Of a DNA stretch of 64,000 bases, positions 1 through 64,000 are shown in pieces. The notes beneath the pieces were generated by a model that searched no databases, had not been told where the DNA came from, and saw only the letters and a list, made by a program, of their open reading frames with translations. This stretch comes from Acidobacteriota bacterium (GTDB taxonomy: Bacteria; Acidobacteriota; Terriglobia; Terriglobales; Acidobacteriaceae): positions 62,001 through 126,000 of the forward strand of contig JABCZH010000001.1 of the NCBI GenBank assembly GCA_013289795.1, written 5' to 3'. How positions within the stretch are numbered: the stretch's first letter is position 1; every line of letters begins with the position of its first letter. Both the position numbers and the translations under genes were made by a program.

Positions 1-291
1 ACGCTCCGCCGCCACCTTGAGGCGCAACTCCTTGCTTTCCTCCGTCTCGCGGTAAAGCGTTTGCGCCACCGAAGCCGGACCGCGCACCTCGCCGAGAAGC
101 AGCACTTCCACCTGAAAGTCTCCCCCGCCGTTGGTGACTCGCAACATGTCTCCGATCCGGACGTCGCGAGCAGGCTTGGCGGGCTGGCCGTTGGATTGAA
201 TTCTGCCAAGTTCACAAGCTTTTGCCGCCAATGACCGCGTCTTGAAGAATCTCGCGGCCCACAGCCACTTGTCCATGCGCACCGAGGTCAT
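1..291 (-). CDS. hslR: RNA-binding S4 domain protein, Hsp15/HslR-like (partial)
   Basis: Reading the complement from 291 gives 97 codons with no stop before the window edge, so the C-terminus is missing. The N-terminus contains MDKWLWAARFFKTRSLA followed by a GRI-x-NGQ-x-KPA segment, the hallmark S4 domain of Hsp15 (HslR), which binds stalled 50S subunits carrying nascent chains and promotes recycling after heat shock. A later LYRETEES segment also matches Hsp15. The ATG at 291 overlaps the stop of the upstream UvrC-like gene as ATGA, suggesting translational coupling; an in-frame ATG four codons later is an alternative start. Family assignment is strong; the heat-shock role here is inferred from the family. 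Confidence 0.88.
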   Translation of the reverse strand, partial: MTSVRMDKWLWAARFFKTRSLAAKACELGRIQSNGQPAKPARDVRIGDMLRVTNGGGDFQVEVLLLGEVRGPASVAQTLYRETEESKELRLKVAAER

Positions 292-1463
292 ACTCTATTT
301 TCTCCGGGGTGGACCGTCGTGGGCGGTATCGGCTCGTTTTCCGGTCTCTCGCCGCGATAGACGCGGGCAATGCCGCGCACGATACGGCGAAAGGGCAGCA
401 CCCCTTTTTCATCCGCGAAGAAGATTTCGCCAACCCGATGGCTGCGATAGTACCAACGCTTCAGCAGGGCGAGATGTTCCATGGTTTCGAGAGCATTCTT
501 CGGGTCGGCGGGTGGCGATGCGTTTAGTGTTTCCTGCACCCGCGATTCGATCGACTGCGACTTGGTATGTTCGGCAGATTGGATGGGGAAAACCAGCGGA
601 CCATCAATGCTGGCGGCATGGATGTGAAAGAAGTTGACGCACGTCGGACTGGCGCTGGGTTGCACCATCAAGGCGGAGAGCCGATCGATGCGGCGGACGA
701 TGTCCGGGAGCTGGCTGAGCGTGGGCTGGAGTTTCTCCAGACGAGCATGAATGGCAGCGGCGGCTTCGAAATCCAGATTGGTTGAGGCAGCATCGCGCTG
801 GGTGGAAATTTCGTGCAACAGAGACGTGCCGCCGGAGTCGAAATAGGACTGCACGCGGGAAACCTCGGTGCGGTATTCCTCGTCGGTACAGCCTCTGAAG
901 CAGGGCGCGAGGCACATTTTCATTTCGGAGTAGATGCAGCCGGGGAACTGGGGGTCGGGATTCAGGTCTTCGACGCAGCGGCGCATCTTAAAGAAGTCCA
1001 GCGAATCGTTGGCGTACTTCTCGGCGGCCGCGCGAGAGGGAAACGGCCCGTAGTAAATGGATTTCCCTTGCCGGCGGCCGAGCCGGGTAGTAACCGAGGC
1101 CCGCGGATACTGGTTTTCCATGTGGAGCTTGACCAGGGGAGCGAAGCGCAAGCGCAGTCGATCGGCATAAGTCTGGGGAAGCGAGGCTCGGAGCAGTCGA
1201 TAGAGCAGGAAGCCGGATTCGAAGTCGGAGCCGGTGGCGATGAATTCAATGTGACGGACACGGTTGCGCAGGTTGAGTCGCTTGCTGTGTTCCGTAGCCG
1301 GACCCAAAAGGCGTTGCAAACGCCGCCGCAGGTTGGCAGTCTTAGTGATGTAAGGCTCGGCCTGGGGGTCGTGACCACGGAGGAGAAAGACAGCAGGGGC
1401 CGCCGGCACAGAAGCGAAGACCTCGGCGTCGCGGGCAGGGACGAAGTCGAGGTGGCTGAGCAC
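288..1463 (-). CDS. Short UvrC-like GIY-YIG protein (UvrB/UvrC-motif protein)
   Basis: 391 residues, against about 600 for full UvrC. The order is UvrC-like: an N-terminal GIY-YIG-like region (residues 20-95), a Cys-rich middle with CLAPC (about 185-192) resembling the UvrC linker, then a UVR (UvrB-binding) helix pair around 228-255. The RNase H-like endonuclease and HhH modules of UvrC are absent. The GIY motif reads AVF (24-26) and the YIG motif YIT (38-40), while Arg46-48 and Glu82, at positions expected for GIY-YIG catalysis, remain. It could act as a Cho-like single-incision nuclease or an accessory repair factor. Downstream it is coupled to the S4 protein by ATGA. Fold is confident, activity unknown. 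Confidence 0.8.
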   Translation of the reverse strand: MLSHLDFVPARDAEVFASVPAAPAVFLLRGHDPQAEPYITKTANLRRRLQRLLGPATEHSKRLNLRNRVRHIEFIATGSDFESGFLLYRLLRASLPQTYADRLRLRFAPLVKLHMENQYPRASVTTRLGRRQGKSIYYGPFPSRAAAEKYANDSLDFFKMRRCVEDLNPDPQFPGCIYSEMKMCLAPCFRGCTDEEYRTEVSRVQSYFDSGGTSLLHEISTQRDAASTNLDFEAAAAIHARLEKLQPTLSQLPDIVRRIDRLSALMVQPSASPTCVNFFHIHAASIDGPLVFPIQSAEHTKSQSIESRVQETLNASPPADPKNALETMEHLALLKRWYYRSHRVGEIFFADEKGVLPFRRIVRGIARVYRGERPENEPIPPTTVHPGENRV

Positions 1464-1519
1464 GAGGCTATTCTAGCGGCAAAGGCTTGGCCGCGGATTT
1501 ACACGGATTGAACAGGCAT

Positions 1520-2278
1520 CTAACGGAAGCTGGCGCTGCGGAACTTCTGGCGGAAGTCTTCACCGTCCATCTTCACGACGCGGCACATTTCATGTAGGCG
1601 GGAGCGCATGCGCTCGGTAATGCGGTCCCCGAGAGTCTCGGAGCGCGCCGCCGCCCGGGCAGGCGAAATAGAACGCACAACGCCAGCCGCGGGCTCGTCG
1701 TCAAAGTTGGTTGTAATTACGGTGGTGCGATTGTCATTGAAGCGTGCATTGAGGATCAGGCTCACTGTGTCCCAAACCCACTCGGTAGGCTTCATCACAC
1801 CGAGTTCATCCAGCACCAGAACGTCGGTTTCAAAGACCGGCCGCAACAGTTCCAGCTCTGTCACCTGGACCGAATCGTTATAAGAATTCTGAATTTGTTT
1901 CAGCAGCTCGCGATAGTCAACGAAGAGACACGGAATGCCCTTTTTCAGAATGAGCGCCTTCACCACGCCCACAGCTAGATGAGTCTTTCCCACGCCGAGG
2001 CTCCCAACAAACATCAGACCCGTCTTTTCCAGTGGATATTCTTCCACGAACTTGGTCGCAGCCAGCAGGGCCGGCCCGAGCGAAGGATGAAAATGAGTGT
2101 CGAACTCCGAAAGCTCACAATGCTCATAGCGCTTGGGGATGCGCGCGGCGGCGAGCAGGGTCTGGGAGCGCTCCTGCAAGCGGCAATCGCAGCGAGTCAC
2201 ACGACGGTCGGTCCCGTTAGTGACCGGGCGCCAACCGGTGCCTTCGCACTTGGGGCAAACTTCCGCCGCGACTTTCAT
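1520..2278 (-). CDS. DnaC/IstB-like AAA+ ATP-binding protein with N-terminal zinc ribbon
   Basis: 252 residues. An N-terminal Cys cluster (CPKC at 8-11, CDC at about 30-32) suggests a zinc ribbon like that of DnaI/DnaC helicase loaders. A Walker A GSLGVGKTH lies near residue 95, a Walker B-like VLVLDEL near 150, and an ITTNF sensor 1 near 188. Helicase loaders deliver replicative DnaB to origins or restart sites; IstB proteins do an analogous job for IS21 transposases. No IstA transposase or IS ends are nearby, so a chromosomal helicase-loader role is more likely. It is transcribed in the same direction as the UvrC-like gene, 56 bp upstream. Family is clear; exact partner is not. Confidence 0.85.
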   Translation of the reverse strand: MKVAAEVCPKCEGTGWRPVTNGTDRRVTRCDCRLQERSQTLLAAARIPKRYEHCELSEFDTHFHPSLGPALLAATKFVEEYPLEKTGLMFVGSLGVGKTHLAVGVVKALILKKGIPCLFVDYRELLKQIQNSYNDSVQVTELELLRPVFETDVLVLDELGVMKPTEWVWDTVSLILNARFNDNRTTVITTNFDDEPAAGVVRSISPARAAARSETLGDRITERMRSRLHEMCRVVKMDGEDFRQKFRSASFR

Positions 2279-2416
2279 AGTATTGACTTTGCCTCTTTGG
2301 GCGGCTTCTGTGCAAGTCTAAAAGCCGGTGCGTCTGTGTAGATGTTGTGGAGAGCGGAGGAAAAGCAGGCCCCTCGACTAGGCGCGAGAGCTGACAATGA
2401 ATATCAGCGACAGCGC

Positions 2417-3343
2417 TCATGATTTGGGTTTGCGGGATGCGTGAGAGCCGAAGGGTACCTCAGCCGCCGCATCCTTGACCATTTGCAGAAAAACTCGAGC
2501 CTCGGGGCGCAGCGGGCGGCGGCGGGGATGAATCACGTCCAGGCTGCGCTGCAAGGGTTCGGCGTCGAGAAGTTTCACGGTGGTGAGTTTGTGCATGCGG
2601 AGTTCGCGTCCCACCGCAAGCTGCGGAAGGAACGACAGGCCGAGCCCGCGTTCCACCATGCGTTTCGCAGTCTCGATGGAGTCAACCTCGAGCGCCACGT
2701 TGGGCATCAGGCCGGCCCGGCGGAACAAGCTATGAGTGAGGGTCCAGTCGCTGGAGCCGTGGTCGTAGAAGATCAACGGCCAGCTCGCGACTTTTTCGAG
2801 TGTGGCTCGCAGCGTATGGGCAGGACCGCGGCGGGGATGAGCGATCAACAGCAGCGGATCTTCGCGCAGGCTAATAGTCTCAACTTCAGGATGCTGCAAG
2901 GAGCGCGCCAGTCCGATCTCGGCTTCCTCATTCAGCACCATTTCCAGCACTTCCTTCGAATGTCCGGGACGAATGCTGATGATGACCGCCGGGTGCGCCT
3001 TCTGAAAGCGCTTCAGGACGTCGGGCAAGAAGTAAACGGAGATCGAAAGCGCGGCAGCGATCTGCAAGGGTGTGCCGCTGGCGGGTTGGGCCGCGTGCAC
3101 AGCCTGGCGGGCGAGAGCCGCGGTGCGCAGGAGTTCCTCCGCGTGCGGCCGGAAGGTGCGGCCGGCATCGGAAACCACCAGTCCGCCGCGGGACCGGGTA
3201 AAAAGACTCACTCCTAAAGACTCCTCCAGAGCCTTGATACGGGCGCTGACGGCGGGCTGGCTGATGTGGAGTGCCTCGGCGGCGCGATGGAAGCCGCCGA
3301 AGGTGGCAACCGCCATAAAGGTTTCAACTTGAGAGAGTTCCAT
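2417..3343 (-). CDS. LysR-family transcriptional regulator
   Basis: 308 residues with the standard LysR layout: an N-terminal winged helix-turn-helix (residues 1-60, containing FHRAAEALHISQPAVSARIKALE) and a C-terminal periplasmic-binding-like effector domain (about 90-295). It is divergent from the isocitrate lyase gene, with a 217-bp AT-rich intergenic region containing overlapping palindromes, so it probably controls that gene and itself. This layout resembles LysR control of the glyoxylate shunt or of C2 metabolism, but the inducer cannot be read from sequence. The ATG at 3343 gives the full HTH. Confidence 0.9.
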   Translation of the reverse strand: MELSQVETFMAVATFGGFHRAAEALHISQPAVSARIKALEESLGVSLFTRSRGGLVVSDAGRTFRPHAEELLRTAALARQAVHAAQPASGTPLQIAAALSISVYFLPDVLKRFQKAHPAVIISIRPGHSKEVLEMVLNEEAEIGLARSLQHPEVETISLREDPLLLIAHPRRGPAHTLRATLEKVASWPLIFYDHGSSDWTLTHSLFRRAGLMPNVALEVDSIETAKRMVERGLGLSFLPQLAVGRELRMHKLTTVKLLDAEPLQRSLDVIHPRRRPLRPEARVFLQMVKDAAAEVPFGSHASRKPKS

Positions 3344-3382
3344 GATTTCGTTGCTTCTGTAAACAGATCACTAACAACATAG

Positions 3383-3424
3383 TATTATCATATGAAGTCA
3401 AACTGATAATATATATTTATCAGT
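3383..3424. promoter_or_regulatory. Probable LysR operator between lysR and aceA
   Basis: Two overlapping palindromes share a half-site. TATTATCA (3383-3390) pairs with TGATAATA (3404-3411), 13 bp apart, and ACTGATAA (3402-3409) pairs with TTATCAGT (3417-3424), 7 bp apart. Three spaced copies of the same half-site in a divergent LysR/target interval is the usual arrangement. The inner palindrome centres near -65 of the promoter proposed at 3443-3471, where LysR activators normally bind. Confidence 0.6.
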
Positions 3425-3442
3425 GCGATCGAAAGGTTCCGT

Positions 3443-3471
3443 TTGACCCAGCCCGCTTCCGGCCCCAGAAT
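3443..3471 (+). promoter_or_regulatory. Candidate sigma-70-like promoter of aceA
   Basis: TTGACC at 3443-3448 and CAGAAT at 3466-3471 are separated by 17 bp. The position fits the operator upstream and leaves a leader of about 80 nt. Assigned by motif only. Confidence 0.4.
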
Positions 3472-3560
3472 CGTGACTGCTGGAACATCCCCGGACGAGC
3501 GGGGCAAAGCGGATCGGCAATGCCCCCCAACTTGCTGACACTTCAGGCCAGCGAGAGGAA

Positions 3561-4964
3561 ATGACAAAAATGGCAGGTAATGGAAAAGCCGTACCCACGC
3601 AGAACGATTGGAATACGAATCCCCGCTGGTCGGGAATCACCCGGCCCTACACCCAACAGGATGTGGAACGGCTGCGCGGCTCCATCCATGTCGAGCACAC
3701 GCTGGCCCGCCTGGGGGCGGAGCGGTTGTGGAATCTGCTGCAGGGTGAAGCCCACGTGCCGGCCCTGGGGGCGATGAGTGGCAACCAGGCTGTCCAGCAG
3801 GTGCAAGCCGGATTGCAGGCCATCTATGTGAGCGGCTGGCAGGTGGCGGCGGACGCCAACGATGCCGGCCAGATGTATCCCGACCAGAGCTTGTATCCCG
3901 CGGATAGCGTGCCCAACCTTTGCCGGCGCATCAACCAGGCGTTGACCCGCGCGGATCAGGTGCACCACGCGGAAGGACAGAACGGGACATATTGGTTTGC
4001 CCCCCTGGTCGCGGATGCGGAAGCAGGCTTTGGCGGCAACTTGAACGCCTTCGAACTGATGAAGGCAATGATCGAGGCAGGCGCGGCCTGCGTTCACTTT
4101 GAAGATCAGCTTTCTTCCGCCAAGAAATGCGGACACCTGGGCGGCAAGGTGTTGGTGCCGACGGTGGAAGCGATTCAGAAGCTGGTGGCGGCGCGGCTGG
4201 CGGCCGATGTCATGGGTGTGCCGACTCTGATCATGGCGCGCACCGATGCTGACAGCGCCCACTTGCTGACCAGCGACATCGACCCGCGCGATCGTGAATT
4301 TTTAACCGGCGAACGGACAGCGGAAGGCTTTTACGGCATCCGCACCGGGCTGGAACCAGCCATTGCCCGCGCCATTGCCTATGCTCCGTATGTCGACTTG
4401 ATCTGGTGCGAGACTTCGCATCCGGACCTCGAGGAAGCGAGACTCTTTGCCGAGGGAGTGCATGCCCGTTTCCCGGGTAAGATGCTGGCCTATAACTGTT
4501 CGCCGTCGTTCAACTGGAAGAAAAAGCTGGATGACGCGACCATTGCCAAGTTCCAAAAGGAACTGGCGGCCATGGGTTACAAGTTCCAGTTCATCACGCT
4601 GGCCGGCTTCCACGCCCTGAACCTGAGCATGTTTGAGCTGGCCCGGACGTACAAGCAGACCGGTATGAGCGCATACTCAAAGCTGCAAGAGAAGGAATTC
4701 AGCAGCGAGTCTCAACATGGTTACGAGGCGGCAAAACACCAGCGCTTTGTGGGAACCGGCTATTTCGACACGGTCACGCAGGTGATCGCGGGCGGGACGT
4801 CGTCGGTGACCGCGCTGGCGGGATCCACCGAAGCCGAACAGTTTGGGGGAGCGAAAGCGCCGCAAAATCCAAAGCAGGCCTACCAGCCAGTGCCGGCAGA
4901 ATGCCCGCCCCTAGCGGCATTCACCCCGGGGCCTGAGGAGAGCTTGCAACCCTCCGGCGACTGA
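3561..4964 (+). CDS. aceA: Isocitrate lyase
   Basis: Cleaves isocitrate to glyoxylate and succinate, the first step of the glyoxylate shunt, allowing growth on C2 units or fatty acids. The 467-residue product has the KKCGH signature at 188-192 with the catalytic Cys190, the [24 protein letters not shown] barrel segment split around 159-182, and a [12 protein letters not shown] segment near 315. It is slightly longer than the E. coli enzyme, mainly at the C-terminus. A GAGAGGAA ribosome site precedes the ATG at 3561; an in-frame ATG at 3570 is an alternative. No malate synthase gene is in the window, so the second shunt step must be encoded elsewhere. Divergent LysR is the likely regulator and a strong terminator follows. 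Confidence 0.97.
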
Positions 4965-5001
4965 GCCTGGGGAGAAGTTTTCTTGGGGGCTCATCTGCTA
5001 G

Positions 5002-5045
5002 AAGCCATTCTCTGCCGCTAACCGGAGCGGAGAATGGCTTTTTCC
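5002..5045 (+). terminator. Rho-independent terminator of aceA
   Basis: AAGCCATTCTC (5002-5012) pairs perfectly with GAGAATGGCTT (5030-5040), followed by a T-rich run. Confidence 0.85.
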
Positions 5046-5133
5046 TTGTCCTGGGGCATAGGGCGATAAAGGGTGGAAAATTGCGGCCTACGTCAAAGAA
5101 CCCATCCGGCGCGGATTTCCACGATTTCCACAG

Positions 5134-5163
5134 TTGACTTTCTTCTCTATGCGGCGCTAAATA
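5134..5163 (+). promoter_or_regulatory. Candidate promoter of the HU gene
   Basis: TTGACT at 5134-5139 is followed after 18 bp by TAAATA (5158-5163), about 80 bp before the HU start. Motif-based only. Confidence 0.4.
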
Positions 5164-5243
5164 ATGCCGCTGGGTTTCTAAAACTCAGGGAGTGCTTCCC
5201 TCCCCGCGCTTTTTGAGGACAAAGAGACCCGCCAGGAGAGACG

Positions 5244-5525
5244 ATGAATAAAGCCGATCTCATTGACCGCATCGCAGCTGGCGCCGGTATCAGTAAAGCG
5301 CAAGCCGGTACCACAATCGACACCGCTGTGGAAAGCATTACGGGTGCATTGAAGAAAGGTGATCGGGTAGCGTTGATTGGATTTGGCACCTTCTCGGTAT
5401 CCCAGAGAAAGGCCCGCAATGGACGTAATCCTCAGACGGGCGCCACCATCAAAATTGCTGCCCGGAAAGTCGCGAAGTTTACCCCGGGGGCTGAACTGAG
5501 AAAGACCGTAAACCGAATGAAGTAG
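5244..5525 (+). CDS. hup: HU-family nucleoid DNA-binding protein
   Basis: 93 residues, the normal HU length. It begins [11 protein letters not shown], carries the [21 protein letters not shown] segment (residues 48-68) that forms the DNA-intercalating beta arm, and ends with a conserved [14 protein letters not shown] helix. HU bends and compacts DNA as a dimer in the nucleoid and assists replication and recombination. A good ribosome site (AGGAGAG) precedes the ATG. It is monocistronic, with its own promoter candidate and terminator. Confidence 0.96.
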
Positions 5526-5546
5526 GGGGCAGATTCTACATCGAAT

Positions 5547-5576
5547 AACGGCAGGGGGTCGGCCCTGCCGTTTTTT
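5547..5576 (+). terminator. Rho-independent terminator after HU
   Basis: AACGGCAGGG (5547-5556) pairs with CCCTGCCGTT (5563-5572), followed by a T run. Confidence 0.88.
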
Positions 5577-5630
5577 CATTTTTCGCTCGTTTCGCCGCAG
5601 ATTACGCTGATGAACGCTGATCTGTTCTTC

Positions 5631-6200
5631 TTAAAACTTCGGCACCAGGAAGCCGGTGCGTCTCCGATATTCGGCGTAGCGATCGCCGAACTCTGAGAGC
5701 ATGAAGCCCTCCTCTTTGAGCGCCTTGCGCGAAATTTCTGCCACAAAAATGACCAGAGCGGCGATGCAGCGCCATTCCCCGATGAACAGTGCGGTGCCGG
5801 CGTTGGCAACAAGAAGTCCGGTGTATATGGGATGGCGGACGAAGGCGTAGGGACCGGATTGTATGAGCTGGTGATCGACCTTCAGAGTGACGCGGCCACT
5901 CCAGTTTGCGCCAATCGAGTAGCGCGCCCAGATGGCGAAGGCAACTCCCAGCCAGGTCAACGCGATTCCGACGTACTGAATGCGGAGATCGTAGGGAATG
6001 AAGCGGACGTCGAGCATGGCGATGCCGAAACTGGTGTAGAACAGCAGGTAGAAGGCGATCACGATGACGGCGATATGGAGCAGGCGCCCAGCGGGCTCTT
6101 CTTCCCTCTTAATTTGTTTCAGGCGCGCGGCGCTGATGATCCAGTAGATGAGGAATGCGTTCCAGGGAAGAAACTCCAACTGCCGCAGGGTGAATGGCAT
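5631..6200 (-). CDS. Isoprenylcysteine carboxyl methyltransferase (ICMT)-family membrane protein
   Basis: 189 residues with four or five hydrophobic segments and the family core GPYAFVRHPIYTG (about 115-127), followed by an acidic EE-x-F-x-Y-x-EY segment that binds S-adenosylmethionine in the ICMT/PEMT superfamily. Bacterial members methylate unknown small lipophilic substrates or lipids at the inner membrane; isoprenylated proteins are not expected here. The start is preceded by AAGGAG. It lies 13 bp downstream of a PadR regulator in the same direction, so it is probably the PadR target. Confidence 0.85.
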   Translation of the reverse strand: MPFTLRQLEFLPWNAFLIYWIISAARLKQIKREEEPAGRLLHIAVIVIAFYLLFYTSFGIAMLDVRFIPYDLRIQYVGIALTWLGVAFAIWARYSIGANWSGRVTLKVDHQLIQSGPYAFVRHPIYTGLLVANAGTALFIGEWRCIAALVIFVAEISRKALKEEGFMLSEFGDRYAEYRRRTGFLVPKF

Positions 6201-6213
6201 TGCGAACTCCTTA

Positions 6214-6732
6214 CTAAGTGTTTTTCTCGTCAGGCTTCAGCCGGCGCAGGCGGCGAATCCAGGCGAGATCGGAACGGGCCTGGGCAATCAGGTAGTGGAC
6301 GACCTCGGCGCCGAAGCCTCCCAGTTCCAGGTTCTTGTTCATCCTACTGAGCCGTTGTTCACGTCCGCGAAGGAATGCTTCCCGTTGATCCAGGATGCGG
6401 GTGCGATCCTCGGAAGGGAGCAGGGCGAACATCCCGACTCGGGTGAAAAAGGCGCGGGCATTGGAGGCGTCCGCCTCGTTGTAATCGCCGAGGCGGGCGA
6501 TGAGTTCCTTTCTCCCCGTGGCGGTCAGGGAATACGTCTGGCGGGTCTGGCCGCGGTCGCCGGGAACAGGTTTCTTGGTGACCCAGCCAGCGATGGTGAA
6601 ACGCCGCAACAGCGGGTAGACGAGGTTGTTGTGCATATCGCCCTGGCCCATGATGAATCCGGCTTCGCGCTTCAACTGATAGCCGTGCTTCGGGCCGTCC
6701 GCCAGCATGGCCAAGACTAATAGATCATTCAT
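6214..6732 (-). CDS. PadR-family transcriptional regulator
   Basis: 172 residues: an N-terminal winged helix (residues 1-90, with [20 protein letters not shown] and a LVYPLLRRF recognition helix) and a C-terminal helical dimerisation region (about 100-165), typical of subfamily s2 PadR repressors. These usually repress a neighbouring membrane or efflux gene until a ligand binds. A 9-bp palindrome overlaps the start codon, suggesting autorepression of this padR-ICMT operon. Confidence 0.9.
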
Positions 6733-6753
6733 GACAGTGTAAATAATGATCTA
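6721..6753. promoter_or_regulatory. Palindrome over the padR start, probable PadR operator
   Basis: TAGATCATT (6721-6729) and AATGATCTA (6745-6753) form a perfect 9-bp inverted repeat with a 15-bp spacer, bracketing the padR start codon at 6732. The spacing fits a dimeric winged-helix repressor. Confidence 0.5.
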
Positions 6754-6900
6754 GTGGAAAATGATTGTCAAGCGAACGCCAGGCAATGCCGCAGATCAAT
6801 CCCGATGAACGCTGGTTTCGGGCCATATGGGGCTCCGCTGGTTGCTGAATCCTTAGAGCATCCTTTAGAATCAAATGGCTTCGGTAGAGGTCAGGAAACC

Positions 6901-7119
6901 ATGAAAACAGCCATCCATCCCGCTTACAACGAAATCCGCGTCATGTGCGCGTGCGGCAATAGCTTTGCCACCCGCTCCACCCATCGCGGCGACATCCACG
7001 TAGAAATCTGCTCCAGTTGCCATCCCTTCTTTACCGGCAAGCAGAAGCTCCTGGATACTGCCGGCCGAGTCGAGCGCTTCCGCCGCAAGTACGCCAAGGT
7101 GGAAACCGCCAAGAAGTAG
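6901..7119 (+). CDS. rpmE: 50S ribosomal protein L31
   Basis: 72 residues from the ATG at 6901, preceded by GAGGTCAGGAAA; the frame stays open upstream but the family begins here ([11 protein letters not shown]). The zinc-binding C+ form is present: CACG near residues 15-18 and [13 protein letters not shown] near 37-49. L31 sits in the central protuberance and bridges the subunits. A strong terminator follows. Confidence 0.95.
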
Positions 7120-7156
7120 CTTTTGGCCGCAGGTTTTCGCTGATCAACGCTGATTT

Positions 7157-7185
7157 AAAGAGCCTCCTTTCGGAGGCTCTTTTCT
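7157..7185 (+). terminator. Rho-independent terminator after rpmE
   Basis: AAAGAGCCTCC (7157-7167) pairs with GGAGGCTCTTT (7172-7182) around a TTTC loop, followed by TTCTTT. Confidence 0.9.
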
Positions 7186-8289
7186 TTGTGCTTCTGTAGA
7201 ATTGGAAAGGTGCGCAAGTTCTGGGACAATTCGGGGGATGTAGGCGCGGGCGTCCTCGCCCGTGCGGCAGCGCCCGTGCCCCCGCAGCTGAGAATCGGCA
7301 ACGTCGAGATCCGCCCTGCCACCGTTCTGGCTCCAATGGCCGGCGTAACCGATACCGTCTTTCGCCGCTTTATCCGCAACCTGGGCGGATGCGGCCTGAT
7401 CATGACGGAGTTCACCTCAGCCGACGGCGTGCTCCGCGCCAAAGACCAGAAAGCCAAGCGCTACCTCCATTTCTATGAAGACGAGCATCCCATCTCAGCC
7501 CAGCTTTTCGGCAGCGATCCCAAGGTGATGGCGGATGCGGCGCGGATCGTCGAGGGCCTTGGCTTCGATCTAGTGGACCTGAACCTGGGGTGTCCAGCGA
7601 AAAAGGTGGTCAAGTGCAACGGCGGCTCGGGATTGCTGCGCGATTTGCCGGCGATTGGGCGAATCTTTGAAGCCGTTCGCGGCGCGGTCACAATTCCTTT
7701 TACCGTCAAATTCCGTGCCGGATGGAATGACGAAGAGATTGTTTGTGTCGAGTTAGCGAAGTTGGCTGAAGAGTGCGGCCTGTGTGCCGTAGCGCTGCAT
7801 GCCCGCACCCGCGAACAGGGTTACAGCGGCCAGGCGCGCTGGGATTGGATCGCCGCCGTGAAAGCGGCAGTGAAGATTCCGGTGATTGGAAACGGCGACA
7901 TCCGAACCCCGGAAGATGCTTGCGCCATGGTGGGCCAAACGGGATGTGATGCGGTCATGATCGGGCGCACGGCGCCGTCGAATCCGTGGATCTTCCGGCA
8001 GATCGAGCAGTATTGCGCGTCTGGACGGTACGACGAGCCGAGCGAGGCGGATCGCTACCAGATGATTCGGACCTACTTCAGCATGCTGATCGAGGAAGAG
8101 TTGCCGGATGCAGTCGGCAAGATGAAGCAGTTTGCCTCCTGGTTCACGCACGGCGTGCCGGGTGGGGCCGGACTGCGTAAGGCGATCTATGAGTCAAAGA
8201 GCGCCCCGGCGATTCTGGAACGGGTGGAGGAATTCTTCGAAGCCAGGCTCCAGCCCTGTGGCGTGGGCGCCCTCATCCAGGAAATTTAG
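7186..8289 (+). CDS. dusB: tRNA-dihydrouridine synthase
   Basis: FMN-dependent reductase that converts uridine to dihydrouridine in the tRNA D-loop. VLAPMAGVTDTVFR (residues 47-60), DLNLGCPAKKVVKCNGGSGLL (131-151, catalytic Cys near 144), an FRAGW segment, a GNGDI segment and MIGRTAPSNPWIF are all characteristic. The ATG at 7186 abuts the T run of the rpmE terminator and precedes the usual N-terminus by about 35 residues. The true start is therefore probably downstream, for example the GTG at 7210 or a later codon near LRIGN. Enzyme class is certain; the DusB subtype is the best match. Confidence 0.93.
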   Translation: MCFCRIGKVRKFWDNSGDVGAGVLARAAAPVPPQLRIGNVEIRPATVLAPMAGVTDTVFRRFIRNLGGCGLIMTEFTSADGVLRAKDQKAKRYLHFYEDEHPISAQLFGSDPKVMADAARIVEGLGFDLVDLNLGCPAKKVVKCNGGSGLLRDLPAIGRIFEAVRGAVTIPFTVKFRAGWNDEEIVCVELAKLAEECGLCAVALHARTREQGYSGQARWDWIAAVKAAVKIPVIGNGDIRTPEDACAMVGQTGCDAVMIGRTAPSNPWIFRQIEQYCASGRYDEPSEADRYQMIRTYFSMLIEEELPDAVGKMKQFASWFTHGVPGGAGLRKAIYESKSAPAILERVEEFFEARLQPCGVGALIQEI

Positions 8290-8361
8290 CGCCCATTGCC
8301 ATCTCTCCACCTTGCACTCATCGAACGCGCTCCCAGCCCGCCTAACTGCACCGCCATCGCA

Positions 8362-9393
8362 CTACTGCGGCGTCAGTAGAACAGCGTGCGAATTTCCTTG
8401 GCCATCCTCGCCTGTGCAGACGATTTGTCCAGCGTCGTTGATGCCGTCGGCCTCAATCAACGTCAATCCGGATCCCTGTCGAATGAGGGTGTTCAGGTCC
8501 AGCATTTTGCCGTTATACACGAATGCATGGTCCCCACTGTTCAATTGGGCCTGGCCTACGACCACTCCGGAGTCATTGATTCCGAACCCCCATGAGGCGC
8601 CATACTGTTCGAGCGCACCCAGGTCTTTCATCTTTCCCGAAGCATCCACGATGAAAGCATGGGCGTCACCGTTTGCCAGGTACGCGATTCCAGTGGCTTG
8701 GTTGCGGTTGTTGATGGCGTATGCCTGGCTCATGCCCCCGCCAAGCGACACCATCGCGTGTATTTTTCCCTTAAACCAGGCAAAGCCCAGGAGAGGCGCC
8801 TGATTCTGATTGGTGTACGAGTATCCGACCGCGACTCCAAACTTGTTGATCCCTTCAGCGCTGTTCCACCAACTGCAACCCTGGGGAGAGCCGAGCGTGC
8901 CGAGGTCGATCAGTTTGCCGTTGCTGTACATAAACGGGTGATTGCTCCCGTCGGCGGTCACCGACGAGCCGACGACTTGGCCTGCATCGTTGATGGCATA
9001 GGCCACAGCCGAACCACCGCCCAGGTCGCCGATATCAATGAGCGACTTCCCTTTTGAAATGAACGCGCGATAAGTGCCCGTGCCATTTGTCGAATATCCT
9101 GCGACTTGACCCGAGGCATTAATGCCATTGCCGATCCCGGAATCGCCGCCCAGCGTGCCCAGATTTGTGAACTTGCCATTGCTGTATATGAACACCTCAC
9201 TGCTCCCGCTATCGCCGCCGGGACCGGTAGCGCCGGTGATCTGGCCGGAGGCATTGACCGCACGCGGCGCGGCAAATCCGTCACCCGGTGGGGCGCCGAT
9301 ATCGATCATTGTGTAGGTTTGAGCAAAACAGCATGAAGCCGCCGCGGTGAGAAGCAAGAACAAGCCGAATCGAATCAGGTTGGACGATTTCAT
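8362..9393 (-). CDS. Secreted HAF-repeat protein
   Basis: 343 residues with a clear signal peptide (residues 1-24, ending SCCFAQ). About six or seven repeats of the HAF type follow, each with AINDAGQVVG-like and HAFxYxNGKxxDLGTLGG-like segments, predicted to form a beta-propeller. The family is abundant in Acidobacteriota and other soil bacteria and has no established function. It is monocistronic and preceded by a GGAGGAA ribosome site. Extracellular or cell-surface location is inferred from the signal peptide. Confidence 0.88.
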   Translation of the reverse strand: MKSSNLIRFGLFLLLTAAASCCFAQTYTMIDIGAPPGDGFAAPRAVNASGQITGATGPGGDSGSSEVFIYSNGKFTNLGTLGGDSGIGNGINASGQVAGYSTNGTGTYRAFISKGKSLIDIGDLGGGSAVAYAINDAGQVVGSSVTADGSNHPFMYSNGKLIDLGTLGSPQGCSWWNSAEGINKFGVAVGYSYTNQNQAPLLGFAWFKGKIHAMVSLGGGMSQAYAINNRNQATGIAYLANGDAHAFIVDASGKMKDLGALEQYGASWGFGINDSGVVVGQAQLNSGDHAFVYNGKMLDLNTLIRQGSGLTLIEADGINDAGQIVCTGEDGQGNSHAVLLTPQ

Positions 9394-9531
9394 AAGCAGC
9401 CTTTTCTCCGGAGGAATTTGTCTTGGGAGTAAGACGAGCGCATTTTGGCTGATCGCGAAACTTGAGTTGTCAGAAAAATGTAAAAAGTTTGTTACGGAGC
9501 GCGCTCTGCCCCGAGCCCTTTAACATCGCCC

Positions 9532-11199
9532 TCACCGCATCGGTGGCGACTCCGGCACGGCCGCGCCGTCGGCGCGGGGATCAGACCCTCCGTAGTTCAC
9601 CTTGGTTTTTGAGTCACGCAGGACGGCCTGGCCGCGGCCCATGGCGCTGGAGTATTCGCGGCGCACATCGAGTTGATGCCCCATCGCAGAGAGTTTTTGC
9701 CGCACTTCCGGCGGCACTCGCGACTCGATAACGATGTTGCATCCACGCTCTGAACTGACGGTGAAGCGGGCGTTCTCCAGAGCCTCCTGAATGTTCATTC
9801 CGTAGTCGACCACGTTGGAAACAAACTGCGCGTGGGCCAGCGGCTGGTTCGCTCCTCCCATGATGCCGAAGCCAATGTGTTGATCGCCATGCTCCATGAA
9901 AGCCGGAATGATGGTGTGGAACGGCCGCTTGCGCGGGGCGAGGGCATTGGGAGACGCAGGATCGAGCGAGAACAGCGCGCCCCGATCCTGGAGCGCGAAT
10001 CCCATGCCGCGCACCACGATGCCCGACCCGAACGCTTCATAATTGCTTTGAATCAGCGAGACAATGTTGCCCTCGCGATCCACCACCGAAAGATAAGTCG
10101 TGTCACTGGCAGGCGGCGCGCCCGCTGCAACCTCGCAGTTCGCTTTGCCGGGGTCGATCTGCAGGGCGCGCTGGCGGGCATATTCCTTCGACACCATCCC
10201 TTTGACCGGAACCTTCGCAAATCTTGGGTCAGCGTTGTAACGCCCCAGATCGGCATAAGCCAGCTTCATGGCTTCGATCTTCTTATGCAGTTCCGCCACA
10301 CTGAGCGGCCCGTCCGACGACGCCGGAGAAGTCTCCATAATGTTCAGCATCTCGAGCGCCGCCATACCTTGTCCGTTCGGAGGAAGTTCGTAGACCGTCC
10401 AGTTGCGATAGGTGGTTGAAATCGGCTCAACCCACTCCGGCGAAAACTCAGCCAGATCATCCGCTGCCATGGTTCCGCCCAAACTCTGCGACGTGCTCAG
10501 GATGGCGCGAGCAATCTCGCCTTTGTAAAAGGTAGCCGCTCCATCCTGCGCGACCAGTTGCAAGGCTTTCGCGAGATCGTGATTCTGGAACACTTGTCCC
10601 ACCGCCGGAGGCTTGCCGTTAGGCAGATAAACGCGCCGGCCTTCGGGATCCTTGGCAATCCATTCGGCTGAGTCGTCCCAATAAGACGCAATGATTTCCG
10701 GAACCGGATAGCCATCCTCGGCATAGAAGATCGCAGATTGGAAAAGATCCTTCCACGCCAGCCGTCCGAACCGCTCGTGCAACGCGTTCCATCCTGCCAC
10801 CGCGCCGGGGACGGTGACAGAGTCGATGCCGCCGAGTGGCATGGCGGTCGCATCTTTCGCCTTCACATGTGCAATGGTCAAGCCGCGCGGCGCCCATCCG
10901 CTGGCGTTGAGGCCGTACAGCTTCCCGGTCTTGACCTCCCAGTAAATGGCAAACAGATCGCCGCCCATCCCGTTCATCATGGGCTCGGTCAAGCCAAGTA
11001 CAGCGTTCGCGGCAATCGCCGCATCGACCGCAGAACCTCCCCGCTCGAGGACCTGCGCACCCGCCACCGAAGCTTGCACATGGCTGGTAGCTACAATGCC
11101 GTAGCGGGTGACGACCATCGAACGGGCGTAGGAGCGGTCTTGGGCAGACATGGAGGATGTAAGAAGCAGAGCGACTGCAATACGAATTGAAAGGTTCAT
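9532..11199 (-). CDS. ggt: Gamma-glutamyltransferase
   Basis: Exported N-terminal nucleophile hydrolase that cleaves gamma-glutamyl bonds of glutathione and related peptides. 555 residues; signal peptide at 1-19. The autocleavage site is SDTTYLSVVD, with Thr367 the probable nucleophile that starts the small subunit. GGGDL-like glycines (79-81), NGQGMA and GGANQP motifs are present. The precursor length is normal. It stands alone between a HAF-repeat protein and an SDR gene; the natural substrate is not shown by context. Confidence 0.92.
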   Translation of the reverse strand: MNLSIRIAVALLLTSSMSAQDRSYARSMVVTRYGIVATSHVQASVAGAQVLERGGSAVDAAIAANAVLGLTEPMMNGMGGDLFAIYWEVKTGKLYGLNASGWAPRGLTIAHVKAKDATAMPLGGIDSVTVPGAVAGWNALHERFGRLAWKDLFQSAIFYAEDGYPVPEIIASYWDDSAEWIAKDPEGRRVYLPNGKPPAVGQVFQNHDLAKALQLVAQDGAATFYKGEIARAILSTSQSLGGTMAADDLAEFSPEWVEPISTTYRNWTVYELPPNGQGMAALEMLNIMETSPASSDGPLSVAELHKKIEAMKLAYADLGRYNADPRFAKVPVKGMVSKEYARQRALQIDPGKANCEVAAGAPPASDTTYLSVVDREGNIVSLIQSNYEAFGSGIVVRGMGFALQDRGALFSLDPASPNALAPRKRPFHTIIPAFMEHGDQHIGFGIMGGANQPLAHAQFVSNVVDYGMNIQEALENARFTVSSERGCNIVIESRVPPEVRQKLSAMGHQLDVRREYSSAMGRGQAVLRDSKTKVNYGGSDPRADGAAVPESPPMR

Positions 11200-11321
11200 G
11201 CTACACCTGTGCAGCAGGTATTTTAAGGTGCGGCGAGGGCTGAGTGTGTGGAATGTTGCTCAAACCAGTTCGGAAGTGCCTCGGTGCCACCCTTCAAGGA
11301 AGGACATGAGAAGATGTCCCA

Positions 11322-12110
11322 ATGAAACATTTGGACGGCAAAGTCGCTGTCGTCACAGGTGGAACCTTTGGCGTTGGACGCGGGATCGCCAGCGCGCTCG
11401 CTCAATGCCGGGCGCGGGTGTTCGTAACCGGTCGGTCGGCGCACGATGGTGTAGCCAACGAAGAGCAGGTTACGGGCATTCGATGCGACCACCGGGTGGA
11501 TACAGAGGTGACGGCCGCGTTCGAGCACGTGGCCCGGGAGGCGGGCAAGATCGACATTCTCGTCAACAACGTTTGGGGCGGCTACGAACGGATGGTCGAA
11601 GACGGGACATTCACCTGGACGAAGCCGTTTTGGGAGCAGGGGCTCTGGCGCTGGGACGCCATGTTCAGTGCCGGCGTGCGCGCCCACTACCACGCAAGCC
11701 AACTCGCTGCAAAGTCCATGGTTCCGAGACAGAGCGGGCTGATCGTCAACATCTCCTTCTGGGCTGCTCAGAAGCACATCGCCAATGTCGCCTATGGCGT
11801 ATCGAAGGCCGCGACGGACAAGATGACCGCAGATATGGCAGTTGAATTACGGCCACATGGAGTCACGGCTGTGTCCCTGTACCCGGGATTGGTGAGAACA
11901 GAGAAGGTCATGGAGGCGGCATCTTGGCTCGACCTCACGAATTCAGAGTCCCCCGAGTTCATTGGACGTGCCGTCGCAGCACTCGCCGCAGATCCCGACA
12001 TCATGCGGCACACCGGAACCGTGCTGGTGGCCGCTTGCGTTGCAATGGAGTACGGCTTCACAGACATTGATGGCAAGACTCCTCGCCCCTTAACCCTAGC
12101 CGATGTCTGA
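11322..12110 (+). CDS. Short-chain dehydrogenase/reductase (SDR)
   Basis: 262 residues with a Rossmann NAD(P) motif TGGTFGVGRG (12-21), an NNVWGG segment (82-87), and the catalytic Ser145, Tyr158 and Lys162 (YGVSK). It resembles the DHRS1-like classical SDR branch, which has the long FWEQ/LWRWDAMF insertion seen here. The substrate cannot be predicted. It is followed 65 bp later by a small YjbR-like gene. Confidence 0.9.
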   Translation: MKHLDGKVAVVTGGTFGVGRGIASALAQCRARVFVTGRSAHDGVANEEQVTGIRCDHRVDTEVTAAFEHVAREAGKIDILVNNVWGGYERMVEDGTFTWTKPFWEQGLWRWDAMFSAGVRAHYHASQLAAKSMVPRQSGLIVNISFWAAQKHIANVAYGVSKAATDKMTADMAVELRPHGVTAVSLYPGLVRTEKVMEAASWLDLTNSESPEFIGRAVAALAADPDIMRHTGTVLVAACVAMEYGFTDIDGKTPRPLTLADV

Positions 12111-12175
12111 ATGTGTGGCGGCCGGACGCCGAAAGCAATGATCCGCAAGTCGCCTGAAGATGGAGACCTGCATCG

Positions 12176-12568
12176 ATGAAACGAAGGCCGGACAAGCAAC
12201 GAGTGACGGGCGCTTTTGACACTGTCAGGACGATCGGGCTCACGTTGCCACAGGTCGAGGCAACCACGAAGTACGACGGATCACCCGTGCTGAAAGTTGA
12301 TGGCATCTTCATGGCTGGCCTGGCGATGCATCCATCTGCGGAACCAGACACGCTCGTAGTGCGAGCCGGGCTTGAAGACCGCGAAAGGCTCGTGGAGGAT
12401 GCGCCCGAGACGTACTACCTCACCGACTACTATCGAAGCTACCCCCTAGTGCTGATCCGTCTGTCGCGCGTCGAACCAGACGCTCTGCACGACTTGCTGT
12501 CCGTGTCATGGCATATGGCGACCGCGAAGGCACGAAGGCGCCGCCCGCCGCTGGGATTTTGCAGATAA
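12176..12568 (+). CDS. MmcQ/YjbR-family protein
   Basis: 130 residues. FDTVRTIGLTLPQVEATTKYDGSP and a later YYLTDYYRSYPLVLIRLSRV segment match the YjbR/MmcQ (CyaY-like) fold, a family of small proteins once called DNA-binding but of uncertain role. The C-terminus is Arg-rich. The ATG at 12176 gives a complete fold. It may be cotranscribed with the SDR gene. Confidence 0.75.
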   Translation: MKRRPDKQRVTGAFDTVRTIGLTLPQVEATTKYDGSPVLKVDGIFMAGLAMHPSAEPDTLVVRAGLEDRERLVEDAPETYYLTDYYRSYPLVLIRLSRVEPDALHDLLSVSWHMATAKARRRRPPLGFCR

Positions 12569-12680
12569 CTCCAACCTGACGCGCCAGCGTCGACGGATAG
12601 CTCCCGGATTGTCGGCTAACCAGAAACTATGCTTTTGTTGGCGATAAATCGCCATTTCACCAGTTGGCCGCGATGGACCC

Positions 12681-13520
12681 CTATTCCGCCCCTCTCGCCA
12701 CCATCTTCTCCTTCTCATCTTTCTCCACATAAGCCCAATGCATATTCGGATCGTGCGTAAAAAGCGTCAGCCACCTCTCGGGAATCGCCCGAGCGTAGTA
12801 GCGCTTCTTGTTGGCGATCGTCTCAAGCGGAAACAGATCGAACGACATGCCCCAGGTGAGGTCGAGGTGCCAGGTAGTTGGAATCAAGTCGGAAATGTAG
12901 CAAGCAGTTTTCCCGGCGCTGCGCAGGATCACGGCCTGCATGTGGCGAGTGTGGCCAGGAAAAACTGCAACCGAGACGCCGGGAACGATCTCCTCATCGC
13001 CCTTCAGAAGCTGCATCTGGCCGCTCGAGACCAGCGGGTCATAGTTGGCGCTGATGTAGCTGATGGCGTCGCGCTCACTCGGCTGTCGCGCGTATTGCCA
13101 CTCGCCTTCCGGAGCGTAATACTTCGCGCGAGGAAACGTCGGCACCACACTCGATCCGCGCAGGACGGTGTTCCATCCGCAATGGTCGAAGTGCAGGTGA
13201 GTATTGATGACGATGTCGATGTCATCGGGCGAGAAGCCGGCGGCAGCAAGACTCGAGAGCAGCTTGGCCGGCTGCCCGTAGATTTTGACCATCTTCTCGG
13301 TCAGCTTGTTGCCAATACCGGTTTCGATCAGGATCGTCTTATCCCCGGTGCGCACCACGACGGAATTTAATCCCGTAGGAACCAGGTTGCGCTCGTCGGG
13401 CGTGATCTTTCTTTGCCACAAAGATTTGGGAACGACACCGAAGAAAGCGCCGCCGTCGAGGCTGTAAGTGCCGTCGGAAACGGAGATGAGTTCGAAGTTG
13501 CCGAGAGAAAAGCGATGCAT
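12681..13520 (-). CDS. MBL-fold metallohydrolase
   Basis: 279 residues with the metallo-beta-lactamase motif HLHFDH (His108, His110, Asp112, His113), a downstream PGHTRHMQA segment supplying a third histidine, and a CYISDL aspartate. The fold is closest to lactonase or quorum-quenching-type and glyoxalase-like hydrolases. The substrate is unknown. No signal peptide is evident. It begins four bases after the DPP-IV-like peptidase stop, implying a shared transcript. Confidence 0.88.
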   Translation of the reverse strand: MHRFSLGNFELISVSDGTYSLDGGAFFGVVPKSLWQRKITPDERNLVPTGLNSVVVRTGDKTILIETGIGNKLTEKMVKIYGQPAKLLSSLAAAGFSPDDIDIVINTHLHFDHCGWNTVLRGSSVVPTFPRAKYYAPEGEWQYARQPSERDAISYISANYDPLVSSGQMQLLKGDEEIVPGVSVAVFPGHTRHMQAVILRSAGKTACYISDLIPTTWHLDLTWGMSFDLFPLETIANKKRYYARAIPERWLTLFTHDPNMHWAYVEKDEKEKMVARGAE

Positions 13521-13524
13521 GAGT

Positions 13525-15837
13525 CTACTTTAGCTCACGCACGAAGTGGTCTTCGATCAAATGGAAAAGATGGGTCTGATCGGTAGCCCCGGCAATGCTG
13601 TGTGTCTTATTGGGATAAGCCATGAAGCGGAACTGCTTGCCGGCTTCGACCAGCGCTTCGACCATCTGAATGCTGTTCTGGAAATGCACGTTGTCGTCGC
13701 TGGTGCCATGAAGCAGCAACAAAGACCCGTGGAGCCTGTCGGCAACTTTCGCCAGATCAAGATCGGCGTAGCTGGTGCTGGTCTTGTCGGAGGGCAGGCC
13801 GTTGTTCCGCTCGGTGTAGATGGAATCGTAGTTGCGCCAACTGGTAACCGGAGAAACCGCAGCGCCAGCTTTGAAGACATCGGAGTGAGTCATGGCGTAA
13901 AGGGTCATGGAACCGCCGTTGCTCCATCCCCAAATGCCCACCCGGCTGCGGTCCAGTTGCGGATATTGCGTCAACAGCTGGTCGACCGCGGCAAGCTGGT
14001 CTTGCAATTCGATCGCGCCGAACTGATGCCGAATGGCAGTCTGAAATTTGCGGTTGCGCGCCGGGGTGCCACGATTGTCCACAGTGAAAACGGCGAAGCC
14101 TTCGCGGGCGAGGATCTCATGAAACAGTCCGGACGATCCCGACCAGTCCTGTATCCATGTGTTCTGAACCAGCTGAGCCGCCGGCCCACCGTAAATGTTC
14201 ACAATCAGCGGAACCTTGCCGGTTGCGACACTCGCCGGGGGAAGCAGCAGTTCACCGTAGAGCAAAGCGCCATCGTTCGCCTTGAAGTCGAGGAACTTTG
14301 GCGGAGTGAGGCCATAGGCCTCAACGTTGCGCGAACTCCAGACCTGTGTGCATGCCGCCGCAGAGTCGCAAGCAGAAAGACGCGGCGGGGTCATGAGCGC
14401 CGAAAATTCATCGAAGTAATGCTTGCCGTCGTCGGCGAAAGTGGCTGCGTGAGTGCCGTCTTCGTGCGAAACCCGCTGCAATCCTGAGCCGTCGGTCTTC
14501 ACCGAGTAAAGCTGGCGCTGCCGAGGATCATCCTTATTGCAGTTGAAATAAATAAGCCCGGCGCTCTCGTCGAGACCCTCGACGCCGAGCATTTCGAAGT
14601 CTCCCTGCGTAAGCTGCCGTTCCAGCCGGGCGTCAGAGGCCAGCGGCTTCTCTTTGTCGAAACTATACAAATAGAGTTGCGTAGTGCCGTCCCGCCAGCT
14701 CGACCACAAGAAATGGTCTCCTGATTTCAGAACTTTGAAATCGTCATTCACGTAAACCCAGGCGTCGGGAGCGGTCTCGGTCAACACTTTGCGCGAACGG
14801 CCCGAACGAGCATCCACGAAATAAAGATCGAGCGTGTCCTGCGCCCGGTTCAACACCTGGGCCCACAGCAGCCCATCGCGCACCCAGCCAAAACGCGGGA
14901 TGTAGATGTCGGATTCTTTAGTCAGCGAAATCCACTTCGGCTTGCCTCCGGAGGCGCTGACGACGCCCAGCCGCACCGCAGGATTGGCATCGCCGGCCTG
15001 CGGATATTTCTCCATATCAACGGTGGGATGCGTCGGCATCCAGTTGACGATGGGGTAGGCGGGCACTTGGGATTCGTCCATTTGCAGAAAGACGATGTCA
15101 CGGCCGTCAGGGGACCAGAAATAGTTGCTGCGGACAGAGAGTTCTTCGGCATACACCCAATCCACTTCCCCGTTCAGCAGGCTTTCGTCCTTCGCTTCCT
15201 TCTCGCTGCTGTGAGTCAGTTGCAGTTCGGCATCATTTGCTAGATTGTTGCCGAGCGACCGCACGTACAGATTGTGCTTACGCAGATAAGCGACTTTGTC
15301 GCCCTTGGGCGAGAACTTGGGATCGCCGGAAGAATCGGGCGAGGAACTGAGCAGGACCGCAGTTCCGTTGTCGACAGTGTAAAACCACAGTTGTCCGAGA
15401 GCGTTGAAGAGCAGGTGTTTCGAGTCAGGCGCCCACTGGTAGGGTTGCACGTGGTAGCGCGTGATGCGCTCCCGCTCGCGATCGTCTTTCAGCCGGCTGA
15501 GCGGAGGCGTCAGTTTGGCGAGCCGCGATTCGCTGACCAGAACCTTCTTTTCGCCGGTGGCAGTGTTCAGGGTCCAGAGTTCGCCGTGTTCTCCGGAGTC
15601 GTCCCTCTGTATGAAGGATAAAGTTGTGTTGTCTGAACTCCACTGAATGGACTCTGGCCCGCGGCCGGTGATGCCCCCCTCGGCGAACGCGGACTCAATC
15701 GTGAGCGGCTTTTGCGGCGAAGTGGTGGACTGGGCAAGAGCGAGCGGAGCCAGCAGCAAAAGAGCCAGCATCCGGCGGCAAAGGTGTTTCACGAAGGTCT
15801 CCCAAATGAGCATTCTGGTCGGATGAAAAGTGTACAA
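13525..15837 (-). CDS. Dipeptidyl peptidase IV-type S9 prolyl peptidase
   Basis: 770 residues: signal sequence (hydrophobic segment about 22-36, ending LALAQ), an eight-bladed DPP-IV propeller (about 80-500), then an alpha/beta-hydrolase catalytic domain. The catalytic triad reads Ser639 in GWSNGG, Asp714/715 in HGTSDDNVHFQ, and His746 in NKTHSIAG. A VDWVYAEEL segment provides the double Glu that binds the substrate N-terminus in DPP-IV. It removes X-Pro dipeptides from peptides in the periplasm or outside. Several in-frame starts exist before the signal helix; the first is given. The MBL hydrolase follows in the same operon. Confidence 0.92.
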   Translation of the reverse strand: MYTFHPTRMLIWETFVKHLCRRMLALLLLAPLALAQSTTSPQKPLTIESAFAEGGITGRGPESIQWSSDNTTLSFIQRDDSGEHGELWTLNTATGEKKVLVSESRLAKLTPPLSRLKDDRERERITRYHVQPYQWAPDSKHLLFNALGQLWFYTVDNGTAVLLSSSPDSSGDPKFSPKGDKVAYLRKHNLYVRSLGNNLANDAELQLTHSSEKEAKDESLLNGEVDWVYAEELSVRSNYFWSPDGRDIVFLQMDESQVPAYPIVNWMPTHPTVDMEKYPQAGDANPAVRLGVVSASGGKPKWISLTKESDIYIPRFGWVRDGLLWAQVLNRAQDTLDLYFVDARSGRSRKVLTETAPDAWVYVNDDFKVLKSGDHFLWSSWRDGTTQLYLYSFDKEKPLASDARLERQLTQGDFEMLGVEGLDESAGLIYFNCNKDDPRQRQLYSVKTDGSGLQRVSHEDGTHAATFADDGKHYFDEFSALMTPPRLSACDSAAACTQVWSSRNVEAYGLTPPKFLDFKANDGALLYGELLLPPASVATGKVPLIVNIYGGPAAQLVQNTWIQDWSGSSGLFHEILAREGFAVFTVDNRGTPARNRKFQTAIRHQFGAIELQDQLAAVDQLLTQYPQLDRSRVGIWGWSNGGSMTLYAMTHSDVFKAGAAVSPVTSWRNYDSIYTERNNGLPSDKTSTSYADLDLAKVADRLHGSLLLLHGTSDDNVHFQNSIQMVEALVEAGKQFRFMAYPNKTHSIAGATDQTHLFHLIEDHFVRELK

Positions 15838-15944
15838 CGACGGGCAGTTGACTTGAAACCAGCTCTCACTGTTGGTTCCCAGTCCTCAGACGGTAAGGCA
15901 GGCTGGCCAAGCGTGCTAAAATCAGATTAGCTCTATTCTCAGAG

Positions 15945-17063
15945 ATGCTTCCAGAAATACAAAACCTGATCGAATTGCAGCGCGCTGACCGGGAGATTCT
16001 CAGTCTGCAGGAGGAGATTGCCGCCCTTCCTAAACGGGTGGCCGCGATTGAGGAGAGGCTGGCAGGGACCAAGACGGGCTTGGAGAAGGCCAAGACAGCG
16101 GTAAAAGCCGACGAATCCGCCCGGCGCACCTTCGAGAGCGCCATCCAGGACCGCCAGCAGAAGATTTCCAAGTATCGCGATCAGTCGCTCGAGGTGAAGA
16201 CCAACGAGCAATACAAAGCCCTGATGCACGAAATTCAGTTCGCGGAACAGGACATTCGCGCCAACGAAGACAAGATTCTGGAACTGATGGTCAATGCCGA
16301 AGCCCGCGACAAAGCCGTGAAGGCCGCGGAGGCGGAATTGAAGGCCGAGACCGCCGAGATTGAAAAAGAGAAGATTCAGGCCCGCGAGCGCACCGCCGAA
16401 GATGAGAGGCAGATGGCGGAATGGAACACCAAGCGGCAGAGTTCGCGGAGCGGAGTGGATGGCGATGTGCTGCGCCAGTACGACCGTGTGGCGAAATACC
16501 GCGGCACCGGCATTTCCGAAGTTAGAGATCAGAAATGCATGGCCTGCCAGGTAATGTTACGGCCGCAAACCTACAACGAGGTGCGGTCGGATAAGCTGGT
16601 CAGCTGCGAGTCCTGCCAGCGAATTCTTTATTACGATCCCAGCCACGACCACCCCGCCATCGAAACCAGAAAACGCCGTGCGCATCCCAAGATTGAAGCC
16701 AGCCAGGCCTGGTATTACCGTGCGATGCACGGCGAAGAAGGCGAAGTGTTCCTGGTCTTCGTCAACCACGGTGCCGAATCAAGCCGCCGAATCTACGACG
16801 CCGCCAGCGGCCGCAAAATCGGCGAGACGCTGCTTCGCGAGGGCGCCTACCGCCTGGCATTTCCCGAGGAGTTGACGACGGACACCACCCGCCTGAACGG
16901 ACACTGGCCCGAACCCGAGATCGACGAGTGGGGCGCCGAGCTTCCCACAGCCACACTGGATGCGTTGCACCGCGACTTGAATCTGGCGCGGGTGGAAGCC
17001 GCGGCTCCTCATAAGCACTCGAAAGAGGAAGCGATTACAGCCGAACATCCCGTGTCCCGTTAA
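15945..17063 (+). CDS. Coiled-coil zinc-ribbon protein (CT398/CdsZ-like)
   Basis: 372 residues. Residues 1-180 form a long antiparallel coiled coil. A C4 zinc ribbon follows (Cys198, Cys201, Cys221, Cys224) with a YYDPSH end, as in the zf-RING_7/CT398 family, which has been linked to motility, secretion or RNA processing in different phyla. About 130 further residues (245-372) are an extra C-terminal domain not present in the short family members. It is followed 61 bp later by an RlmI-like methyltransferase. Function is not established. Confidence 0.8.
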   Translation: MLPEIQNLIELQRADREILSLQEEIAALPKRVAAIEERLAGTKTGLEKAKTAVKADESARRTFESAIQDRQQKISKYRDQSLEVKTNEQYKALMHEIQFAEQDIRANEDKILELMVNAEARDKAVKAAEAELKAETAEIEKEKIQARERTAEDERQMAEWNTKRQSSRSGVDGDVLRQYDRVAKYRGTGISEVRDQKCMACQVMLRPQTYNEVRSDKLVSCESCQRILYYDPSHDHPAIETRKRRAHPKIEASQAWYYRAMHGEEGEVFLVFVNHGAESSRRIYDAASGRKIGETLLREGAYRLAFPEELTTDTTRLNGHWPEPEIDEWGAELPTATLDALHRDLNLARVEAAAPHKHSKEEAITAEHPVSR

Positions 17064-17124
17064 GCTCACCCACTACCTTTCCTGAGATTGCCGCTGTAAA
17101 CCCTGCGTCGGTTAGTATCTGTTC

Positions 17125-18330
17125 ATGCCATCCCCCGTCCCAAACCCTGATGATTCTCCGGCATTTCCCAAGATCAAGATTTCTTCTCGCGGAGCCAAGC
17201 GGATCAAGGACGGCCACGTCTGGGTCTATCGGTCGGACGTCTCGGCCGCAGACGGCGTAGCTCCCGGCTCAGTGGCGCGGGTGGTGGACGAGCGCGGAAA
17301 GTTCCTGGGCACGGCCTTTTACAGCAGCGCGTCGCAGATCGCCATTCGCCTGCTATCCAAAGAAGCAATCAAAGACTTGAACGGACTGCTGCGGGAACGC
17401 ATTCGGTTTGCCATTGCCTATCGCCAGCGGTTTGTGACTGACACGGATGCGTATCGAGTCGTATTCAGCGAAGCCGACTTTCTGCCCGGCCTGATCGTGG
17501 ATCGCTACAACGATTTGCTGTCGTTTCAAGTGTTGACGCAGGCAACGGACGCTGAGCCGGTACGCGAAACTGTTCTTGCGGAACTGACGGAGCTACTGCA
17601 TCCCGCAGCCATCGCCGAAAAGGTCGAACCCAAGATTCGCGAGCTCGAACAGTTACCGGCGCGCAACTCTGGCCTGGTCCAGGGAGACAAAGGCAGCACC
17701 ATCTTTTCCATGAATGGCGTCCGCTTTCACTACGACATCAAAGAAGGACAAAAGACCGGGGCTTTTCTCGATCAGCGGGAGAACTACGCCGCGGCAGCAA
17801 CCTACGCGAAGGGGGAGGCGCTGGACGTTTTCTGCTACCACGGTGGATTCGCTCTACACCTCGCGCAAGCCGGGTGCAAGGTCACTGGATTGGACAGCTC
17901 CAGGCCGGCGCTCGAAGTCGCCGACCGTAACGCCACACTCAACAACAGGGAGATCGAGTGGATCGAAGGTAACGCCTTCGACGTGCTGCGAGACTATGCG
18001 AAGGGCGGGCAGCGTTACGACGCCATCGTGCTCGATCCCCCTGCCTTTGCCAAAAGTAAACGTGACTTGGACACCGCCCTCCGCGGATACAAAGAACTAA
18101 ATCTGCGGGCGCTGAAGATGTTGCCTCCGCAGGGGATTCTGGTCACCTGCTCCTGTTCTTACCATGTAAGCCCGGCTGAGTTCCTCGCCGTAGTAGCGGA
18201 GGCCGCCCGCGACGCCCATCGGGAGGTACGCATTCTCGAGAGCCGCACCCAAGCCAAGGACCACCCCATACTCGCAAATGTCCCAGAAACCGGATACTTG
18301 AAGTGCCTCATCATGTACGTAAGCAATTGA
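17125..18330 (+). CDS. rlmI: Class I SAM-dependent rRNA methyltransferase, RlmI-like
   Basis: 401 residues with an N-terminal PUA RNA-binding domain (about 15-95, AKRIKDGHVWVYRSDV), then an RlmI-type middle region with EGQKTGAFLDQREN (about 207-220), and a Rossmann methyltransferase with DVFCYHGGFALHLAQAG, LDPPAFAKSK and a TCSCSYHV motif whose Cys is the family catalytic position. RlmI methylates C5 of a cytosine in 23S rRNA. No ribosome site is obvious before 17125. The target nucleotide here is by homology only. Confidence 0.88.
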   Translation: MPSPVPNPDDSPAFPKIKISSRGAKRIKDGHVWVYRSDVSAADGVAPGSVARVVDERGKFLGTAFYSSASQIAIRLLSKEAIKDLNGLLRERIRFAIAYRQRFVTDTDAYRVVFSEADFLPGLIVDRYNDLLSFQVLTQATDAEPVRETVLAELTELLHPAAIAEKVEPKIRELEQLPARNSGLVQGDKGSTIFSMNGVRFHYDIKEGQKTGAFLDQRENYAAAATYAKGEALDVFCYHGGFALHLAQAGCKVTGLDSSRPALEVADRNATLNNREIEWIEGNAFDVLRDYAKGGQRYDAIVLDPPAFAKSKRDLDTALRGYKELNLRALKMLPPQGILVTCSCSYHVSPAEFLAVVAEAARDAHREVRILESRTQAKDHPILANVPETGYLKCLIMYVSN

Positions 18331-18350
18331 AATATAACAATATATTTATG

Positions 18351-18379
18351 TTGACAGTATGACGCTCATATTTTATGCT
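18351..18379 (+). promoter_or_regulatory. Promoter of hsp20
   Basis: TTGACA (18351-18356) and TATGCT (18374-18379) are separated by 17 bp in an AT-rich stretch, about 70 bp upstream of the hsp20 start. The -35 element is a perfect consensus. Confidence 0.6.
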
Positions 18380-18402
18380 ACGTATATACTAATAACAGCA
18401 TC

Positions 18403-18440
18403 CAACGGTTTGGAAGTATGCCGTTGAGAATACTTTAGGA
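18403..18440 (+). promoter_or_regulatory. Hairpin-forming 5' leader of hsp20, possible thermosensor
   Basis: CAACGG (18403-18408) can pair with CCGTTG (18421-18426); alternatively AAGTAT (18414-18419) pairs with ATACTT (18430-18435), directly against the AGGAGGA ribosome site. Mutually exclusive small hairpins next to the ribosome site are reminiscent of small-heat-shock RNA thermometers, but no ROSE signature is recognised. Confidence 0.3.
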
Positions 18441-18451
18441 GGAATCGAGCA

Positions 18452-18934
18452 ATGACCGTAATTACCCGTTGGGAGCCTTTCCGCGAGTTCAGCACCCTGC
18501 AGGACCGCCTGAACCGCCTGTTTCAGCAGTCGGTCAGCGAGGGTTGCGACGAATCCTTGACCACCAGCAGCTTTGCGCCGGCGGTTGATGTCTACGAAGA
18601 CGATCACCAGGTCACCTTGAAGATCGAGGTCCCGGGAATCGACGAGAAGGACATTGATGTCCGCCTCGAAAACAACACGCTCACCGTACATGGCGAGCGC
18701 AAGCTGGAAAAGGAAGAGAAGGAAGAGAACTATCGCCGTGTGGAGCGGCAGTATGGCAGCTTCACCCGGTCTTTCACTCTGCCCAACACGGTGGACGCGG
18801 AAGGCGTGTCTGCCCAGTACGACAAGGGCGTCTTGAAGATCAAGCTGGCCAAGAAAGCCGAAGCCAAGCCGAAGCAGATCAAGATCAGCGTCGGCAGCGA
18901 GAAGACCCTGGAAAGCAAGTCCGTGGCAGCGTAA
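18452..18934 (+). CDS. Hsp20/alpha-crystallin small heat-shock protein
   Basis: 160 residues. The alpha-crystallin domain spans about 40-140, from FAPAVDVYEDDHQVTLKIEVPG to the GVLKIKLAKK motif, with the N-terminal WEPFREF segment typical of bacterial class A Hsp20. It holds unfolding proteins for ATP-dependent refolding. The next gene is ClpB, the disaggregase that resolves such complexes, so the two form a functional pair. They are separated by a terminator and an inverted repeat, so they probably have separate transcripts. An AGGAGGA ribosome site is present. Confidence 0.96.
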   Translation: MTVITRWEPFREFSTLQDRLNRLFQQSVSEGCDESLTTSSFAPAVDVYEDDHQVTLKIEVPGIDEKDIDVRLENNTLTVHGERKLEKEEKEENYRRVERQYGSFTRSFTLPNTVDAEGVSAQYDKGVLKIKLAKKAEAKPKQIKISVGSEKTLESKSVAA

Positions 18935-18957
18935 GTTTCTCGGACAATGCAGTTTTG

Positions 18958-18990
18958 ACGGGAGGCGCAGGCAGCCTCCCGTTTGTTTTA
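18958..18990 (+). terminator. Rho-independent terminator after hsp20
   Basis: ACGGGAGGC (18958-18966) pairs with GCCTCCCGT (18974-18982), followed by TTGTTTTA. Confidence 0.85.
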
Positions 18991-19008
18991 GCATGGAGCA
19001 AGCAACAG

Positions 19009-19113
19009 CCAGCACTCAGCATTCAGCCATCAGCATTCAGCCCGCAGCGCGGTGCCGAAATCGGAGAGTACCCCGGCTGGCTGAATGCTGATGGCTGACG
19101 GCTGAGAGCTGAA
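19009..19113. repeat. Interspersed CAGC-rich repeat forming a long hairpin before clpB
   Basis: Variants of CATTCAGC/CATCAGC/ACTCAGC occupy 19009-19041, and their complement occupies 19078-19113. A 20-bp arm at 19023-19042 is perfectly complementary to 19079-19098, with a 36-bp spacer. It separates hsp20 from clpB. The same sequence family recurs inside mnmG. Confidence 0.8.
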
Positions 19114-19128
19114 TTTCAGGAGTTCACT

Positions 19129-21786
19129 ATGGCCATTCGTTGGGACAAATTCACGGTAAAAGCGCAGGAAGCTGTGCAGAGGGCGAACGAACTGGCCTCC
19201 GAGCACGGCAATGCGGAGCTGCTGCCGCTGCATCTGCTGGCGGCGCTGATCGAGGACAAAGAAGGCATTGTGCCGCCAGTGCTGGAGAAGATCGGCATTG
19301 GTCCGCAAGCCGTACTAAGCGATCTTTACGGAGAGATCGATCGCCTGCCCAAAGTTTCCGGCGAGAGCGCCCAGGCAACGCTCTCCCCAGCCGTCAATCA
19401 GTTGCTGGAACGCGCTTTCAAAGAAGCTGCCAATTTCAAAGACGAATATGTCTCGACCGAGCACTTGCTGCTGGCGACTACGCAGGCCAAGCGCAGTGCG
19501 GCACAAGAGATTCTCGCTCGCCACGGTGCAACCTACGAAGCAATTCTCAAGGCGCTGAGCGCGGTACGCGGTTCACAGCAAGTCACCGATCAGAATCCGG
19601 AAGCCAAGTACCAGGCGCTCGAGCGTTATGCGCGAGATCTGACGGAGCAGGCGCGGCGCGGCAAGCTCGATCCGGTGATCGGTCGGGACGAGGAAATTCG
19701 CCGAGTGGTGCAAGTGCTCTCGCGTCGAACCAAAAACAATCCCGTGCTGATCGGAGAGCCAGGTGTAGGCAAGACCGCAATTGTCGAGGGCCTTGCGCAG
19801 CGAATCATCTCCGGCGATGTGCCCGAGGGGCTGAAGAACAAGCGCGTGGTTGCTCTCGACTTGGGGGCCATGCTGGCGGGAGCGAAGTATCGCGGCGAAT
19901 TTGAAGACCGGCTGAAGGCGGTCCTCAAGGAGATCGAAGACTCCGCCGGACAGGTGATTCTGTTCATCGATGAACTGCACACGCTCGTAGGCGCAGGCGC
20001 GGCCGAGGGAGCGATCGATGCTTCCAACATGCTGAAGCCCGCTCTCGCCCGCGGCGAGCTGCGCGCCATCGGCGCCACCACGCTGAACGAATATCGCAAG
20101 TACATCGAGAAAGATGCCGCCCTCGAACGCCGCTTCCAGATTGTGTTCGTCGGTGAGCCCAACGTCGAGGATACGATTGCCATCCTGCGTGGTCTGAAAG
20201 AACGCTACGAAGTTCATCATGGCGTCAGAATCAAGGATTCGGCGATTGTTGCGGCCGCAACTCTGTCGCACCGCTATATTTCCGATCGCTTCCTCCCTGA
20301 CAAAGCCATCGACCTGGTAGATGAAGCTGCGGCCTCGCTGCGCATCCAGATCGACTCCCTGCCCACCGAGATCGACCAACTGGACCGTCGGGCCACCCAG
20401 CTCGAGATCGAAAAGCAGGCCCTCAAGAAGGAGGACGATCCGAACTCCCGAGACCGGCTCAAGGTCATCGACAAAGAACTGGCGGAGATTCGCGAGAAGT
20501 CAACCGCTCTAAAGGCAAACTGGAAGAAGGAAAAAGACCTGATTGCGCGTTCTCGGTCGCTGAAGGAAAAGATCGAGCAGTTGAAGATCGAGGAGCAAAC
20601 CGAAGAGCGCAAAGGAAATTTGCAGCGCGTGGCGGAAATTCGCTATGGACTGCTGCGCCAGGCCGAAGAAGAACTGGCAAAGCTTTCTTCCCAGATTGAC
20701 GGAAAAGCCGCGGCCGGCGGCGCCCTTCCACGAATGCTCAAGGAAGAAGTCGACGAGGAAGACATCGCCCGCATTGTGTCGAAGTGGACCGGCATTCCAG
20801 TGTCGAGGATGCTGGAAGGCGAGGTCAAGAAGCTGGTCAGCATGGAAGACCGGCTTCGGCAGCGGGTAGTGGGCCAGGATGCAGCGCTGGAGCGCGTGGC
20901 GAATGCTATCCGGCGCTCGCGTGCAGGCTTGAGCGATCCCAAGCGTCCCATTGGCTCCTTCATATTCTTAGGTCCGACCGGCGTGGGCAAAACCGAACTC
21001 GCCCGGGCGCTGGCGGAATTCCTGTTCGACGATGAACATGCCTTGATTCGCATCGACATGTCCGAGTACATGGAAAAACACGCGGTCTCGCGCCTGATTG
21101 GCGCGCCTCCAGGCTATGTAGGCTACGAGGAAGGTGGCCAACTCACCGAGCAAATCCGCCGCCGCCCCTATGCGGTCGTGCTCTTCGATGAGATCGAGAA
21201 GGCGCACCCCGATGTCTTCAACGTGCTCTTGCAAATGATGGACGACGGCCGCCTGACCGACGGCAAAGGCCGCACCGTTGACTTCAAGAACACGGTCATT
21301 ATCATGACTTCCAACCTGGGGTCAGCTTTCTTGCAAGCGGAAGGCCTGCGCTCGGAAAAAGAGTTTGAAGAGGCATCGAAACAAGTGATGAACGCGCTGC
21401 ATGGGCACTTCAAGCCAGAATTCCTGAACCGTGTCGACGACATCATTATCTTCAAGCCGCTCGGGAAAGAGCAGTTGGTAAAGATCATCGAGCTGCGCCT
21501 CGAAGACGTGCGGCGCCTGCTGGCCGACCGGAAAATCTCGCTGGAGCCGACCGACGCGGCCAAGGACCTGCTATTCACCGAAGGCTTCGACCCCAACTTC
21601 GGAGCACGACCGCTGAAGCGCGCGATCCAGAAGCTGGTGCAGGACCCACTAGCCCTGAAGATTCTCGACGGCGAGGTGCTGCACGGAGACCATGTGATCG
21701 TCGATGCCGACAAGCGCGCGGGGAAGATGGTGATCCAGGTCAGCCGCCACGAGGCGGTCAAAGGAACAATCCCCGTCAGGTCATGA
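19129..21786 (+). CDS. clpB: ATP-dependent disaggregase ClpB
   Basis: 885 residues with the full ClpB plan: N-domain (1-145), first AAA+ module with Walker A GEPGVGKT (209-216), the M-domain coiled coil (about 415-535) that distinguishes ClpB from ClpA/C, and a second AAA+ module with GPTGVGKT (about 618). [11 protein letters not shown] and [10 protein letters not shown] Walker B segments and a GYVGYEEGG pore loop are visible. It is a hexameric cytoplasmic chaperone that works with DnaK and Hsp20. A TTCAGGAG ribosome site precedes the ATG. About 20 residues longer than E. coli ClpB, within the normal range. Confidence 0.97.
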
Positions 21787-22025
21787 CAAGAGTTCACTGC
21801 CTGCAGCCGACTCAAAACAAGGTGAGCGAGCCTGTGTTCCCGGCGCGTGCAGACTTTGAGTGATTGGCGTATGTCGGCCAGTCTGGATAATAGGAGTCGG
21901 CTTGGTCGCCCCAAGTCGTCCAGCTAGCCCTCGCCCCGCGAGCGAAGAGTTCTAGGTACGGTTTTGCCAAACGAGATTTGTCGCGTGGACGGAGAGCGCT
22001 TCCGCGACGGGGCGAAAACTTATTC

Positions 22026-22808
22026 CTAATTGGGGCCGGCCGAAGCTCGAAGTACGTAACGGCCGCGTCCCTTGAACTCGACCAGTCCTAAATCGCGTAG
22101 AATCTGCAGTTGCTGACGGATTTTCGGACGGATATTTCGATTATTGGGATGCACGATCCGTAGAGATGGCTCAGCATCGTATATCTCAGAGAGAGTAAAC
22201 TCGGCCTTTCTGAGCCTTCGTACGAAACTAAGAACATCGACCGTCCACCCTCGTAAAGATGGTGGCAGTTTGCCGAGGCCTCGTATCCGCTCGAACTCCT
22301 TACGTACACGCTGCTCCGGTGTCGGCCTTCCCTCTGAGATCATTGCAATCCTGCCATCCTCGGGAATACCACCTAGGAGAATATTGCACCCGATCCATCC
22401 GGCCCGACGTGCGGTCTTGCTCAGCGGTCGCCGCTTTTCGATTACGCTTTCGGTAACGAACATCCTAGGTATCAGCATCAGGTTCCGCACATGCCACGCG
22501 CCAGTGTATTGCAGCAAAAGCAGGTGGGGCGCGCGGTCCGCCTTTATTGCCCGAATCATAGCCTCATAACCGGCATCTACGATCTTCGGCGAACCCCACC
22601 TTCGCAAGCTCTTGAGTTGAAAGCGCTGTTCGCATCGTGGGCAGCTGAAGTCCGCCGCCTGCGTGTTCGCCGGTGACCTTGAGATGCTGCCTGACCTGCA
22701 GGCCGGGCAATACAGCTCCCTAGCGCACCAGTCTTCACTCAAAATACGCGCGACCTGCGAGGCTGATTTGTACGCAGAGGCAAGATCAATATTGCATTGC
22801 AGATTCAT
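22026..22808 (-). CDS. DpnI-family methyl-directed restriction endonuclease
   Basis: Aligns along its length with DpnI of Streptococcus pneumoniae, which cuts G-m6A-TC. Shared landmarks: YKSASQVARILSEDW, two CxxC pairs forming a zinc site (about 34-59), TARRAGWIGCNI, RGWTVDVL, and a C-terminal winged helix with IRQQLQILRDLGLVEFKGRG. Starting at the ATG at 22808 gives 260 residues and puts Asp53 and Lys66 exactly at DpnI active-site numbering; the frame is open further upstream to 22847. The catalytic Glu64 of DpnI is Gln64 here (CAA codon, motif FQLKS). The gene overlaps the preceding 55-codon gene by 23 bp. No Dam or DpnM methylase is nearby, as expected for an enzyme that cuts methylated DNA. 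Activity is uncertain because of the Glu-to-Gln change. Confidence 0.88.
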   Translation of the reverse strand: MNLQCNIDLASAYKSASQVARILSEDWCARELYCPACRSGSISRSPANTQAADFSCPRCEQRFQLKSLRRWGSPKIVDAGYEAMIRAIKADRAPHLLLLQYTGAWHVRNLMLIPRMFVTESVIEKRRPLSKTARRAGWIGCNILLGGIPEDGRIAMISEGRPTPEQRVRKEFERIRGLGKLPPSLRGWTVDVLSFVRRLRKAEFTLSEIYDAEPSLRIVHPNNRNIRPKIRQQLQILRDLGLVEFKGRGRYVLRASAGPN

Positions 22809-22953
22809 AACCTGGGATATTGATTTCATCGCTATGGTACGGCTCAATCTCCACGTGACACGCTTGACACTTGTCGTTGCAGGTGCATGACCAGATGTCT
22901 ACCCACTGTCTTCCGTCACGGGGGCAGCGATAGTGATTAACATAGATCGTCAT
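22786..22953 (-). CDS. Small Cys-rich protein upstream of the DpnI-like gene
   Basis: A 55-codon frame from the ATG at 22953 to TGA at 22786. The product has five Cys (one in YRCPRDG, then a CTC-x3-C-x2-C cluster), plus Trp-rich WVDIW and EIEPYHSDEI segments, which look like a small zinc ribbon. I recall similar unnamed small proteins in other bacteria but cannot name a family. It ends inside the DpnI-like gene, with the stop 23 bp past that gene's start, so translation is probably coupled. No strong ribosome site is seen. Confidence 0.6.
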   Translation of the reverse strand: MTIYVNHYRCPRDGRQWVDIWSCTCNDKCQACHVEIEPYHSDEINIPGYESAMQY

Positions 22954-22960
22954 TTATTAT

Positions 22961-23104
22961 TCATTTAACTCGTCGTCGGCGCTCAGCTAAATGTACCCGA
23001 TTCTCTTCGAAATCGAGATAAATTGTTTCCAAGCATCCGGGATCAGAGTAGATGAGGCCGTGGTCAGGGGAAAGCGAAAAACTGCGTGATCCATTGACGA
23101 CCAT
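22961..23104 (-). CDS. Hypothetical small protein, first gene of the DpnI-like operon
   Basis: A 47-codon frame from ATG at 23104 to TGA at 22961, ending with LAERRRRVK. It lies 7 bp before the start of the Cys-rich small gene and in the same direction. Nothing in the sequence is recognised; the tight packing is the main support. It could be a leader peptide or a small regulatory protein, or chance. The frame opens upstream to a stop, so a GTG start a few codons earlier is also possible. Confidence 0.35.
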   Translation of the reverse strand: MVVNGSRSFSLSPDHGLIYSDPGCLETIYLDFEENRVHLAERRRRVK

Positions 23105-23224
23105 CACTCGCACACCAGAGGCTTTCTAACCCTACGATACCTTCCTCTCCCACGGATGTCGGTATTCGGAGCTGGAACCGCCGCGGATTGGTAGAATAAC
23201 CCTCGGGCGCTTGATCCGCCGGCA

Positions 23225-25228
23225 ATGCCTTTCACCGAACATTTCGATGTAGTCGTAGTCGGCGCCGGCCATGCCGGCTGCGAAGCCGCCATGGCCGCGG
23301 CACGCATGGGGCTGAAGACTGCTCTCTACACCCTCAACGTCGATCTGATTGCCCAGATGTCCTGCAACCCGGCAATAGGCGGGATTGCCAAGGGACACCT
23401 CGTCCGTGAAGTCGACGCCCTCGGCGGAATCATGGGCGAAATCACCGATGCCGTCGGCATCCAGTTTCGCCTGCTGAATACCTCGCGCGGCCCGGCCGTG
23501 TGGTCGCCGCGCGCCCAGTGCGACAAGCAAGCCTATCGGCTGAAGATGCGGGAAGTGCTCGAGTCGCAGCCGAATCTGAAGATCAAGCAGGCGGAAGTCG
23601 CGGAGTTGATCGTTGAAGACAGCTCTCAGCCTTCAGCTTTCAGCACTCAACCCGGCAGCACCCCAGAAGCTGACCGTATCTGCCGCGGCATCAAACTGCG
23701 CGACGGCCGCACCGTCGGCGCTGCCGCAGTGATCGTCACTACGGGAACGTTTCTCAATGGATTGATTCACTGCGGCGAGCAGCAGTATCCCGCGGGACGC
23801 TCGGGTGAGCCGGCAGCGGTCCTGCTCGGCGAATCGTTGAAGCAGCTTGGACTGCGAGGCTGCCGCTTGAAGACGGGCACCCCGCCGCGTCTGGATGGCC
23901 GGACCATCGACTGGTCGAGGTTTCAGTTGCAGCCGGGCGATGTGGATCCCACGCCCTTCAGTTTCCGTACCCGACGCGTCGCCCACCACGACTCCCAGGT
24001 TCCCTGCTACATCGCCTGGACCACGCCCGAGACCCAGCGCATCATTCGTGAAAATGTTCATCGCTCGCCGATGTACAGCGGACAGATTCAGTCGATCGGG
24101 CCGAGGTATTGTCCGTCGATTGAAGACAAGATCGTCAAGTTTCCCGACAAGACCACGCACCAACTCTTCTTGGAACCCGAGGGGCTCAACACTCACGAAA
24201 TTTATGTGAACGGCATGAGCACCTCGCTACCGGTCGAAGTACAGCTGGAGATCTTGAAGTCGATTCCAGGCCTCGAGACCGCCGAGATGCTGCGCCCGGG
24301 ATACGCGATCGAGTATGACTCCATCGATCCGACAGAGCTGGAGCGAACCCTCGAAACCAAGCAGATTTCAGGACTGTTCCTGGCCGGACAAATCAACGGA
24401 ACCAGCGGATACGAAGAAGCGGCCTGCCAGGGATTGATGGCGGGGATCAACGCTGCACTAACAGTGAAACAAGAGCAGCCGCTGGTGCTCGACCGCACAG
24501 AAGCCTACACCGCGATCCTGATTGACGACCTGATTTCGAAGGGAACCAACGAGCCGTATCGAATGTTTACATCGCGCGCGGAGTTCCGCCTGCACCTGCG
24601 AATCGACAATGCCGACCGGCGGCTCACGCCCCATGGCCGGCGCATCGGCTTGATCTCGGATGCGGCGTGGACCGATTTCGAGACCAAACAGACGCGGCTC
24701 GAGGTGATGAGGCGGTTGCTGGAAGGAACAAAGCTAACCGGCGGCATGGCGGGAACGATCTCATCAATGCCCGAGGGAGCAGTGGGCCAGACGCTGGCAC
24801 AACTACTTAAGCGGCCCGAGATCACGATCGAGCAATTGGCTCCCGCCCTGCGCGACTTATCACCTCAGTTTTTCGCCAGAGAAGAAGCCCGTGAGAATCC
24901 ATGCAAATCCGAGGCCGGACTTTCTTCCGAAATCAGAAACGAGCTGAAGTCGGTCGAAACGGAAATCAAGTACGAAGGCTACCTGCACCAACAGCAGCGA
25001 GCCATCGATCGCTTGAAGAAAGCTGAGCAGCGGACCATTCCTGAGTGGTTCGATTATCAATCAGTCAGCGGCCTATCCCGCGAGATGCAGGAGAAGCTGT
25101 TAAAGATCCGCCCACGCACCATCGCCCATGCGTCACGCATTCCCGGAGTGACTCCAGCGGCGGTGTCGCTGGTAAACGTCTACATCGAGATTCAAGGCCG
25201 GCGGCGCGAACAGGCCGCCGCGCTGTAA
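23225..25228 (+). CDS. mnmG: tRNA uridine-5-carboxymethylaminomethyl modification enzyme MnmG
   Basis: FAD-dependent enzyme that, with MnmE, builds cmnm5U34 in tRNAs. 667 residues: FAD-binding [10 protein letters not shown] (13-22), [11 protein letters not shown] (48-58), a [11 protein letters not shown] segment with a family Cys nearby, a [18 protein letters not shown] segment (about 379-396), and a C-terminal helical tRNA/MnmE-binding region (560-650). Residues about 133-151 are an extra Ser/Pro-rich insertion whose DNA belongs to the interspersed CAGC-type repeat seen before clpB. In many bacteria mnmG adjoins rsmG and parAB near the origin; here they are about 12-15 kb away. Confidence 0.96.
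23621..23656 (+). repeat. In-frame copy of the interspersed CAGC repeat inside mnmG
   Basis: The string has AGC-TCTCAGC-CTTCAGC-TTTCAGC-ACTCAAC rhythm, the same 7-bp periodic family as at 19009-19113. It contributes [13 protein letters not shown] to the protein between the VED and ICRGIKL segments, where other MnmG proteins have no such stretch. Confidence 0.6.
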
Positions 25229-25270
25229 TCGCCAAACAGTTCTACACGCCCACTATATTGTCCGGGTATT

Positions 25271-28039
25271 TTGTGTTTAAATGCCCGAGTCATGCTTGCC
25301 GCTGGCCGGGTCCTCCTGCTGACGATGGTGGCTGTGCCATTCCAGGCCCAACAGAATCAGACAACGCAGAACTGCCCTCTTCCACCAGTGCTCGGCGTCG
25401 CCTCACCTGGCGCCAACATCTTTTCTGAGCAGCAGGAAAGCAACCTGGGCGATGTGATGGCGGAAAGAGTCTCTCAGACCATCAACATCCTTCACGATGA
25501 CAGCCTGACCGAGCACTTGCACCAGTTGGGCGACCGCTTACTGCGTTACCTTCCGGAAACGAAACTCCGATATCAGTTCCTGCTAGTGGACCTGCCGGAA
25601 CCCAACGCCTTCAGCCTGCCGGGAGGCAGAGTCTACATATCGCGAAAGATCGTGGCCCTGGCCCGCAATGACGACGAACTGGCAGGAATCCTTGCCCATG
25701 AGCTTGGCCACATCGTCACCCATCAGCAGGCGATTGAAATGACGAGCGCGTTCCATGACGTGCTGAGCGTCACCCAAGTTGGTGACCGGGCGGATATCGC
25801 CAACAAGTATCACCAATACCTGGAAAGCTACCGCCGCAATCCGGGCCACGCTGGTGGGGAAGAAGAAGGTCATCAATATGTCGCCGACCAGGTCGCTCTG
25901 TTTGCCATGGCGAGAGCCGGATACGCGCCACAGGCGTATGTGGATATTTGGGACCGCTTCCAGGAAACCCACGGCAACACAGGAAGCTGGTTTTCGGACA
26001 TATTTGGAAGGACAAAGCCGTCGCAGCGGAGATTGCGCGAAATGCTGAGGAGCATGGCGGTCCTGCCGTCTGGTTGTGCGGAGATTCGGCCATCTTCGGA
26101 TGCATCGGCTTATCAGCAGTGGCAAGCGAAAGTTGTGGCGGCGCAAAATGCCACGCAAGAGTCCCTCCCAGGCCTGGTAGTCAAGCAGTCACTTGCTCAG
26201 CCTTTGCGCCCTGATCTGCACACTCTGCACTTCAGCCCTGATGGCAAGTATGTTCTGGCGCAGGACGACGGTGGAATCCACATCTTGTCACGTGAACCCT
26301 TCGCACTGTTGTTTTTCATCGACGCTCCGGATGCGTTTCCGGCCGGGTTCAGCCCGGATTCTCTTTCGGTGGTTTTCTACACGCACTCGTTCCGCGTCGA
26401 GACCTGGAGCATCGTGAATCATGAACGTAGCTCGGTTCATGAAGTACTGCTGAATGAACCGTGCATTCAAAGCACGCTGTCTCCGGACGGAAAAACCCTG
26501 GGCTGCCTCAAGGTCGATCACTCTCTCACGTTGCTGGACGTTGCTAACGGAGAAACTCTGGCTACCAAACCGCGTTTCTTTGCGTTTGAGTTCAGTTCCG
26601 GGATGCTCACATATCTCATGCTTGCGGGACGGAACCAGCATCTTATTCACATGGAGTTTTCGCCTGACGGCCGATATTTTCTTGCCGGTTCACATAGCGA
26701 GGTAATGGCCTACGATCTGCAAGAGAAACGTGAGGTCACTCTTCCGGGTTCGATTCGTGACGTCCTCAAGGGCAGTTTCGCGTTTGTGGGGCCAGACCGG
26801 ATTGCCGGGGTGAATATGTACTACGCAGACAAGTCACCCCTCCTGCAGTTTCCGCAGGGCAAAAGGATCGCCGAGTTGCCGCTGACCAATACGACAAATC
26901 TGGAGTCAGCAGCGCATGGGGACTATTTACTCATTTGGCCGGTGAAGGACCATCCACTTGGCGTTATGAGCCTGAACCGCCGCGTGGTAATCGCCGAATT
27001 TAAACACAAGGCCGGCGACATATTCGACAACTGGATCCTGAGTGAACGGAACGATGGCGAACTCGGTATTTTCGACATCGCTGCCAGGCAAAACATCGCC
27101 ACCGTTCCGTTGAGCCAGTCCCACCTCGGCACTCTGCGAGCTGTGGCTCTGGGCTCCGATTTCAATTGGCTGGCAATCTCTACCTGGAATCGCGGGGCCA
27201 TGTGGGATCTCAAGCGGAATACGCGAGTGCAACTCACCCGCAGCTTCGATGGGGGGTGGTTTGGGGGCGATAACGCGCTCTACGCCGACTTCCCGAAGTT
27301 TGATCAACAGGAACGCGCTGTAGCCAAACTCACCACTGCGGGTAATGTCAGCATCCTGTACGAGATCACGCAGAAGTTCTGCCGCCAGGCGAAAGCCTAC
27401 CTGGTTTGTGAGGAGCCGAAGCATGCGAATGTCTATGAGCGCAAGGATTGGACGGTTGAGATCCATGACGTGGCCACCCAGCGCTCTCTATGGTCAAGAT
27501 ATTTCCCCGCCGAGATTCCTGTCGTGAGCGTACAGGCGGAACACACGGTGCTGCTGGGTTGGCGCTTGAGCGAAGGCGGCGCACGAGATCAGTTGCAGAA
27601 ATATCCCGACATAAAAGACAAGGCCGAGCGCGAGGACTATCTTCTTGAAATTCTGGATTTCTCCAAAGACGCAGTCACCGGTAAGTTGCTGGTGAAAACC
27701 GGCAAGCGCTCATTTCAGATTGAGGATGTCAGGATGGACGGCGATTGGATATTGGTGAACGCCAGCGCCGATCAGATCTTGGTCTACTCGGCGGCTACCG
27801 GTGAAGAGAAGACCCATGTTTTTGGCAAACAGCCGGCATTGTCGGCGGCGTCCGGGCAGTTTGCCGTGTTGAATCCGTCGGACCAGCTTAACTTGTACGA
27901 TCTCGCTACCGGCAAGCCACACCAGCAGCTTAAGTTTTCCACTCCCGTGGCGTTTGAGAAATTTTCGCCCGACGGAAAACGGCTGTTCGTGATGACTCGC
28001 GACCAGACGGCCTACATTCTGGATCTAAGCGCCCCGTAG
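25271..28039 (+). CDS. Exported M48-family metallopeptidase with C-terminal beta-propeller
   Basis: 922 residues. A signal peptide lies within 1-28 (an in-frame ATG at 25292 is an equally good start). The M48 peptidase domain (about 55-265) has HELGH at 143-147. The usual third ligand motif ExxAD appears as QYVAD within a MARAGY context, so Gln replaces Glu at the expected position. Residues 310-922 carry WD40/TolB-like repeats such as [17 protein letters not shown] and FEKFSPDGKRLFVM, predicted to form one or two propellers. It may be a periplasmic protease of the BepA/LoiP kind or a scaffold. It follows mnmG by 42 bp. Confidence 0.82.
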   Translation: MCLNARVMLAAGRVLLLTMVAVPFQAQQNQTTQNCPLPPVLGVASPGANIFSEQQESNLGDVMAERVSQTINILHDDSLTEHLHQLGDRLLRYLPETKLRYQFLLVDLPEPNAFSLPGGRVYISRKIVALARNDDELAGILAHELGHIVTHQQAIEMTSAFHDVLSVTQVGDRADIANKYHQYLESYRRNPGHAGGEEEGHQYVADQVALFAMARAGYAPQAYVDIWDRFQETHGNTGSWFSDIFGRTKPSQRRLREMLRSMAVLPSGCAEIRPSSDASAYQQWQAKVVAAQNATQESLPGLVVKQSLAQPLRPDLHTLHFSPDGKYVLAQDDGGIHILSREPFALLFFIDAPDAFPAGFSPDSLSVVFYTHSFRVETWSIVNHERSSVHEVLLNEPCIQSTLSPDGKTLGCLKVDHSLTLLDVANGETLATKPRFFAFEFSSGMLTYLMLAGRNQHLIHMEFSPDGRYFLAGSHSEVMAYDLQEKREVTLPGSIRDVLKGSFAFVGPDRIAGVNMYYADKSPLLQFPQGKRIAELPLTNTTNLESAAHGDYLLIWPVKDHPLGVMSLNRRVVIAEFKHKAGDIFDNWILSERNDGELGIFDIAARQNIATVPLSQSHLGTLRAVALGSDFNWLAISTWNRGAMWDLKRNTRVQLTRSFDGGWFGGDNALYADFPKFDQQERAVAKLTTAGNVSILYEITQKFCRQAKAYLVCEEPKHANVYERKDWTVEIHDVATQRSLWSRYFPAEIPVVSVQAEHTVLLGWRLSEGGARDQLQKYPDIKDKAEREDYLLEILDFSKDAVTGKLLVKTGKRSFQIEDVRMDGDWILVNASADQILVYSAATGEEKTHVFGKQPALSAASGQFAVLNPSDQLNLYDLATGKPHQQLKFSTPVAFEKFSPDGKRLFVMTRDQTAYILDLSAP

Positions 28040-28110
28040 CACAGAAGCTCCATCTACCCATTCTAGATTCGCTAAACAACGGCCCCCGGGGACACCGATC
28101 CTCCATTACT

Positions 28111-28602
28111 ATGATGATGATGGTCTACACCCAAATCGAAAGCCCAGTCGGGCCGTTGCTGCTGGTCGCAGACGCCGCCGGCCTGCGCCAGATCCTGTTT
28201 GTAAACGGCAGGCATCAAGCACGTCCAGACCCCGAGTGGAAGCAAGACGCCGCGCCGCTCGAGAAGACGATCAGCCAGTTACGCTCTTATTTCGCAGGTG
28301 AGCGGGAAGAGTTCGATTTATCGCTGGCGCCTGAGGGGACGAAATTCCAGCAGGAAGTCTGGCGGCGGCTGTCTGAGATTCCCTTCGGGGAGACGATTTC
28401 CTACGGAGAGCTGGCGCGCCGCATCGGAAATCCCCAAGCCTCACGCGCCGTGGGCCTCGCCAACGGGTCGAATCCCATCCCAATCGTGATTCCCTGTCAT
28501 CGTGTGATCGGCAGCAACGGCAAGCTCACCGGCTACGGCGGCGGCTTGCCCATCAAAGAGAAGCTGCTGGCGCTGGAGAAGAAACAGCTCAGATTGTTGT
28601 GA
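28111..28602 (+). CDS. ogt: Methylated-DNA-protein cysteine methyltransferase
   Basis: 163 residues. Repairs O6-alkylguanine by transferring the alkyl group to its own Cys129 in PCHRV. The C-terminal DNA-binding domain has TKFQQEVWRRLSEIPFG and the Arg finger SRAVGLAN. Four ATG codons start the frame, so the first residues are ambiguous. The gene stands alone and is convergent with the next gene. The N-terminal domain is short, as in Ogt-type proteins. Confidence 0.95.
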   Translation: MMMMVYTQIESPVGPLLLVADAAGLRQILFVNGRHQARPDPEWKQDAAPLEKTISQLRSYFAGEREEFDLSLAPEGTKFQQEVWRRLSEIPFGETISYGELARRIGNPQASRAVGLANGSNPIPIVIPCHRVIGSNGKLTGYGGGLPIKEKLLALEKKQLRLL

Positions 28603-28619
28603 AGCTCCTACTACGGCGA

Positions 28620-29561
28620 CTAGCGGTTCAATCGAGAGGCAACATCCAGCAAGAGATATTCATGCTCTGAGGTCACCCCCAATCTCTCGAAATAGCGCCA
28701 GTACAAAACCGGGCGGAGATGCGACGTGATGGTCGTTGTCCGCGTCAACCGCGTCGCGCTTCCTTCAGGCTGAAGTTCATACGTTGCATTCTCGAACCCC
28801 AGCCAGTGACGCCCTGGCATGTTGGTGCGGTCAATGATCAGCTGCATCGAGTGTGGCGGGTCCCACCCGGTAACTGTTTCCTCAATGGAACCATTCTCGA
28901 AGTAGCAGATGCGCTTTGCCCCCACGCCGCCACGTTCCAGAGTGCAGCGCAGTGGCACCGGAAGCCCGATGTGCATGAGCAAGGGCTTAGCGACGTCAAT
29001 ACTGTCGATGGATTGTATCTGGGCCCAGACCCTTTCAGGTGTCGCCTGCAACAAGATGCTGCTCACCACGACTTCTCGACGGACAGTCTTGAGTGCTGAT
29101 TCCTCGGCGTGGTGTCCAGCCACAATAAGGACAGGTATTAACCCAAAGACAATCATCGTGCCGGTGCTTCGATGAAGTAGGCGTTGCACCACGTATTTCC
29201 GGAACAGATACCCTAAGAAGCCGCCCACAGCGAGTCCCGCAAGCAACAAGGGAAAGGCCAGGACCGCGCAGAGCAGTCCCTCGCGCCGAAAGGCGACCAG
29301 GATTACAAGAGAAACGAGGGCTGCGAACCATCCCGCGGCCGCTATCGTCTCACGTCGCCCCGTGACTTGCGCGATTGCGAATCCGGCACAGAACGGAAGC
29401 AGCAGAAACATCACTCCGCCCATGCCATTCTCATGGCGTGATATGAGGAAAAAGAAGCCGGCGAGACCCAGAGCGATCCCGACCAGTGATCCAACTCCCA
29501 AACCTGAGAGAACGCTTCCTGATTGCTTCAAAGCGCCTGCCTTCCACCACCGACTGGCCAC
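28620..29561 (-). CDS. Membrane protein with C-terminal SRPBCC-like domain
   Basis: 313 residues. Four or five transmembrane helices occupy about 18-155. Residues about 160-310 look like an SRPBCC (START/polyketide-cyclase) lipid-binding fold: SILLQATPERVWAQIQSID, GAKRICYFENG, and YELQPEGSATRLTRTTTI. Such fusions are common in environmental bacteria and may respond to or bind hydrophobic ligands. No specific role can be given. It ends 17 bp from ogt in convergent orientation. Confidence 0.7.
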   Translation of the reverse strand: MASRWWKAGALKQSGSVLSGLGVGSLVGIALGLAGFFFLISRHENGMGGVMFLLLPFCAGFAIAQVTGRRETIAAAGWFAALVSLVILVAFRREGLLCAVLAFPLLLAGLAVGGFLGYLFRKYVVQRLLHRSTGTMIVFGLIPVLIVAGHHAEESALKTVRREVVVSSILLQATPERVWAQIQSIDSIDVAKPLLMHIGLPVPLRCTLERGGVGAKRICYFENGSIEETVTGWDPPHSMQLIIDRTNMPGRHWLGFENATYELQPEGSATRLTRTTTITSHLRPVLYWRYFERLGVTSEHEYLLLDVASRLNR

Positions 29562-29716
29562 ACACTATCGGCAACTCGAGCATACTAAAATAAGAAGCGC
29601 AAATGTTGGTGCACGTTCTGCGCCTTGTCCCGCCAATCCGGCCCAGGAAGCGATAGAAAGCGTCACTTCAAGTAAAATATGGCCTGTATCTAACCCTAAG
29701 GGGATTTTGCCAAACC

Positions 29717-30127
29717 ATGCGGTTCTTCCTGGCTTTCATCGCACTTCTCGGCTTCATGGCCGCCACTCTCGCGCTCCGCGAACACTATCGGACCGACACC
29801 TCCCCATGCAGCATCAACGAGCATTGGGATTGTGGCATCGTCAACCATAGCCCGTTCGCGGTGCTGGCAGGCGTGCCGGTTGCAGTCGTTGGCATGGCCG
29901 GATATTTACTAATGGGGACACTCGCAATCAGGCGCGCCTATCGATTGTTGTTAGCCGCAGCCGTCATCGGCCTGACCTTTTCACTCTATCTGGCGCACGT
30001 CGAAAAAGACATTCTGGGCGTGTGGTGCATCTATTGCGTCGCATCTCTCACAGTCATTTCCTTGCTAACCTTGCTAACCTTTGGAACAATCATAGTTTCG
30101 CGCCCGAAGCGCTCCCTAACGAGCTAA
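29717..30127 (+). CDS. Vitamin K epoxide reductase (VKOR)-family membrane protein
   Basis: 136 residues with about four transmembrane helices. It keeps the VKOR redox residues: a periplasmic-loop pair Cys31 and Cys39 and the membrane CIYC motif (104-107), with Ser45 between them. VKOR passes electrons to quinone while reoxidising a DsbA-like partner. The next gene, two bases away, encodes such a thioredoxin-fold protein, so the two form a disulfide-forming pair analogous to DsbB-DsbA. The N-terminus is slightly short but keeps the first helix. Confidence 0.9.
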   Translation: MRFFLAFIALLGFMAATLALREHYRTDTSPCSINEHWDCGIVNHSPFAVLAGVPVAVVGMAGYLLMGTLAIRRAYRLLLAAAVIGLTFSLYLAHVEKDILGVWCIYCVASLTVISLLTLLTFGTIIVSRPKRSLTS

Positions 30128-30129
30128 TT

Positions 30130-30726
30130 ATGATCAAGACTTTTTCTCGATTCGCATTCGCCGCCGTTCTGCTTGCATCCCTTGTCTCAGCCCAGGACGC
30201 CGTCAATCCCGCGCTGCGTCCGCCCAAGGGAACTCCTCTCGCCATCGTCGTCTTTGAAGACTTGCAATGTCCCCAGTGCAAGCGCGAAGCCCCGGTGGTG
30301 GCCCAGGCTGCCAAGACCTACAAGATTCCCGTGGTTCGCCACGACTTCCCCCTGCCCATGCACAACTGGTCATACCAAGCTGCGGTCATCGCCCACTATT
30401 TCGACAGCCGATCCAAGCAACTCGGCATCGATTTCCGTGACTACATCTTCCAGCACCAACCCGAAATCTTCCCCACCAACCTGCAGCAGTTCGCCCAGAA
30501 GTTCGCCACCGATCACAAGGTTGATTTGCCCTTCGTGGTCGATCCCCAGGGCAAGTTCGCCGCCGAGGTCAACGCCGAGCGCGACCTGGGAAAGGCCATC
30601 CATCTCGACCACACTCCCACCATCTACATCGTCAGCAACAATCCCAAGGGCCGGCCGTTCGTCGAGGTGAAAGAGCCAAGCAGTGAACTCTTCCAGATGA
30701 TCGATGCCATGAAGCGTGGAGAATGA
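30130..30726 (+). CDS. Exported DsbA-like thioredoxin-fold protein
   Basis: 198 residues from the ATG at 30130; an open frame continues upstream but this start gives a signal peptide (1-22). The thioredoxin/DsbA domain has a CPQC active site (47-50), a Pro-rich loop, and a cis-Pro HTPTIYIVS near the C-terminus. It is expected to oxidise or isomerise disulfides in exported proteins and to be reoxidised by the VKOR-like protein encoded just before it. It lacks the large helical insertion of E. coli DsbA and resembles DsbA/DSBA-like families of Acidobacteriota. Confidence 0.9.
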   Translation: MIKTFSRFAFAAVLLASLVSAQDAVNPALRPPKGTPLAIVVFEDLQCPQCKREAPVVAQAAKTYKIPVVRHDFPLPMHNWSYQAAVIAHYFDSRSKQLGIDFRDYIFQHQPEIFPTNLQQFAQKFATDHKVDLPFVVDPQGKFAAEVNAERDLGKAIHLDHTPTIYIVSNNPKGRPFVEVKEPSSELFQMIDAMKRGE

Positions 30727-30789
30727 GACGCGGAGAATGAAGTGCCGAGAATGACGCGCGAAGAATGAAACGGGAAGAGTAACGCGGCG

Positions 30790-31434
30790 TTAGCCTCTCT
30801 CAAAGGCGTGTTTCTTCTCGAGTTCTTCCAGCGCCGTCCGCATGTCGGACTCGAACTGCTCTGCCCGATCCATCAATGTCGGCTCTGCCACAGCCGAGTC
30901 ACCTTCCAGCTTGATCAGCTTCTGGTCTTCCAGTTTGCACGCCAGTTCCAAAACATGGGCAGGCGTAGTTTCCACATAAAGGGCTTCCGTGGGATCGCCC
31001 AACCATGCAGTTCCTCCCACCAGCCGTGCCTGCCAGTAAACCTTTCGCGCCAGCATCCTGGAAATCTCTTCGTCGCTGGCCCGGCCAAAAACCCATTTGC
31101 TGCGTTTGAAATCCCAGTGGCGGCTCGAGAAATTCATCGGCACCAGCTTCCCCGACTTCACAAACTCGATCTGCTTGTGATCCACCTCTTTACGCAGCGA
31201 GTTGATGATCGGCCCCTCGGCATCTTTCGCTTCGAGCGCTGGCATCACCTCACGCACCGTGGCGGAAAGATTCACCGCCACCGGCGCATGCAGTCCCGGC
31301 GAGTTTTCGAGCAGGACGTCGGCATGCAAAAAGAAGAAGTCGGCGCCCGAGGTCGACTTGCGAAACGGCCACTCCAAATGGAACGAAAGCGGCAGCCCCG
31401 CCAGGGTCACATAAATAGTCTTGCGGTTCGTCAT
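30790..31434 (-). CDS. Conserved hypothetical protein
   Basis: 214 residues, no signal peptide or membrane helix. The N-terminal half (YVTLAGLPLSFHLEWPFRK, then FFFLHADVLLENSPGLHAPVAVNLSATV) looks like a beta-rich domain; the C-terminal part is helical and charged (ALEELEKKHAF). Coding is supported by codon structure and length. I recognise no family. The intergenic spacing suggests it is monocistronic. Confidence 0.6.
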   Translation of the reverse strand: MTNRKTIYVTLAGLPLSFHLEWPFRKSTSGADFFFLHADVLLENSPGLHAPVAVNLSATVREVMPALEAKDAEGPIINSLRKEVDHKQIEFVKSGKLVPMNFSSRHWDFKRSKWVFGRASDEEISRMLARKVYWQARLVGGTAWLGDPTEALYVETTPAHVLELACKLEDQKLIKLEGDSAVAEPTLMDRAEQFESDMRTALEELEKKHAFERG

Positions 31435-31566
31435 GAATGATTTGCGAGGATATTCTATCGGAAAGCGGCAGAATGAGGGCTACAGGCGTCCAAAAAACGC
31501 AGGGTTTGTCCCACCGTTTAACGTCTTGATTCGTACCTGAGCGGGTGCCCAGGATCGTCAGTCGCC

Positions 31567-31968
31567 CTATCTCCCGGCAGCAGCAGCACGGGTGAGTCCA
31601 CCTTCTGATGCCCACATCGAAGCGATCTTTGCCAACACCGCCTCCATGCTGCAACCCGTGTCCAGATTTGCGTCCACCGCCGGATGCCGTTCGCCATCGG
31701 TATGCATCACCAGCACCCGAGTAGCCCGGCTCGTCTTCTTTATCATATAAGCCAGATGGTGCCGGTCGTTCTTGCTGAGGGTCGGCCCCAGAATCACCAG
31801 GTCGAACGTACCTTGGCGCACCGCCGCCAGCACCGACTTGCGGTCCGGAGCGGTTTCCACCTGGTAACCCGCCTTTTGAATCGCAGCCGCCTGCGCAGCC
31901 AATACCTCGGGATCGCCCTCGCTGTACAGAAATTTCAGTTTCGAGACCGCCTTCGCCGGGTTCGCCAT
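31567..31968 (-). CDS. Degenerate receiver (CheY-like) domain protein
   Basis: 133 residues matching a response-regulator receiver fold: FLYSEGDPEVLAAQAAAIQKAGYQVETA, then DLVILGPTLSKNDRHHLAYMIKK and TRVLVMHTDG. The phosphoacceptor position, normally Asp in DLVILD, is Gly, and the acidic pair near the N-terminus is reduced to ED-like residues. It therefore probably cannot be phosphorylated in the standard way, and has no output domain. It may act as a protein-interaction module. Preceded by no kinase gene. Confidence 0.75.
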   Translation of the reverse strand: MANPAKAVSKLKFLYSEGDPEVLAAQAAAIQKAGYQVETAPDRKSVLAAVRQGTFDLVILGPTLSKNDRHHLAYMIKKTSRATRVLVMHTDGERHPAVDANLDTGCSMEAVLAKIASMWASEGGLTRAAAAGR

Positions 31969-32194
31969 GGATCAGTTCCAACCCTTTCCGTTGACCTTGC
32001 CACGTTAACAACCGCGGCAAAGTAAGAGAACGTCACCGAAGGCCAATCACGATCGGGACTACCGTCACCTCGCGCGAGCCCCGAAACCGCCCGCAGCCCC
32101 GCCCCCCACTTTCGCCAGCTTTTTCTCTCCCACAGCCAGCCCTCCGACGTACAATGATTGCTCGAAAATGGGACGTAGCCACGGAGGCCTCTAC

Positions 32195-32701
32195 ATGCGT
32201 GTGTCGGCAATCTGCATTGCGGTTCTTGGGCAAGTGCTCGTTGCCAACCCAGCTTTCGCTCAGCAACCCGACGCCGACGCCCACACCGCCACCGCTTTCT
32301 GCGATTTCGCTGACAGCCAGGAGATCAGCGTTCGCTACAACAACGCCCCCGGCAAGGACGACACTCACAACGGCAAAGTGTGGCTACCCGGGGGCAAGCC
32401 GCTGACCCTGTTCGTCGGAGCCGCAGTGAGCCTGAACAACAACCCCATCCCGATCGGCGCCTACAGCGTTTACGTCATCCCCAACCGCAAAGAGTGGACT
32501 CTCATCGTCAACAAGAACGTCACCCCGGGCGCAGCCTACGATCAAACGCAGGATGTGGCCCGCGGGCCAATGGAGTTGGGTGAAGTCGATTCACCCCCAG
32601 GACAACTACAAGTTTCCTTTGCGCACACCGCCGACAAGACCTGCAGCATCCGCCTCTACTACGGCAAAGTCGGAGCCTTCGCCGAATTCCTGGAGAAGTG
32701 A
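32195..32701 (+). CDS. DUF2911-family exported protein
   Basis: 168 residues from the ATG at 32195, which gives a clean signal peptide (1-24, ending NPAFAQ). The mature part contains ISVRYNNAPGK, GKPLTLFVGAAVSL, IPIGAYSVYVIPNRKEWTLIVNK and a DKTCSIRLYYGKV segment, typical of the DUF2911 family of small secreted beta proteins in Bacteroidetes and Acidobacteriota. The function is unknown. Confidence 0.75.
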   Translation: MRVSAICIAVLGQVLVANPAFAQQPDADAHTATAFCDFADSQEISVRYNNAPGKDDTHNGKVWLPGGKPLTLFVGAAVSLNNNPIPIGAYSVYVIPNRKEWTLIVNKNVTPGAAYDQTQDVARGPMELGEVDSPPGQLQVSFAHTADKTCSIRLYYGKVGAFAEFLEK

Positions 32702-32837
32702 CTTAGGTTGAGTGGGGCTTTTCGACCGCCGGACAGAGTCTGCCTGGGGGTGCCCATAGTATTTCGGCTGTAGGACGGAGTCAGCGGACTCCAGCTGCGC
32801 CCTTCTTCCTGTCGGCCTCCACCCCGGACACGTTTCC

Positions 32838-32866
32838 TTGACAGGCGAGTGCTACTGGCACAGAAT
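32838..32866 (+). promoter_or_regulatory. Candidate promoter of the SBBP/Ig-like gene
   Basis: TTGACA (32838-32843) and CAGAAT (32861-32866) are 17 bp apart. The same -10 variant CAGAAT appears upstream of aceA. Confidence 0.45.
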
Positions 32867-32911
32867 GCGTAAGTCTTACGTTTTCCCCCGCCCCGGCTCT
32901 CTAAGCTTGGC

Positions 32912-32939
32912 GACCCTGTTGGCGAAGACTGAAAGGGTC
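32912..32939 (+). promoter_or_regulatory. Leader hairpin overlapping the ribosome site of the SBBP/Ig-like gene
   Basis: GACCCT (32912-32917) pairs with AGGGTC (32934-32939), enclosing the GAAAGGG ribosome site just before the ATG at 32942. It could mask translation initiation. No known riboswitch class is recognised. Confidence 0.3.
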
Positions 32940-32941
32940 TT

Positions 32942-35900
32942 ATGAGATCTTCTTGGCTCTCCTGCCTCCTTATTGTTCTATTGTGCGCAACCATGCTCGC
33001 CCAATCCAACCCTGGCCCCTCGCGGCCCGATCCATCAATTCAAGGAAAGGTTATCGAGACTTACGGCAAGCTACCCCTGAGCTTCGAGGCGAATCAGGGC
33101 CAGACCGATGACAGAGTGAGGTTTCTCTCACGCGGCAGCGGCTACACCCTATTCCTCACCGGGGATGAAGCTGTCTTCTCGCTTCAAGGAAGCAAGGTCA
33201 AGAACGACACATCGCCCTCCACTCATCGTTTGCACCAAAGTGCGGTCGGGCCGACGACCGACGCCGTCCTGCGGATGAAGCTCGTGAACCCCAACCAGGC
33301 AACCAAGGTTTCCGGCGCGGACGAACTCCCCGACAAGAGCAACTACTTCATCGGAAACGATTCCACGAAATGGCACAGCAACGTCGCGAACTACGCCAAG
33401 GTAAAGTACGAAGGAATTTATCCCGGCATCGACCTCATCTACTACGGCAACCAGCGGCAGCTTGAATATGACTTCGTCATCGCGCCAGGTGCCGACGCAC
33501 ATCGCATCCAGTTCGATATCCGTGGGGCCAGCAAAATCAGCAAAAGTAAAGATGGAGACTTGGTCCTCCATTTTCCAGATGGTGAGCTTCGTTGGCGTAA
33601 ACCAATCGTGTACCAGGAAAGAAACGGAGAGAGGCAGGCGATTGATGGTCGTTACCTGGTTCGGCATGGACATCGCGTGAGTTTTGAAATTGGAAGCTAC
33701 GACCCGACCCGGGTGTTAACGATAGATCCCGCGTTGGCCTATTCGACGTTTTTCGGTGCTACCACCGGTTTTGTTGCCGCCTCTGCCGTGACGGTGGATA
33801 CTGCGGGCAATGCATACCTGGCGGGGTACACTCGCGCCTGGGACTTCCCAACCACACCGGGCGCGTTCCAGACAACCTGCCCCAGTGGAACCGGTCAATA
33901 TGGTTGTGGGGATTGGGGAGCCGCTTTTATCACAAAGATGAATCCCACCGGAACCGCCCTGGTCTACTCGACATACCTTGGGGGAAACCAAGGGGCTCAG
34001 GGCGAGGCCATTGCCATAGATTCTGCAGGTGACGCCTACGTGACTGGCGGCACTTACTCAAATAACTTTCCCACTACTCCTGGCGTCGTTCAGCCAACGT
34101 GTACTAACTGCGGATACAACACTCAAACCATCCTTGGCGACGTCTTCGTGACCGAGTTGAATCCAACAGGTTCGGCCTTGATTTACTCCACTTACCTGGG
34201 CGGCGATGTTGCCACGGGATACAGCATTCAGAACGGTTCCGGCATAGCCATAGATCGGTCAGGGGATGCTTACGTCGCTGGATCGACGAACTCCGCGATC
34301 TTTCCCACTACGCCAGGTGCCTTCCAGACAAAATGTGGTAGCTGCAACACTGCTGGCAACAACAACGCCTTCGTAACCGAGTTTAACTCCACCGGCACTG
34401 CACTGATCTATTCGACCTACCTTGGTGGCAGTGCTAGTGACGAGGCTTCTGCCATGGCCCTCGATTCATTCGGTGATGTCTACCTGACTGGAGCTGCGAC
34501 ATCCACCGATTTTCCGGTTACGCCGGGAGCCTTTCAGAGCACATGCAGTGAACCGTATTGCAGGGATGCTTTTGTAACGCAGTTGAACCCGACCGGCTCA
34601 GCGCTGATCTACTCGACCTATTTAGGTGGCGGCGTCATTAATCAGTCGGGTGAAGATCAGGTTGGCGCCGGCATCGCCGTGAGTTCTTCCGGCAATGCCT
34701 ATATAACCGGCTTCACTGATTCCGCTGATTTTCCCGTGACTCCCGGTGCGTTCCAGACAACATGTCGCGCATGCACTGGAGGTATCAATGCGTTTGTGAC
34801 CGAGTTCAACTCTGCTGGCTCGGCCTTGATTTACTCGACCTACCTCGGTGGCAGTACTCAGGATGAAGCCTTTGGCATCGTGCTGGATGCTGCGGGGGAT
34901 GTTTATCTAAATGGCTATACTCTCGACGCTGACTTCCCTACTACCCCTGGGTCGTTCCAGCCGACCTGCGGAACCTGCACGTTTCCCACCTATTACGGTT
35001 TCATGAGCGAGTTGAACCCGAGCGGTTCGACCCTTTTGTATTCAACGTACCTGACGGGCAGCAACACCTCGTACTCGACATCGACCGTTGGCAGGGGCCT
35101 CGCGATAGACGCCGCCAACGGTGTCTACCTGGTCGGTAGTACCGACTCTTCTACCTTCCCGATCACGCCGGGAGTTTTTCAGACACAGTGTGCTGGAGGT
35201 TGCTTCTACGGCAATACGTTTGTCGCCAAGTTCGTGCCTGGCGATCAGGTCTGGCCTTTGAGCCTGACCTTTGGAAACCAAACCATTGGCGTAGCCAGCA
35301 CTCCACAAAGCACAGTTCTCAGCAACAGTGGCGCGGCGACGCTGACAATCACGAGCATTACCTTCACCGGTGCGAACAGTGCCGACTTCAGCGAGCAGGA
35401 CAACTGTGGTACGTCGCTAGCTGCAGGGCTGACTTGCACGATAAACGTTACCTTCACACCCACCGCTCCTGGTTCCCGCAGCGCCGCCCTGAACATCACG
35501 GACAGCGCTGCAAATAGCCCTCAGACCGTCGCACTTTCCGGCGTTGGAACCGTTACCGTGACCGTGATTCCGTCAAACTTGAACTTCGGTGCTGAAGGAT
35601 TGGGCTCAACCAGCCAACCGCAACCGGTGACGCTTAGCACGAATGGCACCCTGATCATCAACTCTATCTTTGCGAACCCGCCATTCGCTCAAACAAATAA
35701 CTGCGGAACCGGTCTGCCTGCGGGTGGGAACTGCACCATCAACGTAAGCTTTACCCCCCAGGTTCTAGGTTTGCAAAATGGAACCCTGACGATTTCTGAC
35801 GATGCCACGGGAAGTCCGCAAACAGTCGGACTTGCTGGAACAGGGGTGTCGCCGGTGGCGCTGAATCCCACCAGCCTCAACTTCGGAAATCAAACCGTCG

Positions 35901-37006
35901 GAGCGACAAGCGCTCCGATGACAACGACCCTAACCAACGTCGGAATCGTTGCCGTGACCATTACATCTATTGTGATCACTGGGCCGAACAGCAGTGCCTT
36001 TGCCCAGATGAATAATTGTCCGACTAGCCTCGCGCCGAATGGAAGCTGCACCATCAGCGTTACCTTTACCCCGACAATGCTGCAAAGCTACAGTGCTTCT
36101 CTGACTGTTAACGACAACGCTCTAGGCAGTCCGACGATTGCACCCCTTTCGGGTACGGGCAGCGGTCCAATCTTCATGATCTCGCCCCCAAACTTAACCT
36201 TCCCAGAGCAATACGTGGGAACGTCTGGCCTGCCGCAAAGTGTGACACTCACCAATAACGGAAACGGTCCCCTGTTGATCACGGCAGTGACAACCAGTCC
36301 CGCAGATTTTGGTTCGCTGAATGCGTGTGGGGCGAGTGTCGCAGTAGGAGCTTCCTGTGCGATCGGGGTCTTCTTCGATCCTGCTGTGGCCGGTACAAGG
36401 AACGGGATCCTCTCAATTACGGACAACGCTGCCGGCAGTCCTCAGACGGTTGCGCTGACGGGCGTGGGGCAGGATTTCTCTATGGCTCCCTCCGGCCCGT
36501 CGACGGCCACGGTCTCACCCGGAGGAACCGCGACCTACGCGCTGACGGTTGAACCTGCCGGTGGGTTCAAGCAAACGGTCTCGTTCACCTGCAGCGGAGC
36601 ACCGACGGGATTCGTTTGCTCCGTGCCCAGTTCCGTCGCGCTGAGTGGCTCGACGTCAACAAAGGTCACTGTTACCGTGACGACTGCGGCAACCTCAGGG
36701 AGCCTGACACCGCTCGGTGGTCTTTCGCCGTCGGGCGGCAGGCTCGCAATGTGGCTGGCTCTCGGAGGCTTGCCCGGGCTGGTCATCGTGGGCACGTCGG
36801 GCGTTGGCAGTCGACGTCGCCAGCGTCGCCTGCTCTGCGGGTTGGCTTTCCTGTGCCTGTTCTCCGTCGGAATCACATGGACTGGGTGCGGCGGCGGGGG
36901 CAGCATCGGGGGCGGGACATCTTACAATCTCACAGTCACAGGCACGTTCACGTCCGGCACCGCCAAGTTGATCCACAATACGAACCTTACATTGCTGGTG
37001 CAGTAA
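32942..37006 (+). CDS. Large secreted SBBP-repeat / SPD-2-Hydin Ig-like protein
   Basis: 1354 residues. Signal peptide (1-20, ending MLAQ); DUF7948-type N-terminal domain (about 35-260); seven SBBP beta-propeller repeats (about 260-765), each with DFPTTPGAFQ-like and ALIYSTYLGG segments; then four choice-of-anchor D / SPD-2-Hydin Ig-like domains (about 770-1170), each ending with a TFTP...SPQTVxLSGxG pattern. A Gly/Ser-rich tail follows with a hydrophobic segment near 1265-1282, an Arg cluster (GSRRRQRR), a second hydrophobic stretch and CGGGG. The tail resembles a sorting or anchoring region. Function is unknown; surface adhesion or matrix roles are speculative. A regular promoter and an RBS-masking hairpin precede it. 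Confidence 0.9.
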   Translation: MRSSWLSCLLIVLLCATMLAQSNPGPSRPDPSIQGKVIETYGKLPLSFEANQGQTDDRVRFLSRGSGYTLFLTGDEAVFSLQGSKVKNDTSPSTHRLHQSAVGPTTDAVLRMKLVNPNQATKVSGADELPDKSNYFIGNDSTKWHSNVANYAKVKYEGIYPGIDLIYYGNQRQLEYDFVIAPGADAHRIQFDIRGASKISKSKDGDLVLHFPDGELRWRKPIVYQERNGERQAIDGRYLVRHGHRVSFEIGSYDPTRVLTIDPALAYSTFFGATTGFVAASAVTVDTAGNAYLAGYTRAWDFPTTPGAFQTTCPSGTGQYGCGDWGAAFITKMNPTGTALVYSTYLGGNQGAQGEAIAIDSAGDAYVTGGTYSNNFPTTPGVVQPTCTNCGYNTQTILGDVFVTELNPTGSALIYSTYLGGDVATGYSIQNGSGIAIDRSGDAYVAGSTNSAIFPTTPGAFQTKCGSCNTAGNNNAFVTEFNSTGTALIYSTYLGGSASDEASAMALDSFGDVYLTGAATSTDFPVTPGAFQSTCSEPYCRDAFVTQLNPTGSALIYSTYLGGGVINQSGEDQVGAGIAVSSSGNAYITGFTDSADFPVTPGAFQTTCRACTGGINAFVTEFNSAGSALIYSTYLGGSTQDEAFGIVLDAAGDVYLNGYTLDADFPTTPGSFQPTCGTCTFPTYYGFMSELNPSGSTLLYSTYLTGSNTSYSTSTVGRGLAIDAANGVYLVGSTDSSTFPITPGVFQTQCAGGCFYGNTFVAKFVPGDQVWPLSLTFGNQTIGVASTPQSTVLSNSGAATLTITSITFTGANSADFSEQDNCGTSLAAGLTCTINVTFTPTAPGSRSAALNITDSAANSPQTVALSGVGTVTVTVIPSNLNFGAEGLGSTSQPQPVTLSTNGTLIINSIFANPPFAQTNNCGTGLPAGGNCTINVSFTPQVLGLQNGTLTISDDATGSPQTVGLAGTGVSPVALNPTSLNFGNQTVGATSAPMTTTLTNVGIVAVTITSIVITGPNSSAFAQMNNCPTSLAPNGSCTISVTFTPTMLQSYSASLTVNDNALGSPTIAPLSGTGSGPIFMISPPNLTFPEQYVGTSGLPQSVTLTNNGNGPLLITAVTTSPADFGSLNACGASVAVGASCAIGVFFDPAVAGTRNGILSITDNAAGSPQTVALTGVGQDFSMAPSGPSTATVSPGGTATYALTVEPAGGFKQTVSFTCSGAPTGFVCSVPSSVALSGSTSTKVTVTVTTAATSGSLTPLGGLSPSGGRLAMWLALGGLPGLVIVGTSGVGSRRRQRRLLCGLAFLCLFSVGITWTGCGGGGSIGGGTSYNLTVTGTFTSGTAKLIHNTNLTLLVQ

Positions 37007-37159
37007 ACTCAGAGAAATGATGCAAGCCGCGGGGCGGCAAAAAAGAGCGGTCTTCCACCACTTCACCACCTCAAAGTGTCTGTTTTGGTGTGAGTGCCAG
37101 CTGTCCGTCCTCACTTGTCTCCCACCGATTACTCTCCTGATTCCTACCTTCCCCGGTTC

Positions 37160-37191
37160 ACTAGAAACTAGAAACCAGAAACTAAAAACTA
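37160..37191. repeat. Short ACTAGAAACT-type tandem repeat
   Basis: Imperfect tandem units (CTAGAAA, CCAGAAA, CTAAAAA) lie between the SBBP gene and parB. Similar microrepeats recur in acidobacterial intergenic regions. The 205-bp gap has no gene. Confidence 0.5.
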
Positions 37192-37211
37192 CGTATGTAT
37201 TGAGCAAGAGA

Positions 37212-38210
37212 CTATCCCTTCAACATCTCCACAACTCGGTCAAAATCCTCAAGCGTCGCGTACTCAATCACGATCTTCCCTCTTCCCTTGCGATCGCTGA
37301 TGCGCACCCGGCAGCCCAGCGTCCGCTCCATCTCGGTCTGTATCGCGCGCACGTTGGGATCTTGCTCCTTATAAACCTGTGCCGGCGGAAAAGCTTCCTG
37401 CGGTAGGTTGGCCCGGTCCACCCGCTCAATCAATTGCGCGACCGACATTTTTCCGTCTATCGCTTCCTTCGCGATATAGGGGACCGAGTGCGAATCGGTC
37501 AACTGCAATAGCACCCGCGCCTCGCTGAACCCGAGCCGCCCATCCGCCAGATACTCCTGCACCTCAGACGGCAACCGCAGCAGCCGCATGTAGTTCGCGA
37601 CCGACGCGCGTGAGCACCCGGTGCGCTGCCCAATCTGCTCCTGTGTCAGCCCAAAGTCCCGGCTCAGCCGCGTAAACGCATTAGCCTGCTCCAGGCAATT
37701 CAGGTCCTGGCGTTGTAAGTTCTCGACGACGGTCATCTCCGCCGCCTGCTGATTCGAAATCTGCCGCACAATCGCAGGAATGACCAACTCGCCCGCCAGC
37801 TTCGCCGCCCGGCATCGCCGCTCACCCAGCACCAGGGTGAAACGTCCCGTCGAGGACAGCCGCACCACGATCGGCTGCACCACCCCGCTCACCCGGATCG
37901 AATCCGCCAACTCCTGCAACGCCGCGGGATCGAACGTCCGCCGCGTCTGATAAGGGTTCTCATCAATCTGATCGAGCTTGATATGGACCACCGCATCGCC
38001 CGGCTCCCGCTTCAACCCCACCGCGGCATGTAACTCAGGCAACACTACCGGCACAGCATCGCCGGCAACCGGCCCCATCGCCACCACCCGCGGCCCCGCC
38101 GCCGGCAGCAACGAATCCAACCCCCGCCCCAAAGCCCGCCGCTTCTCGATTGGTTTCTCAGCCGGCTTCTCAGCAACATGTTCCGTGATCTTCTCCGCTG
38201 TCGTAGTCAT
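37212..38210 (-). CDS. parB: Chromosome partitioning protein ParB
   Basis: 332 residues from the ATG at 38210 (MTTTAEKITEHV); the frame is open to 38252, but those codons read through an interspersed repeat and are doubtful. The ParB/Srx CTPase domain holds GERRCRAAK (about 165-173). A central HTH (about 205-235, LTQEQIGQRTGCSRASVANYMRLLRL) binds parS, and the C-terminal end forms the dimer zipper. It spreads from parS as a CTP-dependent clamp and works with ParA. parS sites lie about 1.4 kb away, between parA and rsmG. Confidence 0.95.
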   Translation of the reverse strand: MTTTAEKITEHVAEKPAEKPIEKRRALGRGLDSLLPAAGPRVVAMGPVAGDAVPVVLPELHAAVGLKREPGDAVVHIKLDQIDENPYQTRRTFDPAALQELADSIRVSGVVQPIVVRLSSTGRFTLVLGERRCRAAKLAGELVIPAIVRQISNQQAAEMTVVENLQRQDLNCLEQANAFTRLSRDFGLTQEQIGQRTGCSRASVANYMRLLRLPSEVQEYLADGRLGFSEARVLLQLTDSHSVPYIAKEAIDGKMSVAQLIERVDRANLPQEAFPPAQVYKEQDPNVRAIQTEMERTLGCRVRISDRKGRGKIVIEYATLEDFDRVVEMLKG

Positions 38211-38247
38211 CCTCAACGCTCCTAATCCCTTACTGGTTGATGGGTGC

Positions 38248-38332
38248 CCCATCCTAGCGCGTTCTGTGCGCTAGGGTGGGATTCCACAACTCCTTGTCAT
38301 CCTGAGGCGCGCGTACTTTGCGCGCCGAAGGA
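38248..38332. repeat. Two hairpin repeats between parB and parA
   Basis: CCCATCCTAGCGC (38248-38260) pairs with GCGCTAGGGTGGG (38268-38280) apart from one wobble. Next, GGCGCGC (38306-38312) pairs with GCGCGCC (38320-38326), flanked by TCCT and AGGA halves. The second matches the TCATCCTGAG...GAAGGATCT type of interspersed repeat common in Acidobacteriota. The rest of the 251-bp interval has no gene. Confidence 0.6.
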
Positions 38333-38461
38333 TCTGGGCGAGCCGCGCGAACGGGTCGCGTTCTTTGCGACCCGATAAATCGCGCGTTTGGCTCGCTTCC
38401 CTATTGGATTGCCGGATTCCACAAACCAGCCCGACCCGATCCCTACTCAATACATCGATGC

Positions 38462-39349
38462 TCATCGATCTTGTATATTGATCGTGATCAATTTATTCCG
38501 CTCCTTCATCCACCGCTTCCAGCGCGGCGCATTCACCGCTTGCTTCTCCTCGCCCGCCACTTCCGCCGCCGGCATCTCCTGCACATTCATCGTGTGCCCG
38601 AGAATCTCTTTCGCCAGTTGGATGTAGCTCTCCGCCCCCCGCGAGCGCACGTCATAAATAAGGACCGGCTTGCCATGGCTCGGCGCCTCCGCCAGCCGCA
38701 CGTTTCGCGGGATCACCGTCTTGCACAATTTGTCGCCGAAGTACCGGCTCAGCTCCGCCGTCACCTGCTGCGCCAGATTGGTCCGGTCGTCGAACATCGT
38801 AAGCACGACGCCTTCGACGGTAAGCCCAGGATTCAGCCCCGAACGGATCCGCTCGATCGTGTCGAGAAGTTCAGAAATTCCTTCGAGGGCAAAATACTCA
38901 GCCTGCATCGGAATCAGAACAGCGTCGGCCGCGACCAAAGCATTCAGCGTGAGCAGATCCAGCGCCGGCGGGCAGTCCATAACCACATAATGGAAGCGAT
39001 CGCGAATCGGCGCCAGCGCATCCCGCAAACGAAACTCCCGGCGCTCAGCCTGCACCAGCTCCAGATTCGCTCCGATAAGGTTTTTGTGCGAAGGAATAAG
39101 CCAGAGCTGCTCGAGCTCTGTCTTCTGAAGAGCGTCTTCGGCACGCGCCGAGCCCATCAAAAGATCGTAGGTGCTGATTCGCTCGGGATCTTTGGAAAAG
39201 CCCAAACCGCTGGTGGCATTCGCCTGGGGGTCCGAATCAAGAAGCAAAGTGTTGACTTCGGCGGCGGCAATTGAGGCGGCGAGATTGATGGCAGTCGTAG
39301 TTTTGCCCACGCCGCCCTTCTGATTGGCAACAGCGATGACGCGTCCCAT
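38462..39349 (-). CDS. parA: Chromosome partitioning ATPase ParA (Soj)
   Basis: 295 residues. Deviant Walker A KGGVGKTTT near residues 11-19, Walker A' LLLDSDPQANATSGLG, and VVMDCPPALDLLTLNAL Walker B region are all present. The C-terminal extension (about 255-295, Lys-rich) is longer than Soj. ParA forms ATP-dependent DNA-bound dimers that position ParB-parS. It precedes parB by about 250 bp on the same strand. Confidence 0.96.
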   Translation of the reverse strand: MGRVIAVANQKGGVGKTTTAINLAASIAAAEVNTLLLDSDPQANATSGLGFSKDPERISTYDLLMGSARAEDALQKTELEQLWLIPSHKNLIGANLELVQAERREFRLRDALAPIRDRFHYVVMDCPPALDLLTLNALVAADAVLIPMQAEYFALEGISELLDTIERIRSGLNPGLTVEGVVLTMFDDRTNLAQQVTAELSRYFGDKLCKTVIPRNVRLAEAPSHGKPVLIYDVRSRGAESYIQLAKEILGHTMNVQEMPAAEVAGEEKQAVNAPRWKRWMKERNKLITINIQDR

Positions 39350-39533
39350 TAAGTTTTTTCGGAGATGCCGAGAGCCACTTTGCAGAATAGTTCCAAGCAG
39401 CCCAGAAATGCAATGACGGATTTCGGTGCAGACTTGGCGTCAGGAGATTGCCTTGTAGGGCGAGAGAGTTGGCAGCTGCTGAGGGCCGCCTTTGCACAGC
39501 CGCTCATGTGAGAGACTTGAATGCGCGTGAGAC

Positions 39534-39549
39534 TGTTCCACGTGGAACA
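39534..39549. promoter_or_regulatory. parS site (perfect)
   Basis: TGTTCCACGTGGAACA is a perfect 16-bp palindrome, matching the conserved parS core (the Bacillus form is TGTTNCACGTGAAACA). It lies between parA and rsmG, the classic location. Confidence 0.92.
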
Positions 39550-39611
39550 TTCTGCCCGGTCAAAAATTGCAGCAAGCGAAAATCGGACGCCAGCGGAGCA
39601 TTCTATAGATG

Positions 39612-39627
39612 TGTTCCACGTGGAACT
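39612..39627. promoter_or_regulatory. parS site (one mismatch)
   Basis: TGTTCCACGTGGAACT matches 15 of 16 palindrome positions and lies 78 bp from the first site. Clustered parS sites nucleate the ParB complex. Confidence 0.88.
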
Positions 39628-39772
39628 GGCATCGTGGCTTAATGCGGCCGCAACTCATTGGCATGTTGTCCCACTTCGCCCATTCGATTTTGCCTTGTCT
39701 ATCTAGTTAAGACTGGAAATCGTGGTCGCATTCCACTTGTTATTAGCTTGATGCTTGGATCCTCTACGTGGC

Positions 39773-40432
39773 TTATTGCTCTCTGGAGCGGCCGATTAGG
39801 AGAACGCGGCTGGATGAGAGGGGGAGGGGGACGGGAGCGCACCAATCTGCGCCGGGAATAAGATTGGTGGCTCGGGCGGTCTGGGCTTGGCCGATCAGCA
39901 GGGCGAGGCGGCCTCCCGGGGCGACTAGGCGGGCGGCAACTGGGAGGGCTGACGAAAAGCGCTCGACGGCGCGGAGAGTTACGACGTCGGCCGGGGGACC
40001 GGGATAGGCTTCGGCGCGGCCGGGGACCATATTGATGTCCGTCAATGTGAGGGTGCGGGCCAGCTGGCGGAGGAAAGCTACCTTCTTCTGAGTCGATTCG
40101 ATCAGGGTGAGATGGATCGCAGGCGCCCAGAGTTTGATGGGGACGCCGGGGAAGCCGGCGCCGGAGCCGACGTCGATGAGGGAAGCGGGCTTGATGGGCG
40201 AGCCGCCCGTTCCCATACGATCGGGGAAGAGATGGCGGGCAGCGAACAGCGACTCGCCGAAGTGGCGGGTCACGATGGCTTCGGGCTGGCGGACGGAGGT
40301 GAGGTTGATACGGGCGTTCCAGCGCAGTAATAGATCGATGTATATCGATATACTATGGAGTTGGGCGGCGGAGAGGGCTCCGGACGTTGCCAGGAAGGGC
40401 TGGAGCAATTCGGTGATGCGGGAGGTCTCCAT
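39773..40432 (-). CDS. rsmG: 16S rRNA (guanine-N7) methyltransferase RsmG
   Basis: 219 residues. The GidB family motif IDVGSGAGFPGVPIKLWAP (about 88-106) is the SAM-binding loop, followed by LIESTQKKVAFLRQL. It methylates N7 of a G in helix 18 of 16S rRNA (G527 in E. coli). It lies upstream of parA-parB on the same strand with the parS sites between. The ATG at 40432 starts at METSRITELL, the usual short helix before the fold. Confidence 0.94.
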   Translation of the reverse strand: METSRITELLQPFLATSGALSAAQLHSISIYIDLLLRWNARINLTSVRQPEAIVTRHFGESLFAARHLFPDRMGTGGSPIKPASLIDVGSGAGFPGVPIKLWAPAIHLTLIESTQKKVAFLRQLARTLTLTDINMVPGRAEAYPGPPADVVTLRAVERFSSALPVAARLVAPGGRLALLIGQAQTARATNLIPGADWCAPVPLPLSSSRVLLIGRSREQ

Positions 40433-40507
40433 GGACGGAAAGATTGTAGAGGGTAGGTGGTAAATTTGCGAAACACTTGCCGACGCTCCGGAACGATCGG
40501 ACGAGAC

Positions 40508-40741
40508 CTACGGGATACTCAGCCGTGTGGCTGAGGAGGCCGTGATGGTTCCCAGATGCACGTGATTCGACATCAGACAATAGCCGAGCAGAGAAAGCCC
40601 ATCCAGTTCGCAGTGTTGACGTAGGAGCCCCAGGTAAGTGAGGCGATCGGCGTTACCGTCGAAGATTACTTGCCGGGCGTTGCCGCGCTGAGTAACATGA
40701 TGCGGAACACCGGCCATCACGACACGAGGCAGGCGAGCCAT
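40508..40741 (-). pseudogene. Truncated REP-associated tyrosine transposase (RAYT)
   Basis: Reads MARLPRVVMAGVPHHVTQRGNARQ... through LLGYCLMSNHVHL, nearly the same as the N-terminus of the intact RAYT at 46600-47304, then diverges and stops. The HVH metal-binding motif is kept but the catalytic tyrosine half is missing. The 3' break is close to the rsmG promoter region. A solo REP lies about 90 bp upstream of the fragment. Confidence 0.8.
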
Positions 40742-40826
40742 TGAAGTCAACTTATCAGATGGTGTGCACGGTTAGGAGAGCAGCGAGAGAATGCGCAGGC
40801 GTCATTTCCCGGATTGGGAGGATCAA

Positions 40827-40856
40827 ATGGGGTCAGTTCCGTCTGTCCCCGTATTT
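40827..40856. repeat. REP element (solo)
   Basis: GGGGTCAG-TTCCGT-CTGTCCCC hairpin, with one mismatch in the stem compared with the copies around the intact RAYT. Confidence 0.8.
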
Positions 40857-40904
40857 CTCCAACAGGTTGTGACTCCTGCCGATCATCAATAGAGGGCTTG
40901 TGCA

Positions 40905-41105
40905 GTGAAACGTTCCCAATTTGCGGTGCTAGGGCTATCGGTGGGTTCGCTGATCTACGGTGTTGGCGCTGTGGTCGCTATTGCTCGCTCGGTGCGATCT
41001 CATTGGGCTCCTGGGACGTTAGCGACGGTCGCATGGCCACTGATTTTGTGTTTCTTGTTCAGCATTGCCGCCCTTACAGTTCATCGGCGCACTGCGGGAA
41101 AGTGA
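40905..41105 (+). CDS. Small two-helix membrane protein
   Basis: 66 residues with two hydrophobic helices (about 8-28 and 40-58) and basic ends. ATG at 40905. No family is recognised. The next small gene starts four bases after its stop, suggesting a two-gene unit in the accessory zone. Confidence 0.5.
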   Translation: MKRSQFAVLGLSVGSLIYGVGAVVAIARSVRSHWAPGTLATVAWPLILCFLFSIAALTVHRRTAGK

Positions 41106-41108
41106 ACG

Positions 41109-41507
41109 GTGGCATGGGCATCTAACGTTCTTGCCGTGGTGGTCGCCCTCAGCCTGGCTTTCCTTGCTCTGTCACGAATGAGGTCGCGCTACCGGAGCCA
41201 GGTTGTAAGGCGGTGGCCCAGAGGCAGCGCAACCGTTGAGACGATCACCTACGCAAGCCGAGGCCACTACACGTACGTCTACGTTGTAGAGGTAAACTAC
41301 TCCTACACAGTGGATGGAGCCTTTTATTCCGGAGAGGCTGCTATTCCGGGGACATGGTGGAGAACGCCTCCTACAGACCAACTGGTTGGCAGGACGATTC
41401 AGGTATGTGTCAATCCCAAAGATCCGTCTGAATCCGTGATCGTATCGGCTTCCTTGCCCGGGCTAGAGGCTGCAACATGTCCCCCGTTCCTTGGCATTGA
41501 TCGCTAG
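41109..41507 (+). CDS. DUF3592-like membrane protein
   Basis: 132 residues from a GTG start. An N-terminal helix (about 5-22) precedes a soluble domain with GSATVETITYASRGHYTYVYVVEVNYSYTVDGAFYSGE and a GRTIQVCVNPKDPSESVI segment, matching the DUF3592 pattern (extracytoplasmic beta domain of unknown role). It follows a small membrane protein. Confidence 0.6.
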   Translation: MAWASNVLAVVVALSLAFLALSRMRSRYRSQVVRRWPRGSATVETITYASRGHYTYVYVVEVNYSYTVDGAFYSGEAAIPGTWWRTPPTDQLVGRTIQVCVNPKDPSESVIVSASLPGLEAATCPPFLGIDR

Positions 41508-41566
41508 CAACGGCATCTGACGATTTACAGTGGGACTACGACCTACTTCCACAACGCGGACTGGAG

Positions 41567-41648
41567 AATGCGGGGACAGACGGAACTGTCCCCAATTATC
41601 GCACCGGTTGGAAAACAATATGGGGACACTTCCGTCTGTCCCCGCATT
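41567..41648. repeat. REPIN copy A (82 bp)
   Basis: Two inverted REPs: ATGCGGGGACAGACGGAACT...CCCC at the left, and GGGGACACTTCCGTCTGTCCCC at the right, separated by about 30 bp that include CGCACCGGTTGGAAAACAAT. It is identical over 82 bp to copy B at 42419-42500. Confidence 0.9.
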
Positions 41649-41677
41649 TAAGGTTCGCGAATTAAGGGGGCCATAGA

Positions 41678-42079
41678 TTGGTAGCGTTGGGGAAACAGCG
41701 TAGCTTTTCAAATCGGACTCTGGATGTGTGCTTTCTGGTTGGGTCTGCACTGCTGGTCTGCATTCTGGGCGTGGGCGCGTTCGTGGTAACGGAAGTTCGC
41801 CACGTCAGCCCAATGTGGGTGCTTCTCAGTTTGATATCCATCGGATTCTTTGCGGGAGTCAGGGAGGAGTACCGAAAGGAATTTCGGTCCGTTCGATTCA
41901 TCTTCTTCGTCTGCGGCTGGCTTGCAATTAACTTGGTCGTATTTGTGGTCGTCCTCGGTTCGTTCGGCTGGCTCTACTTGATTCCGTCCCTCTTCTTGGA
42001 GCAAGTTCTCTTCTACATGACCGCCTACTGGCTATTCGGCCTGCAGCCGCCTTTGCGGCGACGGGATCGCCAAACCTGA
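41678..42079 (+). CDS. Hypothetical multi-pass membrane protein
   Basis: 133 residues with about four hydrophobic helices (about 16-38, 45-60, 72-95, 97-122). A TTG codon starts the frame; the exact start is uncertain. A REPIN lies immediately upstream. No homology recognised; low confidence that it is expressed. Confidence 0.4.
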   Translation: MVALGKQRSFSNRTLDVCFLVGSALLVCILGVGAFVVTEVRHVSPMWVLLSLISIGFFAGVREEYRKEFRSVRFIFFVCGWLAINLVVFVVVLGSFGWLYLIPSLFLEQVLFYMTAYWLFGLQPPLRRRDRQT

Positions 42080-42081
42080 AC

Positions 42082-42418
42082 AAACGGAACGACAGTGTAC
42101 ACACGGTGGCCGACCCGGTGAATGGAAGCTGGTCGTACGGCTATGACAAGTTCAGCAGAATATCCTCTGCAACGTGCAATGGTTCGTGTCCGTTTGCCAC
42201 GAGCAGCCAAACGTTGGGATTCACCTACGATCAGTACGGGAATCGATGGACACAGACGGCGACGCCGATGGGCTACAATCCAATGTTTCAGTTCGACACC
42301 AATAACCGGATCAAGCCTTTGTACGGGGTGATATACGATGCGGACGGAAATCTAACCAACGACGGGAACGGCAACACGTTCAGCTTCGATCCTGAAGGGA
42401 AGTTGACCGCGGGAGGAG
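42082..42418 (+). pseudogene. RHS/YD-repeat remnant
   Basis: The frame reads NDSVHTVADPVNGSWSYGYDKFSR, LGFTYDQYGNRWTQT and GVIYDADGNLTNDGNGNTFSFDPEGKLT, the classical YD-repeat pattern of RHS toxin-delivery proteins. It lacks the start of an RHS protein and is cut by a REPIN at its right edge. Only about 110 residues remain. It is probably a relic of an RHS cassette or a displaced C-terminal tip. Confidence 0.75.
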
Positions 42419-42500
42419 AATGCGGGGACAGACGGAACTGTCCCCAATTATCGCACCGGTTGGAAAACAATATGGGGACACTTCCGTCTGTCCCCGCATT
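42419..42500. repeat. REPIN copy B (82 bp), inside the RHS remnant
   Basis: Identical to copy A in all 82 positions. Its left end abuts the YD-repeat sequence and its right end lies 36 bp before the stop of the convergent TPR regulator, so its hairpins may also act as a transcription terminator. Confidence 0.9.
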
Positions 42501-42535
42501 TGTCGGTCCGCATTTGTCCTGGTCCGATATCAGCA

Positions 42536-44500
42536 TTACTGCGGCAAGCCAACTTTTCGGGTCAGTTCCTGGAATCGCGGATCAGTGCGCAGCGGATCAA
42601 ACTCCGGCGTCACTTTCAGGCCCGTGAGTTCATGCGAGTGCTGCGCATACGCTTTTTCCAGCCATACCAGCGCTTGTTCCTTGTCCCCCACTGCTAAGTA
42701 AGCCTTGGCGATCACCGGCGGATCCACCGGCTGCTTCCGATCCAACTCAAGCAGCTCTTCCAGTGCATGTTGTGCCTTGGCCGTCTGCCCACTGCGCCCG
42801 TAAATATAGGCGACGCTCGACAGATACCACGGGCCCGGCATCATCGGCCGCTGCCGTTCCAGATCGGCGAGCGCTTCCGCATACATCCCTTTCTCCGCAT
42901 AGGCAAAGGAGATCATGCGAGCCTTCGGGAAATTGGGGTCCATCTCCCGCACCGATTGCCACTTCTTTATCGCGGCATCGTATTGCCGCGAGAGGTAGAG
43001 GATGGCGCCGTTATCCGCGGCGATGATCAGTGAGAGCGGATCCAGTTGCCGTGCCCGCTCGCTCTCCGCCAGCGCTTCATCAAAGCGCCCACGCCACATC
43101 AGATGCTCAGCGTACCAGTGATGGGCTGTGGCATAGTTTGGATTCAGCTCGATCGCCCGGCGGAACTGTTTCTCAGCAGTTGCCCAATCCCAATCGTAAT
43201 TCTGGACAACCAACGCGAGCGCGGCGTGAGCCTCTGGCAAGCGGTCATCAATTTCCAGTGCCTTCAGAGCGGCGGCGCGTGCCTTGGCCGGGAACTCGGC
43301 CTGTGGGCGTCCGCTATAGCCGGGCATAAGAGCGTAGCAATCAGCGAGTCCGGCATAGGCGCGGGCGTAATTCGGGTCCTTGGTTGCAGCTTGCTCAAAA
43401 TATCCGATCGCTTCCTCTAAGCCCTCGACTGTCCTCTTGTTGAAAAAGTACTGCCCTTTCAAATACAGATCATACGCATCGTAATTTTGCGGCGACAAAG
43501 CGGCCTCCGGAGCAGCAGCGGGCTTAGAATCGCCCGGCTTCGAATTGCTCAATGTCAGCTGGACTTCGTCGGCAATCTCCGTCGCGATTTCAGCCTGCAA
43601 AGCGAGCAAGCTCCTGAGTTCCCGATCATATTGACGCGCCCAGATATGCGTTTGGTCTCTGGTTCGTATGAGCTGGGCCGTGATGCGAACGTTGTTCGCA
43701 TCACGTCGCACGCTACCCTCGACCACATACTCGACGCCCAACTCCCGGCCGATCTGGTCTAAAGAAGCTTGACTGCCTTTGTAATGCATCACGGAGGTGC
43801 GCGCGATCACCGCCAGCCGCGCGGGATCGAGATTCCCCAGCCGCGAAATCATCTCTTCCGTCAGCCCATCGCTGAAATAGTCCTGCGATGCATCTCCCGT
43901 GAGATTGGCAAACGGCAGAACGGCCAACACCGCCCTTCCAGAAGCCGCGTTCGATCGAACCGACGATGGAGCCGACGACCGCCTCCATTGCATCCCGATG
44001 CCGGCCACCGCAATCAGAACAGCGGCCAAGGCAATCGCCAGCAGCCAGCGTCGGTTGAATGACTTGTCGGCGGTTGGTTCCGCAAGGGCGGGCTGCCGAT
44101 TCTCGGCGACCTGCTGGGCAGGCGCCGCAACTGCTTCCTCTCTTTCGATTGCAGCGCCCGTTTCCACCGGTGCAATGAAACGGTATCCCCGGCCCGGAAT
44201 GGTCTGGATGAAACGCGGTTCCTCGGGGTCGTCCTTCAGGGTTTGGCGGATCTTGCTGATGGCGATGTTGATGCTGTTGTCTGTATCGAGGAAAACGCCT
44301 TTTCCCCAGACCTTCTCCGCAATCTGGTCGCGATCGACAAGCTGTCCCCATTGCCGCACCAGGAGCAGCAGAATATCCATCGGGATGCGCTCCAGCTTGA
44401 GCACACGACCGGCTCGGCTTAGCGTATAGGACTCTGCGTCGAGCTCGAAGTCCTCGCCAATCTTGATGGTTTTCGGGATTTTGACCGGCTCTGGTCCCAC
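42536..44500 (-). CDS. Winged-helix DNA-binding TPR protein (CadC-like signal transducer)
   Basis: 654 residues. OmpR-type winged helix at about 12-112 (LERIPMDILLLLVRQWGQLVDRDQIAEKVWGK... RGYRFIAPV); one transmembrane helix (about 150-170); an adenylate-cyclase-like TolB-N/FlgO-type domain (about 190-310, VLAVLPFANLTGDASQDYFSDGLTEEMISRL); then TPR repeats (about 345-625). This layout is the CadC/ToxR-like membrane regulators of Acidobacteriota, which couple an extracytoplasmic sensor to DNA binding. A GTG codon starts it. Its target is not known; the tectonin genes are divergent from it. Confidence 0.9.
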   Translation of the reverse strand: MGPEPVKIPKTIKIGEDFELDAESYTLSRAGRVLKLERIPMDILLLLVRQWGQLVDRDQIAEKVWGKGVFLDTDNSINIAISKIRQTLKDDPEEPRFIQTIPGRGYRFIAPVETGAAIEREEAVAAPAQQVAENRQPALAEPTADKSFNRRWLLAIALAAVLIAVAGIGMQWRRSSAPSSVRSNAASGRAVLAVLPFANLTGDASQDYFSDGLTEEMISRLGNLDPARLAVIARTSVMHYKGSQASLDQIGRELGVEYVVEGSVRRDANNVRITAQLIRTRDQTHIWARQYDRELRSLLALQAEIATEIADEVQLTLSNSKPGDSKPAAAPEAALSPQNYDAYDLYLKGQYFFNKRTVEGLEEAIGYFEQAATKDPNYARAYAGLADCYALMPGYSGRPQAEFPAKARAAALKALEIDDRLPEAHAALALVVQNYDWDWATAEKQFRRAIELNPNYATAHHWYAEHLMWRGRFDEALAESERARQLDPLSLIIAADNGAILYLSRQYDAAIKKWQSVREMDPNFPKARMISFAYAEKGMYAEALADLERQRPMMPGPWYLSSVAYIYGRSGQTAKAQHALEELLELDRKQPVDPPVIAKAYLAVGDKEQALVWLEKAYAQHSHELTGLKVTPEFDPLRTDPRFQELTRKVGLPQ

Positions 44501-44745
44501 GACTGGCCCTCAGGGGAGGGAGCCTCATTTTATCCCGTTTTTCCGGTTCTCCAACATTCCCTTGTCTTTCTTTGGTTTAGCGGTACAGGAAAAATTAAGG
44601 CGTCCGAAATGTGTCCTCTATTGAGCGAAAAGCGCCCCTTGCGGCAGGATGGCGCCCGTCTCTGGTTGGGAGAAATAAAGAGACCGAAACAGTTGCTGCT
44701 CCTGAAATCCTGACTCGCATGACAACTTTTAGGGGGGGAACGTCA

Positions 44746-45618
44746 ATGAAGAGAATGATGCTGTTACTTTGCTTGGCCGCGCTCGTCATCCCTGCCTCGG
44801 CTCAACATTTCAAACAGGTCACCGGCTTCACCGGAAGCATGCTCCAGGTCGCTGCCGGACGTAGTGAAGTGTGGGGTGTCAATAATACTGGTCAGGTCTT
44901 CAGGTTTACAGGGACTAAGTTCGCCTCTGTACCGGGGACGCTCAGCCGGATTGTCGTCGGCGGAGGCACGCTTAGCCAGAAAGACGAGATCTGGGGGGTG
45001 GACGAATCCGGCAACGTTTTCCAGTTCAACTACGGCAAAAAGTCGTTCACTCACATCCCAGGCTCCCTACAGCAAATCGCCGTGGGCGAGGGCGATATCG
45101 ACAGTTGCCACCCCTACGAGGTTTGGGGAGTCAACTTGGGCGACGCCATTTTCCGATACAACTACTGCACCAATAAGTTCGAACAGGCTTTCGGCTCTCT
45201 CGTCCAAGTCGCCACTGCAGGAGGCGGAGTCTGGGGGCTCAGCGGCGCTCAACAACTCTACGCATTCAATTTCAGCACTGGACAGTTCCAGTACGCCGGG
45301 GTCAACGGACTTGTATCCCTCGCCGCTGATAACAACGACGTTTGGGCTCTCAATGGAAGCGGAGTCACTTTCTCAGTGGGCGCTATCAACGGCGGTTACG
45401 GGTACAGCAACATTACAGGAACCATCGCTCAACTTGCCGCCGGAGACGATGGAATCTGGGGAATTGACCCGAATCAGAAGATCTATCGCTTTGACCCCGC
45501 TACCGGCTCCTTTGTCAGCGTCTCGGGCTTTCTTACGCAGATCGCCGTGGGTTCTGGCGCTGGCGTTTGGGGAGTGGCTCCGAATTCCGGAGAAGTTTTC
45601 ACGTTCGTTCGACCGTAA
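44746..45618 (+). CDS. Secreted tectonin-like beta-propeller protein, copy 1
   Basis: 290 residues from ATG at 44746, preceded by a G-rich ribosome site. Signal peptide at 1-19 (ends PASAQ). About five tectonin-type repeats, such as VAAGRSEVWGVNNTGQVFRFTG and VGEGDIDSCHPYEVWGVNLG, are predicted to form a beta-propeller. Tectonin-like proteins bind sugars, LPS or proteins at the cell surface in other organisms; here this is inference. Copy 2 lies 918 bp downstream and has the same length; both share the 5' leader. Confidence 0.85.
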   Translation: MKRMMLLLCLAALVIPASAQHFKQVTGFTGSMLQVAAGRSEVWGVNNTGQVFRFTGTKFASVPGTLSRIVVGGGTLSQKDEIWGVDESGNVFQFNYGKKSFTHIPGSLQQIAVGEGDIDSCHPYEVWGVNLGDAIFRYNYCTNKFEQAFGSLVQVATAGGGVWGLSGAQQLYAFNFSTGQFQYAGVNGLVSLAADNNDVWALNGSGVTFSVGAINGGYGYSNITGTIAQLAAGDDGIWGIDPNQKIYRFDPATGSFVSVSGFLTQIAVGSGAGVWGVAPNSGEVFTFVRP

Positions 45619-45663
45619 ATCCTGACTCGCGTGCCAAATTTCAGATTCAAAGAGGAAACGTCA

Positions 45664-46536
45664 ATGAAAATAACGATGCTTTTACTTTGCCTGGCCGCGC
45701 TCATCATCCCTGCCACTGCTCAACATTTCAAACAGGTCACCGGCTTCACCGGAGTCATGCAAATGGTCGCTGCCGGACATAGTGAAGTCTGGGGCATCAA
45801 CACTTCTGGACAGGTCTTCAGGCTTATAGGGAGTAAGTTCGCCTCTGTGCCGGGATCGCTCAGCCGGATCTACGTCGGCGGAGGCACGCTCCTGCAGAAA
45901 GACGAGATCTGGGGGGTGGACGAATCCGGCAACGTTTTCCACTTCAACTACGGCACAAAGTCGTTCACTCACGTCGCTGGCTCCCTACAGCAAATCGCCG
46001 TGGGTGAGGGCGATATCGACAGTTGTCACCCCTACGAGGTGTGGGGAATCGACTTTAGCGACCAGGTCTTCCGTTACAACTACTGCACGAATAAGTTCGA
46101 CCAGGCTCCCGGCTCTTTCGTCCAAGTCGCCACCGCCGGAGGGGCAGTCTGGGGCGTCAATGTCGCTCAACAACTCTACGCATTCAATTTCAGCACCGGG
46201 CAGTTCCAGTACTCGACGCTCAACGGATATTTATCCCTCGCCGCTGATAACAACGACTGTTGGGCTCTCGGCCCGAACGGGAACATTTTCGCAGCGGGCG
46301 CTTTCAACGGCGGTTACAGTGCCAGCCACATTACCGGAACCATCATTCAACTTGCCGCCGGAGACGATGGAGTCTGGGGAATTGACCCGAATCAGAGGAT
46401 CCTGCGTTTTGACCCTGCGGTCGGCTCCTTCGTCGACGCCCCGGGCTTTTTTACGCAGATCGCCGTGGGCTCAGGAGCTGGCGTTTGGGGAGTCGCCCCG
46501 AATTCCGGCGACGTTTTCACGTTCGTTCGACCGTAG
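45664..46536 (+). CDS. Secreted tectonin-like beta-propeller protein, copy 2
   Basis: 290 residues; a tandem duplicate of the preceding gene. Signal peptide (1-19) and repeat architecture are the same, with substitutions spread along the length (for example NTSGQVFRLIG for NNTGQVFRFTG). The upstream leaders share CTGACTCGC and CGTCAATG blocks, so the duplication unit includes the ribosome site. A GAGGAAAC site precedes the ATG at 45664. Confidence 0.85.
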   Translation: MKITMLLLCLAALIIPATAQHFKQVTGFTGVMQMVAAGHSEVWGINTSGQVFRLIGSKFASVPGSLSRIYVGGGTLLQKDEIWGVDESGNVFHFNYGTKSFTHVAGSLQQIAVGEGDIDSCHPYEVWGIDFSDQVFRYNYCTNKFDQAPGSFVQVATAGGAVWGVNVAQQLYAFNFSTGQFQYSTLNGYLSLAADNNDCWALGPNGNIFAAGAFNGGYSASHITGTIIQLAAGDDGVWGIDPNQRILRFDPAVGSFVDAPGFFTQIAVGSGAGVWGVAPNSGDVFTFVRP

Positions 46537-46562
46537 TGATTTCCTCGGAAAATGCGGGGGAA

Positions 46563-46595
46563 AATGCGGGGACAGACGGAACTGTCCCCGGTTTT
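46563..46595. repeat. REP on the left side of RAYT
   Basis: AATGCGGGGACAGACGGAAC...CCCCGG, the GGGGACAG-CTGTCCCC hairpin in orientation opposite to the right-side copy. A 13-bp GGAAAATGCGGGG unit is duplicated just before it. Confidence 0.88.
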
Positions 46596-46599
46596 CGAG

Positions 46600-47304
46600 T
46601 CAGGCGATAAAGGCTAGCTTGGATTGGCGGGAATGGGGCGCGGGCTTGGTCGGGCGTCCGCCGGTGCGGGGCGCGAGCAGGCGTAAGGTTGACTTTTCCA
46701 GAGCGGCGACGAACGCGGGCGTTCCCAGGGGACGTCCGGTGTGGGTCGAGCGTCGCAAGGCAGCGATTGCAGTTTCGGGCACGCCGGCGGCAAGATATTC
46801 GCGCCATGCGGCGGCATTCCAGCGGGCCTGCCAGGGCGTCATGTCCAGGCAACCGTCGGGAGCGTCGGCGCCATGCGCTGCGGCACTCGACCACTTCCAC
46901 TGCTCCGCGTTGGCGACCATGCGCGCTCGCACCGGGTTCAGTTCCACGTAACGAAGTGCCTCCCAAAGATGGGACTCATCGAGTGGACAGGAATAGAAGC
47001 GTCCCTGCCAGACGTGGCCGGAAGAGGCGAGGCGTGCGTTCCAGTAGGCGGCGTAGCGTCCGTGAGTGTGGCGGAGAACGTCGGACAGAGCGGAGGCGGT
47101 GTGCGGCACCGCGATTAAATGCACGTGATTGGACATGAGACAGTAGCCGAGGAGTGCGACCTGGTAGAGTTCGCAATATTGGTGAAGCAACTGGAGATAA
47201 GTGGCGCGGTCGGAGTCGTGGGCGAATACGAGTTGTCGGGCGTTGCCGCGCTGGGTAACATGATGCGGGAGATCGGGGATGGCAACCCGCGGCAGACGTG
47301 CCAT
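46600..47304 (-). CDS. REP-associated tyrosine transposase (RAYT, IS200-like)
   Basis: 234 residues: MARLPRVAIPDLPHHVTQRGNARQ, SNHVHL (His60, His62 metal ligands), and RYVELNPVRARMV with the probable catalytic Tyr119. It is intact, flanked by inverted REPs (46563-46595 and 47386-47419). RAYTs are domesticated HUH/Tyr1 transposases that act on REP hairpins in trans and are single-copy or low-copy in genomes. The truncated copy at 40508-40741 is closely related. It could mobilise the REPINs in this zone. Confidence 0.93.
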   Translation of the reverse strand: MARLPRVAIPDLPHHVTQRGNARQLVFAHDSDRATYLQLLHQYCELYQVALLGYCLMSNHVHLIAVPHTASALSDVLRHTHGRYAAYWNARLASSGHVWQGRFYSCPLDESHLWEALRYVELNPVRARMVANAEQWKWSSAAAHGADAPDGCLDMTPWQARWNAAAWREYLAAGVPETAIAALRRSTHTGRPLGTPAFVAALEKSTLRLLAPRTGGRPTKPAPHSRQSKLAFIA

Positions 47305-47385
47305 GAGTGGAACTTATCAGGTTGGCGGACGGGATGCGGGGGATTTCGCTGGAAACACGCGAGACCGGGTTCCGGATTGGAACAG

Positions 47386-47419
47386 AAAACCGGGGACAGT
47401 TCCGTCTGTCCCCGTATTT
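47386..47419. repeat. REP on the right side of RAYT
   Basis: AAAACCGGGGACAG-TTCCGT-CTGTCCCCGTATTT: perfect 8-bp stem with a 6-nt loop, inverted relative to the left copy. Confidence 0.9.
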
Positions 47420-47779
47420 GTCCCAGATGAGCGTGCGACAGCCAGCCTGACCCACAAACCCGCCCCTTGCAACACCGGCAAGGAGCGGGGCACCCAGTTC
47501 TCGTTTTGTACCGGTGCCGCTCCAGTGGCAAAGGTCATAATGACTGCTTTGGGACCTCCCTACGAGGTGAGCCGCGTGTGGGTAGTGTGGGGTTGGTCAA
47601 GGGGGTGGATGCGGGGTGGTGGTGGGTGGGGGTGGCTCCGCTCCTTGCCGGAAAAGAGGTTAGGCTGTCGCCCGGCGTATACTCTCTGCCTGTAAGGCCC
47701 GGGCCACCCGCCCGACCAATCCACTAATAGGCAGGAGTGGGTTGCCTCGACAGCACAGTCGTTTGAGGTCACCGTATCG
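47420..47779. other. Gene-free interval with hairpins
   Basis: No gene is supported. CCGGCAAGGAGCGG (47475-47488) and CCGCTCCTTGCCGG (47638-47651) form a 14-bp inverted repeat about 150 bp apart, and CCCGCCCCTTGC (about 47459-47470) can pair with the first arm. G-rich runs fill the middle. No tRNA or known ncRNA is recognised. Confidence 0.4.
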
Positions 47780-48253
47780 ATGGTGCAGAATAGACCAGTG
47801 CAGATTGGATTGCGTCCGGCTCTTGAGCATGACTTTGAGTACTGCAGACGTCTCTATTTCACCGAAATGAGGTGGATCATTGATGAGTTGCGTCTAGACA
47901 GAAACGCTCAAGAAACCAGCTTCGGGCAGCAGTGGAACCGAGCGCAGGTTCGTGTTATAGCGCTCGACGGTACCGATGTCGGCTGGTTGCAGACCATCAG
48001 AGAAGATAATGAGATTTTTGTCGCGCAGATGTTTGTGGATAGCCCGTTTCAGCGCAGGGGTATCGGCACAGAAGTGATGAAGCGATTGATTAGCGAAGCC
48101 GCTGAGTTCGGTCTTGCGGTCTGCCTGAATGTTGTCAGAATCAATCCCGCTCGGCGGCTCTACGAGCGTCTTGGTTTCCGAGTGTCGCATGAAGATGATC
48201 GCAAATTCTATATGAAGCGCGACCCCGATGACGTTGGACGCTCATCGAATTGA
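47780..48253 (+). CDS. GNAT-family N-acetyltransferase
   Basis: 157 residues. Acetyl-CoA motif QRRGIGTEVMKRLISEA (about 94-110) and an ARRLYERLGFRVSHED C-terminal motif are typical of GNAT. ATG at 47780. Substrate unknown. No operon partners are close. Confidence 0.85.
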   Translation: MVQNRPVQIGLRPALEHDFEYCRRLYFTEMRWIIDELRLDRNAQETSFGQQWNRAQVRVIALDGTDVGWLQTIREDNEIFVAQMFVDSPFQRRGIGTEVMKRLISEAAEFGLAVCLNVVRINPARRLYERLGFRVSHEDDRKFYMKRDPDDVGRSSN

Positions 48254-48694
48254 ACCGCTACGACCCTATCGGGTGACGGGCACACCGGAACTTGAAAACA
48301 GCATGGCGTTGCGGAGCTACAATGAACTTGCCAGGTGAAACGGAGGCGGGCTCTGCCGGGGGGCAACCATGCCGAGGGATAACCGGGCGGGCTCATCGAG
48401 CCGATGTTCAGCAGCGCGGGAGCCAATGTTCTCGCTCTGCACATTGACAACCACAAAAAGTCATCAGACGATAGACCCCGATACCTTGAAAATCCCCGCC
48501 CCGCAGGGGCGGAATCTACACTAACGAAGAACGTCGCTTCTCCATTTCACGCTGAGCCAAGACAGGGGGGTGGCTCTGCTGCTTGATGGCGTTGCAAGGG
48601 CCGGTGTCCGCGTCAATCCCATCAGATTTAAGGGGTGGGCCACCTGCCTCCAAGTAGAATCGTGTCCATCTAGACGCCGTGTGCGGCGACAGAC
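48254..48694. other. Gene-free interval with a palindromic repeat
   Basis: No convincing gene. CCGCCCC (48496-48502) and GGGGCGG (48506-48512) form a tight hairpin with the flank GGAATCTACACT, a REP-like form seen in other acidobacterial genomes. The rest shows nothing recognisable. Confidence 0.45.
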
Positions 48695-49279
48695 ATGAAT
48701 CCAACCAAGAAAATAATCCTCTCCATCAGCACCATTACTTTTGGGGGAATCTTCTTTTTCCCGCCCTGGTATGAGACCAATGGCCAATACGTAAAACAAC
48801 TCGGGCATCATTTCTTTTTTATCCGGCCGGATGCAATACCGGTCGAATGCTACTTCGTCGGATGTGTGACGGCACCGGCGTCCTATTTCCACGTTGTGCT
48901 CGATTGGCGTAGCTGGGTTGCGACACTGTCAACGATTGCCGCTGTTACGACGATGCTGTTTCTGCTGTTGAGAGCTCGTGCGGACGGAACTTTTCCCAGC
49001 ATCGTAAATGCCAAGACCAGACTGTTGCTCAGCGTACTCGTCGCGCTCGCCTTACCTGTCAGCATGTCTCCGGTGGTCCTGCTTGGGACGTATGGGGTAT
49101 ACGTACCGCTCATTTTCTTTAGCGGTGAGCACAACTGGTTCTGGGGGAGCATCTTTTTTCCGATCCTTCTCTCTCTATATGCAGGGGCGGTTTATCTGGT
49201 AGCGACGGCTACCGTGTGGATCGCAGCACACGTGCACCGTGGACCCGATGTTCTACGATCCCACAATCGCTTGACTTAA
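48695..49279 (+). CDS. Hypothetical membrane protein
   Basis: 194 residues with about five hydrophobic helices (about 7-25, 62-72, 78-98, 108-140, 150-178). The start MNPTKKIILSISTIT is plausible. No family recognised. Lies upstream of the vapBC pair with no clear link. Confidence 0.5.
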   Translation: MNPTKKIILSISTITFGGIFFFPPWYETNGQYVKQLGHHFFFIRPDAIPVECYFVGCVTAPASYFHVVLDWRSWVATLSTIAAVTTMLFLLLRARADGTFPSIVNAKTRLLLSVLVALALPVSMSPVVLLGTYGVYVPLIFFSGEHNWFWGSIFFPILLSLYAGAVYLVATATVWIAAHVHRGPDVLRSHNRLT

Positions 49280-49320
49280 CCCATGTTATATAACTATACC
49301 TCATGCTATATAATGCTATA
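49271..49320 (+). promoter_or_regulatory. Promoter/operator of vapBC
   Basis: TTGACT (49271-49276) and TATACC (49295-49300) are 18 bp apart. Overlapping them are GTTATATAAC, a 10-bp palindrome (49285-49294), and the direct repeat CATG(T/C)TATATAA. Such AT palindromes at a VapBC promoter are usual for VapB autorepression. Confidence 0.5.
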
Positions 49321-49322
49321 CG

Positions 49323-49577
49323 ATGGCTCTGAGCATCAAGAACGATGATACCGAACGCATAGCTCGCCAGGTGGCGGAGGAGACCGGTGAGTCTCTGACT
49401 GAGGCGATCAGGAAGGCACTCGAGGAACGGTGGGAGCGCCTTAAGGGAAATCGGCGCGGGCGTGTCTTGGCGGCCCAGGTGGACGACCTGTTGCGCCGGG
49501 TGGACGCGCTCCCCAACCTCGACTCCCGGCCGGACGATGAGATCCTCGGGTACGACGAGAATGGAATGCCGCACTAA
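49323..49577 (+). CDS. vapB: VapB-type antitoxin
   Basis: 84 residues. MALSIKNDDTERIARQVAEETGESLTEAIRKALEERWERL is a PSK/Rv0623-type ribbon-helix-helix antitoxin N-terminus; the C-terminus (about 45-84, DLLRRVDALPNLDSRPDDEIL...) is the toxin-binding tail. It shares one base with the toxin gene (TAATG). AT-rich palindromic operator upstream. Confidence 0.88.
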   Translation: MALSIKNDDTERIARQVAEETGESLTEAIRKALEERWERLKGNRRGRVLAAQVDDLLRRVDALPNLDSRPDDEILGYDENGMPH

Positions 49578-49972
49578 TGGTCATTGATACCTCCGCGCTG
49601 CTCGCGATCTTTCTTGCAGAACCTGAGCGCTCTTCATTCCTCGGCCAACTTATGAGGTCAGAGACGCGCTGCATTTCAGCAGCCAACCTTTTTGAAACTG
49701 GAATCGTGCTGGAAGCGCGTCGTGGCGAAGCCGCCGGCCGCGAATTTGATCTGTTTGTGGTTCGCGTCAATATTGAGATTGTCGCGGTGGATAGTGAACA
49801 AGTCGAGATCGCACGCTCGGCCTGGCGCAAATACGGCAAAGGCCGCCACCCCGCGGGACTGAATTTCGGAGATTGTTTCGCCTACGCCCTGGCAAAATTC
49901 TGCGGGGAGCCGTTGCTAGCCAAAGGTACGGACTTCGCTCGCACCGACATCGAGCTGTGCTCACTCGCTTGA
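49577..49972 (+). CDS. vapC: VapC-type PIN-domain toxin
   Basis: 131 residues. PIN residues: DTSALLAIF (Asp4), E45-region in AANLFETGIV, and FGDCFAYALAK with the third Asp. An RNase that cleaves tRNA or rRNA when unbound from VapB. It overlaps the antitoxin start by one base. Its end is five bp from the end of the convergent EF-G paralogue. Confidence 0.9.
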   Translation: MVIDTSALLAIFLAEPERSSFLGQLMRSETRCISAANLFETGIVLEARRGEAAGREFDLFVVRVNIEIVAVDSEQVEIARSAWRKYGKGRHPAGLNFGDCFAYALAKFCGEPLLAKGTDFARTDIELCSLA

Positions 49973-49977
49973 CGCAA

Positions 49978-52086
49978 TCACTCTTCCTCTTCCTTCACGT
50001 CACCGCGCGCGGCTTTGGCTTTCTCGATGATCTTCTCCTGCAACTGACCGGGTACGGCGTCGTAGTGATGCATTTCCATGTTGAAGCTGCCGCGGCCCTG
50101 GGTCATGGCGGTGAGATCGACGCCGTAGGTCAACATTTCTGACATGGGCACTTCGGCTTTGACGATGGTGTTGCCGCCCTTGTTGTCCATGCCCTGGATG
50201 CGGCCGCGGCGGCTGTTCAGGTCACCCATGATCGAGCCGGCGAACTCATCCGGCACCGAAATTTCGACGTGCATGATGGGCTCCAGCAGCGTGGGCTTGG
50301 CTACTTCCATGGCTTTCTTGAAGGCGATGCGTCCCGCCATCTGGAATGACAGATCGTTCGAGTCAACGTCGTGATAGGAACCGTCGTAGAGGATTACACG
50401 GAAATCGACCACCGGGAATCCGGCGAGATAGCCGCGGGCAGCGGCGGTGCGGATTCCCTTTTCCACGGCTGGAATGAAGTTTCGGGGAATCGAACCGCCG
50501 AAAATGTCGTTGACGAACTCGAAATCGCCGCCGCGGGGCAGCGGCTCCATCCTGATCTTGCAATCGCCATACTGGCCGTGGCCGCCGGTTTGCTTCTTGT
50601 GGCGGCCCTGCACGTCGGCTTTGCCGCGAATGGTCTCGCGATACGGCACCTTTGGCGCTTTCAGGATTACTTCGGCATGGTAGCGCTTCTTCATCTTCGC
50701 CACCACGACTTCGATGTGCTGCTGGCCGGTCCCGGCAATCAGGAATTCCTTGGTTTGCTCATCACGGAAAAAGCGCAGCATGGCGTCTTCTTCCATCAGC
50801 TTGTGGATGCTTGGCCCCAGTTTGTCTTCGTCGGCGCGGCTCTTAGGTTCGATGGCGAAGGTGATTGCGGGTTCCGGCAGATGGACCTTGGGATATTGGA
50901 TGGGTGCGTTCTTGTCGCCTAATGTATCGCCGGTCAGCGTGTCTTTCAGTTTGGCTACGGCTCCGATGTCACCGGCATGAAGCTCGGTCACCGGCACCGC
51001 AGTCTTGCCCTGGACGATTGAAATGTGCGCCAGCTTTTCGGCTGAGTTCTTGGGGTAGTTCTGGAGAGTGGCGTCGTTCTTCAGGACTCCGGAGAAGACC
51101 TTGAAATATGAGATGCGCCCGGCAAAGGCGTCGGAAACGGTCTTGAACACGTAAACGGAGACCGGCTCGGCGTCGGTCTCGTGGCGCTTGGGGGGCTCTC
51201 CATTGCCGGAAGGCGCGGCTTCGCCTTGTACCCACTCGTGCTCGGACGGCGCGGGAGTGTAGTCAACAATGAAGTCCATTACGCGGTCGGCGCCGACGTT
51301 GCCCAGGCCCGAGCCGAAGATGACGGGAAAGATCTTGTCCTCACGAATGGCTTCGTGCAGCGCCTTCACCAGATGTTCCTCGGGAATCGTTCCTTTCTCG
51401 AAGAACTCTTCCATCAAGGCGTCGTCGCCTTCGGCGACCATCTCGACTAGCCTTTCGTGGGCTTCCTGCGCCTGATCTTTCAGGTTCGCGGGAATCTCGC
51501 CTTCTTTGCCTTTACCGTTTCCTCCGAGTTCGTAGGTGTAGGCCTTCATGTTGACCAGATCTACGACGCCGGTAAAATTCTTTTCGCTGCCGATGGGGAG
51601 TTCGAGAGGAATCACGGTCCGGCCAAAAGCTTTGGTGAGTGACTCCAGCACCCGGCCGGCGTCGGCGCGCTCGCGGTCCATGCGGCTGGCAATGATCAGG
51701 CGTGGCGTTTTGTATTCTTCGCAGTAGTTCCAGACGCGCTGGGTGACGACTTCCACTCCGGCGACGCCGTCGACGACGACAATTGCCGCGTCCACGACCG
51801 GCAACACCATCTTGGCTTCGTGGACGAACATGCTGAATCCGGGGGTATCGATGAGGTTGATCTTTGTCTTGCCCCACTCCACATACGCCATGCCGGCTGA
51901 GATCGACATCTTGCGGGCGATTTCTTCGTCGTCGTAATCGGTGGTGGCTGAACCGTCGTCGACGCGGCCCAGCCGCGGTGTTGCCCCCGACGTGTAGAGC
52001 ATGGCCGAAACCAGCGAGGTTTTGCCGGCATGGCCGTGGCCGATGACCGCGACATTCCTGATGTTTGCGCCTTCGTATGCCTTCAC
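49978..52086 (-). CDS. Elongation factor G paralogue
   Basis: 702 residues with the five-domain EF-G plan. The P-loop is GHGHAGKT (16-23, canonical AHIDAGKTT-like), DTPG at 80-83, but the G4 motif reads SRMD (134-137) instead of NKMD, and the GTPase-switch region is altered (TTDYDDEEIARKMSISAG at 48-65). Such EF-G-like (FusA2 type) proteins are frequent second copies and may be stress-related or ribosome-rescue factors rather than the main translocase. It lies opposite vapBC. The usual EF-G gene is not in the window. Confidence 0.88.
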   Translation of the reverse strand: MKAYEGANIRNVAVIGHGHAGKTSLVSAMLYTSGATPRLGRVDDGSATTDYDDEEIARKMSISAGMAYVEWGKTKINLIDTPGFSMFVHEAKMVLPVVDAAIVVVDGVAGVEVVTQRVWNYCEEYKTPRLIIASRMDRERADAGRVLESLTKAFGRTVIPLELPIGSEKNFTGVVDLVNMKAYTYELGGNGKGKEGEIPANLKDQAQEAHERLVEMVAEGDDALMEEFFEKGTIPEEHLVKALHEAIREDKIFPVIFGSGLGNVGADRVMDFIVDYTPAPSEHEWVQGEAAPSGNGEPPKRHETDAEPVSVYVFKTVSDAFAGRISYFKVFSGVLKNDATLQNYPKNSAEKLAHISIVQGKTAVPVTELHAGDIGAVAKLKDTLTGDTLGDKNAPIQYPKVHLPEPAITFAIEPKSRADEDKLGPSIHKLMEEDAMLRFFRDEQTKEFLIAGTGQQHIEVVVAKMKKRYHAEVILKAPKVPYRETIRGKADVQGRHKKQTGGHGQYGDCKIRMEPLPRGGDFEFVNDIFGGSIPRNFIPAVEKGIRTAAARGYLAGFPVVDFRVILYDGSYHDVDSNDLSFQMAGRIAFKKAMEVAKPTLLEPIMHVEISVPDEFAGSIMGDLNSRRGRIQGMDNKGGNTIVKAEVPMSEMLTYGVDLTAMTQGRGSFNMEMHHYDAVPGQLQEKIIEKAKAARGDVKEEEE

Positions 52087-52332
52087 GGGTTACTCCTTAG
52101 AAATATGAGACGGTGTGGAGACAGGTCTTGACCCGTCCGGCCGAGCTCGACCGCTCCACAATCGTTTGGATCTTCACCGCGGCGGGCCCATAACAGACTA
52201 GTGAAGAGGACAGTGTATAGGCCAACGTCGAACACTCTGCCAAAACCTAGGATGCTAACACGGCTTTGCCAGGCCTCTCAACTTGGTATCGGCCTATCAC
52301 TTTTCGGTTCCGCACTGTATTATCGACTCGCC

Positions 52333-52635
52333 ATGCTGGGCGGCCGCAGCAACGAACAGTGGGTGGCGCAGTATGCCGCCGGCCATCGGAACCCGGTAAA
52401 CCGGCTTTGCCACACCTTGGGGATACCGGCAATTCTGGTTTCACTCGTCGGGTTCCTTGCCAGCATCTTTATTCACCGGTTGTGGCCATACGCGCTGGGG
52501 CTTTTCCTGGTGGGATGGACGTTTCAGTTCATCGGCCATGCGTTTGAACGCAAAGAGCCTGAGTTCTTTCATGACTGGCGTTTCTTGTTTGTGGGTGTGC
52601 GTTGGTGGTGGGCCAAGATTCGTGGCAAGGCTTGA
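52333..52635 (+). CDS. Mpo1-like (DUF962/YGL010w-type) membrane protein
   Basis: 100 residues from ATG at 52333 (MLGGRSNEQWVAQYAAGHRNPVNRLCHTLGIP), the normal N-terminus; the frame is open back to 52201 with less likely residues. Two hydrophobic segments (about 35-65), then GHAFERKEPEFFHDWRFLFVGVRW. In yeast the family dioxygenates 2-hydroxy fatty acids; the conserved His residues are retained here. The bacterial substrate is unknown. A DoxX gene follows nine bases later. Confidence 0.82.
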   Translation: MLGGRSNEQWVAQYAAGHRNPVNRLCHTLGIPAILVSLVGFLASIFIHRLWPYALGLFLVGWTFQFIGHAFERKEPEFFHDWRFLFVGVRWWWAKIRGKA

Positions 52636-52644
52636 GATTCGACC

Positions 52645-53040
52645 ATGTTCCCTCAACTCGCCGAATTCACCGATCTCGGACTTCTCCTGCTCCGGCTGAT
52701 GGTGGCCGCCATCTTCATCGATAGCGGCTGGAGCCACGCCACCAAATCTGAAACCCGCAGCAAAGACATTGGCATGAGCCAGGGTTTTACCATTTTTCTG
52801 GGGATCGCTGAAGTGGCGGGAGGCCTGGGCGTGGCTTTCGGCGTGCTGACTCAAATTGCCGTTATTGGCCTTATCCTCATTATGCTGGGCGCCATCCAGA
52901 AGCAGATTTTTGTGTGGCACGTTGGTTTCTGGGGCGAGAAAACCTACGGCTGGCACTACGACTTGATGATGATTGTGATGAACCTGGTCATCCTGTTCAG
53001 TGGCGGTGGCCGCTGGACGCTGATGAATAGACTTGGGTGA
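52645..53040 (+). CDS. DoxX-family membrane protein
   Basis: 131 residues with four hydrophobic helices. LRLMVAAIFIDSGWSHATK (about 16-34) and the GIAEVAGGLGVAFGVLTQIA segment are typical of DoxX. The family has roles in redox and electron transport, ill-defined here. It is probably in an operon with the Mpo1-like gene. Confidence 0.85.
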   Translation: MFPQLAEFTDLGLLLLRLMVAAIFIDSGWSHATKSETRSKDIGMSQGFTIFLGIAEVAGGLGVAFGVLTQIAVIGLILIMLGAIQKQIFVWHVGFWGEKTYGWHYDLMMIVMNLVILFSGGGRWTLMNRLG

Positions 53041-53067
53041 CGGGGGCAGGTATCCTAGACTGACTTT

Positions 53068-53415
53068 ATGCATCGTCTGACCGCCAGGCTGCTACTGACT
53101 TTGATGCTGGTGGGCATTTTCGCGCCCGTGGCGCTGGCGATCTCCGCTCCTGCGCCGCATGCCTGCTGCATGCGCAAGCCGATGCATGAGCACGGCTCGA
53201 ACGATGCTGAGTTTCATATTGTCCCTGCCAGTTGCAATCACGACTGCTGCCATGCCCTGACCGTTTCCCAGTCTCCGCATCTCTTGCCGTCAGCTAGTGC
53301 GCAGATCGCTAGTTTCTCGACCCCGCTGCGGGTTGAAGATAGCGCAATAAACCGCAGCCGCCTGGTTCAGTCGTCGCATTCCGGTCGCGCCCCGCCTCAG
53401 TTCTCCATCGCCTGA
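53068..53415 (+). CDS. Small exported Cys/His-rich protein
   Basis: 115 residues with a signal peptide (1-25) and PHACCMRKPMHEHG and SCNHDCCHAL clusters (about 30-65), suggesting metal binding, for example copper or zinc. The rest is low complexity. It precedes a TonB receptor by about 105 bp, suggesting a joint role in metal or metal-chelate uptake. Function is inferred only from residue content and neighbour. Confidence 0.55.
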   Translation: MHRLTARLLLTLMLVGIFAPVALAISAPAPHACCMRKPMHEHGSNDAEFHIVPASCNHDCCHALTVSQSPHLLPSASAQIASFSTPLRVEDSAINRSRLVQSSHSGRAPPQFSIA

Positions 53416-53522
53416 TCAATTGCAACCCAGTATCACGACTGTCCACGTGCGGACGGCCACCCTTTTGGTCGCCGTTTCACGCGTGGCGTCCCAGCATTTG
53501 TCTCAGGACCAGGGGAGCTTTG

Positions 53523-55802
53523 ATGCGTTTCATTCGTATTCTGCCGGCTTTACTGTTCGCGCTCGCTGCCACAGCTTTTGCCACCATTTTCGGATCGGTC
53601 CGTGGCATCGTCCACGATCCTCAGCATCGGCCCGTGCAGGGTGCCATGGTCATGCTCAAAGCGAAGACGTCAGACTGGAGCAAGACCAGCAACACCGACG
53701 CCAACGGCGGGTTTGAATTCAACGCCGTACCCTTGGGCGAGTATGTGGTCTCGGTCGCCGATCCGGGGTTCGAGCAGGTGACACAAACGGTAACGGTGAT
53801 CTCGGGAACGGAGCCGGTTGTCCACTTTCAGCTGAAGGTTGCCATCAACAACGAAACGGTGACCGTGTCGGCTGCGCCCGAGTCGGTGCCGACCGATACG
53901 GCCACGCCCACCACCCTGGTCAGCCGGCAAGACATCCAGCGAACTCCCGGCGCCGACCGCAGCAACAGCATGGCCATGATTACCAACTACGTGCCGGGCG
54001 CTTATGTTACCCACGACCAGTTGCACATACGGGGCGGTCACCAGACCACCTGGCTGGTGGACGGTGTGCCTGTTCCGAACACCAACATCGCTTCCAACAT
54101 CGGCCCGCAGTTTGATCCCAAGGACATCGACTATCTGGAAGTCAACCGAGGCAGCTATGGCGCCGAATTCGGCGACCGCACCTACGGCGTGTTTAACGTC
54201 GTTCCCCGCACCGGCTTTGAGCGTAACAACGAAGCCGAATTGGTGATGAGTTTGGGGAATTTCTACCAGACCAACGACTCGCTCAGTTTCGGCAGCCACA
54301 CCGCGCGATTCGCTTATTACGTAAGCCTGAATGGCAACCGCAGTGATCTTGGTCTTCAACCGCCGGTTCCCGAGGTGGTTCACGACGCGGCGAACGGCTA
54401 TGGCGGTTTCAGCACGCTGATCTTCAATGTCGATCCCTCGAATCAACTTCGCCTGGTGACTTCACTGCGCCGCGACTACTACCAGGTCCCGTTCGATCCC
54501 AACCCGAACGACATCGAAAATGGATCGATCCCGGCCAATGGTTTCAGCCCGCAGTATCCGAGCCTCGGGCTGCGGGATGGCGAGCATGAGTCGGACGCGG
54601 TCATCAATTTCTCCTGGGTGCACACTTTCAACTCCAAAGTCTTGATGACAGTGTCACCTCTTTTTCATCACAACAGCGGCGACTACAACAGCCTGGCTAG
54701 CGACACGCCGATTGCCACCACTGAGAATCGCGGCTCGACCTACGCCGGTGGCCAGGGCAGCGTCTCCGCCACTTTCGCGAGGAACAACCTCCAGGCGGGG
54801 TTCTTCAGTTTCTACCAGCACGACGACCAGACCTTCGGAGCGATTTTTAACGATGGCAGCGGCAATCTGCCGATCACCGATACACAACATCCCACCGGAA
54901 ACCAGGAGACATTTTTCATTGACGACAGGTTCACCCCGGTTCCGTGGCTGACTTTGATTGCCGGCATGAGGCCGACGCGGTTCTCGGGAGGAGTTTCCGA
55001 GTCAGCCATCAGCCCGCGCTTCGGAGCCACGGTGACGATACCTCGCCTGCGCTGGACTTTCCGCGGCTTCTACGGACATTACTATCAGGCGCCTCCGCTG
55101 CTGACGGTGAGCGGGCCGGCACTCATCAACTTCGTGCAAGGCGAGGGGTTGGGATTCGTTCCACTCCACGGCGAGTTCGATGAAGAACACCAGTTTGGGG
55201 TTACGATCCCCTACCGGGGCTGGGTGCTCGATGCAGACAACTTCCGCACCAACGCCCGTAACTTCTTCGACCACGGCAATATTGGCGCTTCAAATATCTT
55301 CTTCCCGCTGACCATCTCGCGCGCGGTGATTCGCGGCTGGGAGCTGACCTTGCGCTCACCGCGCATCGCTCATCGCGGTCAGATTCACCTGGCGTATTCC
55401 AATCAGATTGCCGAGGGCAGCGGAACCATCACGGGCGGACTCACGAACTTTTCCTTCTCCCCGGAACTCAGCCCGCTCGACCACGATCAGCGCAACACAC
55501 TCAGCCTGGGAGGCGACGTCACACTTCCCTGGCGCAGCTTTGCTTCGACCAACGTTAGTTACGGATCAGGCTTTCACAACGGCTTCATCGGACAGCCGTT
55601 TCCCGGTGATTATTTGCCGGCGCACACGACGTTCGATTTGTCGCTGGGAAAAGACTTTGGCGAGCGCTTCTCAGCGTCGGTGAATGGGTTGAATGTTGCC
55701 AATCGCCGGGTCGAGCTCGACAACAGCGTGACTTTCGGCGGCTTTCACTGGAACAATCCGCGGGAGATTTTTGTGGAGGTGCGCTACCGGTTTCATTACT
55801 AA
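53523..55802 (+). CDS. TonB-dependent receptor with carboxypeptidase-regulatory-like N-terminus
   Basis: 759 residues from ATG at 53523, preceded by AGGGGAG. Signal peptide (1-19); a CarboxypepD_reg-like domain (about 22-105: GSVRGIVHDPQHRPVQGAMVMLKA); a plug domain (about 115-230, TTLVSRQDIQRTPGADRSNSMAMITNYVPGAYVTHDQ); then a beta-barrel ending with an aromatic strand VRYRFHY at the C-terminus. It resembles Oar/Cir-like transporters common in Acidobacteriota. Ligand unknown; the upstream Cys/His-rich protein hints at metal-linked uptake. Confidence 0.9.
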   Translation: MRFIRILPALLFALAATAFATIFGSVRGIVHDPQHRPVQGAMVMLKAKTSDWSKTSNTDANGGFEFNAVPLGEYVVSVADPGFEQVTQTVTVISGTEPVVHFQLKVAINNETVTVSAAPESVPTDTATPTTLVSRQDIQRTPGADRSNSMAMITNYVPGAYVTHDQLHIRGGHQTTWLVDGVPVPNTNIASNIGPQFDPKDIDYLEVNRGSYGAEFGDRTYGVFNVVPRTGFERNNEAELVMSLGNFYQTNDSLSFGSHTARFAYYVSLNGNRSDLGLQPPVPEVVHDAANGYGGFSTLIFNVDPSNQLRLVTSLRRDYYQVPFDPNPNDIENGSIPANGFSPQYPSLGLRDGEHESDAVINFSWVHTFNSKVLMTVSPLFHHNSGDYNSLASDTPIATTENRGSTYAGGQGSVSATFARNNLQAGFFSFYQHDDQTFGAIFNDGSGNLPITDTQHPTGNQETFFIDDRFTPVPWLTLIAGMRPTRFSGGVSESAISPRFGATVTIPRLRWTFRGFYGHYYQAPPLLTVSGPALINFVQGEGLGFVPLHGEFDEEHQFGVTIPYRGWVLDADNFRTNARNFFDHGNIGASNIFFPLTISRAVIRGWELTLRSPRIAHRGQIHLAYSNQIAEGSGTITGGLTNFSFSPELSPLDHDQRNTLSLGGDVTLPWRSFASTNVSYGSGFHNGFIGQPFPGDYLPAHTTFDLSLGKDFGERFSASVNGLNVANRRVELDNSVTFGGFHWNNPREIFVEVRYRFHY

Positions 55803-55805
55803 ATA

Positions 55806-56162
55806 CTACTTCTTCGGCACCATCACACCAAACGTCACTCCCATGGGATCGCGCAGAATTGCCATTTGCTCGCCTTGCGGCAGAGTCTGCGGCGGGATCA
55901 AGACCATCCCGCCCTGCTCAGTCGCTTTCTTGATAGTCGTCTCGATGTTTCCTACTTCAACGAACAGTTGCACGAACGCCTGCGCCTCGGGAGGCGCGGG
56001 CCAGAATCCGCCGGGAATGCCCTTGTCCGAGCCTGTATCCGCCATGCGATAGCCCAACGGATTATCCGCGCCGATCTTCCATCCGAACACTGCGGCGTAG
56101 AAAGCCGCATGCTTGCCCGGCTCTTTGCTGATGACCTGCCACTGCACCACTGGGTCGCCCAT
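55806..56162 (-). CDS. VOC-superfamily (glyoxalase-like) protein
   Basis: 118 residues with the VOC fold: WQVISKEPGKHAAFYAAVFGWKI at the N-terminus, FVQLFVEVGNIETTIKKATEQGG, and an ILRDPMGVTFGVM C-terminal strand. Short enough to be a single-domain dimer. Substrate unknown. It starts three bases after the HTH gene, with GGGAGA upstream, so the two are cotranscribed. It ends three bases after the TonB receptor in convergent orientation. Confidence 0.85.
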   Translation of the reverse strand: MGDPVVQWQVISKEPGKHAAFYAAVFGWKIGADNPLGYRMADTGSDKGIPGGFWPAPPEAQAFVQLFVEVGNIETTIKKATEQGGMVLIPPQTLPQGEQMAILRDPMGVTFGVMVPKK

Positions 56163-56165
56163 GAA

Positions 56166-56543
56166 TCATTCTCCCTTCAATTCCATCAGGCCGAACATGC
56201 ACAAATCGGTCAATGCCACGTTTACGTCGTCCACTGAAACCCTGAGAGCCTTTGCTAAGAGCCGGGAATCAAATGGCCTCCGGGGTTGGGTTTGGTTCTG
56301 CAAAATAATGGACCCGCCCAGCCAGCGCATGGTGCCGGCAATTTGCCGGATGGACTTCCAGGTCATGGTGCGTTTGCGGCGCAGAAGCTGCGAAAGCGTA
56401 GAGTGTTCCAGATTGACCGAGCGCGCGAACGCCCGCAGCGAGTAACGCGGATTCACTCGCCGGCGCCGCGCGAACTCAGTTTCCAGCATCGTGCATAAGC
56501 GGGTGACGGCGGAAGCACGATAGCGATGCGATGACGTCCTCAC
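56166..56543 (-). CDS. HTH regulator of the TIGR02147/DUF4423-like type
   Basis: 125 residues with NPRYSLRAFARSVNLEHSTLSQLLRRKRTMTWKSI, an Xre-like helix-turn-helix typical of the TIGR02147 N-terminus, followed by a second helical segment (LAKALRVSVDDVNVALTDLCMFGLMEL). Only about half of a TIGR02147 protein. It is the first gene of a two-gene unit with VOC and probably controls it. Confidence 0.7.
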   Translation of the reverse strand: MRTSSHRYRASAVTRLCTMLETEFARRRRVNPRYSLRAFARSVNLEHSTLSQLLRRKRTMTWKSIRQIAGTMRWLGGSIILQNQTQPRRPFDSRLLAKALRVSVDDVNVALTDLCMFGLMELKGE

Positions 56544-56884
56544 GAGCGGGAATGCTAACAGACCCTAGTCCCACCAGTGAACCCCCGGTCCCAAGAAAGT
56601 GGGGCAATTCCGGGCCAACGTGACCAGCGACTGTTCCTCAGCCGGCGAATAAGGCAAGCCAGGCCACCGCGCCCTAGCTGCGAACGCTGCGCTGAGATTG
56701 GTGGTAATTTTTCCACGAGCGAGTCTTTTTCGGCTAGATTGGGTTTGTAATGAGTGTCGAACATGCTGGAGGCCCGGGCGACAACCCGGCTATCTCCTTC
56801 TGCATCTCAAAGTTACGCGTTTGAGCAACCCCGGTAGTTGGTTGCGGGATTGCTTTCGAAGAAGTTGCCTACGCGGCGCCCACA
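56544..56884. other. Gene-free interval
   Basis: No gene, tRNA or known RNA motif is seen in these 341 bp; it includes the divergent promoter regions of the HTH gene and the lipoprotein hydrolase. Confidence 0.4.
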
Positions 56885-59053
56885 ATGAATACCATGCACG
56901 TTAGAGACTTGAGAATGAATTTCCAACCTAACCCGTTTCCCTCGGGCCGCTTGAACCTTGCCCACACAATTTGTGGGTGCCTGCTTGCGTTGACGCTTTT
57001 AAGCGCTGGGTGCGGAGGAGGCGGCACTCAAGCAGTTACACCGCCGCCCCCACCCCCACAGAAGTTAGCCTGCTCGCAATCAACGCAGGCAGTCAACATG
57101 GCACAGATAGTGAAGTTCAACGGGCTGAATGACACCAGGTTGGCACCATCGCCGCCGGCTAGATCCAAGGCTGCAGCGGCGGCTTGTCTGGCCACCAATG
57201 ATCCCACCTCAGCGACCGTGGGACCCATCACTGGAAGCGCTGCGACTCACTTTGTACACCTGGTGAGCACCCCGGCCGACTGTCCGAGCGGCTCTGCCTG
57301 CACCTATCAGGATGCCGAGGTGGACTTCGTCACCCAAGCGGGCCCAGTGACCGGCTTTCGCTTTCGTTACCTTCGCCCTAAAAACATCGTCGACCCCGCC
57401 CACGTACCCGTCCTCATCTCCGTACCGGGTACGGGGGATTGCTACGTTGGCGATGCGGCACCCGACCCGATCGACCTGGAAGCCGCGAATAACGGCGCCG
57501 CCGTTCTCGAAGTGGCTCCGCGTGGTCACGTAGCCTGTTATTTTTCGGGAGACGCGCTCTACCTGCAGGCGGACGAGATTGGTCCGAACACGCTCGCCGA
57601 TTATGATCGACTGGCGACAGCTTTCACGCGCGGCTGGATCGATTCGACCGTGCACGGTGACCCCACGCGCGTGGGCATTCACGGCTCGTCCTACGGCGCA
57701 TTGTCGAGCTACTACTATGGGCGCCAGAGCTGCGTTCCAGCCATCACCGGAAGCCCGCTTGCATTAGTCATCGGCGAGGCTGGCAGTCCAGCCATCGACG
57801 AAGGGACCGTGCAAGGCTTGGATCCGACCGATGTGCCTTCCATTTTAGATGGGACTGCACCCTACAAAACGCCGTGGGGCTCGGTCAAGCTCAGCCCTGA
57901 CCAGCAAAATTCTTATCCGGGTCCCCTGTTCAACGATCCCTTGCGGCAGGATGTCCTCGCCGACGTGAATCCCGGGTTCTGGTTCGATCCGGCCAACTTC
58001 GGCTGGCGCAGCGCTTACGACGATCAAGCGTCCACCGACACCACCACGTTTCGCCAGAACGTCACCCATTTTCTGGGTCTCATCGGCTCGCAGGACTGCA
58101 CGATTCCCCACACCGGAACAATGGACTTCTTCGCCAACCTCATTGCGAATGGGATGACGAATGCCCGGCTCATATCACCCATCTACCTTCACGGTTGCTA
58201 TCAGACGGACAAGCCGGACGGATTCCTGCCCAAGCCCACTCAACAAAACTCTCAGCTGATCACGCAGTGGAAGGAGAATCTCGAAGGGGGATGGATTGCT
58301 CGCTATCTACTAAGTATTCCACCACCGCCCCCCTTACTCGACCCGGGCGCCAATAGTCCGACCAACCAACCAATGTGGATGTACATGCTCGGGGACGAGG
58401 GAATATTGCCCACCCCGCCTAACGTGTATTCGGGCCCGGTCCCAACTTTGGTGCAGGAAGAGGTGCGCGCGTTGACATTGCCGAGCGACCTCACCGGCGA
58501 GACCCTGAGCTACGACCCCAAGGGACAGGGGACCCAGATCGATCTCAAACAACCGCTGTGGAACGAAGCGGCGCGTGCGCAGGTCTGCGTTGACTTTCCC
58601 GTTGGTCAGACGGATGCCGTGGTCATCGGCCAACCCGAAGTCCTCGTTTATGGGCAAGAGGCTTCGCAGCAACCGTATTCCTTCACTGCCGTGCTTGAGG
58701 ACGTCTTCTCGTCGGCGGATTGCACAGGCGGGACGTGCATCTGGCCGGTTGGATCTGACAGGCGCTACCGCCAGGCCAGCGCAGGCGCGAGCCAGGACCT
58801 CGATCTTGACTCAATGGTTCACCGCTTCCGCGCCGGGCACACGATGAGGATTGTCATCTCGAACCTAGCCATCCTGGTCCACGCCGACAGCACGTACCCG
58901 GACGGCTACCCAATGTACGCTCCCTCGACGACACCTTACACGCTCAAGTTCTCCGCCACGGACCCGGGCGGCACAGGCGGACCGGCCAACATAAAGGTGC
59001 CGGTCCTCTCCGGATCGCCCACGCTCGCGCCGCCAGCCTGGCAGCTCCCCTGA
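56885..59053 (+). CDS. Secreted lipoprotein hydrolase of CocE/PepX-like alpha/beta fold
   Basis: 722 residues. A lipobox LLSAGC (Cys at about 43) marks a lipoprotein, followed by Gly/Pro-rich linkers. The hydrolase core (about 150-480) has the nucleophile GIHGSSYGALSSYY; the C-terminal region (about 550-700) resembles the PepX_C jelly roll (YGQEASQQPYSFTAVLEDVF... FRAGHTMRIVISNL). CocE/NonD members cleave esters, beta-lactam acyl bonds or X-Pro peptides. The true start may be at an in-frame ATG slightly downstream. Substrate is unknown. Confidence 0.7.
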   Translation: MNTMHVRDLRMNFQPNPFPSGRLNLAHTICGCLLALTLLSAGCGGGGTQAVTPPPPPPQKLACSQSTQAVNMAQIVKFNGLNDTRLAPSPPARSKAAAAACLATNDPTSATVGPITGSAATHFVHLVSTPADCPSGSACTYQDAEVDFVTQAGPVTGFRFRYLRPKNIVDPAHVPVLISVPGTGDCYVGDAAPDPIDLEAANNGAAVLEVAPRGHVACYFSGDALYLQADEIGPNTLADYDRLATAFTRGWIDSTVHGDPTRVGIHGSSYGALSSYYYGRQSCVPAITGSPLALVIGEAGSPAIDEGTVQGLDPTDVPSILDGTAPYKTPWGSVKLSPDQQNSYPGPLFNDPLRQDVLADVNPGFWFDPANFGWRSAYDDQASTDTTTFRQNVTHFLGLIGSQDCTIPHTGTMDFFANLIANGMTNARLISPIYLHGCYQTDKPDGFLPKPTQQNSQLITQWKENLEGGWIARYLLSIPPPPPLLDPGANSPTNQPMWMYMLGDEGILPTPPNVYSGPVPTLVQEEVRALTLPSDLTGETLSYDPKGQGTQIDLKQPLWNEAARAQVCVDFPVGQTDAVVIGQPEVLVYGQEASQQPYSFTAVLEDVFSSADCTGGTCIWPVGSDRRYRQASAGASQDLDLDSMVHRFRAGHTMRIVISNLAILVHADSTYPDGYPMYAPSTTPYTLKFSATDPGGTGGPANIKVPVLSGSPTLAPPAWQLP

Positions 59054-59145
59054 GCGGCGAGTGCGGTCCAACATCATGAGCGCTAACGACCTAACATTCT
59101 TCTTCACGCCTCCCGCTTCATGCCTGGCGCGAGGCCGAGCTGGGG

Positions 59146-60483
59146 CTAATGAGCAGTGAGATGAAACACTGTTCCACAGCCATTGGTGAAGCCGAAATCC
59201 TGGCATTCGGTTTCCGGCGGCCCTCCCACGAACATGGTGCCGAAGACATCGTTATGCGAACCGAGGACCACGCCCGCCGCGGTGTATCCATCCGGGCCTT
59301 CGTTCTCGCCTTCAAAGTCGTATAGGTCGGTTAAGTTCCCTTTCGTGTCCAGTCTGAACAAGCATCCGCCACCCTTGGCGCAGTCGTTCGATTGTTCGAC
59401 GCCGTACAGGTTGCCTTTCGAGTCTCTCACCAGATGGCTGGCGTAGACCGGATTCCGCACCTGCCCCTGGGTGCAGGGGGGCAGGGTGCAGGGGACGAAG
59501 GTGTAGAGCACGCTGAAGTTGCCGCTGGTATCCACTTTGAAAATGGTTCCGACGCCATCCGCGAAATTTGTATGTTGGATTTCATCGCCGCCATTTTGCG
59601 CAATGCCATAGAGGTTGCCGGCAGAATCGATATTCAGACCTAAAGGAAATGATCCGTCACCCGGCCCGCCGAAAATGTGGAGTACGGTGAAATTGCCGCT
59701 GCTATCGAGCTTATAGACGGTGCCGCAGCCTGGTTCACGGTAGCCGTATCCGAGAGACTGGCACGGCAGGTTGCCGCCAAAGTTAGCGGTGCCGTAGAGA
59801 TTGCCCTTGCCGTCAAGGACAACGCCTCCCTCGGGCTGCATTCCGTCCTTTCCGTTAAAAACATGAAGTATGGTGTATTCCCCGGCAGGAGAGAGCTTGA
59901 ACAGCGTTCCGCAGCCCAACCCAAAAGTATTCAAACCGCAATTGGGCCTGCCCCCGAATGGCGACATGCCGTAGAGGTTGCCTTGCGCATCCAGAGCGAG
60001 AGGCGAGTCTAAGCAGCAGACGTTGACGCCGTCAGTGGGGAAGCTGGTCTCCTGGCCATTGGGTTCGAGTTTGAATACGACGGATGCACCGCCGATGAAG
60101 CCGTTGCCTTGGGTGGTGCCGTAGAGGTTACCCGCTGAGTCACGAACCAAGGCAGCGGGGAAGGGATCTGATCCGTTGGTTCCGCCCTCAAACCGGTAGA
60201 GCACGGTCTCATTGCCGGCACTGTCGACTTTGTACACCGTCCCGCAAGTGTCGTCGCCGCAGGTGACAATGCCACCAAACCTGGTGGTGCCATAGAGATT
60301 GCCTTCTGCGTCCCGGATGATGGGGCCGGGAACGGCGCCGTCCATCCCCGCGCCGAATGCGTGCAGAACAGTGTAGGTCTGAGCCTGTGCCGGTCGGATC
60401 GCAAATGCAGCCACCACGAAAAGCGCGAGGAGCGCGGCCGCACGAGGGTGGAGAACCTTGATAGAAGATTGTTGTCGAAACAT
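59146..60483 (-). CDS. Secreted GloVer-repeat (choice-of-anchor tandem repeat) protein
   Basis: 445 residues from the ATG at 60483, preceded by AGGGAGGT; the frame is open to 60546 but this start fits a signal peptide (ending AQAQT). About eight or nine repeats of TVLHxFxGxxDGxxP...LYGTTxxGG, the GloVer family (TIGR03803), each of about 45 residues. Cys pairs occur within several repeats. Likely a propeller-shaped surface protein. Function is unknown. Confidence 0.88.
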   Translation of the reverse strand: MFRQQSSIKVLHPRAAALLALFVVAAFAIRPAQAQTYTVLHAFGAGMDGAVPGPIIRDAEGNLYGTTRFGGIVTCGDDTCGTVYKVDSAGNETVLYRFEGGTNGSDPFPAALVRDSAGNLYGTTQGNGFIGGASVVFKLEPNGQETSFPTDGVNVCCLDSPLALDAQGNLYGMSPFGGRPNCGLNTFGLGCGTLFKLSPAGEYTILHVFNGKDGMQPEGGVVLDGKGNLYGTANFGGNLPCQSLGYGYREPGCGTVYKLDSSGNFTVLHIFGGPGDGSFPLGLNIDSAGNLYGIAQNGGDEIQHTNFADGVGTIFKVDTSGNFSVLYTFVPCTLPPCTQGQVRNPVYASHLVRDSKGNLYGVEQSNDCAKGGGCLFRLDTKGNLTDLYDFEGENEGPDGYTAAGVVLGSHNDVFGTMFVGGPPETECQDFGFTNGCGTVFHLTAH

Positions 60484-60666
60484 AACTGACCTCCCTGGTC
60501 TAAACCATCGGGAGCACGATAATCCGGACCGGGGCGGGCATGTCATGGAAATGTAAACAGTATGTCAAATTCGGGTCAGAAGACCCTCTGCATTCGGTTG
60601 ACTATGCCTCGCTCTCCCGCCTAAGATGAACATCTTCCATACTGGCTTCCACGATCGGCTAAGAGA

Positions 60667-63372
60667 ATGATCGGCCAAACCATTTCGCACTACAAGATCA
60701 CCGGCCAACTCGGCAGCGGGGGGATGGGTGTGGTCTACGAAGCCCAGGACCTGACACTCGGCCGCCGCGTAGCCCTCAAATTTCTGCCTGCCGAGCTTTC
60801 GCGTGACGCCACTACGCTGGAGCGTTTCATGCTTGAGGCCCGCGCCGCATCCGCCCTCAACCATCCCAACATCTGCACCATATATGCGGTTGAGAACGAT
60901 GCCGGGCAATCCTTCATTTCGATGGAGCTGCTGGAGGGCCAAAGTCTCAGCGAGAAGTTACACCACGGTCCGCTGCTGCCGGGCAACGTTCTGGACATCG
61001 CCATCCAGCTCGCCGACGCCCTCGACGCCGCCCACGCCAAAGGCATCGTGCACCGCGACATTAAGCCGGCGAACATCTTTGTCACCCAGCGCGGCCCAGT
61101 CAAGATTCTTGATTTTGGCCTCGCCAAGCGCACGCGCGGCAATGCGTTTACCGACGAAACTGTGAGTGTGGGCCCTGAGTTTGCTGCAACCATGCACCTC
61201 ACCAGCCCCGGCTCGACGGTGGGCACGGTGTCCTATATGTCGCCGGAACAGGCGCGGGGTGAAGAGCTGGATGCCCGCACTGATTTGTTTTCCCTGGGCG
61301 CAGTCATTTATCAGATGGCGACCGGCTTGCTGCCGTTCACGGGCAGCACTTCCGCGGTGATCTTCAACGCCATCCTGGAGCGTGATCCCACTCCGGTCAC
61401 GCAACTCAACCCCGCGCTTCCGCCCAAGCTGCAGGAGAGCATCGACAAGCTGCTGGAGAAAGATCGCGACCTACGCTACCAGTCCGCGGCCGACCTCCGC
61501 GGCGATCTCAAACGTCTCAAGCGCGACAGCGAATCGACCCATATAGCAGCGCGTGCCCATGGAGCGACGGGGGTACACCCACGTCCGGCCAGCTCATCGG
61601 TGCTTCCCGCCGCCGCGCCTTCTGGCTCTGCCGCGGTCGCTGCCGCCCGTGAGCATAAGTTCGGAGCCGGGGTAGCGACCCTGGTGGCGGTTGCCGTCCT
61701 GGCCGCCGCCGGCTACGGCATTTACGCATTTCTGAACCGCAGCCGGCCAATGCCGTTTCAGAACATCTCCATCACCAAGGTGACGGATACCGGCAAGGCC
61801 AGTCAGGTCGCGATTTCGCCGGATGGCAAGTACGTTCTCAACGTCGTGGATGAAGGTGGCAAGCAAAGCCTGTGGCTGCGCAATCTTCCTACCAATAGCA
61901 ATACTCAGGTCGTGGCTCCAGCGGAGGTTTACTACCGGCATTTGCGTTTTTCGCCGGATGGAAACTATCTCTATTTCATTCGCACCGAACCGGGCAGCGA
62001 CGAACTGGAATATCTCTATCGGGCTCCGCTGCTTGGTGGCACTCCGGAAAAGCTGGTCACCGACATCGATTCCAACATTACTTTTTCGCCAGACGGAAAG
62101 AGATTCGCCTTTCTGCGCTACAACAATCCCGAGGCCGGCAAGTATCGCCTCCTGGTTCAGCCCGTGGATGGCGGGGAGGAAAAGATTCTGAACAGTGGAT
62201 CCACCACCGGCGGCCTGTATGACCCAGCCTGGTCGCCGGACGGCAAGACCATCGTCTGCATGGTGCTTCAGCCGGGCACGGCCTTCAGCGGGCTGGTCGG
62301 GCTTGACGTTGCCAGCGGGAAACAACAGCTGTTCTTTACCTCCGACGATCGCATTGTGCAGCGCCCGGTCTGGATGCCGGACGGCAAAGGGCTGGTTGCG
62401 TTGACCCAATTCGGGGGCAATCAGATTATTTTCATTTCTTATCCAGAAGGGAAGTCGCACCCGGTCACACGCGACACCAACAACTATTCGGACCCCAGCG
62501 TTGCCGGCGACGGGCGCAACGTGGCAACGGTCCTGAGCGAAGGACACTGGAACCTGTTCGTTTTGCCCGCCGGTGCTGCTGCCGCTCAGGTTCACCAGGT
62601 CACATCTGGCGCTCCCGTCTATCAGTTCAGTTGGACCCAGGGGGGGCGACTGATCCGGAACGCACGCGCCGGACTGGGCATTGTGGATCCAGCGTCCGGC
62701 AACACTACATCGCTCAGCGTGCCTGAGGGGACACTTCCGGATACGCCTTCCGCCTGTCCTGACGGCCGCTTCGTGATTTTCACCAGCGTCTTCAGCAAAG
62801 GCAATCGGGTACTGAATATTTGGCGGATGGACGCCGCCGGCGGCAACCTGAAGCAGCTTTCCGATGGCAAACTGGATCAATACCCCGTTTGTTCATCGAA
62901 CGGATCGGTGCTCTATCTAGATAATATCCACAGCAACCGCCTGATGAAGATACCGCTCGAAGGAGGCCAGGCCACAAAAGTCTCCGACGAACTCGCTGCC
63001 GACTTCGATGTGTCGCCCGACGGTAAGACTGCTGGCATCGCCACGTTTGGCCATCTTGCCGAGCACATCGAGAAGCTCACGGTTGTGGCCATCGACTCTG
63101 GTGAGGTTCTGAAGAGCTTTGACTTCCAGCATCCGCGCAGCGGCCATATTCGCTTTTCACCAGACCTCAAAGCGATCGTCTATTCCGTACGCACCGCTGG
63201 AGTGGACAATCTTTGGGCGCAACCCCTGGACGGCTCTCCCGGAAAGCAGATTTCGGACTTCGCAGGCGAACACATCCTCGATTTTCATTGGTCGTTCGAC
63301 GGCAAGCAGCTCGGCCTCATCCGCGGCCACACTGACTCCGATGTGGTTTTGATCCGCGACATGCAGCAGTAG
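60667..63372 (+). CDS. Membrane Ser/Thr kinase with TolB-like propeller
   Basis: 901 residues. Hanks-type kinase domain (about 8-280): GSGGMG (16-21), Lys38, HRDIKPAN (129-136), DFG (149-151), SPEQARG. One transmembrane helix (about 335-355, [20 protein letters not shown]), then an extracytoplasmic TolB-like WD40 propeller (about 365-900), with [11 protein letters not shown]-type blades. It probably senses an extracytoplasmic signal and phosphorylates cytoplasmic proteins. This layout is widespread in Acidobacteriota. It is followed by a convergent FtsX-type permease. Confidence 0.93.
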
Positions 63373-63400
63373 CTGTGCAGGTGTGGGAACGGGCGAAATC

Positions 63401-64000
63401 CTACTCCGCCCTGAGCGCCTCCAGCGGATTGACCGACGCCGCGCGATGCGCCGGCACATAGCTGGCCAGCAGGGCTGATGCCGCCAGCACCATAACTACT
63501 GCGGCTAACGTCGATACATCCCAGGCATGAACTCCGAACAAAAGCTTGCCCATAAGCGATGCCGCAACCAGGGAGCAACCCAAGCCGATGGTGATTCCAC
63601 CGGCGGTCAACCATCCCGCCTCGGTCAAAATGAGCCGGTACACCGACCCGCGCTGCGCGCCTAGCGCCATACGCACTCCGATCTCGCGCGTTCTCTGGCT
63701 GACCGAGTAGGCAATTACTCCGTAGAGTCCGACTGCGCCCAGCAACAGCGCGAGGGAAGCGAAGCCTCCCACCAGCCATGCGGAAGAGCGGTGCAAATAA
63801 GCGGTTTGCGAATCATTGATTCTCTGGGTCATGGTGGCTTCGTCAGACGTACCGATGTTGGGGTCGATCTGGTGAATGGTGCTGACCAAGGTTGGCAGTA
63901 TCGACTGCTCAGCCTGCGAAGTGCGCACCACCAGGGTGAAGTAGGGGGTGGGAGCCTGGTTCAGCGGGTAATAGACGGCAGGCCAGATCTCTGAATCGAG
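63401..64000 (-). CDS. FtsX/MacB-type ABC permease (ADOP-like), partial
   Basis: The frame runs in from the right edge (200 codons visible, no start). It includes the end of a periplasmic domain (YFTLVVRTSQAEQSI, then IDPNIGTSDEATMTQRI) and the C-terminal FtsX domain with helices about 110-125, 140-155 and 170-195, and VPAHRAASVNPLEALRAE, the standard C-terminus of MacB-like and acidobacterial duplicated orphan permeases. The N-terminal half is outside the window. No ATPase gene is in view. Confidence 0.85.
   Translation of the reverse strand, partial: LDSEIWPAVYYPLNQAPTPYFTLVVRTSQAEQSILPTLVSTIHQIDPNIGTSDEATMTQRINDSQTAYLHRSSAWLVGGFASLALLLGAVGLYGVIAYSVSQRTREIGVRMALGAQRGSVYRLILTEAGWLTAGGITIGLGCSLVAASLMGKLLFGVHAWDVSTLAAVVMVLAASALLASYVPAHRAASVNPLEALRAE

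What the first reader, a model, noticed from the sequence alone, without database searches (positions are those of the whole stretch)
22026..22808. DpnI-like endonuclease with the catalytic Glu replaced by Gln
The protein shares with DpnI the whole fold landmarks and, with the ATG at 22808, lines up exactly at Asp53 and Lys66, the DpnI active-site numbers as I recall them. The Glu64 between them is Gln (CAA). PD-QXK variants of this nuclease superfamily are known, so the enzyme may still cut, or may have become a methyl-DNA binding protein. Either would be notable in Acidobacteriota.
Basis: partly seen in the sequence, partly recalled or inferred. Interest (0 to 1): 0.75.

Follow-up and report, generated by a model that had tools for sequence, protein, structure and literature searches.

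The report
DpnI-family restriction enzyme with glutamine site
This bacterial gene encodes a relative of the DNA-cutting enzyme DpnI in which one metal-holding glutamate is a glutamine; the glutamine is not a defect of this one gene but is found in about half of the relatives compared, so the enzyme probably still cuts methylated foreign DNA.

Summary
Window 22808..22026 (-) encodes a 260-aa, two-domain DpnI-family protein (PF06044 201.7 bits, PF17726 92.2 bits) that aligns with DpnI without gaps over residues 1-251: Asp53, Gln64, Lys66. The idea that a catalytic Glu was 'replaced' in this gene is misleading. Among 131 distinct family members position 64 is Glu in 67 and Gln in 64, and nothing else. 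On an 85-row tree built without that column, Glu and Gln exchange at least three times, and a single Glu group is rejected. Most DpnI residues that read G-m6A-T-C are about equally conserved in both forms. After DpnI, the nearest listed catalytic folds are Eco15I and NhoI, PD-QXK enzymes that cut methylated DNA and hold the metal with that Gln. The host shows no Dam-type or DpnA-like methylase. Most likely this is an active Gm6ATC-dependent restriction endonuclease with a common alternative active site; a cleavage-dead reader is less likely. Activity was not tested. I found no paper naming Gln64 in DpnI relatives (searches), but the 2012 DpnI structure paper was not held.

The parts
22026..22808 (-). 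DpnI-family gene, 260 aa: PD-QXK nuclease domain (about residues 1-180) plus C-terminal winged helix (about 183-254)
   Evidence: AF2 model mean pLDDT 95.9, VIA Z 31.1 to 4esj_B
22650..22652 (-). Codon for Asp53, bridging metal ligand
   Evidence: position computed from ATG 22808; alignment to DpnI; role from PMC4117772
22617..22619 (-). Codon CAA for Gln64, equivalent of DpnI Glu64
   Evidence: position computed from ATG 22808
22611..22613 (-). Codon AAG for Lys66, catalytic lysine
   Evidence: position computed from ATG 22808
22386..22433 (-). Residues 126-141 with the m6A/G-reading residues Arg126, Leu129, Arg135, Trp138, Gly140
   Evidence: position computed from ATG 22808; conserved in Gln and Glu forms; roles from PMC4117772
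22047..22262 (-). Winged-helix domain (DpnI_C), residues about 183-254, with helix motif KIRQQLQILRD
   Evidence: columns 229, 231, 232, 234, 235 and 237 invariant in the 124 rows filled there

Best explanation
A stand-alone, methylation-dependent restriction endonuclease of the DpnI (Dam-replacing) family. Its winged helix and its nuclease domain each read fully methylated G-m6A-T-C, and the nuclease domain cuts within the site. The catalytic metal would be held by Asp53, by the side-chain oxygen of Gln64 instead of Glu64, and by the carbonyl of residue 65, with Lys66 activating the water, as in the PD-QXK enzymes of the Mrr, MspJI and BisI groups. It would protect a host that lacks GATC adenine methylation from phage or plasmid DNA carrying Dam-type methylation. 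Shown: domains, residue identities, family-wide Glu/Gln alternation, conserved reading residues, no recognisable Dam or DpnA-like gene in the host. Inferred: metal binding by Gln64, cutting, target and role.
For: Position 64 is only Glu (67) or Gln (64) in 131 distinct proteins, where the median column holds 10 residue types; a dead site should drift further. Lys66 131/131, Asp53 130/131 (one Glu), Cys56 131/131. The base- and methyl-reading residues Gln18, Asn48, Arg126, Leu129, Arg135, Trp138 and Gly140 are about equally conserved in Gln and Glu forms, as are winged-helix columns 229, 231, 232, 234, 235, 237. Three Glu/Gln exchanges are forced by supported branches, none of 200 bootstrap trees has only one, and one Glu group is rejected (p-AU 0.000252): lineages change one residue for the other while the rest of the active site stays. 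Among chains listed, the nearest catalytic-domain folds after DpnI are Eco15I (Z 10.2, 117 aligned, 2.9 A) and NhoI (Z 9.8, 127 aligned, 3.6 A); their QIK/QVK Gln coordinates the metal and they cut methylated DNA (PMC11347163 passages). The host has no PF02086 or Dam-family match and no DpnA-like methylase at E<=1e-15.
Against: No Gln-form DpnI relative with measured activity was found; the DpnI homologue whose activity I read about (gonococcal Drg) has Glu64 in the record I aligned, which is of another strain than the one assayed. Three PF01555 methylases of unknown specificity are in the host, so GATC methylation is not excluded. Some Gln-form loci sit beside an open DpnA-like methylase frame (L017, L043, L064), which would be a conflict if both act on GATC; the same pairing occurs beside Glu forms. 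Asp78 is less conserved in Gln forms (47 of 64 against 62 of 67) and Ser17 varies in both (44 of 64 and 51 of 67). Fold similarity at Z about 10 and 12% identity shows no function by itself.
Confidence: 0.75

Rival explanations
1. Cleavage-dead reader: Gln64 weakens metal binding so far that the protein only binds Gm6ATC and acts as a sensor or regulator.
For: A neutral ligand replaces an acidic one; some Gln forms lie beside open DpnA-like methylase frames and 3 of 40 Gln-form hosts have a Dam-family match over the cut-off.
Against: Lys66 and Asp53 stay fixed in the Gln forms. Methylase genes are not commoner in Gln hosts: Dam family over the cut-off 3 of 40 against 4 of 24 Glu hosts (p 0.41), at E<=0.001 8 of 40 against 8 of 24; DpnA-like at E<=1e-50 6 of 40 against 3 of 24, at E<=1e-15 9 of 40 against 9 of 24. 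Gln is a working ligand in NhoI and Eco15I.
Confidence: 0.12
2. Active nuclease with another target or methylation pattern, for instance hemimethylated or differently flanked GATC.
For: Columns near the site differ between the forms (87, 52, 79) and Asp78, whose backbone contacts the outer C, varies more in Gln forms.
Against: The side chains that contact bases and both methyl groups in DpnI (Ser17, Gln18, Asn48, Arg126, Leu129, Arg135, Trp138) are unchanged in the window protein.
Confidence: 0.1
3. Isolated mutation, sequencing error or decaying gene.
For: The nearest intact relative (60%) has Glu, and CAA/CAG and GAA/GAG are one base apart.
Against: 64 of 131 family members have Gln, encoded by CAA (37) and CAG (26) in the 63 others; the window frame is intact and the key residues are kept.
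Confidence: 0.03

Closest known systems
R.DpnI (Streptococcus pneumoniae; PDB 4esj, 4kyw; PF06044 + PF17726)
   Same: Same two domains, ungapped over 251 residues, same Asp53/Lys66, four Cys, base- and methyl-reading residues
   Different: Glu64 in DpnI, Gln64 here; Arg87 in DpnI, Ala87 here
Drg, the dam replacing gene product of Neisseria gonorrhoeae, active on GmeATC (PMC4269198 passages)
   Same: 35% identity over both domains
   Different: Glu64 (in the strain 2022NG-0032 record); lies in the leuS/dam locus beside a DpnIIB-like gene, whereas the window gene lies between frames that I read as clpB and mnmG (names recalled from the sequences, no family search run)
BisI family (NhoI, Eco15I): PD-QXK modification-dependent nucleases
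   Same: Nearest listed catalytic-domain folds after DpnI; Gln in the metal-binding position; modification-dependent
   Different: Read 5mC in GCNGC, act as dimers; 12% identity over the aligned part
Mrr and MspJI type PD-QXK enzymes
   Same: PD-QxK active site and modification dependence, as described in PMC12707154 passages
   Different: Other domain arrangement and targets; no comparison with them was run here

Membership tests
DpnI / Dam-replacing family (PF06044 + PF17726) | Match to the nuclease-domain model over the curated cut-off | tested here: met
   201.7 bits, cut-off 26.7
DpnI / Dam-replacing family (PF06044 + PF17726) | C-terminal DpnI_C winged helix | tested here: met
   92.2 bits, cut-off 23; fold match to 4esj over 1-254, Z 31.1
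DpnI / Dam-replacing family (PF06044 + PF17726) | Asp53 and Lys66 of the active site | tested here: met
DpnI / Dam-replacing family (PF06044 + PF17726) | Residues that contact the bases and methyl groups in DpnI (Ser17, Gln18, Asn48, Arg126, Leu129, Arg135, Trp138, with Gly140 behind Trp138) | tested here: met
   all identical in the window protein; roles from PMC4117772
DpnI / Dam-replacing family (PF06044 + PF17726) | Cleavage of Gm6ATC only when methylated | not testable with these tools
   needs purified protein
DpnI / Dam-replacing family (PF06044 + PF17726) | Host without GATC adenine methylation | tested here: inconclusive
   no PF02086, Dam-family or DpnA-like gene found, but three PF01555 methylases of unknown specificity
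PD-ExK active site in the strict form of DpnI | Acidic residue (Glu64) in the (D/E)XK position | tested here: not met
   Gln64 (CAA)
PD-QXK (Mrr-like) active-site group | Asp followed by Gln-x-Lys in the active-site positions | tested here: met
   D53 and Q64-L65-K66, the latter on strand 62-68 of the model
PD-QXK (Mrr-like) active-site group | Descent from the Mrr, MspJI or BisI families | tested here: inconclusive
   only fold similarity to NhoI/Eco15I (Z about 10, 12% identity); sequence places it in the DpnI family

The most novel reading that the evidence does not exclude
The DpnI family has two standing chemistries, PD-ELK and PD-QLK, exchanged repeatedly, and the Gln form is functionally distinct: a slower or more tightly controlled nuclease that can live beside its own GATC methylase (as in the open methylase-nuclease pairs of L017, L043, L064), with the Glu form often accompanied by an Arg at position 87 that tunes the acidic ligand.
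Probability: 0.12. Interest if true: 0.62.

Novelty: new variant of a known kind. Interest (0 to 1): 0.4.

Why it matters
DpnI is a standard laboratory enzyme and a model for reading m6A. A natural exchange of its metal ligand, about evenly split in the 131 proteins compared and repeated at least three times, gives many natural test cases (the window protein and its 60%-identical Glu relative L005 among them) for what Glu versus Gln does in a PD-(D/E)XK nuclease. It also warns annotators against calling Gln forms dead.

Tried and rejected
Rejected: sequencing error or isolated decay (Gln64 in 64 of 131 members). Tried without a clear result: (1) correlation of Gln/Glu with host Dam or DpnA-like genes gave no difference (an earlier Fisher test on DpnA-like counts used miscounted numbers and is replaced). 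(2) Column 87 is Arg/Lys in 54 of 63 Glu rows and 3 of 61 Gln rows, but only two or three independent contrasts on supported branches exist, so the sign test cannot reach significance; the Fisher p ignores relatedness and is not used. I could not measure the 64-87 distance, as no model coordinates were in the script folder. (3) Phage and plasmid collections gave one partial phage record and two gonococcal records; the viral scan gave four loci that match only the winged-helix part. (4) Distant PF06044 matches L012 and L193 carry Gln-Val-Lys, a hint that Gln is the older state, but L012 is a very long branch, L193 has a stop inside, and the distant L183 has Glu, so the direction is left open. 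(5) GATC in the window: 379 seen, 406 expected from trinucleotides, not informative. (6) GC of the gene, 55.2% against 58.1% for the window, is within the spread (11% of windows as low). (7) Synteny: 0 of 29 relatives' mnmG loci show DpnI, but only 30 of 54 matching genomes were fetched, the flank was 1.5 kb, and L221, L222 and L245 are cut by contig ends; clpB adjacency could not be judged. (8) Foldseek and VIA also list many unrelated winged-helix chains, and the restriction enzyme 3ndh at Z 8.1 and SPARDA chains at 7.9 for the nuclease part.

Rows dropped. (88 rows): 7 loci flagged partial or broken (L048, L064, L026, L020, L021, L105, L104), 7 duplicates, and loci below E 1e-8; the 87-row tree is this set without the window's own copy L001. 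(131 rows): 6 loci (L048, L026, L138, L020, L104, L106), duplicates, frames under 80 aa and matches above E 1e-6; L048 and L026, read in pieces, also have Gln64. (124 rows): 7 partial rows. (85 rows): also L011 and L037. The 80 loci are the best of 506 confirmed, ranked by similarity to a Gln query, so the Gln share among them is biased upward.

Full report
What is there. The frame 22808..22026 (-) encodes 260 aa with Pfam DpnI (201.7 bits) and DpnI_C (92.2 bits). The only solved relative at E<=0.01 by single-sequence search is DpnI itself (E 6.7e-67, residues 1-251, no gaps). Asp53, Lys66 and Cys 34, 37, 56, 59 are kept; position 64 is Gln (CAA). DpnI binds its site-1 metal through Asp53, Glu64 and the Leu65 carbonyl, with Lys66 catalytic (PMC4117772, passages). 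An AlphaFold2 model from 45 window and locus sequences has mean pLDDT 95.9; it matches DpnI 4esj_B at Z 31.1 over 240 residues, 2.1 A.

How common is Gln64. I searched PF06044 in genomes of five phyla, at E<=0.001: own phylum, 12 of 396, and the phyla of the genomes of L031, L036, L065 and L053, 10 of 245, 32 of 340, 14 of 337 and 11 of 345 (some of these matches are weak or below the family cut-off); a relatives search with the protein gave 10 of 61 genomes, the own one included; one genome-contig scan gave 80 loci kept of 506. From these I took 131 distinct proteins including the window's. Position 64 is Glu in 67, Gln in 64, never another residue. Codons of the 130 others: GAA 47, GAG 20, CAA 37, CAG 26. 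Lys66 131 of 131, Asp53 130 of 131, while the median column has 10 residue types. By source, after removal of duplicates, Glu/Gln: scan 38/36; own phylum 8/2; relatives 1/3; phylum of L031 (Nitrospirota) 0/4; of L036 (Thermoplasmatota) 4/14; of L065 (Verrucomicrobiota) 9/3; of L053 (Bacteroidota) 7/1 (phylum names by NCBI). The scan was ranked by similarity to a Gln query, so its share leans to Gln.

History. With column 64 left out, an 87-row tree needs three Glu/Gln changes, of which starred branches force two. With columns 64, 79 and 87 left out, a careful 85-row tree needs three, all forced by supported branches; none of 200 bootstrap trees has one; holding all Glu rows together costs 76 log units (p-AU 0.000252). 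Glu rows are the classical DpnI clade, an Acidobacteriota clade, and L005, which is sister to the window protein (97/88 support). A 124-row quick tree needs six, of which supported branches force two. The tree is unrooted, so which state is older is not shown.

What this says about function. The DpnI residues that read the site are Arg135, Asn48, Arg126, Ser17, Asp78 (backbone), Gln18 and the methyl cleft Leu129, Arg135, Trp138, backed by Gly140 (PMC4117772 sections 3, 15-18 and 21 read). All are present in the window protein. Across the family they are about as conserved in Gln as in Glu forms, except Asp78 (47 of 64 against 62 of 67), while Ser17 varies in both (44 of 64, 51 of 67). Glu25 of the N-terminal helix is also conserved in both (62 of 64, 62 of 67); in the BisI family a helix Glu comes near the metal, but its role here is not known to me. 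After DpnI the nearest listed catalytic-domain folds are Eco15I (Z 10.2) and NhoI (Z 9.8) (Foldseek E 0.0019 for NhoI); this was a second look at Foldseek's own matches, and such Z values are only somewhat above background. In those enzymes the motif is QIK/QVK, the Gln coordinates the metal, the authors call Gln and Asn equally suited as chelators, and all active-site alterations made in Eco15I abolished cutting (PMC11347163 passages). PMC12707154 (passages) describes PD-QxK sites in MspJI and Mrr and calls DpnI PD-ExK. I therefore think an active Gm6ATC-dependent nuclease is most likely.

Host and neighbours. The own genome (completeness 99.91) has one DpnI-family gene, no PF02086 match, no Dam-family match and no DpnA-like match at E<=1e-15, but three PF01555 methylases over the cut-off, one of them over the cut-off of PRK13699. 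I examined 64 of 90 listed host genomes, 40 Gln and 24 Glu. Dam family over the cut-off: 3 of 40 and 4 of 24; at E<=0.001, 8 of 40 and 8 of 24. DpnA-like at E<=1e-50: 6 of 40 and 3 of 24; at E<=1e-15, 9 of 40 and 9 of 24. None of these differs (Fisher p 0.25 to 1). The methylase of L043 is 56% identical over 233 aa to the second methylase of lactococcal plasmid pSRQ700, which lies between an adenine methylase and a restriction enzyme gene; I recall, from no call, that this plasmid's system and DpnA act on GATC. Relatives of that methylase stand directly before Gln-form genes in L017, L043, L064, after the Gln-form gene of L040 and after Glu-form genes in L060 and L093. In gonococcus an active Drg is followed by a DpnIIB-like gene and FA1090 GATC is unmethylated (PMC4269198 passages), so such a neighbour does not by itself mean conflict. 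PMC11037411 (passages, and sections 16 and 17 read) also reports methylases next to such nucleases, some frame-broken. The gene is patchy: 9 of 60 relatives besides the own genome have any match, three of these short or weak (L020-L022), and 0 of 29 other mnmG loci show it (with the limits told under Tried and rejected).

Novelty. In the library searches (listings and starts of abstracts, with passages of the papers cited) I saw no statement that DpnI relatives carry Gln64. The 2012 DpnI structure paper and the 2012 superfamily survey are not held, so it may be in print. PD-QXK itself is long known. I rate this a new variant of a known kind, of moderate interest.

Noticed in passing
window 22953..22786 (-): A 55-aa frame with paired Cys (zinc-ribbon look) overlaps the start of the DpnI gene by 23 nt; relatives (E 1e-6 to 1e-7) lie near DpnI genes in L008, L051, L067, L077, L090, all Glu forms. 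No Pfam match. No control for how common such frames are was run.
   Followed up: partly
L017:1-1344, L043:1793-3106, L064:3764-4978: Open DpnA-like methylase frames directly upstream, on the same strand, of Gln-form DpnI genes in Acidobacteriota; split in L034, remnant in L081.
   Followed up: partly
L002:1184-1486, L003 (minus strand), L073:4804-5001: Short N-terminal Dam remnants (66-101 aa) directly before Glu-form DpnI genes: dam replacement outside Neisseria, in Acidobacteriota and Flavobacterium.
   Followed up: partly
L068:4073-4996 and L079:3982-4995: Open Dam-family frames (308 and 338 aa) directly before Glu-form DpnI genes in Flavobacterium, an apparent conflict, with N-truncated DpnA-like frames after them.
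   Followed up: partly
DpnI-family column 87: Arg/Lys in 54 of 63 Glu rows, Ala/Ser in 51 of 61 Gln rows; too few independent changes to test.
   Followed up: partly
L031:386-2974 and L024:2-574: clpB lies within 5 kb of the DpnI-family gene in two other Gln-form loci, as in the window; may be chance.
   Followed up: no
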